This document shows, in pieces, positions 1 through 64,000 of a stretch of 64,000 nt of DNA. A program made the translations under genes and the position numbers. Every line of letters begins with the position of its first letter. Position 1 is the first letter of the stretch. The DNA comes from Endomychus coccineus (taxonomy: Eukaryota > Arthropoda > Insecta > Coleoptera > Endomychidae). Location of the stretch: assembly GCA_958510875.1 (NCBI GenBank), contig OY294067.1:139242046-139306045 (forward strand), given 5' to 3'. Below the pieces are notes generated by a model. That model was not told the DNA's origin. It searched no databases and worked only from the letters and a program-made list of their open reading frames with translations.

Positions 1-76
1 TAGCCAAAAATATTCAACACAGCAATGTACAAAGAGAAAAAGAAGAAAGAAAGAGCTGAAAAGTATGAATATTGTT

Positions 77-1327
77 TCATCGCAGTATGCGAGCAATCTG
101 TTTTAGGCTAGAATTGAAAATATCATATTTAGTACGAGTGTCATTGGTGTTATAGGCATGGCACATGCAAAATAATGAAGATAATTTGAGTATGTTAGTA
201 CGAGGAGTTTGGAGGTAGAAAGTATTTACAGACCGTGAGTTCAACCGAGGAACTAGGAAATTGATTCTTTCCAGTAGCATGAGGCAGTCAATCAGGTTGT
301 TGAGCAACTTGTAGAAACTGACCTGGAGTACATAATTATTTCTGCGAGAAAAGGAGGACATATTGAATCTATCTAACAGGAAAGAATTAGGAATACCCCT
401 GATAGGATAAAAACCGTCTATCCTGAAGGACAGGTATTTCAAAAAGCGGCGCTGAACAGATTCAAGGGCATCTATATGAACGGCATAACCAGGAAACCAA
501 ATCACAGATGCATACTCAAGCCGCGATCGCACAAATGTTATGAACAACAATTTGAGCGTGTCTATATCTGAAAAATCACGACAGCTTCGCACAATAAACC
601 CAAGTAGTCTGTTAGCAGTCTCCATCACAGACTCCAGATGAGGAATGAAGGATAGTTTGGGATCGAAAATTACGCCGAGGTCTTCATAGGTTGCTGGTCT
701 CTTAAGGATAGTACCACCCACGTTGTAATCAAATAAAGCCAAGTTGGTCTTATTTGTGTAAGACATAACGCAGCACTTGTTAACAATAACAGACAGCTTG
801 TTCGCTGAACACCATACAACCATCATATCAAGACTTCTCTGAAGTAGATAACAATCCAATGTAGATTTGATGACAAAGAACATTTCAAAATCATCGGCAT
901 ATAAAAGACTGAGTACACTTAGACCTATTGAAATATCTTTGACAAAGATGTTAAACAATAGTAGTCCCAAAATTGATCCTTGTGGGACTCCTGAAGGAGC
1001 AAGATATTCCACCGATCTCTGCCCAGTTACCACGACAAATTGCCACCTATCACTAAGATATGAGGCGATGGAAGATAGAAGTTCCACAGAGAAATCAATA
1101 TCATCAAGTTTACCTAGCAGAAGTCTGTGGTCAAGCCTGTCGAAGGCCTTGGATAGATAGGTATATATGACATCGACTTGGAAGCCGGACTCCATATTCT
1201 TAGCGATGTATTGTGTGACAGATACCAGGTTGGTGGATGTGGAACGACCCCTTACAAAACCGTGTTGTATATTAAGAAGACGTGAATGGACTTTGAAATA
1301 TACTCTATCGTAGATAAGAATCTCCAA
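77..1327 (-). pseudogene. Reverse transcriptase, palm to C-terminus (Jockey-like)
   Basis: This 416-residue open frame carries the core of a non-LTR reverse transcriptase. Visible blocks are QHGFVRGRSTSTN (residues ~21-33), the LSKAFDRLDH block with the first catalytic Asp (~58-67), SGVPQGSILG (~112-121) and the catalytic YADD box (~143-146). Then come the thumb motif DLGVIFDPKLSF and a C-terminal LLFITFVRSRLEYAS segment typical of Jockey elements. The YADD Asp pair is intact. The upstream fingers part lies in another frame at 1411-1884, so the open frame is a fragment of ORF2, not a full gene. The Met at 1327 is not the native start. Expressed function is unlikely. Confidence 0.85.
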
Positions 1328-1410
1328 AGCCTCAGCAAAATTTGAAAAGATGCTTATTAATTATGCACATTTGTTCTATCACCACTTTTGAAGATCGAAA
1401 AAACTTTCGT

Positions 1411-2124
1411 CTACTTCCATACTAGTGGAAAAGTACGGAACGTAAGACACCTATTGAATAGGTGTGAGGGGTGCTGAAAAAATGGGTGCGCGTCTCTGAG
1501 TAGAAACGCCGAAATTATATCGGGACCTGAAGTAGATTTATTTTTGATCTTTTTGAGGGCGAATTCAACTTCCTCTTGAGAGAAACAAAGAATGGATATA
1601 TCACGTTCATTACTCAGAGACTCCGAATCTAAATTCGTTAAGGTGGGTTGAGCTATATAACTTTGACTGAAGAGATGAGCAAATGTGTTGGAAATTTCCG
1701 AAATTTGCGGGGTTGTCAACTTCACATCGCCATAGTCCATTTCAGCGGGAAAACCGCCTACGCCTTTCTTTGAATTATTGAAAGTCCGAAGCTTCGTAGG
1801 ATCCTGCTTCAAATTGTTTTCAATCGAGACAATGTACTCATTATAGGCAGAATTCATTGCCCTTTTGAGTTCACGCCTAAGCATGGAAAACTGATTCTGA
1901 GATCACAAATCTTTGAATCTCCTATATCTCTTCCAGGCCGAGGTTTTATTTTTAATCAACCGTATTATGTGGTTGTTATACCACGGATGGTAAGTATGTT
2001 TCTTGACGCAGCTAAATCTAGAAATGAATTTATCGAGGGATGAATATAATAAATCATAAAAGAGAGAGCAAGCATCTTCGGGATCATCGCATCCAACCAC
2101 CAGCGTCCAGTCAACCTCCCTCAA
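1411..2124 (-). pseudogene. ORF2 linker and N-terminal reverse transcriptase, frameshifted
   Basis: Two open frames (1903-2124 and 1411-1884) make the stretch between the endonuclease and the reverse transcriptase core. The first contains HPWYNNHIIRLIKNKTSAWK, the usual post-endonuclease linker of Jockey and CR1 elements. The second ends in SGPDIISAFLLRD and LTFRTFPLVWK, the RT fingers motif. The following 80 bases should hold the conserved YRPISIL region, but only scattered codons are left, suggesting a small deletion plus a frame change before the palm domain at 1327. It sits exactly between endonuclease and RT, which supports a single decayed ORF2. Confidence 0.75.
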
Positions 2125-2151
2125 ACTTTCGTATAATAATGAAAAATTGGC

Positions 2152-2943
2152 TTAGCGGAAATTGTACGCATTTACAGATTTGAACGGCCACTCACTACCT
2201 CTCCTACTACCTACACCAGATGGAAAATCGACCAAAACAGATAGCGCCGGATGATGATCATCCTCCGGAACAAGGGGCTCCAAGGATCGCTCCACACTGC
2301 ACCTCCCGCCGGTAACAACAAGGTCCAAGATTCTACCACTAGAATTACGAATGAAGTTATACTGATGGTAATCCACAAAATTGATAAAATTTACAAAATT
2401 GGACACACAATCATCGACATATGATGCATATTTCGCAATGTTGAAATCACCAATAATGATGGAAAAACTATCTAAGACGTACTGAAGTGAAGCGAGCGCA
2501 TCGTAGACAATCCGATATTCCACAATCGAAGTTGCAAGCGGAATACACAAGGCAATGACGTAATGATGCGAGATCTCTCCTGATATCTTAACAATGATTA
2601 TGTCAGTACGTGGGGACAGATTGAAATTCAGAGCCGATAAACTCACGGGAGATGACCTGTACTTTTTGTCAACTGCAACCAGTACGCCACCACCTCGAGA
2701 GGCTCCCGTGAATGCAGGATCGCGATCACAGCGAAACACGGAATAACTACAATAGAGTACCTCGCTGTCAGAGATGCATTCGCACAACCACGTCTCAGAC
2801 AGAATTATAATATCACTCTCACAGCGTATGTCAATAGTTTTTGAGCGCAAGCCACGGGTATTTTGATAATAAATTACCAAATCAACACCGGAACCTTGGT
2901 GGTTCACTTGTGAAGAGCTCACAGTCGTAGAGGGGAGAGACAC
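2152..2943 (-). pseudogene. Apurinic/apyrimidinic-type endonuclease domain of ORF2
   Basis: This 263-residue frame is an EEP (endonuclease/exonuclease/phosphatase) domain that would nick target DNA to prime reverse transcription. Motifs seen: YYQNTRGLRSK near residues 25-36, ILSETWL (~47-53; the catalytic Glu), the SRGGGVLVAV strand, IIGDFNIAKY (~163-172), the C-terminal RNSSGRILDLVVT segment, and VPEDDHHPALS, where the SDH motif normally sits. The first Met (MSLPSTT) is plausible because YQN follows within 30 residues. The frame is intact through the whole domain but is cut off from the RT by frameshifts downstream. Confidence 0.8.
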
Positions 2944-3049
2944 ATTAGAAGAGACTGACCTGGTCGGAGCTAACCGCTACCTGCAGGGTAATCCCAAAAT
3001 GTCATTGCGGAGCTTGTCTTGTACACCTAGATAAGCCGCACATTTGTTG

Positions 3050-3785
3050 TAATCCTAAGTAGCATGATCTGAAGGAATGGTTTTATCATTCAAAACCCTG
3101 CAGTTAGAACAAGTAAGTAAGGTGGAAATACACTGCTTAACCGCATGTTCACCACCACAGCGAGGACATGAGACAACCCTTCTGCAGTTTTTGGAAGTAT
3201 GATTAAAGTCATTACAATTTAAACAGCGAACAATTTCAATTGCATCATAAACACGACAGCTGTCATAGCCAACAAACAGATTGCAGGCGCCTGATACGTG
3301 CTCGTAAGTATCTCTATCTAACTGAAGTATGAACTGATATACCTTTTTGTCTGCTCTCGTTGGTTTAAACTCGATAACTTTACATTCAGATGAATTCCTA
3401 AACAGAGATGTATTGTTTTTAGAAATAATGTCAAGAAGGTCTTACTGAAGAATATTCTGAAGATATATTCTTCAGTAAGACCAGTAACCCGCACCTGTGG
3501 TTGAATTCCGCTAAATTCCCTAACCTTGTAGGAATCAGATAGCTCCTTGCGTGCAAGAGATGAAAGCCTGCTATTCTCCTCCTTTGTTTCACAACTGATC
3601 AGAATACCTCCATCGCGAACGTGTTTAACTTTGGTTAGTTGGAGATCAGAAACTACAGGGTCGACCTTTCTCTTCGTATCCATCTTGGTCTGGGTAACGT
3701 GTCGTTGTATCACACAAAAATTCGAGAAAAATTGATACTGTTTAACATGATTAAATTGAAAATTAGCGAGAGCAATACAACACAC
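3050..3785 (-). pseudogene. ORF1 gag-like protein with CCHC zinc knuckles, truncated and rearranged
   Basis: ORF1 of Jockey elements encodes an RNA-binding gag-like protein. The frame at 3318-3785 has TKVKHVRDGGILISC and VREFSGIQPQVRVTG, typical of the domain before the zinc knuckles. Downstream in another frame (about 3070-3330) I read FVGYDSCRVYD followed by two knuckles: CFNCNDFNHTSKNC (C-x2-C-x4-H-x4-C) and CPRCGGEHAVKQC (C-x2-C-x3-H-x4-C), then a further CSNC. The break between frames coincides with an 18-bp inverted duplication at 3438-3482. The N-terminal half of ORF1 is missing. A Met at MDTKRK (about 3690) is as likely a start as the one at 3785. Confidence 0.75.
3438..3482. repeat. 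Perfect 18-bp inverted repeat (hairpin) inside ORF1
   Basis: 3438-3455 is the exact reverse complement of 3465-3482, with a 9-base spacer. It lies inside the Jockey-like ORF1, exactly where the reading frame is lost, so it looks like a local inverted duplication (template switch) rather than an original part of the element. Confidence 0.9.
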
Positions 3786-3889
3786 GACTTCTTGCTAACT
3801 TCAATATCAATCCAAAATTATGAAGACGCATGTAGGAATTTCGAGAGTTTTAATTAATAAAGTTAGTATGAATGTGACTTAATGTTATT

Positions 3890-4531
3890 CAAACATTGTT
3901 TGAATATCAGTCCTATGATTTACAGATTCGGAGTCACGTTTCATGTGAATCATCTCCAGAATAGATCTTTCATAATAATTGGTTTCCTTAGTTAAAATAT
4001 TAATATTTTTGTAATCAAATTGATGGTTATAGTCGAAGCAGTGTTTAGAAAGGGTGGTGGAATTCTCTATGTTTTTATTTCTTAGCTATACTTATGGCCA
4101 TACATTCTTTTTTGTAAATATTGTTTAGAGATTCCAGTATAAGTCCCATCCCAATCTAAACAATTTAATTCGTATACTGTTTGGGTTTGTTTATCTTTAG
4201 GTATTAAAGGTTTTAGATTTGAGAAAAATCTTCCAACACAATTAGTAGGTTTATGCGCGACATTTATATCATACTTAATTAAATATTTTTCAATTTTCTC
4301 TGAGGTTTCCGGCATGTATGGTAACGTTATACAATTATCTGTATTACCTTTTATGCTACTTATGTATGACGTTCCATTATGGATTTTGTTTATTCTTCCT
4401 TTAATGACGGAATTGAAAAACGTTTTTGGGTAGCCATTCGTTTCCAATGTAAAACGAACAATTTTAAAATTTTTGGGACGATCCTCTAGGTGGGACAATT
4501 CAACCGGGCGATCTGTCAGGCTGTTTATCAC
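3890..4531 (-). pseudogene. Penelope-like element, C-terminal part with GIY-YIG endonuclease
   Basis: The minus-strand frame at 4082-4531 ends in a GIY-YIG type domain: TVYELNCLDWDGTYTGISKQ, followed by YLQKRMYGHK. After a stop the reading continues in another frame (to about 3890) with TLSKHCFDYNHQFDYKN and NYYERSILEMIHMKRD, the rest of the Penelope-type endonuclease. Upstream are the RT-to-endonuclease linker residues PYMPETSEKIEKYLIKYDIN. In Penelope-like elements the GIY-YIG nuclease follows a telomerase-related reverse transcriptase; no RT core is left here. Single frameshift near 4082. Functional copy excluded. Confidence 0.8.
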
Positions 4532-4675
4532 ACTTTTTTTATAAGCTGTTGGTGCAACGGAATTGAAATGAAGATAACCTTGAGACCAAACTTCTTAAGT
4601 AAACCACGAAGTTTTTATTTTTCCATCTGCATCATGAGCATTCTTCCTAAAATATACTTTTAACATTATAAATAC

Positions 4676-4724
4676 ACATGTAGAAATTTGCAAGAGTTTC
4701 AAATAATTAAGTTAGTATAAATGT
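4676..4724 (+). repeat. Direct repeat flanking the Penelope-like remnant (partner at 3828-3875)
   Basis: About 49 bases here resemble 3828-3875 in the same orientation (shared cores catgtag.aattt, gagttt and aagttagtat.aatgt). The two copies bracket the Penelope-like coding remnant, as expected of pseudo-LTRs, but they are short and diverged, so the assignment is tentative. Confidence 0.5.
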
Positions 4725-5017
4725 ATTCTTCCAATATTGGTCTGCAACCTTTTTCAAGTACCTCATAAATCGTTACATCTGATTCGAGAGTAAACACACA
4801 ACGTAATAGATAGTTTTGATCTTCAGTCGTTGAGACACTATATCAACATGCGCTTGTATATTATAAGAATATTATTGAATAGTGGATTCTTGTTATATTT
4901 TGAACTTGAACAATTAATCTGGTACAATTTCGATTATTCGTTGTTCTGTTCGTTTCGGCGACTCTGTGCTAATATAATTAGTTTTTAAGAAATCCCGTTT
5001 TGGACATGATAAGTCTT

Positions 5018-5041
5018 CTGATGATGGTCGTGAGACCTAAA
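5018..5041 (+). ncRNA. Degenerate hammerhead-like core (Penelope-type terminus)
   Basis: CTGATGA is followed by a short stem (GGTC, loop GTGA, GACC) and then TAAAC in place of the usual GAAAC. Flanking TCTT and AAAGA could extend pairing. Penelope-like elements are known to carry hammerhead ribozymes in their terminal repeats. Here the conserved G after stem II is replaced, so it is probably inactive. Its strand is opposite to the nearby Penelope-like frame, so it may belong to another copy. Confidence 0.35.
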
Positions 5042-5445
5042 CGTACGTAAAGACGAAAATATCAAACAAAGTGTTAAAATGACCTATTGCCCGAGAATTT
5101 TATATATAATTCATACTGGGTCAAGATTCTTTATTTTTTATTTTTTAAATAAACCTTGAAGATTTTACAGTGTGATGTATTGATTCAGTCGTTTTATTTA
5201 CTTATAGCAAAACGTAATTTCAAAAGTAGTTCAAAATTTCTTTTTCTTCGAACGAAAGTAATCTTATTACATTTGTTTGAGAAGGAATGGTTCCTTTTGC
5301 AATTTCCTTACATTATGCTCGAATTCAATGTATAATATAATGATTACTTCGAGAAGTAATTTGCCTCTGCACTGTGCTAGGGAGGAGCGTGAAGTTGGCA
5401 GCCAATATTTAGCAGCCAAATTACCGAAGATTACCGAATATCTAT

Positions 5446-5818
5446 AGACGTCCCATGTTTATTTCTGCAGGTCTGAAAAGGAATTATATTAAATTGAATG
5501 TTACGGAACCATCTTCGATCTTAAATTCTTAGGAATTGGAAACACTTTCAGTTTGGTAGCAAGTTGTTTGTGATGATAGCGTTATCGAAATTATTATGAA
5601 TGAATGGAAATAATTTCAACTCAAAGGAGAAAACTTATTATCACTCTTATATTGAATAAAAATATCAAATACAGGGCAGATATTTGTTCCTGACACAAGG
5701 GGCCGTCAAAAAGATCAACATAATTTAAAGCAATGAGAACAATTTGATTCAAAAGAACACCAACTACTTTCTGATATGACCTTAAGAATCCAAATTTTAT
5801 AGAATACACAATAGAAAT
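5446..5818 (+). repeat. Left outer arm of Foldback terminal inverted repeat
   Basis: Unique (non-satellite) part of the left inverted terminus; reverse-complement partner is 10563-10931. Matching landmarks include the start agacgtcccatgtttattt, aaaacttattatcactctta and caactactttctgat. The arms differ by scattered substitutions and small indels, so they are related but no longer identical. Confidence 0.85.
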
Positions 5819-8150
5819 ATCACAACGAATTCAAGAAAAAATCGAAAATCTAAGAAGGACACGACCTGTCACTTTTATTTTTATACATAAAATGAAGTTA
5901 TCATTGGGTAGCATACAACAAGAAAGATAGGTCAGTGAGGTTGAAATAACTGAATCAATTCCAGAAAAAATCGAGAATCTAAGAAGGACACGACCTGTCA
6001 CTTTTATTTTAATACATAAAAATCAAGTTGTCATTGAGTAGCATACAAAAATAAAGATGGGTCAGGGACGGGCCGTCAGAGAAGTTGAAATAACTGAATG
6101 AAAAAAAAAATCGAAAATCGAGGAAGGACACGACCTGTCACCTTCATATTGAGACAGGAAAATCGAGTCGTCATTGAGTAGCATAAAAGAAAAATATGGG
6201 TCAGTGACGGGCCGTCAGAGGGGTTGAAATAACTGAATGAATTCAAGAAAAAATCGAAAATTGAAGGACACGACCTGTCACCTCAACTTTCATACATAGA
6301 AATCAAGTCATCATTGAGTAGCATACGAGAAAAAGATGGGTCAGAGATGTGCCGTCAGAAGGGGCAAAATATTTGAATGAATTCAAGGAAAAATCGAAAA
6401 TCAGAGAAATACACGACCTGTCCCTTCAATTTTTATACACAAAAATCGAGTCGTCGTTGAGTACTAGCATACTAAAAAAAGATGAGTCAGAGGGGTTGAA
6501 ATAGCTGAATGAATGTATTAAAAATCGAAGAAGGACCCGACCTGTCACTTTTATTTTTAGACAGAAAAATGGAGTCATCATTGAATAGTATACGAAAGAA
6601 AGATGTGTCAGTTACAGGCCTTCAGAGGGGCTAACATAACTGAATGAATTCAAAAAAATCGAGAGTTAAAGAAAGACACGACCTGTCACTTTGATTTTTG
6701 TACCAACAGATCAAGTCGTCATTGGGCAGCATACGAAAAAAAGATGGGTCAGTGACGGGCTGTAAAAGGGGTTGGAATAACTGAATGAATTCAAGAAAAA
6801 ATCAAGAGTTAAAGAAAGACACGACCTGTCAATTTAATTTTTGTACCAACAGATCAAGTCGTCATTGAGCAGCATACGAAAAAAAGATGGGTCGGTGACG
6901 GGCCGTATGAGGGATTGAAATAACTGGATGAATTCAAGATGAATTCGAAAATTGAAGAAGGACTCGACCTGTCACCTCAATTTTCATACATAGAAATCAA
7001 GTCGTCATTGAGTAGCATACGAAAAAAAGATCGGTCAGAGACGTGCCGCCAGAAGGGGCAAAATATCTGAACGAATTCAAGGAAAAATCGAAAATCAAAA
7101 AAAAGATGGGTCAGTGACGGGCCGTTTAAGTTAAAATACCTGAATGAATTAAAAAAAAAATCGATAATCGAGGAAGAACACGACATGTCACTTTTGTATT
7201 AAGGAAGAAAAATTAAGTCATCATTGAGTAGCATACGAAAAAAAGAGGAGTCGGTGACGGGCCGTCAGAGGGGTCGAAATAACTCAATGAATTCAAGAGA
7301 AAATCGAAAATCGAAGAAAGACACGACCTGTCAATTTTATTTTTGAACAGAAAAATCAAGTCGTCATTGAGTAGTATACGAAGAAGAGATGGGTCAATGA
7401 CGAGCCGTCGGAGAGGTTGAAATAACTGAATGAATTCAATCGAAAATCGAAAATTTAAGGACACGACCTGTCACTTCCATTTTTGTACAGGAAAATCAAG
7501 TCGTCAGCGAGCAGCATATGAAAAAAAGATGAGTTAGTGACGGGCCGTCAGAGGGGTCGAAATATTTCGGTGAATTAAAGAACAAATCGAAAATTGAAGA
7601 AAGACACGACCTCTCACCTTAATTTTTATACATAAAAAATATGGGTCAGTGACAACAAGTCAGAGGGGTTAAAATAACTGAATGAATTCAAGGGAAAAAT
7701 CGAAAATTGAAGTAGGACACGACCTGTCAATTTCATTTTTGAACAGAAAAATCAAGTCGTCATTGAGTAGCAGACGAAAAAAAGATGGGTCAGTGACGGG
7801 CCGTCGGAGGGGTTGAAATAACTGAATGAATTCAAGCGAAAATCGAAAATTTAAGAAGGACACAACCTGTCACTTCCATTTTTGTACAGGAAAATCAAGT
7901 CGTCATTGAGTAGCATAAGAGAGAAAGATGAGTCAGTGACGGGCCGTCAGAGGGGTCGAACTATCTCGAATTAAAAAAAAATCGAAAATCGAAAGATGGG
8001 TCAGTGACGTGCCGTCAGAGAGGTCGTAATAACTGAATGAATTTCAAAAAAAATCGAAAATCAAAGAAAGACACGAGCTGTCACTTTAAGTTTCATACAT
8101 AATAATCGAATCGTCATTGAGTAGCATACAAGAAAGATATAGGTCAAGTT
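5819..8150 (+). repeat. Left subterminal satellite array, ~16 units of 120-150 bp
   Basis: The unit reads gaattcaagaaaaaatcg, then a near-constant acgacctgtca box, then tcaagtcgtcattgagtagc, then gggtcagtgacgggccgtca, then ggggttgaaataactgaat. The acgacctgtca box or a one-base variant recurs near 5861, 5980, 6130, 6270, 6413, 6538, 6679, 6829, 6966, 7182, 7323, 7462, 7607, 7720, 7862 and 8072. Spacing is mostly 120-150 bp with some partial units. Open frames on the minus strand here are by-products of the repeat, not genes. Confidence 0.9.
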
Positions 8151-9945
8151 AGCACCAGATAATTCTCTCAATCCTCTCTGAGCACATTCAACTTTCTCAT
8201 TGTGATGTTTGTTCGTTAGAAGTGTACAAACATCAAGGACAAAGCTATCGAACGTATCAATGTTTTTAATTAAAATGCCATTATATCTTCGAGAATGTTT
8301 TTTTGGTTAACATTGAGGGCCAGTTTGTCCACATCTGTAGACACCATCTTCATGAAGTGAGCGCAGCATAAGTGAACTCCAACAATATTATTGTTTGCCT
8401 TTATGTTGCCATCATTCTGTACCAAATCGTAACATATTTGTAAGTATTCTTTCAACGTACAACTATTACAAGTTTTACATATCGCGTGGAGATTTGCGAA
8501 AGAAGTCACTTACGACGCCAGAAAAAACTGGCCAATACCTAGTTGTTTTCTTCGCAGAAATAGCAAAAGTCACTGAACAACTTGAAAATAGTGTTAGCGT
8601 CGTGTGTGGAGGAAACCATGGAGAATATTGGGTATATCCGTTTGGATATTTCTATCTTTATTACAGTCGTATAGAGATATATTCTTTTACAATGACGTGA
8701 AGGTTTCCTGATGATTCCTCCTGTTGCATCGAAGTGAATGAATGGTAGCCTTTTCGAATTTTTTTGCGATTTCAAAACGTCCAATTGTTCAAGACTATAG
8801 ACTTTCACGCTGAACGGCAGACATATCTCTTTGATATACTCTGGATGATCTACTTGCATTAGTATTAAGTCAGTTAGATCATCCTTATCACGATCCAAAT
8901 CCCCTGATGCTTCCGATCTGATTTTTCTCAAAGTTGAATCTGACTTGATTTTTTGCAAATTTCTCCCTTTTTTCAAAATTTTCGAGCTAGCTTTCATCAG
9001 TGTCTCTTTTTTATAATTGAAAGATTTTTCGCGCAACAGTCTCTTCTTCAATAAGCATCTCTCAATACCCCTAACGTGGCTTGTCAGATGAGACGGATGA
9101 TTGTAATCGAGTGAAGTACTAAATATGTGAACCGTTTTATGATTAATGCGAATTTTGAAATTTTTACACTGTCCGTTATTGTGTTTGCACAAATCATAAA
9201 TGTTGAACACGTCATCCTTCCTAAGGTATTTCACATATTTGAATACTATCACGCATTACACATTATTGACGTATTTTGATATACCTCTTTTGAGAATGCC
9301 AGGATAATATTTCACATTTAGTTCACCATTCATGCAAATCGTTTCCCAAATTTTATCTTCAATTTCGAAAATACCTTCTAGATAATTACAACTTTGATAT
9401 GAGAGCTTTACGGGTCTATCAGTAGTGATATTTTTGGAATTGAAGGGTAAATTTTCAGATGTGTTTTCGGAACTCGGAAGATTGAAAAATGTTTTAGGGA
9501 TCTGTGCATTTTCTGGAGACATTTTCGGAACATCGTTGGATGGCGAAAATTCAAACCCACAAGAAGATGCTTCAACAATAAAAAAAAATTCTCTCACCAT
9601 AAGTGGTGTTTCGAACATTTGAGACGATAAATTTGCCTAGCTCTCATATGTCATACATGTTACTGGAAAATCGTTATTTTTTTCACCCAAACAAATAATA
9701 CTTTCCTTCAAACACCCTAGATCTTTTGTTCAAATGACAAGTTGTTTACTTTCGTTTAAGTTCCCTGATATATTATATTGCCCATTTTTCTTTGGTGTTG
9801 AACAATATTCAATGGAATTGTCGTTGAAAGAATGTTCTTCCATTATCGGTAATGTTTTATTTATTTTCGAAATCATTGAATTTTTCAGTAATCTCCAAGA
9901 GTAATTGATCCGTTTTATTCTTTATTGAATTTTTCATGCTGAATT
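8150..9945 (-). pseudogene. NOF/MULE-like transposase of the Foldback element, broken
   Basis: The coding core between the two satellite arrays reads on the minus strand in pieces: about 9620-9945 (starts MKNSIKNKTDQ or MEEHSFNDN), 9256-9618, 8539-9252 and 8150-8509. The third piece has a Cys/His-rich region (CKHNNGQC ... HPSHLTSHVRGIERC), which may be a zinc-binding DNA-recognition domain. It is followed by LPFIHFDATGGIIRKPS with a probable first catalytic Asp, and YPIFSMVSSTHDANTIFKLF. The last piece has LKEYLQICYDL and GVHLCCAHFMK, a C..H motif as in MULE transposases. Sequence with the second catalytic Asp seems lost at 8509-8539. The match to NOF proteins is from memory of the family, so moderately sure. 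Confidence 0.65.
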
Positions 9946-9989
9946 CTCTACAAAGTCTAGCATAAACAGAAACATCGCTTCGGTAAGAT

Positions 9990-10562
9990 TTTATGTACAA
10001 AAATAAAAGTGACAGGTCGTACCATTCTTCGATATTCGATTTTTTCTTGAATTCATTCAGTTATTTCGACCCCTCTGACGGCCCGTTACTGAACCATCTT
10101 TTTCTTGTATGCTACTCAATGAAGACTTGATTTTTATGTCTAAAATTGACAGGTCGTGTCCTCCTTCTATTTTCAATTTTTTCTTGAATTCATAGAGATA
10201 TTTCGACCCCTCTGACGACCCGTCACTGACCCATTGTTTTTTCGTATGCTACTCTATGACGACTTAATTTTTCTGTATGAAAATAAGAGTGACAGGTCGT
10301 GTCCTTCTTCAATTTTCGATTTTTTCTTGAATTAATTCAGTTATTTTGACCCTTCTGACGGCCCGTCACTGAGCCATCCTCCTCTGGTATGCTACTCAAT
10401 GACGTTCCGATTTTCTGCCTTAAAATAACATTGACAGGTCGTGTCCTTCTTCGATTTTCGATTTTTTCTTGAATTCATCGAGATATTTCGACCCCTCTGA
10501 CGGCCCGTCACTGACAGGTCGTGTCCTTCTTCGATTTTCGATTTTTTCTTGAATTCATTGAG
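9990..10562 (-). repeat. Right subterminal satellite array, ~5 units, inverted
   Basis: Same unit as the left array but in reverse complement: tgacaggtcgt boxes near 10009, 10148, 10290, 10432 and 10513, with the ttcttgaattcat and cctctgacggcccgtcactg blocks between them. The last unit is shortened. It is about a quarter the length of the left array. Confidence 0.9.
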
Positions 10563-10931
10563 ATATTTCTATTGTGTATTTTATAAAATTTGGGCTCTCA
10601 AGGTCTTATCAGAAAGTAGTTGGTGTTCTTTTGATTCAAATTTTCCTCAATTGCTTTAAATTATGTTGATCTTTTTGACGACCCTGTCTGCAATGAACAA
10701 ATATCTGCCCGGTATTTGATATTTTTATCCAATATAAGAGTGATAATAAGTTTTCTCCTTTTAGTTGAAATTATTTCCATTCTCCATAATAATTTCACCA
10801 TCATCACACACAATTTGCTATCAAACTGGATTTGTTTCCAATTCACTAGAATTTGAAATTGAAGATGCTCCCGTAACATTCAATTTAATATAATTCCTAT
10901 TCAGACCTGCAGAAATAAACATGGGACGTCT
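10563..10931 (-). repeat. Right outer arm of Foldback terminal inverted repeat
   Basis: Reverse complement of 5446-5818, ending ...cctgcagaaataaacatggg and gacgtct at 10931. The next bases on the minus strand already belong to the Gypsy fragment, so the outer boundary is sharp. Confidence 0.85.
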
Positions 10932-10934
10932 TAT

Positions 10935-11501
10935 CAACGTTTGAAGTTGAGTATTTTGAAACTCAGTCAAAATGGTGGAATCGGTTAAATGCTCGATGGC
11001 GTTTACAAGGGGAGGCGCGTTCGAGAATTCTCACTTATCTACCATGAGAATAGGCCCAATTAATTTCCAAAAATCCTAACCTGAAATAAGAAAGTGTGGC
11101 AATTCCGGAACCACCATAACTTCCACTAACCGGGTTATCCCTTCTAACGTGATTGGCAAATCACACGTTCCAATTACTGTAAATTTTTGATCATTCGCAA
11201 CCTCACAAGCAATGTGACTAGTTGGGTTCAATATGATACCCATGCTTACGATTACTTTCCATCCACGAGCCCCCAAAACCGTACGACTTGAACCAGAATC
11301 TAACAGTCCTAAAATCGATTCTACCAAAATCTCTACATTCAAATGAGGCCGGTCGTCATTCTGTGCATGATGTAAGATATAATTCAAAATAGGTAAAATG
11401 TCTGATGTCGGATTACTATTCTTTGAGACGCAATCATTCCGACTGTCTAAGAGCGTTTGTTCCCGTTTCCTTGTCTCCTGTTTTTGGAACCGTTGGGACA
11501 T
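10935..11501 (-). pseudogene. Gypsy-type aspartic protease and start of pol (Gypsy-3)
   Basis: The open frame at 11076-11501 overlaps the gag end by about 55 bases in another frame, as for a gag-pol frameshift. It carries the retroviral-type protease motif LLDSGSSRTVLG (catalytic DSG) and GTCDLPITLEG, ending ELPHFLISG. After one stop, reading continues with DFWKLIGPILM, and in another frame LTEFQNTQLQTLI, the spacer normally found before the reverse transcriptase. The sequence then stops abruptly at the Foldback end (10931). The RT is absent from the other side of the Foldback element, so pol was truncated here. Confidence 0.75.
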
Positions 11502-12331
11502 GTATTAATAGTATATCCTACTTTTTTGCACTTGAAACAAACCTTTCTCCTTGGCGCTAAGCAACCTATAGCTCGATGACCTGGTAAATTACAATTAAAA
11601 CAGAGCTGACTACTAGTATTACGGGACGTAGAGGCAGAAGGAATGGCATTATTCGAGACACCGAGCACATCTAATTGTTCAGTTACCTCCACGTAAGCAA
11701 GATCTGGCTCCAACATATTCTTACGTGGTGGTAACGAGAAATTCTCCAAACTCTCTCGATTATCTTCCAATTTTTTACCTAATTTTTGCAATTGTTCAAT
11801 AGAAGTTACGTCAATAAGTGCGAGTTGAGATTGGTAAAAGGGCGATATGTTCCGCAGTAGAACCTTGAGTTTCACTTCTTCCGTAAGGGTGCATGTTAAT
11901 CTCCCAAAGAGAGCCGACATGACAGCTAAGTATATTCCCATACTTTCGTCCGGACGTTGAGTTCTCTCCTTAATTTCCTCAAAAAGTCTCTCATTATAAT
12001 CAGGAACTTGAAATTCCTCTCTCAGCCGTTTGACTAAACCGTCCCAAGTTGTTACATGTTCACGGGCGTCCCTATACCAATATAAAGCTTTCCCCGTGAA
12101 AAGATCTATCCCTGAATCATACAAGTCCATTTTAGTAGCATGACGAGCCACTCTGAGTTCTTCAACTCTTTCTAATAAAGCATTCACTGACATGCCCTTC
12201 CTTTCACCAGAAAATTTAATATCCCATTTACTGATCGGATGCGAATAGTGGCGGAGCGGCGCGGTACGAGGCGTAGATGTTCTAGCACCATCTCTCTGAT
12301 CGCTATCACTGTCTGAACTCAATATTTCCAT
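11447..12331 (-). CDS. Gag polyprotein of Ty3/Gypsy-type element (Gypsy-3)
   Basis: 294-residue intact frame. Residues ~30-160 form a retrotransposon gag (capsid-like) domain with WDIKFSGERKGMSVNALLER, ALYWYRDAREHVTTWDGLVK and RLREEFQVPDYNERLFEEIK. Near the C-terminus are two zinc knuckles: CFNCNLPGHRAIGC, canonical C-x2-C-x4-H-x4-C, and CFKCKKVGYTINTC, in which the His is replaced by Tyr. The tail is basic (KNRRQGNGNKRS). The Met at 12331 begins an acidic Ser/Asp-rich leader (MEILSSDSDSDQRDG) and is the natural start. The frame survives, but the element has lost most of pol. Confidence 0.85.
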   Translation of the reverse strand: MEILSSDSDSDQRDGARTSTPRTAPLRHYSHPISKWDIKFSGERKGMSVNALLERVEELRVARHATKMDLYDSGIDLFTGKALYWYRDAREHVTTWDGLVKRLREEFQVPDYNERLFEEIKERTQRPDESMGIYLAVMSALFGRLTCTLTEEVKLKVLLRNISPFYQSQLALIDVTSIEQLQKLGKKLEDNRESLENFSLPPRKNMLEPDLAYVEVTEQLDVLGVSNNAIPSASTSRNTSSQLCFNCNLPGHRAIGCLAPRRKVCFKCKKVGYTINTCPNGSKNRRQGNGNKRS

Positions 12332-12904
12332 TAAACCGATATCTTCTGGAGGTATATCTAGTCTTCAAGACATTAATAGTCTACGCAAAATATTAGCAAA
12401 TAGCTAACCGAATAGATAAAGTGGTATGTAAGATCGTAGAACTCACCCTTGTACCATTCCCGGGCAACTGATAGTAGAATTGGATGGTAGCCGAATCCAT
12501 GGCTGAGAGGTAAGATTCCCCCAAAAAGGAGCGACTGGGCCAATGGGTGTATGCTGTCTCTAGTTAAAATAGTGACCGGATATCCCTATTGTCCAGGTTG
12601 GAAGGGTAGTTGTACCCCGTAGTGGGAATGAGGTCACTGTATTGGACTGTCTCAAATCCTGATGGAAAGGTAACTTAGGGAGATTTATATTTCTGTTCCG
12701 GAATGGTCCAGTACAATGATTCCTCATTCTAGTGTGTGGATGGTGTGCGAATGTAGGTGTTAGAGGTATTCGCGCACTCCATCGAGATGCCAGGAGAAGC
12801 ATCGAGTGCTAAGGACATTGCGTATGACGCGGGGCAATGTGTAGACCTTATCTGGTAAAGAAGAAGCAAGGATCGGCTCCGACTGGCCTAAGCATATCGA
12901 TATC
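12332..12904. other. Non-coding stretch upstream of Gypsy-3 gag
   Basis: Probably 5' leader of Gypsy-3 in its first part. No primer-binding site or LTR boundary could be fixed by eye. Short frames here have no recognisable product. Confidence 0.4.
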
Positions 12905-13184
12905 GAGATGTCCCATACTTCGAACAACGCTAATCCTGGCGACAGCCGGTCGTTGTGGAGGATCTCTACCCAGCATCTCAAAACTGGTTGTAGAACATAA
13001 ATCTTCAAGGAGGTATTAGGCTGAATCGTAATATGCGTCCGTCGGAGATGTCCCATACTTCGAACAACGCGAATCCTGGCGACAGCCGGTCGTTGTGGAA
13101 GATCTCTACCCAGCATCTCAAAACTGGTTGTAGAGCATAAATCTTCAAGGAGGTATTGGGCTGAATCGTAATACGCGTCCGATG
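12905..13184 (+). repeat. 140-bp tandem duplication
   Basis: 12905-13044 and 13045-13184 are adjacent direct copies, both beginning gagatgtcccatacttcgaa and ending in a ctgaatcgtaat.cgcgtcc / atgcgtcc variant. About half a dozen differences separate them. No coding content recognised. Confidence 0.9.
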
Positions 13185-15700
13185 CTGTGGAGAAAGGTCC
13201 ACAAGGTCAGTAAAGGTCATACCCAAGAGAGCTGTCAGCACAAGAGTGTCCAGTAGGGACAAAGAGGCCAGATTGGTTAGTTAGGGGTTTGACATGAGGA
13301 GGGCAAACTGGAAGTGGATAGGCCAGGGAAGCCAGAAAAGTTTCTGTTTTTGGGAGAAAGTCCAGGTTGGACTGATGGACCAGTTGTGCCACTGGAGAAG
13401 GACGGGAAATAAGTCCGTAGTTTGGGAAGTGAGTTTTGGGTCCAGGATGGACAGGAAGGCCCGGTAGGCCAATTGTGAATCTGGCAGGTAGAATTCGCCA
13501 GTAGGGGTAGTCGTACAGGATTTTGGGGTCGATACCTCAATGTGACGTACAAAGCGCAGGTACAGGGTTTGATTGTTTGGTAAGACCCATGAATGATGTG
13601 GGCAGATAGGCATCCTGCATGAGCAGCAAGACGCGTAGTCGTCAGTAAGGCCTGGAAATTGGTGGGAGGAAGTGCGCGGGGCGGGTGGAGAATACCGCCT
13701 AGAGAATGAATGAGTCGATAGATCGAGTGACGTCATAGCGGAACCAAGTAGTTTATATGCAGTGTCAAGTTAGTTCTCTTTTGTGAGTCTTGGCCTTGGT
13801 TCCCTATGAACAAAGTAGGGTCAGTGAAGTCGGGACCTCTGACTCTTCAAGTCACCGCGTTCCGTTTAAATTATTTTTATTTTGTTGCAAATAAGAGCCC
13901 TCGAGCTCAGGTTAAGTAAATTCAGTGAACAAGAATCCTGACCTCTCGAGTCACGAATGTAGAAAGATGCTAGGGTAAGTATGTAAGGACACGCGGATGG
14001 TAGTCCAGAACGAGAGAGACGTTTCACCCCCAGGAGGCGAGATAGTAGAGGCGCTTAAGAGAATGAACGGTGCCCTCGAGCACTTGGTCCGGAAATGTTT
14101 TTGTTTGAATTATGTTCGACACCCCCCTGTTCTTTTTATGGTAACCTATGCCATCGATAACGAATATAGTTAGCGCAAAGAGAAGGGGAGGTGATTTGGA
14201 TAAACATGTTCAAGTGGTAGTCTCTGGTAGAGTTTTTTTTTTCAGTGTTGTTATGTCCGAGTACGACATTTTAGAATCTTTCAAGAAAATTCATTCATGC
14301 AGAGAGCAGCAGCCTGATTATACCTAATGTTTTTTTTGCGTAATGTCGCAAATGTATTTCTAGTGTGGCAGCTTGTACTACCTGCACGAATTTATTGTTA
14401 TTTATTTTATGTTTTTTTTTCATTTGCGAAATAGGCGTTAGTGTAACATGTTAAATAGTAAGTAACTTCAGAGTAACCTCGCTCCTATGTACGATGAAGG
14501 AAGTCGAATTCAATTTGTTTTCATGTGATCCTCCCATAATGGAGGGAACAGTTGTTTTAAAATTTTTTTTGTGATTAGAAAACTTAGCTTCTTGTGTTCG
14601 GGAGTATTACGGCCGCAACAATGCGCTGGCTGGTAGTAGCTTTCCTTCTACGTACATAGACATGTCATCGCTTAGGGTTACAAACTGGAACAGTTATCTT
14701 TTTGGTTGTGCGAGATTATGGGTTCATGGAAGTTAACGCCGGGGCCCATCAGCATGTTAGGGAACACCCGGTCCGCAGTAATTGTTTCTTTGTACTGGAA
14801 TTGATCGACACAGATAACGAAGGATCACCACGAACGAGCCCAGATGGTTAAGTGTGGGCATCGGTAGTAGTCAGAACTTAGTGAGGGCATTATAATTTAG
14901 GCGATGCAAGGCTTAAGATTTCCGTAGGAGGAGTACCAACCTGGGATACTTATGTTATGGTATGGAAATGGAGAAGACCAGGAGAAGACCAGGAGAAGAG
15001 GATTCCAAGAGGAATGGAATGCAGGCCAGTAACCACGGAGGATGGATTGGACCCGTGTGTTGAATGGAATGTTGATATGTGTTATGGTTTATTTGGCCGC
15101 CTGCAATGGAACACCCTTGGACCAGCTCCAGTCGACTACCTGCCGCCCATATGGTTGAAGCCGCCGCGTATACCGATGGAGAACCTCATGCCTCCCCTCG
15201 TATGCAAAATGACCGAGAATGCTAGTTACACTTGACTACTGCCGGCGAGTCATACACATTTGACCGTTTGGTAGGAAGCAACGAACCCCCGTATCCAGCG
15301 ACATCCTGAATTCGAACACCTAGTGTAAGTGCGTGTTAGTGATTCGCTCTCCGTTCGATCAGTGGTCTAGGTAGCGGAACTGTTTCGGACTTAATCATAG
15401 CGCACAAGTGATGACTGAGATTTTTAATTGTATCCATTGTACGTATTGCGAGGTTATATTATATAGTTATATGAGGTTTATTTTTTTTGGTTGTTTTGTG
15501 GGAACAGCGTTAATCGCTGTACAATGCAAATTATGAAGTTTACATGAGCGGAGCTGCTGAAGCGCGCTCCGGTAGAGATGCCTGCGCGTAGCTAGGTAGG
15601 CGGATATGATCTGAAGAGTTTTAAAAACAATAAACCAGAGGCGGAGAAAGGAGTGGGTTCTTTCAGAACCGCACTCTTTCTTAGAAGAAGGGGTTATGTA
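13185..15700. other. ORF-poor, GC-richer stretch, possible LTR-element leader
   Basis: No recognisable protein. Features that might mark LTR-type DNA are a TATA-like tttatatgcag at ~13750, a purine tract aaagagaaggggagg near 14177-14191, and AATAAA near 15629. A 92-codon frame at 14957-15235 contains an 11-bp repeat (gagaagaccag, about three units at 14970-15000) and has no recognisable domain; I do not call it a gene. Confidence 0.35.
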
Positions 15701-16600
15701 ATAATCCGACGGATTATTACTTTTTGTTTTGGGGCCTTTGAATAATATTGATTTAAATTATATACCAGATAGACCTAGCGACGGTAATCTGAGTCCTCTT
15801 TCCTGTATCATTAGCCGGTCAGCCATGAACCATGTTTTACAAACGTAAGCACGGCACGAAGTCAATGGTACTTTTTCCCCTGAGTCAGGAAAAAATTACG
15901 TGGAGTTGAACAGAGCAATTCTTTCGCCTAGTTAGATTCCTATTGGCTGTTGTTATATTTCATAGGCGTGTTCTGATCCCGGAATTCGAAATTCAACATA
16001 TTTTCTAAGATTAAGCGTGGGGTGCCCCCCCGCTTCAATCATTTCATAAAAACTAATTACTTTGAGGAAAACCACCTTCTCAGTTAGTTCTCCACCAGGT
16101 ACTTGTTGCTAAGGCCAGCTTGCTTTATGTCCACAGGGATGCTCATTGTTGCATTAAATCAAATCAATTAATATAATGTTTGTCCAGAATATACAAATCA
16201 AGTTCAAGAAATTTATAGATATTAAATTAACAATACAACAAGGGTTATACATCGCTGGGGGGCTAAAGCAGTGCTGGACTTGTTCGCGTCTTTCGCGTCA
16301 CGCGTAAAGTGTTTGTACCCTTATTTGAAAATCATTTTGTGACAATTTTGCATCATACTAAATTTAATCCGATGTAGAAACCGAGTGTTTAAATCCTTTG
16401 TGCGTATTTCTACAAGGGGCGAGATGAAATGGTGTTATTAGACCAATAGGGTAAGTGCATTTTGATTGCCAAAGAACAACTGTTATAGTGTCTTCAACCT
16501 CGGAATCGGCAATATAATATAATGTGGTTATTTACCAGTCAGATAATGTTCCGCCCGCCACTGTTTTATTTGTTAATATAATTTTTTTCCTGCCATTCAG
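15701..16600. other. Non-coding stretch, nothing recognised
   Basis: No open frame above background and no repeat seen by eye apart from the start of the 331-bp duplication at its right edge. Confidence 0.4.
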
Positions 16601-17262
16601 GCTATTTTGAGTGTCTATACAGATTCCGCTTATCGGAGATTACTTAGGGGAAATGATAGAGCATCAATGTCGTTAGGTTTACCCCAGCTTACCAAAAAGG
16701 AAGGAATTCTTTAATTTTTGTAACATTATTTATCAATCATAGGCGTGATCGAGCGCAAAACCGATCACTGTTCGGGGTTGTGCTAATTAGTCCTCCATTT
16801 ATTTCAACTCTCTAAAGAGAACATGGACAAGAACTCGCTCGCTGGCGAAGGGGGAAGATCGAGCGACATTGATAATTTCTCAGGTTCCCACTTGGGGTCA
16901 ACCTGAACTTGACATCCTTTTCTAAATCTATGCTATCTTGAGTGTCTATACAAATTCCGCTTATCGGAGATTACTTAGAGGAAATGATAGAGCATCAATG
17001 TCGTTAGGTTTATCCCAGCTTACCAGAAAGGGAGGAATTCTTTAATTTTTGTAACATTATTTATCAATCATCGGCGTGATCGAGCGCAAAACCGATCACT
17101 GATCGGGGTTGTGCTAATTAGTCCTTCATTTATTTCAACTCTCTAAAGAGAACATGGACAAGAACTCGCTCGCTGGCGAAGGGGGTAGATCGAGCGACAT
17201 TGATAATTTCTCAGGTTCCCACTTGGGGTCAACCTGAACTTGACATCCTTTTTTGAATCTAT
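16601..17262 (+). repeat. 331-bp tandem duplication
   Basis: 16601-16931 and 16932-17262 are head-to-tail copies, each starting gctat(t/c)ttgagtgtctata and ending ctatgctat. They differ at only about ten positions. A third copy is only begun (gctatc at 17263). Each unit holds an imperfect palindrome, gatcgagcgcaaaaccgatc. Confidence 0.9.
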
Positions 17263-18490
17263 GCTATCATTCCTATAACCAAATTTTGGATTAATTTTAT
17301 AAACGTTCGTTGTCGGTTAATGTATCATTTTTTTTTGTTAATTTTGTTTCATTCAATATACATTTATTATTTAATTTGATTTACGAGTTTAACTGGAAAT
17401 CCCTAATCACCTCTCAGCGAATACGTCCTTCAGAATTTACACTTGAATAGATATAAAGATATAAGTATAGGTAATTGTACGAGCCGGTCCTTCGGAAGGG
17501 ATCGCGGTCTCATAGTCAAAAACAGCTTCTAGGTGGGCTGAAATATACGCCTAGTGGTGGCAGCTTTTAAAGAACCTTAAGGGTACACGGATCAACTAAG
17601 ATCTCTGATACCCGAACAGGTTCCAACAAACAATTTTAAAAATTCATACAACACGTCGATGAGGTATTAATGCTACCTGAAATGATACCCAGCCGACTGT
17701 TACAAGTTCAAGTGTTACAAGCAGTGGGATAGGATTCCGAACCTATTCACTTATTTGGGAAATATTAAATCTAGAGCAATCTGGAGTAAGTTCAGATTTA
17801 TTATTACAAAAACACAACGCTCGGCGGAATGTTACAACGAACTATTAAATTATTTTTGCTGGTTTCTTATTACGGGTCAACGTTCCAAACGTACACCCCT
17901 TGGCGTCTAAGTTTTTTGAAGACCATCTGTTCGAGATGTAAACAACTGTATCACGCGAATAGACATCCTGATTTGAATTATATTCTAGAACTTCCGATTG
18001 TTTAATTGTTGCAAACTATCCCGACTAGGTCAAATACAGGACTTAATTATTCAACGTGATTTTATGAAATTGTTGTTCATTTAGACTAGGTGTAAATATT
18101 TTTTTTTTGTACAAATATTTTCCATAATCAATCATTCCCTTTAATAAACTGTATATATATAAGCATCTGCGTTTTTCTGGTGAATCAATTAACTCATATC
18201 TGTCAGATTTCATTCAACGGGAAATATACTACCCTGGACCACTCATCCCGGTGGTGACCCTTTCAAATTTTCCGTTTAACAAGAAAACTTATCTTTTCCC
18301 GAGGAAGGCGATCGCACTTGCATAACTTCATTTTGGTTAAAGAACACTTCAAATTTTGCATAGGGGACAAAACGTTCTCGTACTTATTAGGATTATAAAA
18401 TACCTTCTCATAATCTTATATTATGGCAAGAACTGGAATTTTGAATTTTGTGTAGATACCGCCTTTACATTGTACACCTCTGATTTTTTC
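17263..18490. other. Non-coding stretch with an LTR-like end near 18090-18262
   Basis: No coding frame. Around 18140-18262 there is AATAAA (ttaataaactg), a TATA-like tatatataag and then ggtggtgaccc, which resembles the primer-binding site of mag-type Gypsy elements (compare 58810). This could be a fragment of an LTR and its PBS on the plus strand. Confidence 0.35.
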
Positions 18491-18493
18491 TCC

Positions 18494-18521
18494 TAAGTAA
18501 GTAAGTAAGTAAGTAAGTAAA
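18494..18521. repeat. (TAAG)n microsatellite, 3' tail of element H
   Basis: About seven taag units. On the minus strand this is a (TTAC)n run immediately after the 3' UTR of element H; several CR1-like families end in short microsatellite tails rather than poly(A). Confidence 0.85.
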
Positions 18522-18767
18522 TTCATTAGTTTCCGTTATATACAATTACAATACAAGTAAAACATAAAATGCTCATATAAATATACACAACTGCCCGTTC
18601 GGGCGTAGAACAACGTCAAACAATCATAAGACCTACATACAATTATTAATAAATACTAATATGTTATTCCACTGTTACAAACAAAATATTTCAACATATG
18701 GTCAGATAGTTTCAATTAAAAGTACATCATCGTTGAAATAATCCTGTAGTGAATAGGAGGCGGATAT

Positions 18768-19138
18768 TTAAAGTCTCAGATCTTGTGACATTGGCTCACT
18801 GAAAATCACAGAAGTGTCATCTACAAATTGAATCAATATTTGTTGTACTTCTGCTAATAGGTCATTAATGTATAGTAGGAATAGCACTGGTCCTAATATG
18901 GAGTCCTGTGATACACTACGTTTTATGAACTGATAAGAAGAAGTTTGTACAACTCCGTTATTATGTTTTTCTACTATCATTTGCTGTCTGCACGTCAAAT
19001 ATGATTCAATGAGCTTTAGAGAATCGCCCATAACGCCATCCATTTTTGTCACTAATATGTCATGTCTTACACTATCGTACGCTTTAGATAAGTCTAAGCA
19101 CATAATCAGTGTACTATTCTTTTCATTTAAAGATCTCA
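18768..19138 (-). pseudogene. Element H reverse transcriptase, palm portion
   Basis: The minus-strand frame contains STLIMCLDLSKAYDSVRHDI (first catalytic Asp), SVSQDSILGPVLFLLYINDL, where the usual PQGSVLGP block reads SQDSILGP, and QFVDDTSV (the FVDD catalytic box). The frame is cut at 19138 by the insertion; codons before that point are found again at 21514-21711 because of the target duplication. The region downstream of FVDD is missing: the frame stops within about 20 residues, so the thumb is deleted. Non-functional. Confidence 0.8.
18941..19138 (+). repeat. Left copy of ~198-bp target site duplication
   Basis: Starts aagtttgtacaactccg and ends tttaaagatctca. It is identical to 21514-21711 except for one base seen (gtcactaat here, gtcagtaat there). 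It belongs to element H (RT palm) and brackets the I-like insertion. Confidence 0.9.
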
Positions 19139-21238
19139 TCCGCAGGACAGCTAATAACAGACATACAAAAGACACTTTCTGCCAATGATTATCTTGGAGC
19201 TCTATTTTTTGACATCGAACAAGCTTATGATTCTGTTAATTTAAACATTCTTGAATCTAAATTGCGTAATATTCAAATACCACCTCAAATTGCTAGAAAC
19301 ATAGTGAACTTGTACAGAAATAGAAAGCTATATATAAAAACGAACGACGGATCTAAATTAGGTCCCAGATATGTTTCAGCTGGCTTACCACAGGGCTCAG
19401 TCCTCAGCCCTATTCTATTTAATATTTATACCAACGATTTGGTCACATTTGGTAGATTTATATTTGTTCAATACGCCGATGATATTGTTGCTTACTGCAT
19501 TGAAAGGAGCATGGAAAACTGTCACACGTCTCTTAATATCTGTATGAAAATTATTTTAGCCTGGGCTAACAAAAAACAATTTAACTTATCCGCTAATAAG
19601 ACCTGTGTAACTATTTTCACGAGGCACAGAATTCCAGCGTACAACAGTCTTAAATTGGCCAATCAAGACATTCGATATTGCAAGGAAGTTAAATATCTCG
19701 GTTTCATTTTGGACACAAAGATGTTATGGACTCCACATATCAAATACTTAATTTCCAGATGTGAAAAGGCACTCAATATCTTACGATTAGTCACAAAATT
19801 GTCTTGGGGAGCAGATATAAGTACAGCTCTATTATTATATCGGACCACTATACGTTCTATTATCGACTATGGCTGTATTTTTTATGAATCTTGCAACAAT
19901 ACCATGCTGAAAAGATTGGAATGTGTACAAAATAAAGCTTTACGTATATGTTGTGGAGCCATGATTTCCACCCCAATTTGTGCCTTACAGGCTGAGTGCA
20001 ATGAATTACCATTAACTCTACGTAGACAATTCCTTGCGTATAAATTCGTTATTAAACTGCGAGCATCATTTGATGAAGAACTGAGTATTAGAATAACAAA
20101 TTTATGTACGGATAACCTGACAAGTTCATATTGGAAAAACCGAAATTCTCCTCCTTGTGCACAAGCTGTTGAATCAATGGGTGACATATCACAATTTTTA
20201 TTTAATAACAGCTGCTATAATTATTTTTGGGGACCCTACAAGCAAATATTGCTAGATATCCCTGTCATTCTACCTAGCTATTCTAAGATAGATAACTTGA
20301 ACCATAAAATATTACTCCAAGAATTGGAACATTACGAAAATTTTAAAAAAATCTACACAGATGGCTCAAAAATGCCTGAATCAGTGGGTCTCGCTATTTA
20401 TATTCCCGATGATAATCATACAATAAATTTTCGACTATGTAAATTTTCTTCCATATTTACTGCTGAGGCTATGGCGCTATTACAAGCTTTGAACTATTGT
20501 CAGCGTTGTGTAGCTAAAGAAACGATTATATTATCAGATAGCAAAAGCGTATTGAAATCATTAAAAAACGTTTACCGTAAGAGTTCGCCCCTTATTCTAA
20601 TGATAGTCCGGAAATACATGGAATTACTTGAACAAAATTATAGTATTATTTTTGTTTGGGTTAAAGCGCATTGTGGAATAAAGGGAAATGAAAAGGTTGA
20701 TCTGTACGCAAAGCAAGCCACCAATTCTGAAAACTATCTACATAAAGTCACACCACACAGTGATTTCATCTGCAACTACAAATCAGAGATTAGGAGAACA
20801 TGGATATTACTTTACAAACAGCAAAATCTGCGAAAACCTACAAACTATTTTTTGATTCATCCAGAAATTCCAAGAAAATCATGGTATCACAAAACGTTAC
20901 AATTGCCAAGAAAAATATACACCACTATCGTCAGATTGAAATTTAATCATGGTCGCTTTCCTGCACATCTAAATTATATTAAAATACTTCCCACAAATCT
21001 GTGTGAATGTGGCGAAGTAGGTGACCTTAATCATTTGTTTTTTAATTGTCCGCTCCATCAATTGGAAACTGCAACCTTAATAGAACAGTTAAGGCCGTAC
21101 AACTTAAATTACCCGTTAAATATAAACTACTTGCTAAGCACTCAAGACATAAGCTTATACCAACTGCTGTATAAATTTGTTGTTTCTGCTAGGTTAGATA
21201 TTCAGTATTTGTGTAACCTCCCTCTCAACCTATGTTAA
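19139..21238 (+). CDS. Reverse transcriptase-RNase H (I/R1-like ORF2, 5'-truncated)
   Basis: About 700 residues open without a stop. RT: LGALFFDIEQAYDSVNLNIL (first catalytic Asp), SAGLPQGSVLSPILFNIYTN, QYADDIVAY (catalytic YADD), and VKYLGFILDTKMLWTPHIKY. RNase H in the second half: KKIYTDGSKMPESVG (Asp), AEAMALLQAL (Glu), IILSDSKSVLKSL (Asp) and WVKAHCGIKGNEKVDLYAK (final Asp). C-terminal zinc-binding motif CECGEVGDLNHLFFNC. The presence of RNase H points to the I/R1-type branch. The native N-terminus (endonuclease) is absent; codons upstream of 19139 belong to the target. Stop at 21236-21238. The intact frame and 1-base TSD divergence suggest a recent insertion. Confidence 0.88.
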   Translation, partial: SAGQLITDIQKTLSANDYLGALFFDIEQAYDSVNLNILESKLRNIQIPPQIARNIVNLYRNRKLYIKTNDGSKLGPRYVSAGLPQGSVLSPILFNIYTNDLVTFGRFIFVQYADDIVAYCIERSMENCHTSLNICMKIILAWANKKQFNLSANKTCVTIFTRHRIPAYNSLKLANQDIRYCKEVKYLGFILDTKMLWTPHIKYLISRCEKALNILRLVTKLSWGADISTALLLYRTTIRSIIDYGCIFYESCNNTMLKRLECVQNKALRICCGAMISTPICALQAECNELPLTLRRQFLAYKFVIKLRASFDEELSIRITNLCTDNLTSSYWKNRNSPPCAQAVESMGDISQFLFNNSCYNYFWGPYKQILLDIPVILPSYSKIDNLNHKILLQELEHYENFKKIYTDGSKMPESVGLAIYIPDDNHTINFRLCKFSSIFTAEAMALLQALNYCQRCVAKETIILSDSKSVLKSLKNVYRKSSPLILMIVRKYMELLEQNYSIIFVWVKAHCGIKGNEKVDLYAKQATNSENYLHKVTPHSDFICNYKSEIRRTWILLYKQQNLRKPTNYFLIHPEIPRKSWYHKTLQLPRKIYTTIVRLKFNHGRFPAHLNYIKILPTNLCECGEVGDLNHLFFNCPLHQLETATLIEQLRPYNLNYPLNINYLLSTQDISLYQLLYKFVVSARLDIQYLCNLPLNLC

Positions 21239-21513
21239 AAACCTGGACATTACCCATGGTCTTCATATGTTTTGTGTAATAAGACGTTATGAGGGACCCC
21301 TTAACGTGAAAAGTATCCCTGTCTATAATCCCTTGAGTTTTTTAGGTGGATGATTTGTGATAACTAAGTTTTATGACGCTGGCAATGGCACCCTTACTAT
21401 ATTCTGAATTCTTTTATTCCAATTAATTATTGATATTGTACCCCTGCTGTACGTGACAGAGGCTGTTGGCTAAAGGTTACGACCAAAGCCATATAATTAA
21501 AAAAAAAAAAAAA
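19139..21513 (+). mobile_element. I-like non-LTR retrotransposon, 5'-truncated, with poly(A)
   Basis: 2.4 kb insertion on the plus strand, coding RT plus RNase H, followed by ~260 bp of 3' UTR and an A tract (21499-21513 and merging with the flank). Flanked by a ~198-bp direct repeat of target sequence. Truncated at the 5' end just before the first RT motif, as is usual for target-primed insertions that stop early. Confidence 0.85.
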
Positions 21514-21711
21514 AAGTTTGTACAACTCCGTTATTATGTTTTTCTACTATCATTTGCTGTCTGCACGTCAAATATGATTCAATGAGCTTTAGAGAATCGC
21601 CCATAACGCCATCCATTTTTGTCAGTAATATGTCATGTCTTACACTATCGTACGCTTTAGATAAGTCTAAGCACATAATCAGTGTACTATTCTTTTCATT
21701 TAAAGATCTCA
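21514..21711 (+). repeat. Right copy of ~198-bp target site duplication
   Basis: Begins directly after the poly(A) of the I-like element (aagtttgtacaactccg) and ends agatctca, after which element H continues (acttacattgtc). Partner at 18941-19138. Confidence 0.9.
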
Positions 21712-22690
21712 ACTTACATTGTCTAGAAGTTGATAATTGGCAACAATTGTAGATATATTTTTCCTACCCCCATTTTGACATTCAGATAAGATGCTATGTT
21801 TATTTAAGAAACTCACGACTCTAGTGGCAATAAGCTTTTCAAATATTTTACTGAAGTTAGATAAAATCGATATAGGGCGATAGTCATCTAATTCAGATTT
21901 GCTGCCTTTTTTATAAATTGCTGTTATTTGAGAAATTTTCTGTGCCACAGGAAAATTTCCAGTTCTGAATATGTGATTAGCTATAAACGATAAGATAGGG
22001 GATAACTCTGCTATATGTTCCAATAAAGTAACAGGTACTTCATCTTTCCCTGTTAAATTTGTATTTTTTAGAAATTTTATAACGTGTTCTACTTCTTCCT
22101 CATCAGTAGGGAAGAAGACTGAACAATGTTCATTTTTTTATTGTCAGACTGGATTTAATTTGGAGCAATATCTTGACATTGATTTATAAAGAAATTATTC
22201 ATATAATCCATGGTTTCTTTTGTGTCTTCATTGTCACGTTTTAGATTTTCAATAATAGACTCATTGGTGTTGTACTTTTATCTAATGTTTCATTCACTAA
22301 CTTCCATATCGCCTTTCCCTTATTTTTAGATGAATTCATAAAAGAAATATTTGAATTTTGTTTCGCTTGAATAATTAGTTTTTCAAGTATTCTACAATAG
22401 ATCTGGTAGAACTCTTCCGTTATAATTCCCTGCTGTAATTTAGTATACAGCTCTTTTTTATTATTACAAGAAGTTTTTAGACCAATAATAACCCAGGATC
22501 TTTTTTTATTGGATTGATAGCTTCAACCACAAATATTGATTTCATTAGGCTCTGAGAAACATTCATGAAATGCTTATATGCATCAGAAGGTTCATTTAGT
22601 GCATTCAGTTCATTCCACGTTAAATTGTTCAATTGAGTTTTGAAATAATCAAGTTTAGTTTGTGAAAATATTCGTTTATAAATCATTGTA
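21709..22690 (-). pseudogene. Element H linker and RT fingers, frameshifted
   Basis: The frame at 22477-22690 (YKRIFSQTKLDYFKTQLNNL, NEPSDAYKHFMNVSQSLMKS) is the segment between endonuclease and RT. The frame at 21709-22023 has the RT fingers: RTGNFPVAQKISQITAIYKK, DDYRPISILSNFSKIFEKL, and SECQNGGRKNIST, a decayed form of the GFR block. Between them (22024-22476) more linker is readable only in broken frames. The frame is lost again at the edge of the target duplication (21711), so one or more indels precede the palm domain. Confidence 0.75.
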
Positions 22691-22749
22691 TGTTTACTAG
22701 ACGATACTCTTACCGTCCCTACTTCTTATACTTGACAGTAGTCATAAGA

Positions 22750-22975
22750 TAAAGCACGACATATTACCTTAGCCGACTCTGAAGTTTCAAAATTAATAAA
22801 TATATTATCAATAAGCTATTTAGATTTATTAATAACTCTAGTAGGTTCAGTTGCGGTCTGATACATATTAAACGTTTGCAACATATCTTAACATTGTTTT
22901 ACACAAGAAGAGGTTGTTTTGAACAAATCTATATTAAAATCACCACACAGCAATATATTATAACTTATATAAGAG
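22750..22975 (-). pseudogene. Element H endonuclease, C-terminal part
   Basis: On the minus strand I read SYNILLCGDFNIDLFK, the GDFNID motif of AP-type endonucleases. After a stop comes YQTATEPTRVINKSK, then LIDNIFINFETSESA and ALSYDYCQV, where the terminal SDH-Q motif normally lies. The N-terminal half of the domain is absent: a DNA transposon begins at about 22976. Confidence 0.7.
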
Positions 22976-23352
22976 TCATTCCACGTCAGAACAGCAACTC
23001 TCAATGGGTCAACATCTCCGATTTCGTTAAAATTTTGGAGATAGGTTCTCATTACCGAAAAAATAATTTCAGGTCGATAGGAACTAAAATTTTGCATATG
23101 TCGGCCAATAAGAAAATTTAACCAATATTAACGTCAAAAAATTCAAAATCAAATTTCTTCGGTAAAAATGAGCTTCTAGGACCAACAAATATTTGTAAAA
23201 GCCCAAATTGATAGGAAATTTTCCCAGGAATCCGATTAAATCAAAATATCTAGCGTATTTAGCTGACGCATGCGTAAAAAACTCGAAAAACTAAAAAATG
23301 TCACTTTTTCTTTAAGAATTCATAACTCAGCTGCTGCCACTTCGATTTTTTC

Positions 23353-23499
23353 AAAATTTTCTGGGAAGGTAGCTGAAGCCATGTACTTTCATGTAAAAGC
23401 TGCGGATACATGCTCTTCATTTGGAAATTTTCGCCAAAAGACCGAAAGTACGGAAATTTGATATTTTTTTCGTTATATTTTGGTACGATGAGCATTGGA
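23353..23499 (+). repeat. Left inverted segment of element X (partner 24963-25116)
   Basis: Contains aggtagctgaagccatgtac, gaccgaaagtacggaaattt and ggtacgatgagcattgg. The reverse complement of each is found at 24963-25116 with about 15% differences. Confidence 0.85.
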
Positions 23500-23829
23500 G
23501 AATCCGTTCTATGAATGCGCTTGGATTTGAAATAAGTAACCATGTAAATCTTCTGATTCATCAAACAAAAATTTACATATCCAAGAAGTAATTAATTTCC
23601 CATTCATCAGAATAATGTAAAAGAAACGAAAGTATAATAATTAATTTCATTGAAATTATTGTAAGTATATCACTTTCTTGTATATCAAATGTAGATTAAA
23701 ATCGAAAATTTTCTTATATGTAATTATATCAAATAATATAATTGATGGCATCATATACATTTTCGTTCATAATCCATTTTCAAGAATATCCATGGAAAAT
23801 ACAAATCTGTTTGTTTTCTCACAGAATAT

Positions 23830-24600
23830 TTGGAGCATGACAATGCAATGGTGCAAACTCTTATTGAATACGTGATTGATTATATCAAAAATCATTTTCC
23901 AAAAATTAATCAACTTGAATATTTCACGGTTGGATGTACTGGGCAATATAAAAGTTGTGAGAATTTCTCACGTCTAACTGGTAAAAAAAAAACATGGTCT
24001 GACAGGAAATTAGAACTTTTTTCCCACATCGCAAGGTAAATCTGCTTGTGATGATATTGGTGGCAGTTTAAAAAGACAAGCAGCAAGAGAAAGCTTGCGA
24101 CCTCCGAAGACGAATCAAATCCTCACAGCATGTACGATTTTTGTAAAAATGATATGGAATCAATAGAACCGTTCTTGATTGACAGAACAGAAATCCATCT
24201 CATTCGGAATTCAGAAATCAGTGAAGCACAAACAATACTTAGTACCAGAAGCTTTCACAGATTCATTCCAAAGTCAGATGGAATAATTGCTTGAAAAATT
24301 ATTGGAAATGATGAAAAGAATGAACTGATTTTTGATTTGTTAAATAAAAACATTTACGATTGGGTATCCAATACATATGTTAGTTTTATTTTTGACAAAA
24401 CATGGAACCTTGGTTTGATATGCTTGAAGCTGAAATATCAATAATGGACCAAATAGGTAAAAATAAATACGTGTACTCGGATAGAAATTTAAAGATTGGT
24501 TGTAATTTCATACTGTCAAATGTCACAGTGGAAACTGTGAAGAATTATGTTGAAATAAAATCATACGGACAAACAAAAAGTAAATTTTCAAAAAATAAAT
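23830..24600 (+). pseudogene. Transposon-type protein remnant (SQGKSACDDIGG family), broken
   Basis: In three frames on the plus strand I read VIDYIKNHFPKINQLEYFTV with GCTGQYKSCENFSRL (23830-23980), then FPTSQGKSACDDIGGSLKRQ (24021-24080), IHLIRNSEISEAQTILSTRS with FHRFIPKSDGIIA (24190-24294), TYVSFIFDKTWNLGLI (24371-24420), and VYSDRNLKIGCNFILSNVTV (24470-24540). These blocks, in this order, recall a widespread invertebrate transposon-encoded protein whose (S)DGxxGQYKN and GKSxCDGIGG motifs are conserved; the acidic residues may be catalytic. I know the pattern but not its superfamily name. Here the first Asp position reads Gly-Cys. Several frame breaks, so dead. Confidence 0.5.
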
Positions 24601-24962
24601 TATGTGATCAATATGATTACTATATTTTACTGTACTTAAGTTGGGTATTACTACTCTCACAACTGTTTCTCACTTGTATTAGGATATTGTTAATTTAAAA
24701 AATGCTCATTTGATTATTTACAAAATGGATATTGAATTTTTAAATGTATTCATAATATCACACAACATTGATGAATAAATTTTCCTGAGGGAAATTAAAC
24801 CGAATAAAACAATATGAAAATTATTTAGAAAAGTTTAAAAACATCAAATCTATGTGATTGCAAACTCTTTTGGATTTCAATTTTTTTCACGTTCTGCTAA
24901 ATTGAATTATTTCAAATTTTATTAACCTATTTTTTTAATTCTATTGAATTATTATTGAATTC

Positions 24963-25116
24963 CACAATGCTCATCGTACCAAAATATAACGAAAAAAATA
25001 AAAAATATCAAATTTCCGTATTTTCGGTCTTTTGACAAAAATTTTCATATGAACAGCATAGATCCGCATATTTTACATGAAAGTACATGGTTTCAGCTAC
25101 CTTACCTGAAAATTTT
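24963..25116 (-). repeat. Right inverted segment of element X
   Basis: Reverse complement of 23353-23499 with small insertions (for example an extra taaaaa in the gaaaaaaataaaaaatatc run). Confidence 0.85.
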
Positions 25117-25384
25117 TATGTCCGAATTTCCGCACCGTCAAATTTTGGTCTATTCTTATGTATTTTGACACGCTGAACACGATGGTGTAGATTAAATTGA
25201 AATTAACCATTTGCTCGAAAAATTATGGCCATTTTTTGGACCCGAAAATGGCCATTTTTCGATTTTTTGAGTTTTGGGACAAAACTATGGGTTTTATGAA
25301 AAAATGTTTGGGACGAAAGTTGTTGGAAAAGCTAATACGGAACTTTTAGCTCCAGTCTCAAGTCGATTCGAGGTTGTGGGCTCA

Positions 25385-26266
25385 AGATAGGGCCCATGTA
25401 TTGTGTTTTTTGGCACATTGAAAAATTGAGTATATGTCAAAGAGTTTTTGTTTTTCCATATTCTGTTCTGGTAAAAAGATAGTATTTTCATTCTTCTTCT
25501 ATCTGATTTTTGGTATTTTAACCTATCTCATTTTTTGGAGTCACAATCGGCCAATTTGAAAAATCCGTATTTCGCGAATTTCAAACGGAATACTAATGTT
25601 ATCAATCTAAAACCAAAATTATTCGGAAGATTTCATCATTTTGCATATAATATCCAAAATTCAAGCATTTTCCTCCGAAGACATAACTTAGGCGCCATTT
25701 TGAATATTTTGGAAAAACGAAAAATCCAAAGTTTTTGAGGTTAAAAATTGTGTACGAAACCCAAATTCTAGGCTCTATTGGAGGTTTTAATAGTGAGTAT
25801 TTTAAGTCTAAGCAGATCGATTTGAGCTGAGTAGAAATGGAGCTATTCTAATAAATGTGTTTGAGCCTCTAAAGGGCCCAATTTTGGTCCTATTGACAAA
25901 AACCTTGAATCAAATTACAGCAAAATACTTCGGCTATCTGAGTTTGGAACAGCGTACGGAGATTCGTTCACAATCTCAAGTTATAACGAATTTCATCATA
26001 AAAATTTAGCGCAAAATTCCATGTAGCGGCAATAAGCGAGGGTCGGTACAATAGATTCCGCGAGCGAAATTATAGTTTATAAATATTTCAACATGCACCT
26101 GAATGCTAATAATCCTTTTGTGTGAATGTGTGAGTGTATGTAGACGTGTGAACGTGCATATGTGACCATGGTATGATGTTTTTATAGGGTGTTACATAAC
26201 AAATTTCAATATTAAACAAAATTTCTTTACATTTCATATTTATTGAAAAATTATCTATTTGTCTGA
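25385..26266 (+). repeat. Left inverted arm of element B
   Basis: Uninterrupted arm, including cctatctcattttttggagt at 25522-25541, the site equivalent to the mitochondrial insertion point in the other arm. It contains a run of tgtg-rich DNA near 26120-26160. Similarity to the right arm is roughly 90% by eye. Confidence 0.88.
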
Positions 26267-26468
26267 TTATTTCCAAATAAGCCACGTTTCATATTTTTTC
26301 CATTATTCATAACATAGTATAATATTATAATATAATTTAATCTAATAACTATCATAAATAACATACATAATATTCCTTATCGGAAAAAATAAAATGGCAA
26401 TAAATGCAAGTGTACAGATTCACATTATAGATACGTCTAATACCCATTATTTTATACAATAAACACAT

Positions 26469-27110
26469 TTACTTTTTTCTCAATCGTTTTTTACCAGGAA
26501 TTTCTGTAATTTCGCTATCAGTCGTACAGTCTGAAGTGCACGACGTATCGATTATGTTATCTTCGTTATCACTGTCATCATATATTGTTAAAGATGTTAT
26601 ATGATCATTATTGATATACGGATCATCGTGATCCGCTTCATCACCCGAATTTGATAGTTTGCAAGTGTCATTGATAACATCATCGGTATCGTCATCATCT
26701 TCATCATCGTGTTCATTTTCATCAATATACTTATCAAAATCGTCATCATCTAATATACTAACTTCTGGCTCGGGGCAATTAGAACAGTCTCTACCTTCAC
26801 AATGTTTACATAATGAGCTACTTGGTAATCCTAATTTTTTGCATGAACATTTACCAATACAATTGTTCTTACAACCACAAGAAATTATTTCAATCAACTC
26901 ATCGGGACATGCATTTTTACTGTTTGTATAGGTGTAAGTCCATTCGGACTATTTCTCCAACCCCATTTCGTTGGATCAATGGTTTCATTACCGATCCAAA
27001 CCTGAACTTGGTAATACACCCTGAGAATATGTTGATTTGCAGCATCATCGGTGGGTGGTAAGCTTTCAAGTCCACGAATAGATTTTTGAGCTCTATTGCG
27101 GAAACAAATA
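26469..27110 (-). pseudogene. Cys-rich C-terminal fragment of a transposon-type protein
   Basis: On the minus strand, 26898-27110 reads AQKSIRGLESLPPTDDAANQ, then HILRVYYQVQVWIGNE and WGWRNSPNGLTPIQTVK. In another frame at 26469-26897 it continues with CGCKNNCIGKCSCKKLGLPS, SLCKHCEGRDCSNC and a long acidic tail (runs of D/E, ~residues 48-105) ending in a basic KKRLRKK. This order (SLPPT..AA, YYQVQ.W.G, WGW, then clustered Cys) is a pattern I know from uncharacterised transposon-linked proteins in insects and other invertebrates. The N-terminal bulk, including any catalytic domain, is absent, so this copy is non-autonomous. One frame break near 26900. Confidence 0.55.
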
Positions 27111-27114
27111 TGCC

Positions 27115-27790
27115 TCAGACAAATAGATAATTTTTCAATAAATATGAAATGTAAAGAAATTTTGTTTAATATTGAAATTTGTTATGTAACACCCTGTAAA
27201 AACATCATGCCACGGTCACATATGCACGTTCACACGTCTACATACACTCACACATTCACACAAAATGATTATAAGCATTCAGGTGCATGTTAAAATATTT
27301 ATAAACTATGATTTCTCGCGCTTAATCTATTGTACCGACCCTCGCTTATTGCCGCTACATGGAATTTTGCACTAAATTTTTATGATGAAATTCGTTATAA
27401 CTTGAGATTGTGAACGAATCTCCGTACGCTGTTCCAAACTCAGATAGCCGAAGTATTTTTCTGTAATTTGATCCAAGGTTTTTGTCTATAGGCCCAAAAT
27501 TGGGCCCTTTAGAGGCCCAAACACATTTATTAGGATAGCTCCATTTCTATTCAACTCGAATCGATCTGCTTAGACTTAAAATACTCACTATTAAAACCTC
27601 TAATAGAACCTAGAATTTGGGTTTCGTAAACAATTTTTAAGTTTTATCTTCGGAGCAAAATGCTTGAATTTTGGATATTATATGCAGAATGATGAAATCT
27701 TCCGAATAATTTTGGTTTTAGATTGATAACATTAGTATTCCGTTTGGAATTCGCGAAATACGGATTTTTCAAAATGGCCGATTGTGACTC
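27115..27790 (-). repeat. Right inverted arm of element B, inner part
   Basis: Reverse complement of 25538-26266, ending ...aaaatggccgattgtgactc exactly where mitochondrial sequence begins. One block is deleted relative to the left arm near 27645. Confidence 0.88.
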
Positions 27791-28948
<1,158 letters not shown>

Positions 28949-28953
<5 letters not shown>

Positions 28954-29014
28954 TATGGCAGAATAGTGCATTGGACTTAAACCCCAAATCATAAAAGAAT
29001 TCCTTTTTTTTAGA
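28949..29014 (+). tRNA. trnL2: Mitochondrial tRNA-Leu(UUR) copy (NUMT)
   Basis: 66 bases beginning tctaatatggcagaatagtg with anticodon TAA in ggacttaaaccc and a 3' end that can pair with the 5' arm (ttttttttaga). It sits between cox1 and cox2 as in insects. Presumably not expressed as a nuclear tRNA. Confidence 0.85.
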
Positions 29015-29015
29015 A

Positions 29016-29694
29016 ATAGCAACTTGAAAAACTACAATACTTCAAGATAGTTCATCCCCCCTCATAGAACAACTAATTTATTTCCATGACCACACCCTTT
29101 TAATTTTAACAATTATTGTAATTTTAGAAAGTTATTTAATATTAAGAATTCTTTTTAATAAATTTTCTTATCGATTATTACTTGATGGTCAAATAATTGA
29201 ATTAATTTGAACGATTACTCCTGCTTTAATTTTGATTTTTATTGCTTTACCTTCTTTACATTTAATTTATATTTTAGATGAAGTGAATAATCCATTAATT
29301 TCTATTAAATCTATTGGCCATCAATGATATTGATATTATGAATACTCAGATTTTAAAAATATTGAATTTGATTCATACATAAACCCAACAAATTCTATAA
29401 AAAATTTTAATTTTTGTTTATTAGAAGTTGATAATCGAATAGTTTTACCTTTTAACTCTAAAATTCGTTTAATTGCATCTTCAAGAGATGTTATTCATTC
29501 ATGAACTATTCCTTCTTTAGGAGTAAAAATTGATGCATCACCTGGACGTTTAAATCAAATAAGATTTTCTTTAAATCGATCAGGATTTTTTTTTGGACAA
29601 TGTTCAGAAATTTGTGGAACTAATCATAGATTTATACCTATTATAATTGAAAGAATTTCACCAAAATATTTTATTAATTGAATTTATAATAATT
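29016..29694 (+). pseudogene. cox2: cox2 (NUMT), frame intact
   Basis: Cytochrome c oxidase subunit II, which takes electrons from cytochrome c through its CuA centre. Starts ATA (Met-Ala-Thr-Trp) directly after trnL2 and runs about 226 codons to an incomplete T stop at trnK. Motifs: [20 protein letters not shown] (second membrane helix), [34 protein letters not shown], and the CuA loop [13 protein letters not shown] with its two Cys, Glu, His and Met ligands. No frame break was seen in the mitochondrial code. With the nuclear code it has many UGA stops, so it cannot be expressed from here. Confidence 0.9.
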
Positions 29695-29764
29695 CATTAG
29701 ATGGCTGAAAGTAAGCATTGGTCTCTTAAACCACTTTATAGTATTTAACAATTACTTTCAATGA
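29695..29764 (+). tRNA. trnK: Mitochondrial tRNA-Lys copy (NUMT)
   Basis: Starts cattagatggctgaaagtaa; anticodon CTT in gtctcttaaac; ends ctttcaatga, pairing with the 5' end. Confidence 0.85.
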
Positions 29765-29829
29765 AAAATTTAGTTAATATATAACATTAATTTGTCAAAT
29801 TAAAATAATTAATTATTTAATAATTTTTA
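29764..29829 (+). tRNA. trnD: Mitochondrial tRNA-Asp copy (NUMT)
   Basis: Begins aaaaatt and ends aattttta; anticodon GTC in atttgtcaaat. Follows trnK directly as in most insects. Confidence 0.85.
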
Positions 29830-29985
29830 ATTCCTCAAATAGCACCTATAAATTGAATTAATTTATTTATTTATTTTGTAATATTATTTATTATCCTAAA
29901 CTCAATTAATCATTTCAACTATTTAAAAACACCAAACTTAAATTCAAATTTAGTTTCTAAAATATTCAAAAAATAACTGAAAATG
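29830..29985 (+). pseudogene. atp8: atp8 (NUMT), frameshifted at its end
   Basis: ATP synthase subunit 8, starting ATT with the typical IPQMAPMNW. An A run of six (ttcaaaaaataac) puts the frame into a premature TAA at 29971-29973 after 47 codons. With five A residues the reading would end in the usual N-W-K-W and overlap atp6. So one base appears inserted. Confidence 0.85.
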
Positions 29986-30651
29986 ATAATAAACTTATTT
30001 TCATCTTTTGACCCTTCTACAAATATTTTATCTTTAAATTGAACTAGATCCCTTATTATTTTTTTAATTATTCCTCAAATATTTTGATTGATTCCTACTC
30101 GATTTAATTATATTTTTAATAAAATTTTTATTTCTTTAAATAATGAAATAAAAGTTTTAATACCAAAAAATAATCTCGGAAGAACCTTAATTTTTATTTC
30201 ATTATTTATTTTTATTCTTGTAAATAATTTTATAGGATTATTTCCTTACATTTTCACAAGATCAAGACATATATCTTTTACTTTATCTTTAGCACTTCCT
30301 TTATGATTAAGATTTATAATTTTTGGATGAGTAAGAAATACAAATCATATATTTACACATTTAGTTCCACAAGGAACTCCTTCTTTATTAATACCTTTTA
30401 TAGTATCTATTGAAACAATTAGAACTATTATTCGACCCGGTACTTTAGCTGTTCGACTTTCAGCTAATATAATTGCTGGTCATTTACTTTTAACTTTATT
30501 AGGTAATACAGGATCCTCAATATCTTTAAGACTAATCCCCATTCTTATTTTAGTTCAAATTTTATTACTTGGACTAGAATTAGCAGTAGCAATTATTCAA
30601 TCTTATGTTTTTACAATTTTAAGAACTTTATATTCTAGAGAAGTGAAATAA
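29983..30651 (+). pseudogene. atp6: atp6 (NUMT), frame intact
   Basis: ATP synthase subunit a, the membrane proton channel. ATG at 29983 overlaps atp8 in the usual way; TAA ends at 30651 and overlaps the cox3 start. Visible: FDPSTN near the start, [39 protein letters not shown] with the conserved Arg, and a hydrophobic C-terminus. About 222 codons with no frame break in the mitochondrial code. Confidence 0.9.
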
Positions 30652-31423
30652 TGTCAAATAAAAATCATCCATTTCATTTAGTAGATTTCAGTCCTTGACC
30701 AATTTTAGGTGCAATTAATGCTTTTATTTTAATAATAGGAATTATTAAATGATTTCATTTAATAAATATAAATTTATTTTTTCTTACATGAATTATTATA
30801 ATCTTAATTATATTTCAATGATGACGAGATATTACACGAGAAAGAACTTATCAAGGTAATCATACATTAGTAGTAACTTTAGGTTTACGATGAGGAATAA
30901 TTTTATTTATTACATCAGAAATTTTTTTTTTTATTTCTTTCTTCTGAGGATTTTTTCATAATAGATTATCCCCAACTATTGAATTAGGAATAATTTGACC
31001 TCCAAAAGGAATTAATCCTTTTAACCCTATTCAAATTCCCCTATTAAATACTTTAATTTTATTATCTTCAGGTCTTACAGTTACTTGAGCTCATCATAGA
31101 TTAATAGAAAATAATATAAAACAAACTAATCAAAGTTTATTAATTACAGTAATTTTAGGTATTTACTTTTCTCTTTTACAAGGTCTTGAATATGTAGAAT
31201 CACCTTTCACAATTGCCGATTCAATTTATGGATCTTCTTTTTTTATAGCTACTGGATTTCATGGAATTCATGTAATTATTGGAACTTTATTCCTATTAAC
31301 TTGTTTAATTCGAAATTTATTTAACCATTTTTCAATAACTCATCATTTTGGATTTGAAGCTGCAGCTTGATACTGACATTTTGTAGATGTAGTATGATTA
31401 TTTTTATATATTTCAATTTACTG
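30651..31423 (+). pseudogene. cox3: cox3 (NUMT), missing only the last codons
   Basis: Cytochrome c oxidase subunit III, starting MSNKNHPFHLVDFSPWPILG. Further motifs: WWRDITRERTYQG-like (here with AGA as Ser), [36 protein letters not shown], and [20 protein letters not shown] near the C-terminus. The reading is open until the junction at 31423, just before the normal end, so three to five codons and the stop are missing. Beyond is element B sequence. Confidence 0.9.
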
Positions 31424-31580
31424 CAAAAAATGAGATAGGTCAAAATACCAAAAATCAGATAAGAGAAGAATAAAAATACCATCTTTTCACCAAAACAGAA
31501 TATGAAAAAACGAAAAATCTTTGACATATACTCAATTTTTCAATGTGCCAAAAAACACACTAAATGAGCCCATGGGCCCT
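31424..31580 (-). repeat. Right inverted arm of element B, outer part
   Basis: caaaaaatgagataggtcaa and following bases are the reverse complement of 25385-25537, including aaaaattgagtatatgtcaa and gccaaaaaaca. After gggcccatggg the match becomes patchy. Confidence 0.88.
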
Positions 31581-31635
31581 AATGCGGAAATTCGGACAAA
31601 AATCGTCGATTTTCATCCTTAAATGCTTGGACTAA

Positions 31636-31840
31636 TAGCCGAACTTTCGAAATCACATTCCAAGTTCCATTGCTTGAAGTTCTGAAGTTCTTGGGAAACA
31701 ATACCTTTCCTAACAAAAATACATGTCCCATGTTTCGACGAACAAAATGGGAGACTAGTTAGTAGTCAGCAATTTTGAAGATTTCCAATTCTTCTTCTGA
31801 AACATAATATATTTGGCTGATGTATGAAATTTTTTATGTA
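31636..31840 (-). pseudogene. Endonuclease N-terminal fragment (possibly element H)
   Basis: Minus-strand reading in broken frames gives EELEIFKIADY, LVSHFVR and then HGTCIFVRKGIVSQELQNFK with ECDFESSAI. This fits the middle of a CR1/Jockey AP-type endonuclease (usual form HGG.CIFV+ ... E.DFE.SA). It lies downstream of an ORF1-like frame on the same strand. The rest of the domain (GDFNID part) is not here but does occur at 22750-22975, where element H is cut off. Confidence 0.5.
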
Positions 31841-31866
31841 TATTTCAATTTCTAAGATTTTGTACT

Positions 31867-32730
31867 TCAGTGATATTCTGGTGCAATACAATCAAATAAG
31901 AATGTTGCATGGTATTTTTCTTTAATGTGTGTACTTCTCTTGGGCCGTTTTGGTAAAGGCAAAGGTCGTTTTTGGAAAAGTTGATCTCTGCCGAAAAGGA
32001 CGTATGATGGTGTATCGTGGGGATTTGTAATTTTCTCTACATTTTGAAGTTGTACCGATATTTTGAAAGCAGCAATATTATTAGATTGGGTTTCTAGCTT
32101 TTCAATACAATCCAAGGCTATACCATTCTGTGATAAGTATTTTGAAATATTTCCCGTTGTAGTATTGGGCGATAAACGAGATATGAAGAGGATTCTTCTA
32201 CTTTTTATGGCAGTTATATCCAATTTGTTTTCAATCCTCCGAAGCACTGTATTTATTTTGTTTCTTCTATTTTGTGTATTTTCTTTGACTCCCTTATTAT
32301 CTTGTGATGTTGATGATTGTACCGAGCTTCTTCAATTTTGGGAATTATTAGATCGGTTATCAGTCTTTGAATGTATTACGTTGTTCATGATTCCTGTTTG
32401 TTTCTCTACTAGAGTTTTGGTGTCAATGTTGACTGATGTAACTTTTGGTGTTTGAGATTTCGGGCTATTGCGCATATTGCACTTGGCAGATTTGGTTTTT
32501 TGATTATCAACCTTTGTGGTATTGTTCGAAACTTCACTGAATCTTGGTGACGGTGCTTTCGAAATGAAAGGAGACTTTGGATAACTCTTCTTTTGATTCC
32601 TTCAACTTGATGAGCTTGTACATTGTACAAATAACCAAAATATTCAAGGTGACGCATTCGAGCAACAAAATTAATTTTTGGCGAAAACGGTTCATCAAAT
32701 TTACCAAGACCGATCATATGACGTATCACT
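31867..32730 (-). pseudogene. ORF1-like protein of a non-LTR element, frameshifted
   Basis: Two frames. 32409-32729 is basic, with PQRLIIKKPNLPSAICAIAR, and is not recognised in itself. 31867-32247 has RRILFISRLSPNTTTGNISK, then LSQNGIALDCIEKLETQSNN and AFKISVQLQNVEKI, resembling the RNA-binding (RRM-like) domain of CR1/Jockey ORF1 proteins, whose signature is LFISRL.P.TT...I..+L. The short basic tail ends LFDCIAPEYH. It is followed by endonuclease remnants, as expected for an ORF1-ORF2 order. Confidence 0.55.
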
Positions 32731-33771
32731 CAACCCCTCTCCTCTATTCAATTTTGAGGGGTTGAGGCGCCCCCTATTAGGGGGTTGCTCGTTCAAGCCT
32801 CAAATATACGTCAAAAGATGTCCCCCAAACAGAATCATCCGACGTGTTTCGTGAGATTTTTCCACTCACTATGGGATAAGAAATATACGGGGTGGCTCGT
32901 CTGAGATGGAACATCCTGTATAGTTTTTACATCGATAAGAGATAACTTGAACGTTTAGCGTTCGAATAATCAGAATAACACTAGTTTTCAATTAATCATA
33001 ACAAATAAAGTACTGCACTTTTGATTTGATCACCATCCTATGCAGCTAGTCATTATGCTTACAATGATGTCAACTCTATTTGAAGTTTAAAAGTTCATAC
33101 TACTAAAAACTTGACACAATTATGATGATAGAAAATACAACTGCTTGACACTGCGTAAACGAGGAAGAGTGACAGTAAGGTTGTTGTTATGCATCTGAGG
33201 GATTTTTTTATGTATTAATTTGTAAATTATTGACTGGTCAAAAAATAATTTCTTCTGTGATAATTGTGTAGTATGTAGCATCACAACTGTTTTTATCAAA
33301 AACATCTACAAAATACGAAATAGATCGGTATCCACATAATTGGTGATGGTTATAATTTCCGTTTTTGGATTGGAAAAAGTTGTGCGCATCATTCCTTACA
33401 AAACTTCTTCTAACTCAAACATTTTCGAATGTCTTATATAAACATCAAGATAACAGTTTCTGACAGTATGTGAATAGTTTGTGGATTGGAGTTCCTAGGA
33501 TGGCAAAGTGTCTGTCGAAATTTAAGTCAAAAATATATTGTGCTTGTATGAATTCTGTACTGTAAATTGCTCTATACAAGATTGTAAAACTATACACCTT
33601 TTTAGGACAATTATAGAATCCATATTTATTTACTTTTTATTTATCCAGCGATTGGCTATGTCACGAATATACAAATAAATTCAACGTATACATACACATA
33701 TAGTGTATGTATTTATATGCAAATATAAGCGTAATGGCTCCATAAAAATCATAAATCATATCCAAGATATA
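32731..33771. other. Non-coding stretch, possible small repeat at 32740-32935
   Basis: 32740-32935 holds aggggttgaggcgcccccta and gatgtcccccaaacagaatc with gacgtgtttcgtgag, which look like a dispersed insect repeat, but I cannot name it. The rest (to 33771) has no convincing frame; a 61-codon minus frame at 33120-33305 has no recognisable content. Confidence 0.4.
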
Positions 33772-34299
33772 CAGGGTGTCCTCGAACTGCGTGGCTAAAA
33801 TAAAACCGAAGATTCTTTGATTCGAAAAAAATTTGATGAGCCTTTTTACTTTTGCCTCAAGTGTCTTGTTTAGCCGGTAGAGGGCTTCAAAGTTGCAAAA
33901 ATGATTTTGTTTTTTTCGGTATAACTTGAGAACGTGATGGAGGACTTTTACAATATTTGGCAGGTGAGTTACTGTCAATAATAGCCGTTTTTGAGCGCGG
34001 AGCATAGAGCCTTAGAGACCATAAAAATGGCTCAAACTTGAGGATGTAACGGGAAAAGTGTCCAGAACTTTTTTGTGGTCAATGTAATTCACTCTATATT
34101 TTTTATGTAGATAGCTTATCTAATTTGGAAACTTTTCTTACTCTCAGAAAATTTTGATAAAATCAACGGATTAGCTTGAAAAAATAATTTTCGAGTCTCT
34201 GCAAGGTTGGCTTACTAATTTTACTTGATTAAAATACCTTAGTTGCCTTTGCTTTTCTAATGTCATTTTGGCATTTGGAGAATTTATTCTCAAAACTGT

Positions 34300-34398
34300 C
34301 AGTTTTTACTTTGCTTTCCGTAAAAATTTTATAAAATTATGGCTCAAAATTTCACTAACACTGAAATGGTTAATATCTCGGTAAAACACGAATAATAA
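34300..34398 (+). repeat. Left inner inverted repeat of copy 1, containing transposase start codons
   Basis: The block tttactttgctttccgtaaa ... atggctcaaaatttcactaa on the plus strand is the reverse complement of 35280-35345, where the true transposase start lies. On the plus strand the ATG at 34339 opens an 18-codon frame that ends quickly. Confidence 0.85.
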
Positions 34399-34439
34399 AA
34401 ACAATAGAAATGGGGAAACGATGTGATTATTTAGGAAAA

Positions 34440-35319
34440 ACAAATGCTGAATACACAAATTAATTCGTTTCAAGAAATTGGATTGAACTCTGGCTACTAC
34501 TTCAGGATCATTCTTCAATAAATCCGCTCCATGATTAATTCGTTGCAACAATTCCTTTCGTGTGTTTAATGGAGCTGCATAAACTTTCGACTTCAAAGCG
34601 CCCGATAGAAAGAAGTCGCAGGGCGTCAAATCAGGGGAGCGGGCCGGCCAGATCACTGGTGCATCGTGTCCTCTACCTATCCAGCGATCTGGATATTCCG
34701 CATTCAAATGTCGCCTCACAGCTAATGTGAAATGAGGAGGTGCACCATCATGGATAAACCAGGCCACGACGAATGTGTAAGGGCAAGTTTTCCAACAGTT
34801 CAAGTAGCCTTTGTTCCAAAAAGTTCAAGTAGTTCTCCCCGTTCAATCGATCACATCTCGTGAAAGTATCTTCGTCCGTGAACAGAATTCTTCTACAAAA
34901 ATTGGGGTTTGCGTTTTGTCTTTGGACAATGAGCCGACAGAAATCTAGCCGATGACCTGGATCCATGGGCAATAAGTCTTGAACTGTTTTAATATGATAG
35001 GGATACAACAGTTCTTCTTTCAGTACATTATGAACTAATGATTTTGAGGCTCCAATACGAAGTCCCAAACGTAGTGTGCTTATCCCAGGTTCAGTTTCAA
35101 CCGCTTCCAGGATCGCTTCTTCGAGCTCTAACGTCCTTCTTGTCCGTCTGCGTCCGGTTTCTCTGCGATTTGCTTCAAATTTGCCAGTTTCGCGAAGGTT
35201 TGCCGATTTGGAATTCTGCGATGCGGATATCTTTCCCTTCTCCGGCCATTGCAACGGCAAAGTCCATAAATCAATAACATATCAACCATTTCAGTGTTGG
35301 TGAAATTTTGAGCCATCAT
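34440..35319 (-). pseudogene. Mariner-type transposase, frameshifted and internally deleted
   Basis: Starts MAQNFTNTEMVDMLLIYGLC (ATG at 35316; MM from 35319). After a frame change come TRRTLELEEAILEAVETEPG, STLRLGLRIGASKSLVHNVL (helix-turn-helix region) and RRILFTDEDTFTRC with the first catalytic Asp. Then a deletion joins directly to DRLNGENYLNFLEQRLLELL. After a second frame change: WFIHDGAPPHF (second Asp), WPARSPDLTPCDFFLSGALK (third Asp), 43 residues between the two. A Trp usual after DFFL is Ser here. The C-terminus is lost in a deletion near 34450. Confidence 0.85.
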
Positions 35320-35681
35320 TTTATAAAATTTTTACGGAAAGCAAAGTAAAAACTGACAGTTTTGAGAATAAATTCTTCAAATGCCAAAATGACATTAGAA
35401 AAGCAAAGGCAACTAAGATATTTTAATCAAGTAAAATTAGTAAGCCAAAATTGCAGAGACTCGAAAATTAATTTTTTCAAGCTAATCCGTTGATTTTATC
35501 AAAAAAGTTCTTCATCACGTTCTCAAGTTATACCGAAAAAACAAAATTATTTTTGCAATTTTGAAGCCCTCTACCGGGTAAACAAGACACTTGAGGCAAA
35601 AGTAAAAAGGCTCATCAACTTTTTTTCGAATCAAAGAATCTTCGGCTTTATTTTGGCCACGCAGTTCGAGGACACCCTGTA

Positions 35682-36289
35682 TAATAATAAATGTCCAAAA
35701 ACTTGTCCACATTTTGGAAATAATATACAAATAGCTTTCATTCGAGATCAAGTAGATCTCGATAACCCCTGAATGATAAAAGATATTTGGATTTGAATTT
35801 TTCGGAAAAAATGGACTAAAATTGAGTTTTAGGGAAAATCATCAAAGATTTTCGACCAAGGACCATTTCTTTATTTTTGGAAAGAGTTACCTTCACCTGA
35901 ATTTTCAGCTGAATTGATCGATTATTGGCTCTTGCAGATCAATTTGAATTTTTTCCTAAAATACATGTATATATATTCATATTGTGAGAGGGGAGGCATG
36001 AACCGATTTTCAAAAACCTTGAACCAGTGAGTTCCTCTGACACCCAGAATAAAAGGGTATCAATCTCAAACCTGAGCCAAATCTTTGAGGCCTTAAAGAA
36101 AATTAAACAAAAAAAGTACCTCTCAAAAAGCGCAAAAAAAAGTTTTTGGCCAATTAAACTAGGTGGCACCCATTTTGGTAATTCAACTTTTTAGTATGTT
36201 GTTTGGGCCATCAATACGAACATTTTGAGCCGGGTCCCGTTAACGAGCGCGTAAATTGCACAGAAAATCATAACTGCCCTCCACTAATA
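35682..36289. other. Non-coding stretch between mariner copy 1 and a non-LTR tail
   Basis: No recognisable gene; short frames on the minus strand at 35515-35751 and 35939-36169 lack known motifs. A+T-rich. Confidence 0.4.
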
Positions 36290-36420
36290 ATCAAAGTATG
36301 ATTATATGAAAAATATCAGTCTGAATAAAGTAAATATCAACCAATCAATCGAGACGGGGGCGGACAAGTCCTGAGCACTTAGACCCCTTGATTAGGTCCA
36401 TTGTGCGCCCCTTGACACAT

Positions 36421-36690
36421 TAATCAGTCCACCAGGCCTAAGGCAGTGCCGAAGGCTAATATTTTGCATGGATTGATATCTCTTATAGCTTCAAGCAGCA
36501 TATGTATGCCGCCGAAGTGTTTTAGTCTAAGAGAAGCCAGTGCTGAACATTTTGTTAGCATGTGAGAGGCAGTTTTATCCGCCTCTCCACGTCTGCTACA
36601 AACTGGGTCTTCAACAATGCCCATTGTGTGTAGATGTTAATTCAGCTAAGAGTGTCCTGTCACCCGTTTCAGGCCTCTCCCGCTCATAGC
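36421..36690 (-). pseudogene. C-terminal tail of an RNase H-bearing non-LTR ORF2
   Basis: The minus strand reads LKRVTGHS, stop, HLHTMGIVEDPVCSRRGEAD, then KTASHMLTKCSALASLRLKH and ILAFGTALGLVD before the stop. This is the Cys/His motif after RNase H in I/R1/Jockey-type ORF2 proteins (C..C....ET..H+L..C), with the second Cys changed to Arg. Only the last ~80 residues are left; 36290-36420 is probably its 3' UTR. Confidence 0.7.
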
Positions 36691-36699
36691 GAGTAAGGT

Positions 36700-38053
36700 A
36701 TAAAAAATAACTATGAATATAAAAAAGATAGATAATAAAGAAACATCAAGATTGAGCGAATAGTTAATGGGACTTCCGTTCTCGTTCAAAAAATCCACAA
36801 ATCTACTCGGATAAGCAGTCTTTCAAGATGGGGTATATTTTGTATATTATTCGCTCCGCAGTGGCTTTGCGGTGATTCCATATGTTTGATCCTGATTCAG
36901 AATTACCTAAGCATTCAACTAAAAGGTTGCTTCAAGTGAACAGAAAGAACATTAAATCATGAAATCATATTTACTAAGTAATTTCGACTTGATACTGATG
37001 AGAGTTTAATGATGTAATATATTATTGATGAATCCTCAAGTCAAAAATTCAGTATAGACAACTAAGTGCACAAGAATTGAGTTCATAAATATAATATGTA
37101 ATGCGATATCTCTCCATACCAACAATTGTCAACTATTCAATCGATACCATCTATAGTGGAAAATAACATACCTTGAAACGTAGATTCATACTTTCGATAT
37201 AATAGCTCTAGTGATGACTTGATGAAAACTTTGTTAATTGTTATAAATATAAAAATAATATCGGAAGTTTTAAAATAATACAGATCTAAAAACAGAATAT
37301 CATACCTTCGCTCAGTTCCTATTATTCTATTCTAATCATTTATTAGAACTATTGCTCAGAATATTAAATACATGTAATGACATTCTCTCCAATTTCAACT
37401 GATATTTCGCTTCAATTGGATAATTGTATAACGAAGATACAACAAGCATTGTAATCACGAGACATATTTCAAATAATATCTAGACAGTCCTTGCGTCCGT
37501 TCGAAATTCAAGTAATATATCACACTTTTTCCATTACGTAAAAATTCAAAAGTATATGTACATTGTACATGTATGAAGATCATGGAAAACAATAGGCCAA
37601 CACTGTGATGTTTTGGATTTCTATTCCACAATCAGTTTCCAAAGGTTATTACAAAATTACAATATACGATTTTTAGTTAACAATTCTAATCGTTTATTGA
37701 TTGACTGACGATTTATTTTGTTTCACATTTATAAATGAATAGTTTTTCATCTTGCTATTACAATGAACTGAAATAATAACAATATGCATAATGCAAATAG
37801 GTGATAACAACATAATTCTTACCAATTAATCATGTATCGTTTATTCAATTTTACGATTCTTAACAGGAATAAGTTCAATAATATGAAACTAAATATGGAT
37901 ATGTTTGTACATTCTTGAGGAATCTGTGATTCATATGATTATCCAACACAGTAGAAATAAATTATAATTGAATGTTTCTCATATTTTCCAGTAACGTTTT
38001 CAAAAAGACCGTATGATCTTATTCGTAATGAATTGAATTCGCTTATTCAATAT
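36700..38053. other. A+T-rich non-coding stretch
   Basis: No frame above ~60 codons and no repeat recognised. It ends at the outer edge of the Gypsy-1 LTR (preceded by aatat at 38049-38053, a possible target duplicate). Confidence 0.45.
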
Positions 38054-39750
38054 TGTAAGGTTTTGGAGAAGCCGTTTGTGTCTCTAATGACCCCAACTAG
38101 CTCAGGGTAATAATTAACCTCAGGACTCGTAATAAAACGTATCCTTCGATTCTTGATTAAATAGGATTGCCTTTTTTGAGCGCAAATTGCTTTACGAAAG
38201 ATAAAAAAGAGTCCTCAATCAAGAATTCCCAGCATTACGAGGAGGATAAATTTTGGTAATTATAAAAACAAGTTTCAACTTAACAATTTGGATTTATTCC
38301 TCTAGGGAATTATAATAGAGAACAAAATTATTTTTATATACAAAGAAACTTAATTCAAGAATGTCAAAGAATGAAGCTTAAAAATTGATAGAGAAGCAAA
38401 TTAGAGTTCTGATGAATTGATTAACTTAAATTGAGATAACAGGTTTAATTTTATGGAACAAAGATACAACTTAATCAAAAGTTCAAATTAAGGAAGTTAT
38501 TTTGAGGTGATAAAAACAATGATTTTGGAAAGAGATCCTAAACAGCTGATTACGAAAATTTGGTTATTCTAACCAATAAATAGTTATCGTCATTAAACTT
38601 CGATGAGCGTGATGGAAGTGCTCTGCCAGGAATCCTTCTACAACAGGGCAAGGAAAAAAGACGTCTCGATCGTTTAAACCCTGAAATAGAGACAATGCGA
38701 GCAGTATATTGGGCTCAAGTTTGAGGGACAAATGACTAAATCAGCAGGAAAATAAAGATGATTCCACCACTGATTATGTTTTCTACCCAAAATGTATATT
38801 CAAATTTATAAAAAGGAATTGAAGTCTTTAAGAGAATTAATGAATTACATGGAATTTGTTCAGCAGATAATTTATCAAATTATAATATTGAAATCTGAAA
38901 GAGAACGATTAGATATTAGTTTACAATAGATATGCTGGAATAATAGCAATAAAACTCGGAATAGTGATCGTCGTGCCCAAATGATTATAACCTGTCCAAG
39001 TAATACCAGAAAGTTCACTCCCATAAAGCAGCAACTGAGAATTTTGGGCTTATATGTTCACCCAAGTGAAATAATTATTCCGTTATACCACCAATACTTC
39101 AGTATAGTGCCGCTACTGTATCATAAAGAATGTCGATTCAAGGTGCTACGGAATATTACAAAACCACGTGGTTCATTTGCTAGGTTGAACATGCCGTAAT
39201 GAAACGATATGAATATTCCACATAATTAACTTGACAAATTTATTACTTTATTTAGTAACGATAAAAATAATTTTGTATCTAACTACATGCAACCGGATAC
39301 AAGAAAAAATGATCTTGGTGTGTGACAAGGATAAGTTCCATGAGCGAATAATTGAAATTTTAATTAGGGAATATCTCATTGATAACATGTAATTAGAAAA
39401 ATCAAGATTTCATAGTAATATCTATGCACAACTATATAAACATTCAAGTTAGAAAATTATTATGAAATAACAAAATTGGGTTTTATCGATCTAATATTGT
39501 CCACAGTTACACACAAGATGTAAACTTTTATATCTGCATACAACCTCTCCCCGAATGTAGCGAAACATGTGACCTCTTGCGTCAATCTCTTGATTCTTCC
39601 ATGATCCGTTACCGCATTGACATATTAGCTTGTGCTATCAAATCACAGAGGTGGAGGTAGTCTCTTCCTGAGATTATACATCTCATAACAAATATCGGAA
39701 TAATAAATGACCATTAATTAATAATTGATTAGAGTCTAAAATGTTAAACA
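38054..39750 (-). repeat. Gypsy-1 3' LTR, uninterrupted
   Basis: On the plus strand runs from tgtaaggttttggagaagcc to tctaaaatgttaaaca. It matches 45996-46633 and then 56774-57810. The point tttaaaccctgaaatag at 38674-38690 is the intact version of the site into which Gypsy-2 inserted in the other LTR. Confidence 0.85.
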
Positions 39751-39764
39751 CCCCTTTTTCTCTC

Positions 39765-40345
39765 AAGCAAAATTTATGAAGTGAAGCTTCAAACAAAAAA
39801 GATGAAGTATGCAGTAGTCCTCACGAAGACGCTGACTGACCAAATTCAACGCCACAATAACCCAGATAGTCTTCCTCTAGACACTAGTTGATCATTTTCA
39901 GAGTCACGATAAACCCAATATGATTTGTTGGTCTTCACATAGACACTGGTTGACTATTTCCAGAGTTACGATAAGCAGTATACCAAAACATAACGAGAAA
40001 AAAAATTGTATGCTCTTGATAATACCCATCAAACTTCCAATGGTGAGTTGAAAGTTCACAGGAATATAAAACAAAAGAGACTACAGAATATTCAAATCGA
40101 ACAGAAAGTTTTCAACGAATGTCCCCATACGGGTTCCAGATATCCCCGGCAGGAAACCCACCCCATGGGCACTAGTCACCCTCCAGCTGGACCAAGTCCA
40201 CTACGAATTCACTCCCCTTAAGAGCCATTGGCAACCTAACAATAAAAAGAAACAGTTTTCAGACTGAAGAAGAGACAGATATGGGATCATCACGCGGTCT
40301 AGAATGCGTACATGGAAGAACAATAGAAGTATAATTAAATACAAA
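39765..40345. other. Gypsy-1 3' untranslated region with imperfect ~70-bp repeat
   Basis: Around 39825-39985 two similar units carry tagtcttcctctagacac / ggtcttcacatagacac and ttttcagagtcacgataa / tttccagagttacgataa. The small plus-strand frame at 40006-40221 has no recognisable domain. Confidence 0.45.
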
Positions 40346-41803
40346 TTAATGATGGGGTTTGCCCATTGCGAAATTCACAACATTACATATAGCTTTGGGT
40401 TTATTTACCGAATTTGATATGTAATTGCTTAGTTGGTGTTTCTTTGTGGCTCGCACAACTGATTTCAAATGTTTACTCAGCTTTTTATATTCTGCAATTA
40501 AAAATGAATGTTTTTTATTATACAGATTCTGCTTCTGCATACTACGGTTTTTTAGAGTGGTGAATATTTATGAATAGCCACAGTAGTTATTTCTTCATTC
40601 TCACACCAGTGTTCCGTCAAGCACAGTATGTCTGGATACACATTTGACATGTCATGGAATACTTACATTGCTGATGTTTTGTTTTTTAACGATTGAATGT
40701 TCTGATGAAATAATGTGAAGTTGTGCATATATGTCTGAGCTGATGTTTCTCTGTCTACTATGTTACATGTTGTCCTATCTTACGTTTTATAAAACACTTA
40801 TTCACAGCTACTCCTTCCGGCCATGTTTCAGGATTCATGATCAAATTTGAGTACTGATTCGAACATATTAATTTGAAGGACGAGTATATAGTTGGATATT
40901 TGGAATGTAGTTTTTCACAGTTTGCATCTATGGATAGTTGCTTTAAATATTCTGTTCTTAGGTAGTTTTAGGGCCTAGTCGACTAACATGTACATGTGTT
41001 AGAGCTATTTTAGGACCACTCGTTAATGATTTATTTGCAAATGTGCCAATTATTGGTTAAGTTTTTGTTTTATTTTTGATGCTAATTAAGTTTACATTGT
41101 TTTCATGTTCGGAATTGACCATGTTGTGTTAGAATCATCTCTGTATGAATCTTCTGTTGCTTCCAAAGATTTGACATTAGTTTCATTTTCTCCAAGTTTG
41201 ATTTTATTATTTAAAATATGTGAGTGTTTGTATTGAATGAATTCGATTTTTACCAGCTATGTTCTCTGTTGATTTGGCCGGTTCAATTTTCTTGTTTTTT
41301 TCTGACTTCTACAGCTGGGATAGTTGAAATCTCCTTCGTTTTTACACTGTTGATATTGTTTTTCATGTCCTGAGATAATGTACTCACAAGATTACTCAGT
41401 TGTTTTATTTCTCGTGTTTGTTCATTTAGTTCATCTGTTCAGTGTAGTTATTGTTCAATGAAGTTACTACATTATTTAGGTAAGTTTTCAAGTTTTCAAA
41501 TGCATTGTTAGCAGGATGTGCGCTTGTGTTCTTACAGCCACTATCACTTTGCATTGACGTAGACGTAGTAAGATGTTGTGGATTTATCATATTCGCTTTC
41601 ACACACTTTGGACGTGACCAGTAGTTAATGCTCTTGTCCTCACGAATTTTGGTATATTCTTCTATATTAATGTTGGTACACCTTACATGTAAAGTTCTGT
41701 CACACTTTATACATTTAATTGTATCGTCATATTTGCTTATTTTGGATTCACAAGCAGAGCTCAAAAAACCGCGTGTACTCACGGACCGCGCCATCAATTC
41801 CAC
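40346..41803 (-). pseudogene. CR1-like non-LTR fragment: PHD-type ORF1, endonuclease start, linker
   Basis: Minus strand, 5' to 3'. ORF1 at 41426-41803 has CIKCDRTLHVRCTN ahead of YWSRPKCVK, a PHD-like zinc finger found in some CR1-type ORF1 proteins, with continuing broken ORF1 to about 40800. Then NFTLFHQNIQSLKNK-like endonuclease start and DILCLTEHWCENEE at 40570-40760, but the rest of the endonuclease is deleted. Then LKSVVRATKKHQLSNYISNS with VNKPKAICNVVNF at 40346-40540, the post-endonuclease linker. The RT is absent. It lies within Gypsy-1, so it either inserted there or was trapped by rearrangement. Confidence 0.6.
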
Positions 41804-41849
41804 TGTAATCCCACTAGGGCTAAATCTCAGTATCTATTTAATTAGATGA

Positions 41850-42148
41850 TCGAAATTTATTAATATACCATTGGAGAGATGGCGTGGAGGCAAACGTTCT
41901 CATTATACTATAAATAAGAAATAATCACCCTTATCCACTAAAAATACTACTAAAGTACTGAGGACCTTTCGGCTACCAAGTAGCCATCATCAGAGTAAAC
42001 TAAATTCAAAACCAAAATGTGCCTGCTTAAATACTAGTTGGATATAATAATGTAAACAAAGGGTTACCCTCGGCTGGAGATGATTCAAAATTTAGTAAAT
42101 TGCTTTTTCGTTTATACATTTCCATCCCTTCTAAATTACCTAGAAATT
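41850..42148 (-). mobile_element. Penelope-type terminal sequence with hammerhead-like core
   Basis: Non-coding DNA between the CR1-like fragment and the Gypsy-1 integrase end. On the minus strand it contains the hammerhead-like core described separately. Its lengths and flanks cannot be fixed by eye; no RT or GIY-YIG coding is left. Confidence 0.4.
41960..41995 (-). ncRNA. Hammerhead-like core motif (Penelope-type)
   Basis: The minus strand reads CTGATGA, then a stem GGCTAC / GTAGCC with a short loop, then GAAAGG. The CTGATGA and GAA core boxes are both present, better than at 5018. Penelope-like elements carry such ribozymes. I cannot find a convincing third stem with a cleavage triplet nearby, so self-cleavage is unproven. 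Confidence 0.45.
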
Positions 42149-42198
42149 TGTCTGTACTGTGTTTTAAAAGTGATAAGTTTTAAAACACAGTACAGACA
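42149..42198. repeat. Perfect 21-bp inverted repeat (hairpin) at the Gypsy-1 integrase end
   Basis: 42149-42169 is the exact reverse complement of 42178-42198, with spacer gtgataag. It coincides with the end of the Gypsy-1 integrase frame and the start of the Penelope-type sequence. Confidence 0.9.
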
Positions 42199-43340
42199 GT
42201 AAGCAGCCTACAGGGCCCTGTCCTTCGTCACTGAAACCGTTATCCTCCTGCTCAGAATCGTCATTGCATAGATCTACTTTTATATCTTTTAAATGCGAGT
42301 TTCCTAAATTTTGATTGTCTTCATTCTGCAATTCGTAAACTAGATTAGAGATTATCTTGGTTACAATACATTTAGATGCCCGTTTAGCGGAAAAGTAATT
42401 TGCAGCATTTGACTGGACGTAATTTCGTTCCCAGACTTTATCACCCACTTTAAATGACACTGATTGTTTTCTCAAATCATAATAATTTTTATATTTCTGT
42501 CTCACCTCATTGAACACATTAGGCAATGATTCAATGTCGGATGCTCTATAAATTTTATTAGAAACGTTTATAATGTCGTTATCTCCTATTTTACGGTAAA
42601 AGTACCCAGAGATAGGAATTTAACATGCAAACATCAAAAATGCAGGACTAAATCCTGTTGAATCATGCTTTGTTAAGCGTAACCCTTGCGTTAATTGAAG
42701 AACTGTGGCCCAGTCCCTCTGATTGTCGTGAATAAATGAAAAAATAGCGGTTATTAAAATCCAATTTACTCTTTCACTATTGTAGACTTGAGGATGATAA
42801 GAAGCATTCAACCAATGTTTCTGAACCTTGTAAAAAAAATTATAAATTGTTTAGACATAAATTATTATCCGACAATAAAACCTGCCACACCCCAAAAGGA
42901 AACTTCATTTTCCAAAAAATTATTAGCAAAGCCAGAGTAGCTTTGGCGCAAGGATAGATGGAAACATATTCAGTGAACAAATCAACTGCAGCCAAAATCT
43001 ACAGATTACCACGTAATGAACGAGATAAAGAACCTAGATATTCGATACTCAACAATTTAATAGGAAAGTCTATATTTTTCATTTGTCCCATTGAACCGTG
43101 CCTTCATACATTGAGAGTGGTGGACAGCACAAATTTTAAAAATTTTTACACATCCGAGTCAATAATACTGTTCCGAAATCCGGTAAAGCGTTCTGGATAA
43201 TCCAGAATGAGCTGCTGTGGGAATACAGTGAAATTGTTCAAATATCCCTGCTCTATTATTATCACTCGGAACAACCAATTTCCATTCTGTTAAATTAGGA
43301 GATCCACTTGTACAGATCATCTCCCTCACTTTGGAGATCA
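42164..43340 (-). pseudogene. Gypsy-1 integrase remnants
   Basis: Minus-strand pieces: catalytic-core traces between 42850 and 43200 in broken frames (GTNEKYRLSY; later FGVWQVLL near the core), then 42620-42811 with NASYHPQVYNSERVNWILIT (the HPQ.N..ER motif carrying the third catalytic residue region) and TKHDSTGFSPAFLMF. The C-terminal domain at 42164-42526 has SFKVGDKVWERNYVQSNAAN and IISNLVYELQNEDNQNLGN, followed by HLKDIKVDL, which is the typical Gypsy integrase tail. Many stops. It would insert the DNA copy into the genome in a live element. Confidence 0.75.
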
Positions 43341-43379
43341 GGCTTATTTGTTACTTCATTCAAGATGCCAATATACCAT

Positions 43380-44031
43380 TCGTCTGGAACGATATCCTGA
43401 TCACTAATCATACTGATATCAGAAACATCTCTAGACAAGTAGTCGGGAACTATCATTTGCCATCCTGGTAGGTGACGTATATCTTAATCAAATTGTGATG
43501 ATTTCAAAGACCATCTACCAAAACGACCAATAGAATTTTTCAGATCATGTAGCCAAGTTAGACTAACATGGTGAGTGTAACATATCACTCTTGTATCTTC
43601 AATTGAACAGCAAAATTTGGATAAGGCAAAAGGAACAAATAATAATTCTCGTTTAGACACTGCGTATTTTCTTTCAGATTTACTAAGAGGCCGACCCGCT
43701 TAAGCTACTGGGTGTTGTATACCGTTATACTCCTGAAAAAGTACAGACCCTACCCTGACATCACTTGCGTCGTTCTGAATGGAAGAACTGGTGCTTTTGT
43801 TAAACGTCGCTTTAATCCAACAAAAGAAGTCTCAGCTTCAGAAGTCTATTTTGGAGTTTGATGTTTCTTCTTGCATTTTACAATATCAGTAATAGGAGCT
43901 GTAAGGGTCGAACAATCATTAATAAATCTACGGTAAAATGAGATTAACTCCAATGGTTGCCGTACCTGAGTGGATCTTGTTGGAGAAGTAAGATTAGTCA
44001 CCACATCAAAATGCTCGCCACTTGGACGCAA
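43380..44031 (-). pseudogene. Gypsy-1 RT connection and RNase H remnants
   Basis: 43846-44031 holds ISFYRRFINDCSTLTAPITD, the RT-RNase H connection. In broken frames below it: SSIQNDASDVRVGSVLFQEY (first RNase H Asp, DAS), PLSKSERKYAVSKRELL (Glu), and ICYTHHVSLTWLHDLKN, then IRHLPGWQMIVPDYLSRDVS with the conserved D(Y/W)LSR. The position directly after the RT box is as expected for Ty3/Gypsy pol. Confidence 0.75.
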
Positions 44032-44570
44032 TCCCTATCAACAATAAAACCCAAAAATTTGAGACAAGATCGGCAAAATTCACATTTTGCAGCATGTTAG
44101 TCTGTTTTATCTGTTCAAATACTTTTTGTAAAACCTGGATATGCAATTCAAAGGTTGATGTGGCGATGATTATGTCGTCTATATACGGAAAAATTACATG
44201 ACTAATACTTTCATCAATCAGAAAATCTATGAGACGTTGCATAGTCGCTGAAGCATTAGTGAACCAAACGGCATTACACAAAATTCATACAGGCCCTTGC
44301 CCGGAATACCAAAGGCGAGTTCATTTGGGTGAATTTTCTTGTGAAGGAACATTCCAAAATGCTTCCTTCAAGTCAGTCTGAAGTTGTAAGATAATTGGCA
44401 CCTTGTAATGTACCCAAAAATGTAGCGGGAGAGGATATGCTTCTCTGGTAGTCAGCTTGTTCAAGTGTCTACTGTCTAAGCATGCTCGATAAGAGTTATC
44501 TTTTTTCTTTACTAAAAGCATAGGGCTTTCATATATTTCTGAATTCAAATGATTTTGTACGGCAGGAGAA
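44006..44570 (-). pseudogene. Gypsy-1 reverse transcriptase remnants
   Basis: 44321-44548: SEIYESPMLLVKKKDNSYRA, CLDSRHLNKLTTREAYPLP, LQTDLKEAFWNVP (first catalytic Asp). 44006-44281: FTNASATMQRLIDFLIDE and FPYIDDIIIATSTFELHI, the YIDD catalytic box. The frame changes between the pieces. Typical Ty3/Gypsy RT. Confidence 0.82.
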
Positions 44571-44759
44571 AAGAGATATTATCTCATCCTAAACGGTTTT
44601 GAATCAGTCACAGTGCAACCAAATTTCGAGAAGATAGTCATTCAAAAAGTTTAATTTTAGGATGAAGTTGTTACTCTTCTAATGTATTCAAAGAATGAAA
44701 ACGGTGAATTGCGAATCGCAGTAACGTTATTAGATCATATTCCAAATAGAATTACTAAA

Positions 44760-45700
44760 GTCAACCTTGATATTGTGATGTTCACAAAATCAATTCCTAG
44801 AATTAAAGCTTGTTGTATAGATGGCCTGTAGGCTTCGCTTGCACGTTTTTTGACCTGCACTTTTTACAAAATGGTTTGACGATGTTAGGGGCTCCACAAA
44901 CAAAACAGAAAATTCTTTTAGGTTCCGAGCTAGATGTATATTTGTGACCTTGTGAATCATATTTCCAACAAACGACAGAAGGAAAAATGTATAAAGCACT
45001 AACTTGAATGGTAGAATTCCGCGGATAGCTAATCTTGAAAAATCTTGCCTTCCGGATGGATTTCGCGTCACAATAGCACGACGTTTCGCCATCCATTACA
45101 GGTGGCATCTCCAGGGCCGGCTTGCGGCTTAAGCCGGAACTGAGAAGCACTAACTGTAGTTTCGAATCTTGCTTTCTCTGTTCTAGTTTCTCTGTTAGAA
45201 CGGAATTTGATATCTTTGATTTGGCTACAATTTACGCTCAATTCATTTAAGGGAGTAATGTTATCTAAAATAAATGCATTTAAAATGTGAGGTTGTAAAT
45301 TCGACATCACCTGTTATAATCTGGTTTCCTCGTCAGGGCAAACTTTCAATATGAAAAACTGTTTTTCAACTGATGCAATGTACAAACTGCACTTCTCACC
45401 AGGAAGACGCTTTCCGTTCCTAATTCTATTCCAAATACCAAAGTCAAGGTATTTTAGTGAAATTTACAATTTTAAAACTTCTACTAACTGCAAGTTTATC
45501 TTTAAGAGTGTTATCGCTTGTAGTTCCTAGGTTAAGTCGGTTGATTTGAGAAGATAAATGATTAAGCCTAGATTCAGTTCGTCTAGCATTGTCACCCGGT
45601 TCACCTTGATACCTCTTTGATATCTTTTGAGGATTCCGATATTTCCGGAATACCTTCCGCAAATGGAAATTCATCATTGACTGGAGTCAAACTCCGGTCA
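44760..45700 (-). pseudogene. Gypsy-1 gag end and protease remnants
   Basis: 44803-45150 contains VCWKYDSQGHKYTSS and IFCFVCGAPNIVKPFCKKC, two decayed zinc knuckles of gag. Past them, RPSIQQALILGIDF in a broken frame resembles the end of an aspartic protease. Frames at 45068-45310 and 45444-45677 (RKYRNPQKISKRYQGEPGDN) would be gag; no further motif recognised. Confidence 0.6.
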
Positions 45701-45995
45701 TGTTGTTCCCGAAGTGAACAGCTTCTCTAAAGCTTACGTTTGACAACAGATTGACCGCAAGTAGATAGTTCGTAAGTTAACTTTTAAGTTTTCAAAACGT
45801 TAGACTTCATAATTGACAAAAATTCTACTAATTCGGTAATATGATATAAAGATAATTCCGGTGCAACTCATGTAAATTAAATGAATGTCAGAGATGATAA
45901 AAATTATAGAAAAAAACAATTTTTCCTTTGTTCTCTATATATTTTCCCCTTTTAACCATGAACAATATTCTAAGACACGTTAATATGGGCGACTC

Positions 45996-46633
45996 TGTAA
46001 GGTTTCGAAGGAACCTTTTGTGTCTCTAATGCCCCAACTAGCAGGGTAATAAGTAACCTAAGGGCTCTCAATGAAACTAATCTTTCCATTCTTGATTAAA
46101 TAGAACTGCCGTTTTTGAGCGCCAACTGCTTTACGAAAAGATAGGAAAGAGTCTTCAATCAAGAATTTCCAGTATTACGAGGTTGATTAATTTTAATGAT
46201 TATATAAAAGGAAATAAAAACAGGTTTTGACTTGATTTGATTTAATTCCTCTAGGGAATTATAATAGAGAACAAAATTATTCTGATATACAAAGGAACCT
46301 GATTTAAAATTAACAAAGAATGATGCTTAAGAAACAAATTGTCAAATAAATTAGAGTTCTAATAATTTGATTAAATTAAATTGAGATTACAGGTTTTTAT
46401 GAAACAAAATTAAATCTTGAATCAAAAGTTTGAATTAAGGAAATTAATTTGAGTTGATAACAATACTTTTAGAAAGACATCATAAACGGCTGATCATGAA
46501 AATTTGGTTATTGCAACTAAGAAATTGTTACCGTTTTTGAAACTTGGATGAGCGTAGTGGAAGTGCTTTGCCACGAATCCTTCGACAACACGGCACGGAA
46601 AAATGGTGGAGACGTCTCGATCGTTTAAGCTCT
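45996..46633 (-). repeat. Gypsy-1 5' LTR, lower part
   Basis: From tgtaaggtttcgaaggaacc to the Gypsy-2 insertion point at ...cgatcgtttaagctct. It matches 38054-38682 with about 85-90% identity by eye. The rest of this LTR lies at 56774-57810. Just outside (minus strand) gagtcgcccatattaac may be the primer-binding site. Confidence 0.85.
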
Positions 46634-47237
46634 TGCGATATACGAATTATATCCAATTTACCTAAATGCTGAGAAATCCGTATATAAAGAAGATTCCTTA
46701 AATTTACCAATTGTTTGTTATACAAAACAATTTGTTAACCTAGCTGTTTATAAATATATTGATCTACTTAGTATATTATCATTGTTGGAACAATAACCAG
46801 GTCGATGAATATAATGCAATACCTTGAAATAATTCAACAGGTCAGATATTATATCACGTATATTACAGATACGTCATATTTGACCGAGTTAGGAAGTGGT
46901 ATAATACGTATTGGGAGGAGATGAACGAGTAGTATTATCCGAGATGTTATCCAGGTATTACCTGAGTATTAATCAAGTATTACACATGTATTAAGTAGCA
47001 TGGAAGTAGTGACTTTCCTTGATGGCACTACGTTTAAGTTGTATCTTTAGGTACTATTGAGGATGTACCTACAGTAAATATATACAACCCTTTTATATAA
47101 GAATGTGTATCATTCCCGTCAAAGCATACTTCCACTAACCCCTAAAGATGCTCAACCAACCTCCAGTTTCTTCACAACGAACCCAAGGCCCTTAGACATT
47201 ACAGGGCCATCCCTACCAAAAATCAGGAGATATCACA
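46634..47237 (+). repeat. Gypsy-2 5' LTR
   Basis: 604 bp, tgcgatatacgaattatatc to gagatatcaca. A near-identical copy is at 56161-56773 (about 95% by eye). Includes tattaagtagcatggaagta and tacaacccttttatataaga. Confidence 0.88.
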
Positions 47238-47532
47238 CGGCGACCGTGACAGTTAGTGCCCTCCTGGTACTGGACATCGTAGGAGAAAAGGGGTAAGTCC
47301 AAATTATTTAAATTCTGGAATTTGAAGAAAAAAAACTTGGGGAACGCAACTGCAAAGGAAGAGTTGGTGGATATTCAAGCTACAAATTGGGTATGATGAC
47401 CTGTGTAGCAGTCATTTTAATAATAATATATATGATGCAAAGACTATTGAACAAGGGGATAAATAAGAGGATTCCAGAGGAGATTCGGGAAAGCCAGCCT
47501 ACGATTGTTTAGTAAACAGGAAAATGTGAGTA

Positions 47533-48075
47533 ATGAGTGCTATTGAAAATTTTAAAAACATTTATGAAGAGTTAAGAGTAGTTAATAAGAATCTAGGTGA
47601 AGACAATAATAATAGAAAAACAGATTTAGCTAACGAATATGAAGTTGAGTGAATTAAGTAACATAGTTGAGAATTTCAGAAATGAAAGAGGGATACTTAA
47701 CCAAGAACGACAGGGACCAAGTACTGTACTGGAATTGAAAAAAAACGTAAGCGCCATAGAAGCTTCAATCGAAATAATTTCGATAACTTTAAATGAAAGA
47801 AAATTACATATTGGTTCAGTTGTTCAACAGTTAAATATGACAGAGAAATTTGATTTACGTACAGCAGCTTCATTGCTTCCTGTAATGAATGGTAGTGACG
47901 ATGTCCCATTGAATTATACAGCGACATGTTGGATGATGCAGGGAAAGTACTTCTTGTGAATTATGCACTCAAGACCAGGCTCAGTCAGAGCTCAAAAGTG
48001 CGGCTCCGAAAAAACTACGATACAGTAGAGGAGCTAGTTCAAGATGTGGAAACACATCTTTTATATTTAGTACAC
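47533..48075 (+). pseudogene. Gypsy-2 gag remnants
   Basis: Opens MSAIENFKNIYEELRVVNKN at 47533 and breaks after about 35 codons. Further frames: 47639-47959 with EASIEIISITLNERKLHIGS and TEKFDLRTAASLLPVMNGSD, then 47926-48075 with LLVNYALKTRLSQSSKVRLR and YDTVEELVQDVETHLL. This order matches the gag of insect gypsy-group elements. The protein would form the particle core. After VETHLL the sequence jumps into pol (SSDGITSDP), showing a large deletion that removed protease and most RT. Confidence 0.72.
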
Positions 48076-48744
48076 TTGATTTCCTCAGATGGGATTACTT
48101 CCGATCCAGAGAAAATCAGTGTAATCAAACGGTACCCAGTACCGCAGGATGCTTGAGGTGCAAAACGCCTCGTAGCATTTGCAAATTACTATAGAAAGTG
48201 TATTTCAAATTTCGCAAAAATCGCAAATCCTTCAAGTTTTTTAGCAAGCAAAAATACTTCTTTTAATTGGGACAATGTTAAGAATGAATTCAAAATCAGC
48301 CCTAATAAAGGTGCCAATCCTGGAATATCCAAGGTTCGGAAAGGAAGATAGATTCATTTTGAGATGCGATGCATCTGGATACGCAATAGGGGCCGTGCTA
48401 TCTAACGATGATGACAAACCTGTAGCGTATGCAAACAGAGCATTAAATAGAGCAGAGAGAAATTATTGTACTACCGATAACGTTTTGTTAAAATTTCTGT
48501 CAGACGAAGAATTTAATAAGTTAAAAAGAATAGAAAGTGTAGAAAATAATTTAAATAATTCTCTTTATTATGAAGAAGATAAAAAGATAATCTTCGCGCG
48601 ACTACATCTTCGATCGACATTATATCTAAGAGCATTGTTGAAAAGTGTAGACAACTTGTGTAAAGATTTCAATATTGCACAAATTTGCATTTTAAGAAAC
48701 GAAAATAAGGAGCTAACACCCGCGATAAATAACGAAATGAAATA
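48076..48744 (+). pseudogene. Gypsy-2 pol: RT end, RNase H and connecting region
   Basis: 48076-48156: HLISSDGITSDPEKISVIKR, the RT thumb. After a stop: LVAFANYYRKCISNFAKIAN. 48275-48480: RFILRCDASGYAIGAVLSND (first RNase H Asp) and PVAYANRALNRAERNYCTTD. At this point the frame runs straight into the post-RNase H segment (YYEEDKKIIFARLHLRSTLY; SVDNLCKDFNIAQICILRNE), so the rest of RNase H is deleted. The RT catalytic box is missing altogether. Confidence 0.75.
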
Positions 48745-48774
48745 ACGGGTGGCTACCGGTATAGAATTTAAATA

Positions 48775-49000
48775 ATAACAGTAAATGTAATAAACGATGA
48801 GACTCCAATGGAAGATAGAGAAAGGAGACAATTAATTTTAAATGATTTTCATACATTGACATTGGGAGGACACGCAGGAATGAACCGCATGTTCAATAAC
48901 ATAAAGACAGTTTATTTTTGGCAAGGTCTAAGAAGAGACATACAGACATTTATAAAGCGTATAACGAAGCTCAAAAATAATTCTAGATTATCAAATAAGG
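48775..49000 (+). pseudogene. Gypsy-2 integrase N-terminal zinc-binding region
   Basis: MEDRERRQLILNDFHTLTLG continues GGHAGMNRMFNNIKTVYFWQ and GLRRDIQTFIKRITK: the His pair of the HHCC domain is present, but the Cys pair that should follow KR is lost (ITKLK). The frame then enters the insertion at about 49005. Confidence 0.75.
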
Positions 49001-49004
49001 AAAA

Positions 49005-50756
49005 GGAGCAATTGTTCGTAAAGTCAGAATAAATATTTCATATCATTTCAAAACATGCAAAATGAAATATTATTGAATAATTCCGAATAATTATATTATT
49101 GTAAGGTTGTTTGAGTAATTTAGCACCGAAATTATCTAGTTCATATTTCGGATAATTCAGGATTGATTCATTTAACGCCTGAATTAATCGATACGTTAGA
49201 TTAGTCAGTTAGATCGTGTGAAAATTCCGTACCCTCTTCTAGCATGTTTCGGAAGATGCGCCGATTATGTAAATTCTAGTGATGTATTTGAGTCACGGTA
49301 GAGGGAATATCCCTCCACAGAATCCCTTTTCATGATACCCGGAGGGGAATAAGGTATTTGAACCAGATCGCAGCCTAAGAACAACACTTCTAACTTCGAC
49401 TTTTGACTTCTAACTTTGACTTTTGACTCCAACTTTGACTTTTCCGATTCACGTTTGAATTTCAAAAAGAAAGTAACAGAAGTACTACCGAAAGTAAAAA
49501 TTAATCCTGATTAATCAAGATTGAATTAAGGTGAGATTTTGAACCGCATAATACCAGTATATATCACCACTTGCTTATATTATAGCGGAAACTGTTCTGA
49601 ATTCATTCCTTGTGACTGCGCCGTGGCATTATTTGTAGAAATAATCACATAAATTGTTTGAATTATCCGAAGTAGATTTATTCTGGCTCTATCTATACCT
49701 CGTTTACCGATGATAATTATATTGAATGAACTATACACTGAACTGTGCATATCCGGAAAGAACAGAAGGATGTAGATGAGCTACCGGCTGTTGCTGCACA
49801 CTGTGCATATCCGAAAGTAGGAACTGCAGGTCAAATTGTGTTTGTGGATCACAGTACTCAGTTGTACGCTGTGCATATCCGGAAATTACGGAGTACTGTT
49901 GATTGAGATATCAATAGTTTTTGCACACTGTGCATATCCGGGAGTGAGAGCTATAGACATCCTTTGCATGAATGAAATTGAAAGGCCTGACACTACTTTG
50001 CAATCACCGTGTTAAAAGGATTCCGTGTACTAACTTAGAATAGAGCACAATCAATTGAAGTACATAATCATATTCTGTAATTGTTTGAACCATAAATAAC
50101 TAGATGATGTGCGGTTGCGGGAGCGAGTATTGATAGCCGAACGGAAACCGTTTCCACCCGTTTCACCTGCACTGCTTCTTACCGCTTTGATTAGTACCTA
50201 GTAGAAAGTACCGCACGAATGTATACTAGTTGTTTGTTTGCTTTGCTTTATAAAATATCTGTAAATAACATATACATAATTTGCTATAACCGCTTGCCGT
50301 AAAGAGTTTCGTTGCATTCTCTCCGAAAGATTCAACGATTACATAATTATGTTGTTGACTATTCAGTCACCAGTGTTATCATTGTGATTGTTTCAATAAA
50401 GTCAACAGTGGAAAAAGTGGTCTTATTGCGTGGAAGTGAAACCTCTGCTAACATCAACTTATGAAAGACATTATAACCGTTCACGCATTCGGTTATAATT
50501 AAAACGTGTAATTCAATGCAAATCATTTTGCCCTGTCAAATGCGGCACCTGGTTATATTCTTCACTGACGCTATCCCGGGACAAGGCAATCTTTAGACAA
50601 CACCGTGACGGCTTTGTTAGGAGGGTCCTAGCAGAAACCCTCGAGGAGGAGTAAATCTTTAACAAAAATCTGGCGCCCGAGAAATAAAATTTATTCCGTA
50701 GTAAGTATTCAACGCCAGAGTGGCAATGTACGTCACAAGCGATGCGATGACTGTTA
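49005..50756 (+). mobile_element. Insertion inside Gypsy-2 integrase, LTR-like with PBS
   Basis: 1.75 kb without coding content that separates the HHCC part of the integrase from its core. Near its right side are AATAAA (tttcaataaagtc at ~50392), a possible LTR end aacaaaaa and tggcgcccgag at 50672-50682, a typical primer-binding site. 49743-49945 holds four copies of a 14-bp motif. So it is probably a solo LTR plus leader of another LTR element; exact ends not resolved. Confidence 0.45.
49743..49945 (+). repeat. Four spaced copies of ctgtgcatatccgg
   Basis: Copies (one with a base change) start near 49743, 49801, 49869 and 49928, spaced 58, 68 and 59 bases, with unrelated DNA between. The regular spacing of a conserved short motif in a putative LTR suggests protein-binding sites. 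Confidence 0.7.
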
Positions 50757-51345
50757 AAGGTTTAAAGATTCAATTCCAGCAGAGGAACCTTTGATGATGA
50801 CTACGACAGCATTCACAGCATTGGAGAAAGTATTCCTTGATTTGATGGGCCCAATAGGCAACGAGGTTACGATCGATACATACTTACAGTGTGTGTTAAG
50901 TGAGTTTGTCGAAGCTTAACCAATCCAAAACAAAGAAGCTAATACATTCGCGAAGGCATTTGTCACTATCTTTGTTCTGCGATATGGAATTCCGAGAGAA
51001 GTAGTACACGACCAAGGGACAGAGTTTTTGTCGGAGGTATTTGTAGAGTCATGTAAAATACTAGGTGTAAAACAGATGACATCTACCGCATACCACTACG
51101 AAACTCTGGGGGCTCTGGAAAACTCCCACAAGCACCTAGGCGTATATTTGCTAATGCAGGTTGCAAAATATAACGACTCATGGACCGAATGGGTTTCATT
51201 CTGGTGTCTTGCTTACAACAATACAATACATACGGAAACAAAATACAAGCCGCACGATCTTGTGTTCGGAAGACCTTGTATTTTACAGTCGAATATCACA
51301 AAGTTCTGTGTACAATTTCAAAAATTATCCAATCGAATTAAAATA
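50757..51345 (+). pseudogene. Gypsy-2 integrase catalytic core
   Basis: Reading from IPAEEPLMMTTTAFTALEKV, then FLDLMGPIGNEVTIDTYLQC: the core's first Asp lies in LDLMGP. Stop in the middle. Then YGIPREVVHDQGTEFLSEVF with the second Asp (HDQG), TSTAYHYETLGALENSHKHL where the third catalytic Glu sits (ALENSH), and WVSFWCLAYNNTIHTETKYK with PHDLVFGR. A BEL element interrupts after about 51359. Catalytic residues remain visible, but stops make it inactive. Confidence 0.8.
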
Positions 51346-51359
51346 TCGATTTCAACAAG

Positions 51360-51772
51360 TGTTACTGCTTCACCCTGTATGTTGTACTGTCTGTTCTTCA
51401 TTTATATTATTCTTATTAGAATTCTTTTAAGTTCCGGATTTGTTAAGCAACGTATTTTTCCTTCCAATTGATATCGTGAGATATGCTGAACATGTGTGGA
51501 GTGTTACCGGGAAGAAGGTGACCGCGATGAATGACAGAAAAAAGATCTCACTTCTGAACTCGCGTGGCATGCATCTTTTGATTCTGGCTCTGCTGTAAAC
51601 TTGTAATTAGTGATCAACATTTATAACAAGTTTTTATCATCTATCCCTAGTAGTGGTCAGGCAAAGAAGTCCACCTGGCAAGGTAAGGTAAACCTCATTC
51701 TCCAGCATTCCTATAAATTGTCTCAAATCAACAAAGGTCTTTCGAATAATTTGAAACCTTCAATTAGTAACA
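51360..51772 (+). repeat. BEL 5' LTR and adjoining PBS
   Basis: 413 bp. Contains accgggaagaaggtgaccgc and atcatctatccctagtag. Partner 55430-55776 lacks ~68 bases of it near the end. The PBS is 51773-51791. Confidence 0.88.
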
Positions 51773-52073
51773 TTGGTCCTTTCGTAGCCGGATCTTTTCG
51801 TTTGCTTTAACAAATCTCTAATCAATTAATATATTAATGTCATAGATCAATTTTCAAAAATCTCTCGCCGAATCTCTGTACTCACACAAAAAACAAGTGT
51901 GTCAAAGTATGAAACCTATCAAGTATTTTATCGCTGATGTAGTGTTCTCGCGAAATCGTCTCCTTATCTCATATTATTCTGATTACTTCTCATCTCTGTC
52001 GTTTTCAGAATTCAACGGAATATCTTATCGTTTGCTATCGTTTTTTCCTATTTATTTGTAGCATATTCATATT

Positions 52074-53215
52074 ATGATGGGCTCTAGCAATAAACTTAAG
52101 CAATCTAAATCCTCGCATCAACTTCAGATTGATCATGTTGAGAAGATACTGGTACTGGCTCAATCTGCTGTTACTGATCAAAGTTTACACATCGAATTTA
52201 AATTGCGCTATGGTGTTTTGGAAGAAATTCATGAAAAATTTCAAGAATTACATGCCGTTATTGTCAACGTCCGAAAATCCTGATTTTGAAACTGAAAAGT
52301 TAATCAGAAGTTCTATCAGTGATCTTTATTTTACGACTAAAACAATTTATTTATAGAACCCGTTGTTCATTCAAATTCAACGCAAAATGTTAAGCTACCA
52401 AAAATTTCACTTCCTACCCTTAATAGAAATTACAAAGATTGGCCCACATTCTTTGATATGTTCAATAGTCTCTTATCACAAAAATACTACTTTGTCAGAA
52501 ATTGAGAAGTTCAATATCTATTGAGTTCTATCTCTTCTCATGCCTTAAGCATTCTGAAAGGTATCTCATTGAGGGTTCAAAATTATGAAATAGCTTTCAG
52601 ACCATTAAATGATAGATTTTTAGCTAATTCGTGCTGGCAAGAGATTGTCAACGCACCAAAACTTACTACTGACTCAGTAGTCGGCCTTCGCAAATTACTT
52701 GAAATATTCTCTGAGAACTTAGCTGCTTTAAACAATTTGTATTTGCCTACAGAACAGTGAGATTTCATAATGTTCCATCTTTTATTGCAAAAATTAGATA
52801 CACCGACTATTAGACGTTTTGAATTACAACAATGTTCAACGGATATTCCCTCATTTCATAATTTGCAAATTTTCTATTTAATCAGTGCACTGCACTTGAA
52901 TCTGTAGCTTTCTCTACTATTCCAAAATGCAATCTTGTCTTTCCTGCTGAGAAACCAAATTCGAATATATTTTCGCAAAATAAACGAAGCTCATCATTTA
53001 TTGCTCATTCAAGCAAATCTTCTCACAATATTTATAAATGCCCCTCATTTCTTGATAAATCTCCCGCTGATTTATTCCAAATTGTTAAAGAGAAAAGGTG
53101 GTGTACAAATTGTCTTCATTCGGGACATTTGATATATCTCTGTTCTTTCAATTTAACTTGTCGCATATGCCATGGAAAACATCATACTTTACTGTATTTT
53201 ACATGTTCGAATGAA
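52074..53215 (+). pseudogene. BEL gag remnants with zinc knuckle
   Basis: 52074-52283 is the N-terminal gag helix region (VEKILVLAQSAVTDQS). In a new frame at 52390-52500: LPKISLPTLNRNYKDWPTFF with DMFNSLL, the BEL gag signature (DUF1759 type). 52521-52760 continues with SSHALSILKGISLRVQNYEI and FLANSCWQEIVNAPKL. Near 53095: WCTNCLHSGHLIYLCSF, a good C-x2-C-x4-H-x4-C knuckle, then CRICHGKHHTLLYF where the last Cys is lost. Broken into at least four frames. Confidence 0.78.
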
Positions 53216-53279
53216 TTTCCTAGTAAAATGGTTACTTCTAATTTGAATAATGTAAGCTCAATTAATACTCAGTGACTCA

Positions 53280-53738
53280 CAAACAAATATAATTATGCAA
53301 CGATGTATGAATGAGTTGGGACTTAGAGACTCTAAATCAACTTTGTCTATTTTTGGTATTGGCGAAAACTCTTTCACTTCATCAAGTAGTGTTGTATTCA
53401 CCATTCGACCAGTAGATAAAGTTAACCGCTCGTTCACATTTGATACTGTTGTGGTGCTACCAAGAATTTGTTCTCATTTGCCTTCGACTTATATAGCCTC
53501 TGAGAATTGGAGCCTTATGTCAAACATTCAACTAGGTGATCCTAAATTCAATACATCAGATCCCATTGATTTGTTGCTTGGTGCTGACATATTTCCATTA
53601 ATTTTGAAACAAGGTCATTTGCAAAGGATTAGCTTTGAACCAACGGCTCTTGAGACAGTGTTTGGTTGGATACTGATGGGGAGAATTCAACATTCTTCTC
53701 CGATTGTGAACTCATTATATGTAACTTCGGATTCGTGA
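53280..53738 (+). pseudogene. BEL protease region
   Basis: The frame at 53295-53738 has CMNELGLRDSKSTLSIFGIG, FTIRPVDKVNRSFTFDTVVV and IDLLLGADIFPLILKQG, then FGWILMGRI. This is the C-terminal side of BEL/Pao protease and its link to RT. The part with the catalytic DSG should lie just before 53295, but only LTQ..INTQ-like codons and a stop are present there. Confidence 0.7.
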
Positions 53739-53859
53739 CTGGAATCTACACTCTAATCATTCTGGGAGATTGAAGAAGTACTTACGACTCAACACCTTCC
53801 CCCAGAAGAGCTGAAGTGTGAGCAACATTTCATTGAAAATTATTCTCACGATGTGTCAG

Positions 53860-54520
53860 GTCGTTAGATTGTAGCGCTACCTTTCAGAGATTGTGAGCCC
53901 TCATATTTTGGTGATACATACTCCATGAGTTTACGTCGATTTCTGTCTTTAGAGAGGCGTCTTCTTCAATCACCTGCTCTTTATAAAAGCAATTGTGAAT
54001 TTATGAAGGATTATGAAGATTCAGGTTACTTATCTGTTGTATCTTCAGCTGCTTTGTCAGAAAATGCTCATTATATTCCTCATCACTGGGTCTCGAATCC
54101 AAATAGTATATCTACGAATATGAGAGTTGTCTACGATCCTTCAGCCAAAGTTCCTAAGCATGCATCTTTAAATGATACCCTACTCATAGGTCTCAAATTA
54201 CAAAAGGATATAATCTTCATTTTATTACTATTTCGAACACACGAATTTGTATTTACAGCAGATATAAAATAAATAAACAGCCAAATTTTGGCTCATCACA
54301 AGCATAGACATTTTCAAAGGATTCTTTGGAGATTTTCATCCACAGATTCTATAAAGGTGTACCAATTGATTACCGTTACCTACGGTGTAGCTTTAGCACC
54401 TTATGTTTCGCTAAAAACACTGAAACATTTGCCCTTGGATGAGCATGATTATTTCCCCAGAACTTCGAAAATTTTATTATCTGACGTTTATGTTGATGAT
54501 ATATCTACATGAAGTGCAAG
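53860..54520 (+). pseudogene. BEL reverse transcriptase
   Basis: 53925-54272: MSLRRFLSLERRLLQSPALY, ENAHYIPHHWVSNPN, MRVVYDPSAKVPKHASLND and KDIIFILLLFRTHEFVFTAD (first catalytic Asp). After a stop, 54288-54512: FQRILWRFSSTDSIKVYQLI and LLSDVYVDDIS, the YVDD catalytic box. Typical of BEL/Pao; frameshifts after VDD. Confidence 0.82.
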
Positions 54521-54539
54521 TACTTCAAACTGAACTCAT

Positions 54540-55190
54540 TTCCCTATTGCAGAAAGGCGGGTTTGAACTTCGATAATGGACAAGAAACCATCCCGATTTA
54601 CTTAAGCACATCCCATTGGAGTATCAACATCAATATTCTTCAAACTTCGATACAGATTCTGTTGTCAAGATTCTGGATTTAAGATGGCCTCCATCTTTGG
54701 ATTCATTTTCATATTCAGTTGAAGAAATATCTGGCTCTTGTACCAAACGTGCTTTATTATCAGATTTGACTCCAATTTTCGATCCTATCGGTTTTCTTGT
54801 TCCTTTCACTTTTCTTACAAAATATTTAATCCAGTATCTTTGAACACGATGATTACAGTGGGATGAGCTCGCAATCACAGAAGTATTTAATTCTTGGAAC
54901 CAATGCAAATCCGAAATACATCTCTTATCGGATTTTCTAATTCATCGACGTATATTTCCCAAACCTTTTATAACATGTGAACTCCACGGATTTGGAGATA
55001 GCAGTGAACATGGTTTCCCTGCTGTGGTATATCTCTGATTTCTATACTCTGATGCCACTCGTGATACTTCTTTCATTTGTGCCAAATCTAAGGTCGCTAC
55101 AGTGAAGAGAATTCCTCTTCTAAGATTGGAGCTCTGTGCAGCCCTGATACTTTCAAAACTCATATATTTTGTCATGTCTACTTACGGTCA
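54540..55190 (+). pseudogene. BEL RT end and RNase H
   Basis: 54616-54843 has VKILDLRWPPSLDSFSYSVE, KRALLSDLTPIFDPIGFLVP, which is the BEL RT-RNase H connection. In another frame: ELHGFGDSSEHGFPAVVYL (first RNase H Asp, F-G-D-S-S), then VATVKRIPLLRLELCAALIL with the catalytic Glu. No integrase follows; the sequence jumps to the terminal domain. Confidence 0.75.
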
Positions 55191-55199
55191 TTCCATTAA

Positions 55200-55385
55200 T
55201 ATCGATTATTTCCTAGTATGATGGTTGTGATAATAGATGATCGAATACCGCCTTTACATTGGCGTTTAGCGCTAATCGGAAAAAATCATTATGGAAAAGA
55301 CGGGATTGCTAGAGTATGCACTGTTCGTACAACACAGGATATTCTTCAGATCTGTGGTTAAATTATGTCCATTGCCCTCGCAATA
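55200..55385 (+). pseudogene. BEL pol C-terminal domain (DUF5641 type)
   Basis: MVVIIDDRIPPLHWRLALIG continues KNHYGKDGIARVCTVRTTQD: the L.PL.WR+G ... G.DG..RV..V+T pattern of the domain after integrase in BEL/Pao. Separated from RNase H by a deletion that removed integrase. Confidence 0.75.
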
Positions 55386-55429
55386 GATATCGTTCATAAA
55401 ATATGTCATATATTTTAGGTGAGCGGTTA

Positions 55430-55776
55430 TGTTACTGCTTCACCCTGTATTTTTTACTGTCTGTTCTTCATTTATATTATTTTTATTAGAATTCTTTCAA
55501 GTTACGGATTTTTTGCAGCAACGTATTTTTTCTTTCAATTGATATCGCAAGATATGCTGGACATGTGTGGACTGTTACCGGGAAGAAGGTGATCGCGATG
55601 AATGACGAGAGATCTCACTTCTGAACTCGCCTGGCGTGCATCTTTTGATTCTGGCTCTGCTGTAAGCTTGTAATTAGTGATCAACAATTTTAACAAGTGT
55701 TTTATCATCTATCCCTAGTAGCGGTTAGGCAAAGAATTGCACTTTTCGAATAATTTCAAACCTTCAATTAGTAACA
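55430..55776 (+). repeat. BEL 3' LTR
   Basis: 347 bp, matching 51360-51772 with substitutions and one ~68-base gap (5' LTR tccacctggcaaggtaagg ... missing). Followed by the acaag target duplicate. Confidence 0.88.
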
Positions 55777-56010
55777 ACAAGCATGTAAGCAAGCGAGGAA
55801 TAATTTAATGACATCAAAACTGAAGCCTGCGCAAAAATCAAAAGCAAATTGTATAATAGTTCATTTTAAAATAGGAGATAAGGTTTTAGTGAAGAACGTA
55901 CCGAAATGCAAACTAGAACAATTTCATAAGGGTCTATTAATGATTATGGAAGATATGAAGCCTAACGTTAGTGCTGCGAGTAGGCAAAACACTAATAACA
56001 GTACATAAAA
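55777..56010 (+). pseudogene. Gypsy-2 integrase C-terminal region
   Basis: KQARNNLMTSKLKPAQKSKA with NCIIVHFKIGDKVLVKNVPK and CKLEQFHKGLLMIMEDMKPN: the GD.VL+KN ... KLE...KG...+MED.+PNV pattern of gypsy-group integrase ends. It resumes after the BEL insertion and so is the tail of the core at 50757-51345. Stop at 56008, then ~150 bp to the purine tract and 3' LTR. Confidence 0.78.
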
Positions 56011-56160
56011 ACATACTGAAATTGTATTACTAATGACTGACTAAACAAAGTGATAATTACACATAAGAAAAAATGTGTGGTAAAATTTAAGTGATCAGTA
56101 TATAGAAAAAAAAGTGTAAATCAAATGATTGACACATTTTTTTCTGTTGAGGAAAAGAGG

Positions 56161-56773
56161 TGCGATATACGAATTATATCCAATTCACCTAAATGCTAAG
56201 AAATCCGTATATAAAGAAGATTCCTCAATTTTAGCAATTGTTTGTTAAACAAAACAATTCTTCAACATAACTGTTTATAAATATATTGATTTACTAAGTA
56301 TATTAGGGACATGTTCATTGTTGAAACAATAACCAGGTCGATGAATATAATGCAATACCTTGAAATAATTCAACATGTCAAATATGATATTACGTATATT
56401 ACAGATACGTCATATTTGACCGGGTTAGGAAGTAATATAATAGGTATTGGGAGGAGATGAACGGGTAGTATTATTCGAGATACTATCCGGGTATTACCTG
56501 AGTATTAATCAAGTATTTCACATGTATTAAGTAGCATGGAAGTAGTGACTTTCCTTGATGGTAATACAGTTAATTTGTATCCTTAGGTGCTATCGAGGAT
56601 GTACCTACAGTAAATATATACAACCCTTTTGTATAAGAATGTGTATCATTCCCGTCAAAGGATACTTTCACTAACATCTAAAGATACTCAACAAACCTCC
56701 AGTTTCTTCACAACGAACCTAAGGCACTAAGACATTACAGGACCATCCCCACTCATAATCAGGAGATATCACA
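56161..56773 (+). repeat. Gypsy-2 3' LTR
   Basis: 613 bp, tgcgatatacgaattatatc to gagatatcaca, preceded by gttgaggaaaagagg. Very close to the 5' LTR at 46634-47237. Confidence 0.88.
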
Positions 56774-57810
56774 CCCTGGAATAGAGACAATGCGAGCAGT
56801 ATCATGGCCTCAAGTTCGAGGGACAAATAACTAAATCAGCAGGAACAATCAAAGTAATCCCTAATTGATCGTATTTCCTACCCAAAATGTATATTCCAAT
56901 CTATAAAAAAGAATTGAAGTCTTAAAGAGAATGAATAAATTATATGAAATTTGTTAAGCAGAAAAAAACAATATTGAAATATAAAAGAGAATGTTTAGAT
57001 ATTAGTTATGCTGAAATAAAAGTTATAGAACTCGGAATACTGATCGCCGTGTCTAAATGATTATAACCTGTCTATGTAGTTCACTCCCATAAAGCAGTAG
57101 CTGAAAATTTTACCTTTATATATGTTCATCCAAATCAAATAATTATTTCGTTATATCACCAGTAGTACAGCATAAAGTGCCGCTACTATATCAAGAAGAA
57201 TGTCAATTCAGGGTACTACGGAATATTACGAAACCACGTGTTTCATTTGCTAGGGGTTAAATAAGAAGTAATGGGATGATATAAATAATTCTGATAATTA
57301 ACCTGACAAATTTATTACTCTATTTAGTGACGATAGGAAGAATTATAATTTTGTATTAAATTATATACAACCGAATACAAGAAAAAAATGATATTGGCGT
57401 GCGTTTGATAAGCGAAAATTTGAAAGTTCAATTAGAGAATATCACATTGATAAAATGTAATTAGAAAAATCAAGATGTCATAATAATATCTATTCACAAC
57501 TATATAAACTTTCAAGTTAGAAAATTTCTATAAAATAACGAAATTGATTTTCATCGATCTTACCTTGTTTAGAAGATGGATACTTTCATATCCGCATCCA
57601 ACCTCTCCCCGAATATAGCAAAACGTATGACCTTTTATGTCAACCTTTTGATTCTTCCATGGTCCGCTGCAGCATTGACATACTTAGCTTGTACTATCAA
57701 ATCACAGAGGTCGAGGTAGTCTCTTTCTAAGATTAAATATCTCATAACAAATAACGGAATAATAAATGATCATTAATTAATTATACTTTAACGTCTGAAA
57801 CGTTTTAATA
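56774..57810 (-). repeat. Gypsy-1 5' LTR, upper part
   Basis: Continuation of 45996-46633 after Gypsy-2; matches 38679-39750 in the same order (gagacaatgcgagcagtat, aaatcagcagga, ttccattcttccatg-type blocks, ataacaaata.cggaataata). Right edge is less sure: ...cgttttaata at 57810. Confidence 0.85.
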
Positions 57811-58576
57811 TCTATAGAGATTTTGATGAAAATGATTGCATGAGCATTTTTTGAGTGAATTTAATTAGAAGAAAAAACTAGAATCATATCGACTGTCTGA
57901 GCAAATTTTCTTTCATACTCAACTCAACCTTGATTTGAAATTTCATATGGTGTCCTCTACCTGGATATACATTGTGTTGGAAGGGGTTTAAAACTGTTTT
58001 TGGAGGCAACATTATTCAATTGCCACATTTGCGAGGAAACAATAGAATAGACTATATCCTTATTCCATAGTTAAGGCTCAGATTCGTTTCTAGTTTTACA
58101 ATTACAATTTTCTAACAATCTCCAAATAGTAAACAAAATTTCCCATAACAGTGCCACATACAAGAAAACTAAATTGTAGATGATTCAGTGTCAAACTTTT
58201 TGATTCAATATCAAAAAGTGTGCCATTCGGGGAAATAAAGCGAGGGCAATAAATTATCACGAGATTGATTAGAAAATTGAACACGAACTATCATCGAAAT
58301 GATGCATAATAGTTACTGTCAAACTCAAGGCTAACTATCAGTGATAAAGAATGATCATACTCATCGGCCACCTTGATTCTTTCTTTTCCAATTGAGATAT
58401 CTAACGTGAATAGAAACTACAAGCTGAACATGTCAATTGTGGTTAGCATGTAAATAACAAGCATAGTAACTATACAACGTTTTTTTTCAAAGTTTCATCG
58501 ATGAGAAGAACTCTAAGAGTCACCCGGCGCCTTTATCGAATTTTGATGGAATGTGCACAACTGTTCTACGTAGGCA
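57811..58576. other. Non-coding stretch between Gypsy-1 and the mag-like element
   Basis: A+T-rich. The 60-codon minus frame at 58102-58284 is hydrophobic in part but has no recognisable domain. No repeat seen. Confidence 0.45.
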
Positions 58577-58807
58577 TGTGGTATACCACAATTCTATTTC
58601 TTCTATATTCTATGTTTTGCTTTTCATTTTATTTATACAAATATGAATCAATGGACCTGATGAAAAAAGGAGGAGAACAACAATTCAATAAACAACATCA
58701 TTATCAACAAAACTTTAGAACCAAATACAATTATAATCCACGAGAACCAAAAATGAAGTTTTATGAAAAGCAACAAGGATTTCATTCTGTAGTGCGTGAC
58801 CACTACA
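58577..58807 (+). repeat. Mag-like 5' LTR
   Basis: 231 bp, TG...CA. The first 45 bases match the start of the truncated 3' LTR (61175-61237) closely. The open frame that crosses it (58501-58815) is chance. Confidence 0.8.
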
Positions 58808-59117
58808 GTTGGTGACCCCGACGGAAATTTTAGTAGAAAACCCGCACCAAAACAAGCTGCCCGCACTACAACTAGCAGCCCAACAAGGACGACAAAGATA
58901 TGCACCCTATCGAAGCTTGCATCTAAAAAACCACACTCTAGTCGTCCTCAACACAAGCTCTCACACCCATAAAATGCAGCCCGCAACCAACAACGGACAA
59001 CAATTTTATATCTACAATACTCACTTTTATTTTAAGTGAGTATTTCACCATATTTTCTCTCGAGATACAATTTTTAGAAATTTCATTTTTCTTTCGTTAT
59101 AAACGTTCAGAATAGAA

Positions 59118-59690
59118 TGGAACAGGCAGAAATAGCTTTAAAATTGCCTCTTTTTTGGCCAACAACACCAGAAGCCTGGTTAAATCAAGCGGAAATCCAA
59201 TTTGTACTCATTGAACGTAATTCATAAAGCAAAGAAAAGGAGCTTGAAGATCCCCTTTCAAATTCGGAGCAAGGACATGTCGAACCATCAACATTTTTTT
59301 GAAGAATAACAGAGTCTTCCTCAGCAGTTAGTACTGGTTTATTGAAAAATGTATATATACAAAAACTTTCACCAAGCGTGCGAGTTGCTTAAGTATCTTC
59401 AGACAAAACTGATATTAGAGAAGTAATTACTAATGCTGACAAAATTTGGGATATTTCTCAAACACAAACATCCATTTCTAATATTTCTACTGTTCCTTCT
59501 ACTATTTCCAATTCAATATACACCTTTTCAAAATTATTTCAGATTTGACATTGACAGTTACCGAATTAAAGAATAAAGTTTCTTTATTGAAACGTCAATC
59601 ACATTTTAATAAACCACGAGTCGTCATGGATAAACAAATTTGAATCAAAATTCTCAAAATAGTACACATAGTTGGTATCAGTCGAATTTC
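59118..59690 (+). pseudogene. Mag-like gag remnants
   Basis: MEQAEIALKLPLFWPTTPEA runs into WLNQAEIQFVLIERNS and a stop: the LP.FWP..PE.W..QAE.QF signature of mag-type gag. Later pieces in broken frames: DIREVITNADKIWDISQTQT near 59415 (spacer part) and no intact zinc knuckle. The start ATG at 59118 is certain from the motif position. Confidence 0.8.
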
Positions 59691-59839
59691 GGATCTAAAG
59701 CGTAAAAAAGCGTCAAACCTTGTTCTTATATAATAATCTTCTAACTAATAACGCCTAATATTTCAACGACTGATGTTAGGTGCGTTACAAGGAGTCGTTT
59801 ATTCATCAGAAATACGAATAATAAAATCAGATATTCTGT

Positions 59840-60195
59840 GATTTTAGTGGTGCTGACGTTTTTTGCATTCCACACAAATTAGTCAAATTGTTCAGCAACA
59901 AATCAAATTACAATTTATCCGCAGCTAACGGTTCTTCAATTTCATCATATGGTTGGTTCTAAATTCCTAAAATTGAATTTCAATTTGAGAAGGGATTTCA
60001 CTTTTCCGTTTATCATCGTTGATAAACCAATTATCGTTGCAGATTTCTTATCCAAATTCAATCTAACAGTTGATGTTAAAAACAAAAAGCTTATTGATTC
60101 AATTATAAATTTAACAGTTAATTGTATTAATGGTTCAATTGAATCACCAACTCCAAACAATTTTTTAATAGGAATGAATTTACTAATCTATCACA
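59840..60195 (+). pseudogene. Mag-like protease
   Basis: SGADVFCIPHKLVKLFS (the DTGAD motif region with Asp-Thr lost to Asp-Phe-Ser in this copy), NLSAANGSSISSYGW, then in a new frame RDFTFPFIIVDKPIIVADFL and SKFNLTVDVKNKKLIDS. The order of AANG, the F.F.++D.. strand and I+ADFL fits the aspartic protease of mag-type elements. Confidence 0.75.
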
Positions 60196-60199
60196 AAAA

Positions 60200-60990
60200 T
60201 TGCCCTATCTAACTGCTAGTTCAAATTACAATCTCCCTGTCAAACATAATGTAGTTCATCATATTCCCACTATACGCGCTTTACCTTCCTCTAAACCAAG
60301 AAGATTAGACCCCATTAAATTCACAATTGCAAAAGAGGAATTCGAATTTATGGTATCTCAAGGAAAATGCCTTTATCTCCAGTCTTAGCACCATCTCAAA
60401 TGGTTCCAAAACGAGATTCGAAAGATTGGCGCCCTTATTGAGATTATCGCCGATTAAATGCAGTTTCTACTCTTGAATGATACCCTTTTCCTCACATTCA
60501 AAATTTCAACATGAATTTAAACGATTGCACAATTTTTCCAAAATTAGAGATCATCCGTGGCTGCTACTAGATTCCAGTAAGACCGGAAGCTGTTTTTAAA
60601 ACTTTCACTTTCAAAAGGATGCCTTTCAGACTTAGGAATGCTGGACAAACATTCCAGCGCTTAATGAATGAAGTAATTTCAAGACTCGATTTTACGTTCT
60701 GTTATATAGATGACAATCTTGTGGCAAGCAAAAGCCGCAAAGCACATATGCAACATTTGATCACATTATCAGACAGATAAGATTATCTTGGCATCAATAT
60801 CACACCATCAAAATGCATTTTTGGAGTAGATACACTGAATTTTTCTAGGTCGTGAAATATCCCTCCATGGGATTCTTCCTTACGACCGAGTCAAAGACAT
60901 CGATAATTTTCCACAACCTTAGCCTCTCGAACTAATCATTGTTTTATTCCCAATTTGGCCCGAATATTAGCACCAATTCATAATCTTATC
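60200..60990 (+). pseudogene. Mag-like reverse transcriptase
   Basis: 60200-60388: VVHHIPTIRALPSSKPRRLD and AKEEFEFMVSQGKC, the RT entrance typical of mag. Then SQMVPKRDSKDWRPY, DYRRLNAVST, YPFPHIQNFN, RMPFRLRNAGQTFQRLMNEV and FCYIDDNLVASKS with the YIDD box, and later LGINITPSKCIFGVDT. The connection ANLARILAPIHNLI-like codons follow at 60950. At least five stops or frame changes. Confidence 0.82.
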
Positions 60991-61174
60991 GCTAAATTAG
61001 AAAATTTATAGGCAGAACTGGCAAAATTGTTTAACTTCCCATTAATAATTCTTCCAAATACATTTCGAAAGATTGACTCAAGCCTGTTTATGTAGAAAAT
61101 TATATTTTAAACCACAGCAGAAGAAAGAAAGTTACTTTTTCTTGGTAACATTATTTTTCTCTGGAGGGGAATAT

Positions 61175-61237
61175 TGTGGGATACCACAATTCTATTTCTT
61201 CTATATTCTGTTTTCCTTTATTTGATTTATCTTTATA
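61175..61237 (+). repeat. Mag-like 3' LTR, truncated by MITE
   Basis: tgtgggataccacaattcta onward, about 63 bases, matches 58577-58640. Cut at a TA dinucleotide where the MITE begins. Confidence 0.8.
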
Positions 61238-62173
61238 CAGGGTGAGTCAGTTTTTTGTAGCCAAACTGCAACAGGATATAGAACAAGTGTTTTTAAGAAG
61301 AAAAGTTTAATAAACATATGTCGTAGAAGGCTTCGTTTTCGAGATACAGGGTGTTGAAATTGAAAAAAAAAATTCGTTTTTTTGCGAATATCTCCGGAAC
61401 CGTTTATCGTACAGAAAACAGCTTTTGTAAGCATTTTCTACTCATAGTAAGCTATGTTCTGTGTGATAAAAATTTTTTTTTACTAATAATTGGTGAAGAT
61501 TTTGAAGGGGTAGTGGGTGTTTTTCTCCCCAACTTCTACGCCACTGGGAAAAAAATCGTTTTGACCATTAGAACCGCCAATATTTTCTACACAAATGAGG
61601 TACTCTTGGTCATAAGCTCTGAAGTTGACCGTTTTCGAGAAAAATCAACTTTTATGTTGAAAAACATGATCAATTCTTACTAATTAGACGAAATTTATTC
61701 AAACAAGTAGAACAAGTAACAAAATCAAAGGATTGACCATGTTTTTCAACATAAAAGTTCATTTTTCTCGGAAACGGTCAACTTTAGAGCTTATGATCAA
61801 GAGTACTTTTTTTGTGTAGAAAACATTGGCGGTTCTAATGGTTGTCTCAGAACCGTTTTTTTTTCAGTGGCGTAGAAGTTGGATAGAAAAACACCCACTA
61901 CCCCTTCAAAATCTTCACCAATTATTAGTAAAAAAAAAAATTTTATTACACAGAACATAGCTCATTATGAGTAGAAGATGTTTACAAAAGTTGTTTTCTG
62001 TACGATAAACGGTTCCGGAGATATTCGCAAAAAACGAATTTTTTTTTTCAATTTCAACACCCTGTATCTCGAAAACGAAGCCTTCTACGACATATGTTTA
62101 TTGAACTTTTCTCCTTAAAAACACTTGTTCTATCTCCTGTTGCAGTTTGGCTACAAAAAACTGACTCACCCTG
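61238..62173. mobile_element. Palindromic MITE of mariner type, 936 bp
   Basis: 61238-61675 and about 61731-62173 are near-perfect reverse complements (ends cagggtgagtcag / ctgactcaccctg) around a ~55-base loop. TA lies on both sides (61236-61237 and 62174-62175). No transposase: the plus frame at 61351-61683 and minus frame at 61201-61434 are chance frames in the arms. It should fold into one long hairpin. Its right TA is next to the TA of mariner copy 2. Confidence 0.88.
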
Positions 62174-62689
62174 TATACAGGGTGTCCTCGAACTGCGTGG
62201 CTAAAATAAAACCGAAGATTCTTTGATTCGAAAAAAATTTGATGAGCCTTTTTACTTTTGCCTCAAGTGTCTTGTTTAGCCGGTAGAGGGCTTCAAAGTT
62301 GCAAAAATAATTTTGTTTTTTCGGTATAACTTGAGAACGTGATGGAGGGCTTTTACAATATTTGGCAGGTGAGTTACTGTCAATAATAGCCGTTTTTGAG
62401 AGCGGAACTTAGAGACCATATAAATGGCTCAAACTTGAGGATGTAACGGGAAAAGTGTACAGAACTTGTTTGTGGTCAATGTAATCCACTCTATATTTTA
62501 TATGTAGATAGCTTATCTAATTTGAAAACTTTCCTTACTCTTAGAAAATTTTGATAAAATCAACGGATTAGCTTGAAAAAATTAATTTTCGAGTCTCTGC
62601 AATTTTGGCTTACTAATTTTACTTGATTAAAATACCTTAGTTGCCTTTGCTTTTCTAATGTCATTTTGGCATTTGGAGAATTTATCTCA

Positions 62690-62795
62690 AAACTGTCAGT
62701 TTTTACTTTGCTTTCCGTAAAAATTTTATAAAATTATGGCTCAAAATTTCACTAACACTGAAATGGTTAATATCTAGGTAAAACACGAATAATAA
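62690..62795 (+). repeat. Left inner inverted repeat of copy 2, with transposase start codons
   Basis: On the plus strand ttccgtaaaaattttataaa is followed by atggctcaaaatttcactaa and gaaatggttaatat, the reverse complement of 63880-63960. The ATG here opens a 13-codon frame. Same arrangement as in copy 1. Confidence 0.85.
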
Positions 62796-62881
62796 AAACA
62801 AAAGAAATGGGGAAACGATGTGATTATTTAGGAAAAACAAATGCTAAATTAGAAGAAACAACAAAACTTTTTGGGAAATCG

Positions 62882-63917
62882 CTAAGGCATCAATTGTTCG
62901 AAATGTTGCCCATTTTCCTGAATACACAAATTAATTCGTTTCAAGAAATTGGATTGAACTCTGGCTAGTACTTCAGGATCATTCTTCAATAAATCCGCTT
63001 CATGATTAATTCGTTGCAACAATTCCTCTCGTGTGTTTACTGGAGCTGCATAAACTTTCGACTTCAAAGCGCCCCATAGAAAGAAGTCGCAGGGCGTCAA
63101 ATCAGGGGAGCGGGCCGGCCAGTTCACTGGTGCATCGTGTCCTCTACCTATCCAGCGATCTGGATATTCCGCATTCAAATGTCCCCTCACAGCTAATGTG
63201 AAATGAGGAGGTGCACCATCATGGATAAACCAGGCCACGACGAATGTGTAAGGGCAAGTCTTCCAACAGTTCAAGTAGCCTTTGTTCCAAAAAGTTCAAG
63301 TAGTTCTCCCCGTTCAATCGATCGGGTATAACGGTAGGGCCAATAATAAAGTTATCCACAATTCCAACCCAAACATTGATTTTAGTTTGATACTGAAAAT
63401 ATGTAACTTCCGTTTCATGAGGATTTTCATCAGCATGGAAATGTTCATTATGGAGGTTAAAAAGACCACATCTCGTGAAAGTATCTTCGTCCGTGAACAG
63501 AATTCTTCTACAAAAATTGGGGTTTGCGTTTTGTCTTTGGACAATAAGCCGACAGAAATCTAGCCGATGACCTGGATCCATGGGCAGTAAGTCTTGAACT
63601 GTTTTAATATGATAGGGATTTCAGTACATTATGAACTAATGATTTTGAGGCTCCAATACGAAGTCCCAAACGTAGTGTGCTTATCCCAGGTTCAGTTTCA
63701 ACCGCTTCCAGTATCGCTTCTTCGAGCTCTAACGTCCTTCTTGTCCGTCTGCGTCCAGTTTCTCTGCGATTTGCTTCAAATTTTCCAGTTTCGCGAAGGT
63801 TTGCCGATTTGGAATTCTGCGATGTGGATATCTTTCCCTTCTCCGGCCATTGCAACGACAAAGTCCATAAATCAATAACATATCAACCATTTCAGTGTTA
63901 GTGAAATTTTGAGCCAT
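62882..63917 (-). pseudogene. Mariner-type transposase, near full length, frameshifted
   Basis: From MAQNFTNTEMVDMLLIYGLC (ATG at 63917) to the stop after ENGQHFEQLMP (62882). Helix-turn-helix region LELEEAILEAVETEPG / LGLRIGASKSLVHNVL; catalytic domain LFTDEDTFTRCGLFN (Asp 1), TKINVWVGIVDNFIIGPTVI, WFIHDGAPPHF (Asp 2), WPARSPDLTPCDFFLWGALK (Asp 3, 43 residues after Asp 2). The transposase would cut and paste the element at TA. Three frame changes: after NRQTFAKL, at the 14-base deletion near 63620, and after LPLHIRRG. The first and last are shared with copy 1. Confidence 0.88.
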
Positions 63918-64000
63918 AATTTAATAAAATTTTTACGGAAAGCAAAGTAAAAACTGACAGTTTTGAGAATAAATTCTTCAAATGCCAAAATGACATTAGA

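Follow-up and report, generated by a model that had tools for sequence, protein, structure and literature searches.

A broken foldback transposon of probable Rehavkus type in Endomychus coccineus and the differing satellite arrays of its relatives

Introduction

What kind of transposon is bounded by inverted, satellite-like ends around a central gene, and does it still possess a working enzyme? The question is raised by a locus of the beetle Endomychus coccineus, in which a foldback element spans positions 5383-10931 of the window, the whole 64-kb stretch of DNA analysed here (G000:C1:139242046-139306045). Drosophila Foldback (FB) elements have arms composed of 10-, 20- and 31-bp repeat units with a 31-bp period, and the NOF gene is present in only some of their copies. 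A sequence-only reading of the locus had taken it for an FB/NOF relative in which long satellite ends and coding core are still together. Here we describe the boundaries of the element, the remains of its gene, its relatives in the genome and the tandem arrays that accompany them.

Results

Layout and boundaries of the element

The element has the architecture that had been read from it, with inverted ends and inner tandem arrays in opposite orientation (Table 1). The inverted arm blocks are 89% identical for 5446-5577/10800-10931 and 92% for both 5602-5734/10650-10782 and 5734-5871/10512-10649, and the two outer arms of the window are 88% alike over 369 bp. Autocorrelation of the unit gave peaks at 143 and 140 bp and revealed no 10-, 20- or 31-bp sub-period within the 143-bp unit, the value at 31 bp being 0.301 against a mean of 0.281 (sd 0.025). 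The unit of the window (unit A) shows no similarity to its own outer arm, as 83 of 100 shuffles scored equally well.

Table 1. Features of the foldback element and of its right neighbour (window positions)
Feature	Position	Strand	Remark
Presumed left 9-bp target duplication, GTGCTAGGG	5374..5382		adjoins conserved terminal motif
Left outer arm, including conserved ~64-bp terminus (5383-5446)	5383..5813		terminus in 23/24 arm-end loci
Left tandem array, 143-bp unit, ~16 degenerate copies by length	5814..8147	+	
Transposase remnant, aa 306-720 of 1540-codon frame	8276..9528	-	tblastn with L061 protein; open frames
Transposase N-terminal remnant, weak, aa 110-147, 35% identity	9878..9997	-	tblastn with L061 protein
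Right tandem array, ~4 units, orientation opposite to left array	9989..10569	-	
Right outer arm without terminal ~64 bp	10570..10931		
Abutting gypsy-like retroelement fragment, outside the transposon	10932..12331	-	gag-like and (by eye) protease-like frames

The left end was formerly placed at 5446, which is 63 bp short; since the left side of the window has the conserved outward piece, the element begins at 5383, and the left arm of the window family including this terminus measures 431 bp. Roughly 60 bp beyond the arm's outer start are kept in all but one of the 24 arm-end loci, some of them diverged and that of L007 shortened. The one locus lacking this piece is the right end of the window copy, which breaks off at 10931. 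Two further transposase clades have a similar outer terminus. No terminal motif was found at the right of the element, and there is no second copy of GTGCTAGGG in the window.

The right end directly abuts a gypsy-like fragment, for which PF03732 scored just below its cut-off. Thirty-four of the 40 genomic matches to 10932-11331, the window itself included, begin at its first base. Nested insertion of the transposon into the gypsy-like element was rejected, as the other gypsy half does not lie beside the left end: the 1.2-kb continuation of one other gypsy copy past the junction is not present elsewhere in the window, where only 59 bp at the junction match. Because the match is restricted to these 59 bp, we read the right end as lost by deletion or rearrangement; the last ~64 bp of the element apparently disappeared along with the second duplication and a part of the retroelement.

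A dispersed family with 9-bp target duplications

A search of the 906-Mb genome (129 contigs) using the outer arm, proposed earlier as a check, revealed a dispersed family, with 68 matches of which many are array pieces. Both ends were compared in six elements of the window family, and in four of them 9-bp duplications adjoin the terminal motifs. Two duplications are exact (CAATAATAT and TGATTTGTT), and two agree at 8/9 positions (AAAAAATGG/AGAAAATGG and ACATTGTGA/ACATCGTGA), the left end of the last pair (L007/L005) having been moved inward by 13 bp post hoc. The chance that a random 9-mer pair from these loci agrees at 8/9 or more positions is 0.0006. No duplication was found in two of the seven elements examined, namely the window copy and L020/L009; the ends of the latter are of the same type and 32 kb apart, and hence probably do not belong to one element. 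L006/L010 represents a second right end for one left end and was not counted separately. In addition, the right ends L008 and L010 (C1:177.217-177.219 Mb) lie 1.6 kb apart with identical flank, an apparent local duplication that includes the flank.

The suggestion that short copies would resemble plain satellites was borne out. A 1,662-bp copy (C1:100976040-100977701) consists of both arms and six unit matches within an exact duplication; nothing in it matches the coding part of the window copy, and it is a deletion derivative without the gene. The 143-bp unit alone yielded 183 genomic matches; those among them that were listed fall, by our own reading, into 16 places. Nine of these places have an arm match, those at C3:81.56 and C1:105.22 Mb have a transposase match nearby, and five (C1:302.03, C1:104.89, C2:145.99, C3:81.60 and C11:0.75 Mb) have neither; the counts are rough, for the arm and transposase searches score best candidates only.

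The lack of a second target duplication at the window copy would also suit a host gene lying between inverted satellite arrays, with no transposon involved. Such an arrangement does not account for copies dispersed over several contigs with the same termini, target duplications and both arms, nor for a complete multi-copy relative of 11.8 kb. We consider it scarcely conceivable, and the target duplications together with the complete copy refute it.

The gene remnant of the window copy

The central gene was described as containing an FDATGG and a C..H motif. Both motifs are present, in two different frames: FDATGG, corresponding to the first catalytic D, lies in the open frame 8542-9255 (-), and the C..H motif GVHLCCAHFMK in the separate frame 8273-8509 (-). 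Alignment by tblastn of the protein of L061, an intact relative with a frame of 1540 codons, against the window covered residues 306-633 (53% identity), 634-645 and 646-720 (58%), and no residues beyond 720 were matched inside the element. The remnant is split into three frames by one stop and by frameshifts, one of which coincides with the second D motif; the E motif and the whole C-terminal half are absent, and the PHD region is gone too. Neither Pfam nor PDB sequence searches with the frames of the window returned a usable match. Of the satellite ends and coding core said to be still together, the arrays are there, whereas only two broken parts of the core (aa ~110-147 and 306-720) persist. 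L063 (C2:77.3 Mb), which belongs to the window family, shares 89% DNA identity with the window over 1573 bp and has broken coding remains scattered over residues 9-1527, indicating that the window family once had a whole gene. The window copy is dead and unable to make its own transposase.

A complete relative and its multidomain protein

Elsewhere in the genome, a complete relative of 11.8 kb is present in multiple copies and is bounded by the exact 9-bp duplication AGGAAATGA. Its unique arms of 256 bp differ at one position out of 256, its arrays comprise about 13 and 23 units, and it is 58% identical over the longest frame of the window copy; the relative is complete and young-looking. The single-frame protein of this relative combines a DDE core, a PHD finger, a YqaJ nuclease and an Ulp1 protease, and a second finger resembling PHD is weakly recognised. 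The PHD finger of L061 matches PF00628 at 5.6e-6, above its cut-off, and the sole result of an NCBIfam scan of L061, P0005 and P0015 was a lambda-exonuclease family model that scored below its cut-off in L061 and P0005. Just upstream of the transposase frame, L061 has a 94-bp repeat of ~2.5 copies (L061:7391-7646), also found in L032, L033, L034, L035, L037, L042, L044 and L057 of the same clade.

Homology search yielded 31 proteins, four of which are named, from Acanthoscelides, Gonioctena, Phaedon (80% identical) and Ceutorhynchus, all of which we take to be beetle genera. P0015, a distant relative of 1324 residues (27%), has no Pfam match at 0.1, and its C-terminal part resembles by eye a ubiquitin-specific protease.

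The profile search once advised for MULE transposase similarity matched no MULE Pfam profile in any protein scanned, an outcome that had been named in advance as counting against the FB/NOF reading; the 25 families listed, out of 36 (27 proteins, E up to 5), include no such profile either. PF21056 (ZSWIM1-3 RNaseH-like) appeared in two of the 27 proteins with a best value of 0.055, which is not significant, and DDE_Tnp_IS1595 gave a weak hint at 0.16. The predicted fold of a relative shows a DDE/RNase H transposase core, whose best Foldseek match is the P element (3.6e-4). A second structure comparison placed the P element, ISCth4 and Hermes close together, so that the predicted core is not specific to MULE; the 50-row structure table is without a NOF or eukaryotic MULE structure, which makes their absence uninformative. 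A Galileo-like foldback element of the P superfamily is very improbable: target duplications of the P type are shorter than the 9 bp seen here, and no THAP domain was detected in the 16 proteins scanned singly, a PHD finger being present instead.

Classification by anatomy

Among published elements, Rehavkus is the closest match, and its description fits better than that of FB/NOF, both being compared by description only. In the portion of Dupeyron et al. (2019, PMC6446971) used here, Rehavkus is an outgroup to MULEs with arthropod and annelid hosts, known only from Repbase, with 9-bp duplications, a TIR of 26-400 bp, one ORF containing a PHD finger and a minisatellite before the 3' TIR. Excerpts of two further papers report its later assignment to MuDR by Repbase (PMC4455052) and, for Rehavkus-1_TC of Tribolium, 164-bp units within inverted termini (PMC10218199). 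The elements described here share with Rehavkus, as far as those texts describe it, the 9-bp duplication, the long TIR, the single ORF with a PHD finger, the minisatellite by the TIR and the insect host. They differ in the 143-bp unit and in having arrays on both sides, compared to a minisatellite before the 3' TIR in the published outline. A further difference is the complete relative's size of 11.8 kb with about 13 and 23 units; its arm measures 256 bp, and that of the window family, at 431 bp, is slightly over the TIR range. YqaJ and Ulp1, found in the relative, go unmentioned in the cited portions on Rehavkus. Mismatches in two of the four family duplications and the lack of a significant Pfam transposase match also count against a clean fit. 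Altogether, with Rehavkus compared by its description, the anatomy makes it probable that the element in the window is a defective member of a DDE transposon family of Rehavkus type.

The former assignment to FB/NOF is not upheld. It would imply a true FB/NOF relative, with NOF and Rehavkus forming one lineage and such foldback MULEs of insects making up a single family, which we judge unlikely. Unit length and structure differ from those of Drosophila FB, the 143-bp units having no 31-bp sub-period. No homologue bears the name NOF, a weak point that says little with only 4/31 named. The architecture of long arms, inner tandem repeats and a gene in only some copies is nonetheless common to both, and so is the size of the target duplications, as FB4 is listed with TSDs of 9 to 10 bp and TIRs of ~700 bp in the part of PMC8277862 cited here.

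Among other foldback transposons, Tm1 (PMC3169594) and Muta1 (PMC5225508) are coding foldback MULEs, so that the presence of a gene in a foldback element is no novelty. According to the sections cited, these share with the present family the coding foldback structure, TSDs of 8-9 bp and repeats in the TIRs, and Tm1 has asymmetric terminal motifs too (PMC3169594). However, their repeats are of ~14 and 12 bp and their transposases of 496 and 504 residues, and PHD, YqaJ and Ulp1, present in the complete relative, are not mentioned in those sections. Tetris of Drosophila virilis is, like the present family, a foldback element with tandem units in its TIRs; the Tetris units, of ~220 bp, also form satellite arrays, and its TSDs are of 8-10 bp (PMC4079207, in extract). 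In that extract, its authors found no coding copy, whereas a coding relative exists here, and 37 bp of its units recur in the outer arm, for which we found no counterpart.

Accessory domains are likewise known from DNA transposons of other superfamilies: the cited extracts place YqaJ in the second ORF of ISL2EU (PMC9179366) and give the terms PHD and Ulp1 for Ginger (PMC2836005). These have an accessory nuclease, or PHD plus Ulp1, in common with the complete relative, in which all the domains share one frame with the DDE core. Our literature search, which had Repbase entries outside its scope, found, among the entries listed, no report of YqaJ with a MULE, a PHD/Ulp1 transposase or an insect DNA transposon, which speaks only weakly for novelty.

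Satellite turnover between transposase clades

A 57-row tree divides the copies sampled from this genome into seven sets. The rows are only those relatives that were fetched as loci, a part of all relatives found, with P0002, P0003, P0004, P0029, P0030 and P0031 left out along with best matches under 180 columns, including L063. Tandem arrays lie beside the gene in six of the seven sets, and the unit measures 142-150 bp in five of these six: 143 bp in the window set, 142 bp in the L061 set, 150 bp in the L064/L046 set (also L073), 146-147 bp in the L066 set and 144 bp in the L060/L067 set. The L052 set (L071) has a unit of 176 bp, outside this range, and no array was found within 8 kb at L065 of the seventh set (L050/L065). 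Outside the tree, L074 repeats a 147-bp unit and L072 a 176-bp unit, and ten blind 1.6-kb samples beside further relatives contained arrays in four cases and none in six. The transposase relative L059 is flanked by 228-bp arrays on one side and by 213- and 134-bp arrays on the other.

Arrays flank the gene on both sides in the window, L061, L062, L063 and L066, and their two-sided inversion was seen only for the window, L061 and L066 sets; L064, L067 and L071-L074 were viewed on one side only. Those of the 146- and 144-bp sets extend to the end of the sequence examined.

Comparison of the six unit sequences (15 pairs, 100 shuffles each) showed that they are not alike, the best pair, C150-E144, being equalled by 2 of 100 shuffles, which is not convincing. 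Unit B scored 24 against the L061 arm, with a shuffle mean of 19.6 and a highest shuffle of 28. By contrast, the outer terminus of the window is 77% identical to that of L061 over 64 bp and 76% to that of the 150-bp set over 51 bp. At the level of sequence, the terminus is conserved between three clades and the satellite is not.

Other features of the window

The window also contains a 709-aa frame at 19109-21238 (+), which its reverse transcriptase domain (6.4e-27) and RNase H domain (3.2e-13) identify as part of a non-LTR-type retrotransposon, and a 416-aa reverse transcriptase frame at 77-1327 (-) (RVT_1, 2.8e-16), followed by more retroelement-like frames up to 2943 by eye. Two alike sets of broken frames at 34306-35260 (-) and 62882-63581 (-) look by eye like mariner-type transposase pieces; three of the four pieces were scanned, with no Pfam match at 0.001. 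A dispersed repeat at 5000-5105, 87% identical to L061:8439-8542, also directly adjoins the right array, cut short, of the C3 relative. Two-copy tandem duplications, 96% alike, occupy 12905-13181 (140 bp) and 16601-17268 (331 bp).

Discussion

The transposon class itself is ordinary, as elements of this kind were known before; what deserves attention is the multidomain protein, together with satellites that differ in sequence from clade to clade, having been replaced, yet are almost equal in length. The conserved terminus is likely the site of the transposase, and the arrays are likely structural or neutral, to judge from what the sequences retain. The transposase would bind this predicted site, common to the three clades, cut, and re-insert with a 9-bp stagger. 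The nuclease may serve in end processing or arm annealing, the protease in taking off SUMO-type silencing marks and the PHD finger in directing the enzyme to chromatin. The arrays might turn over by unequal exchange or by copying between arms. The window copy could be moved only by the enzyme of a relative, and not easily, since its right terminus is lost.

Tentatively, these elements may represent a satellite-making lineage, a possibility we regard as rather doubtful. Its deep clades would keep the terminus (seen in the three clades reached) and the inverted-array layout (two-sided in three clades), and swap the satellite sequence, with the unit held at ~142-150 bp in five of the six sets. 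In that case, the arrays would act via length and structure, not via sequence-specific binding, and would seed new satellites. Such a role may consist in nucleosome-sized phasing, or in arm pairing helped by the fused lambda-type nuclease.

In the excerpts cited, FB and Tetris have no known enzyme (PMC8277862, PMC4079207), and Rehavkus serves as the root of MULE trees while being described in Repbase only (PMC6446971). The complete 11.8-kb copy with its whole protein offers a test object for the mechanism of such foldback transposons. Several clades in one genome with unrelated satellites of near-equal length bear on the origin of satellite DNA, and relatives with satellites of their own point to one route by which such DNA may arise and spread.
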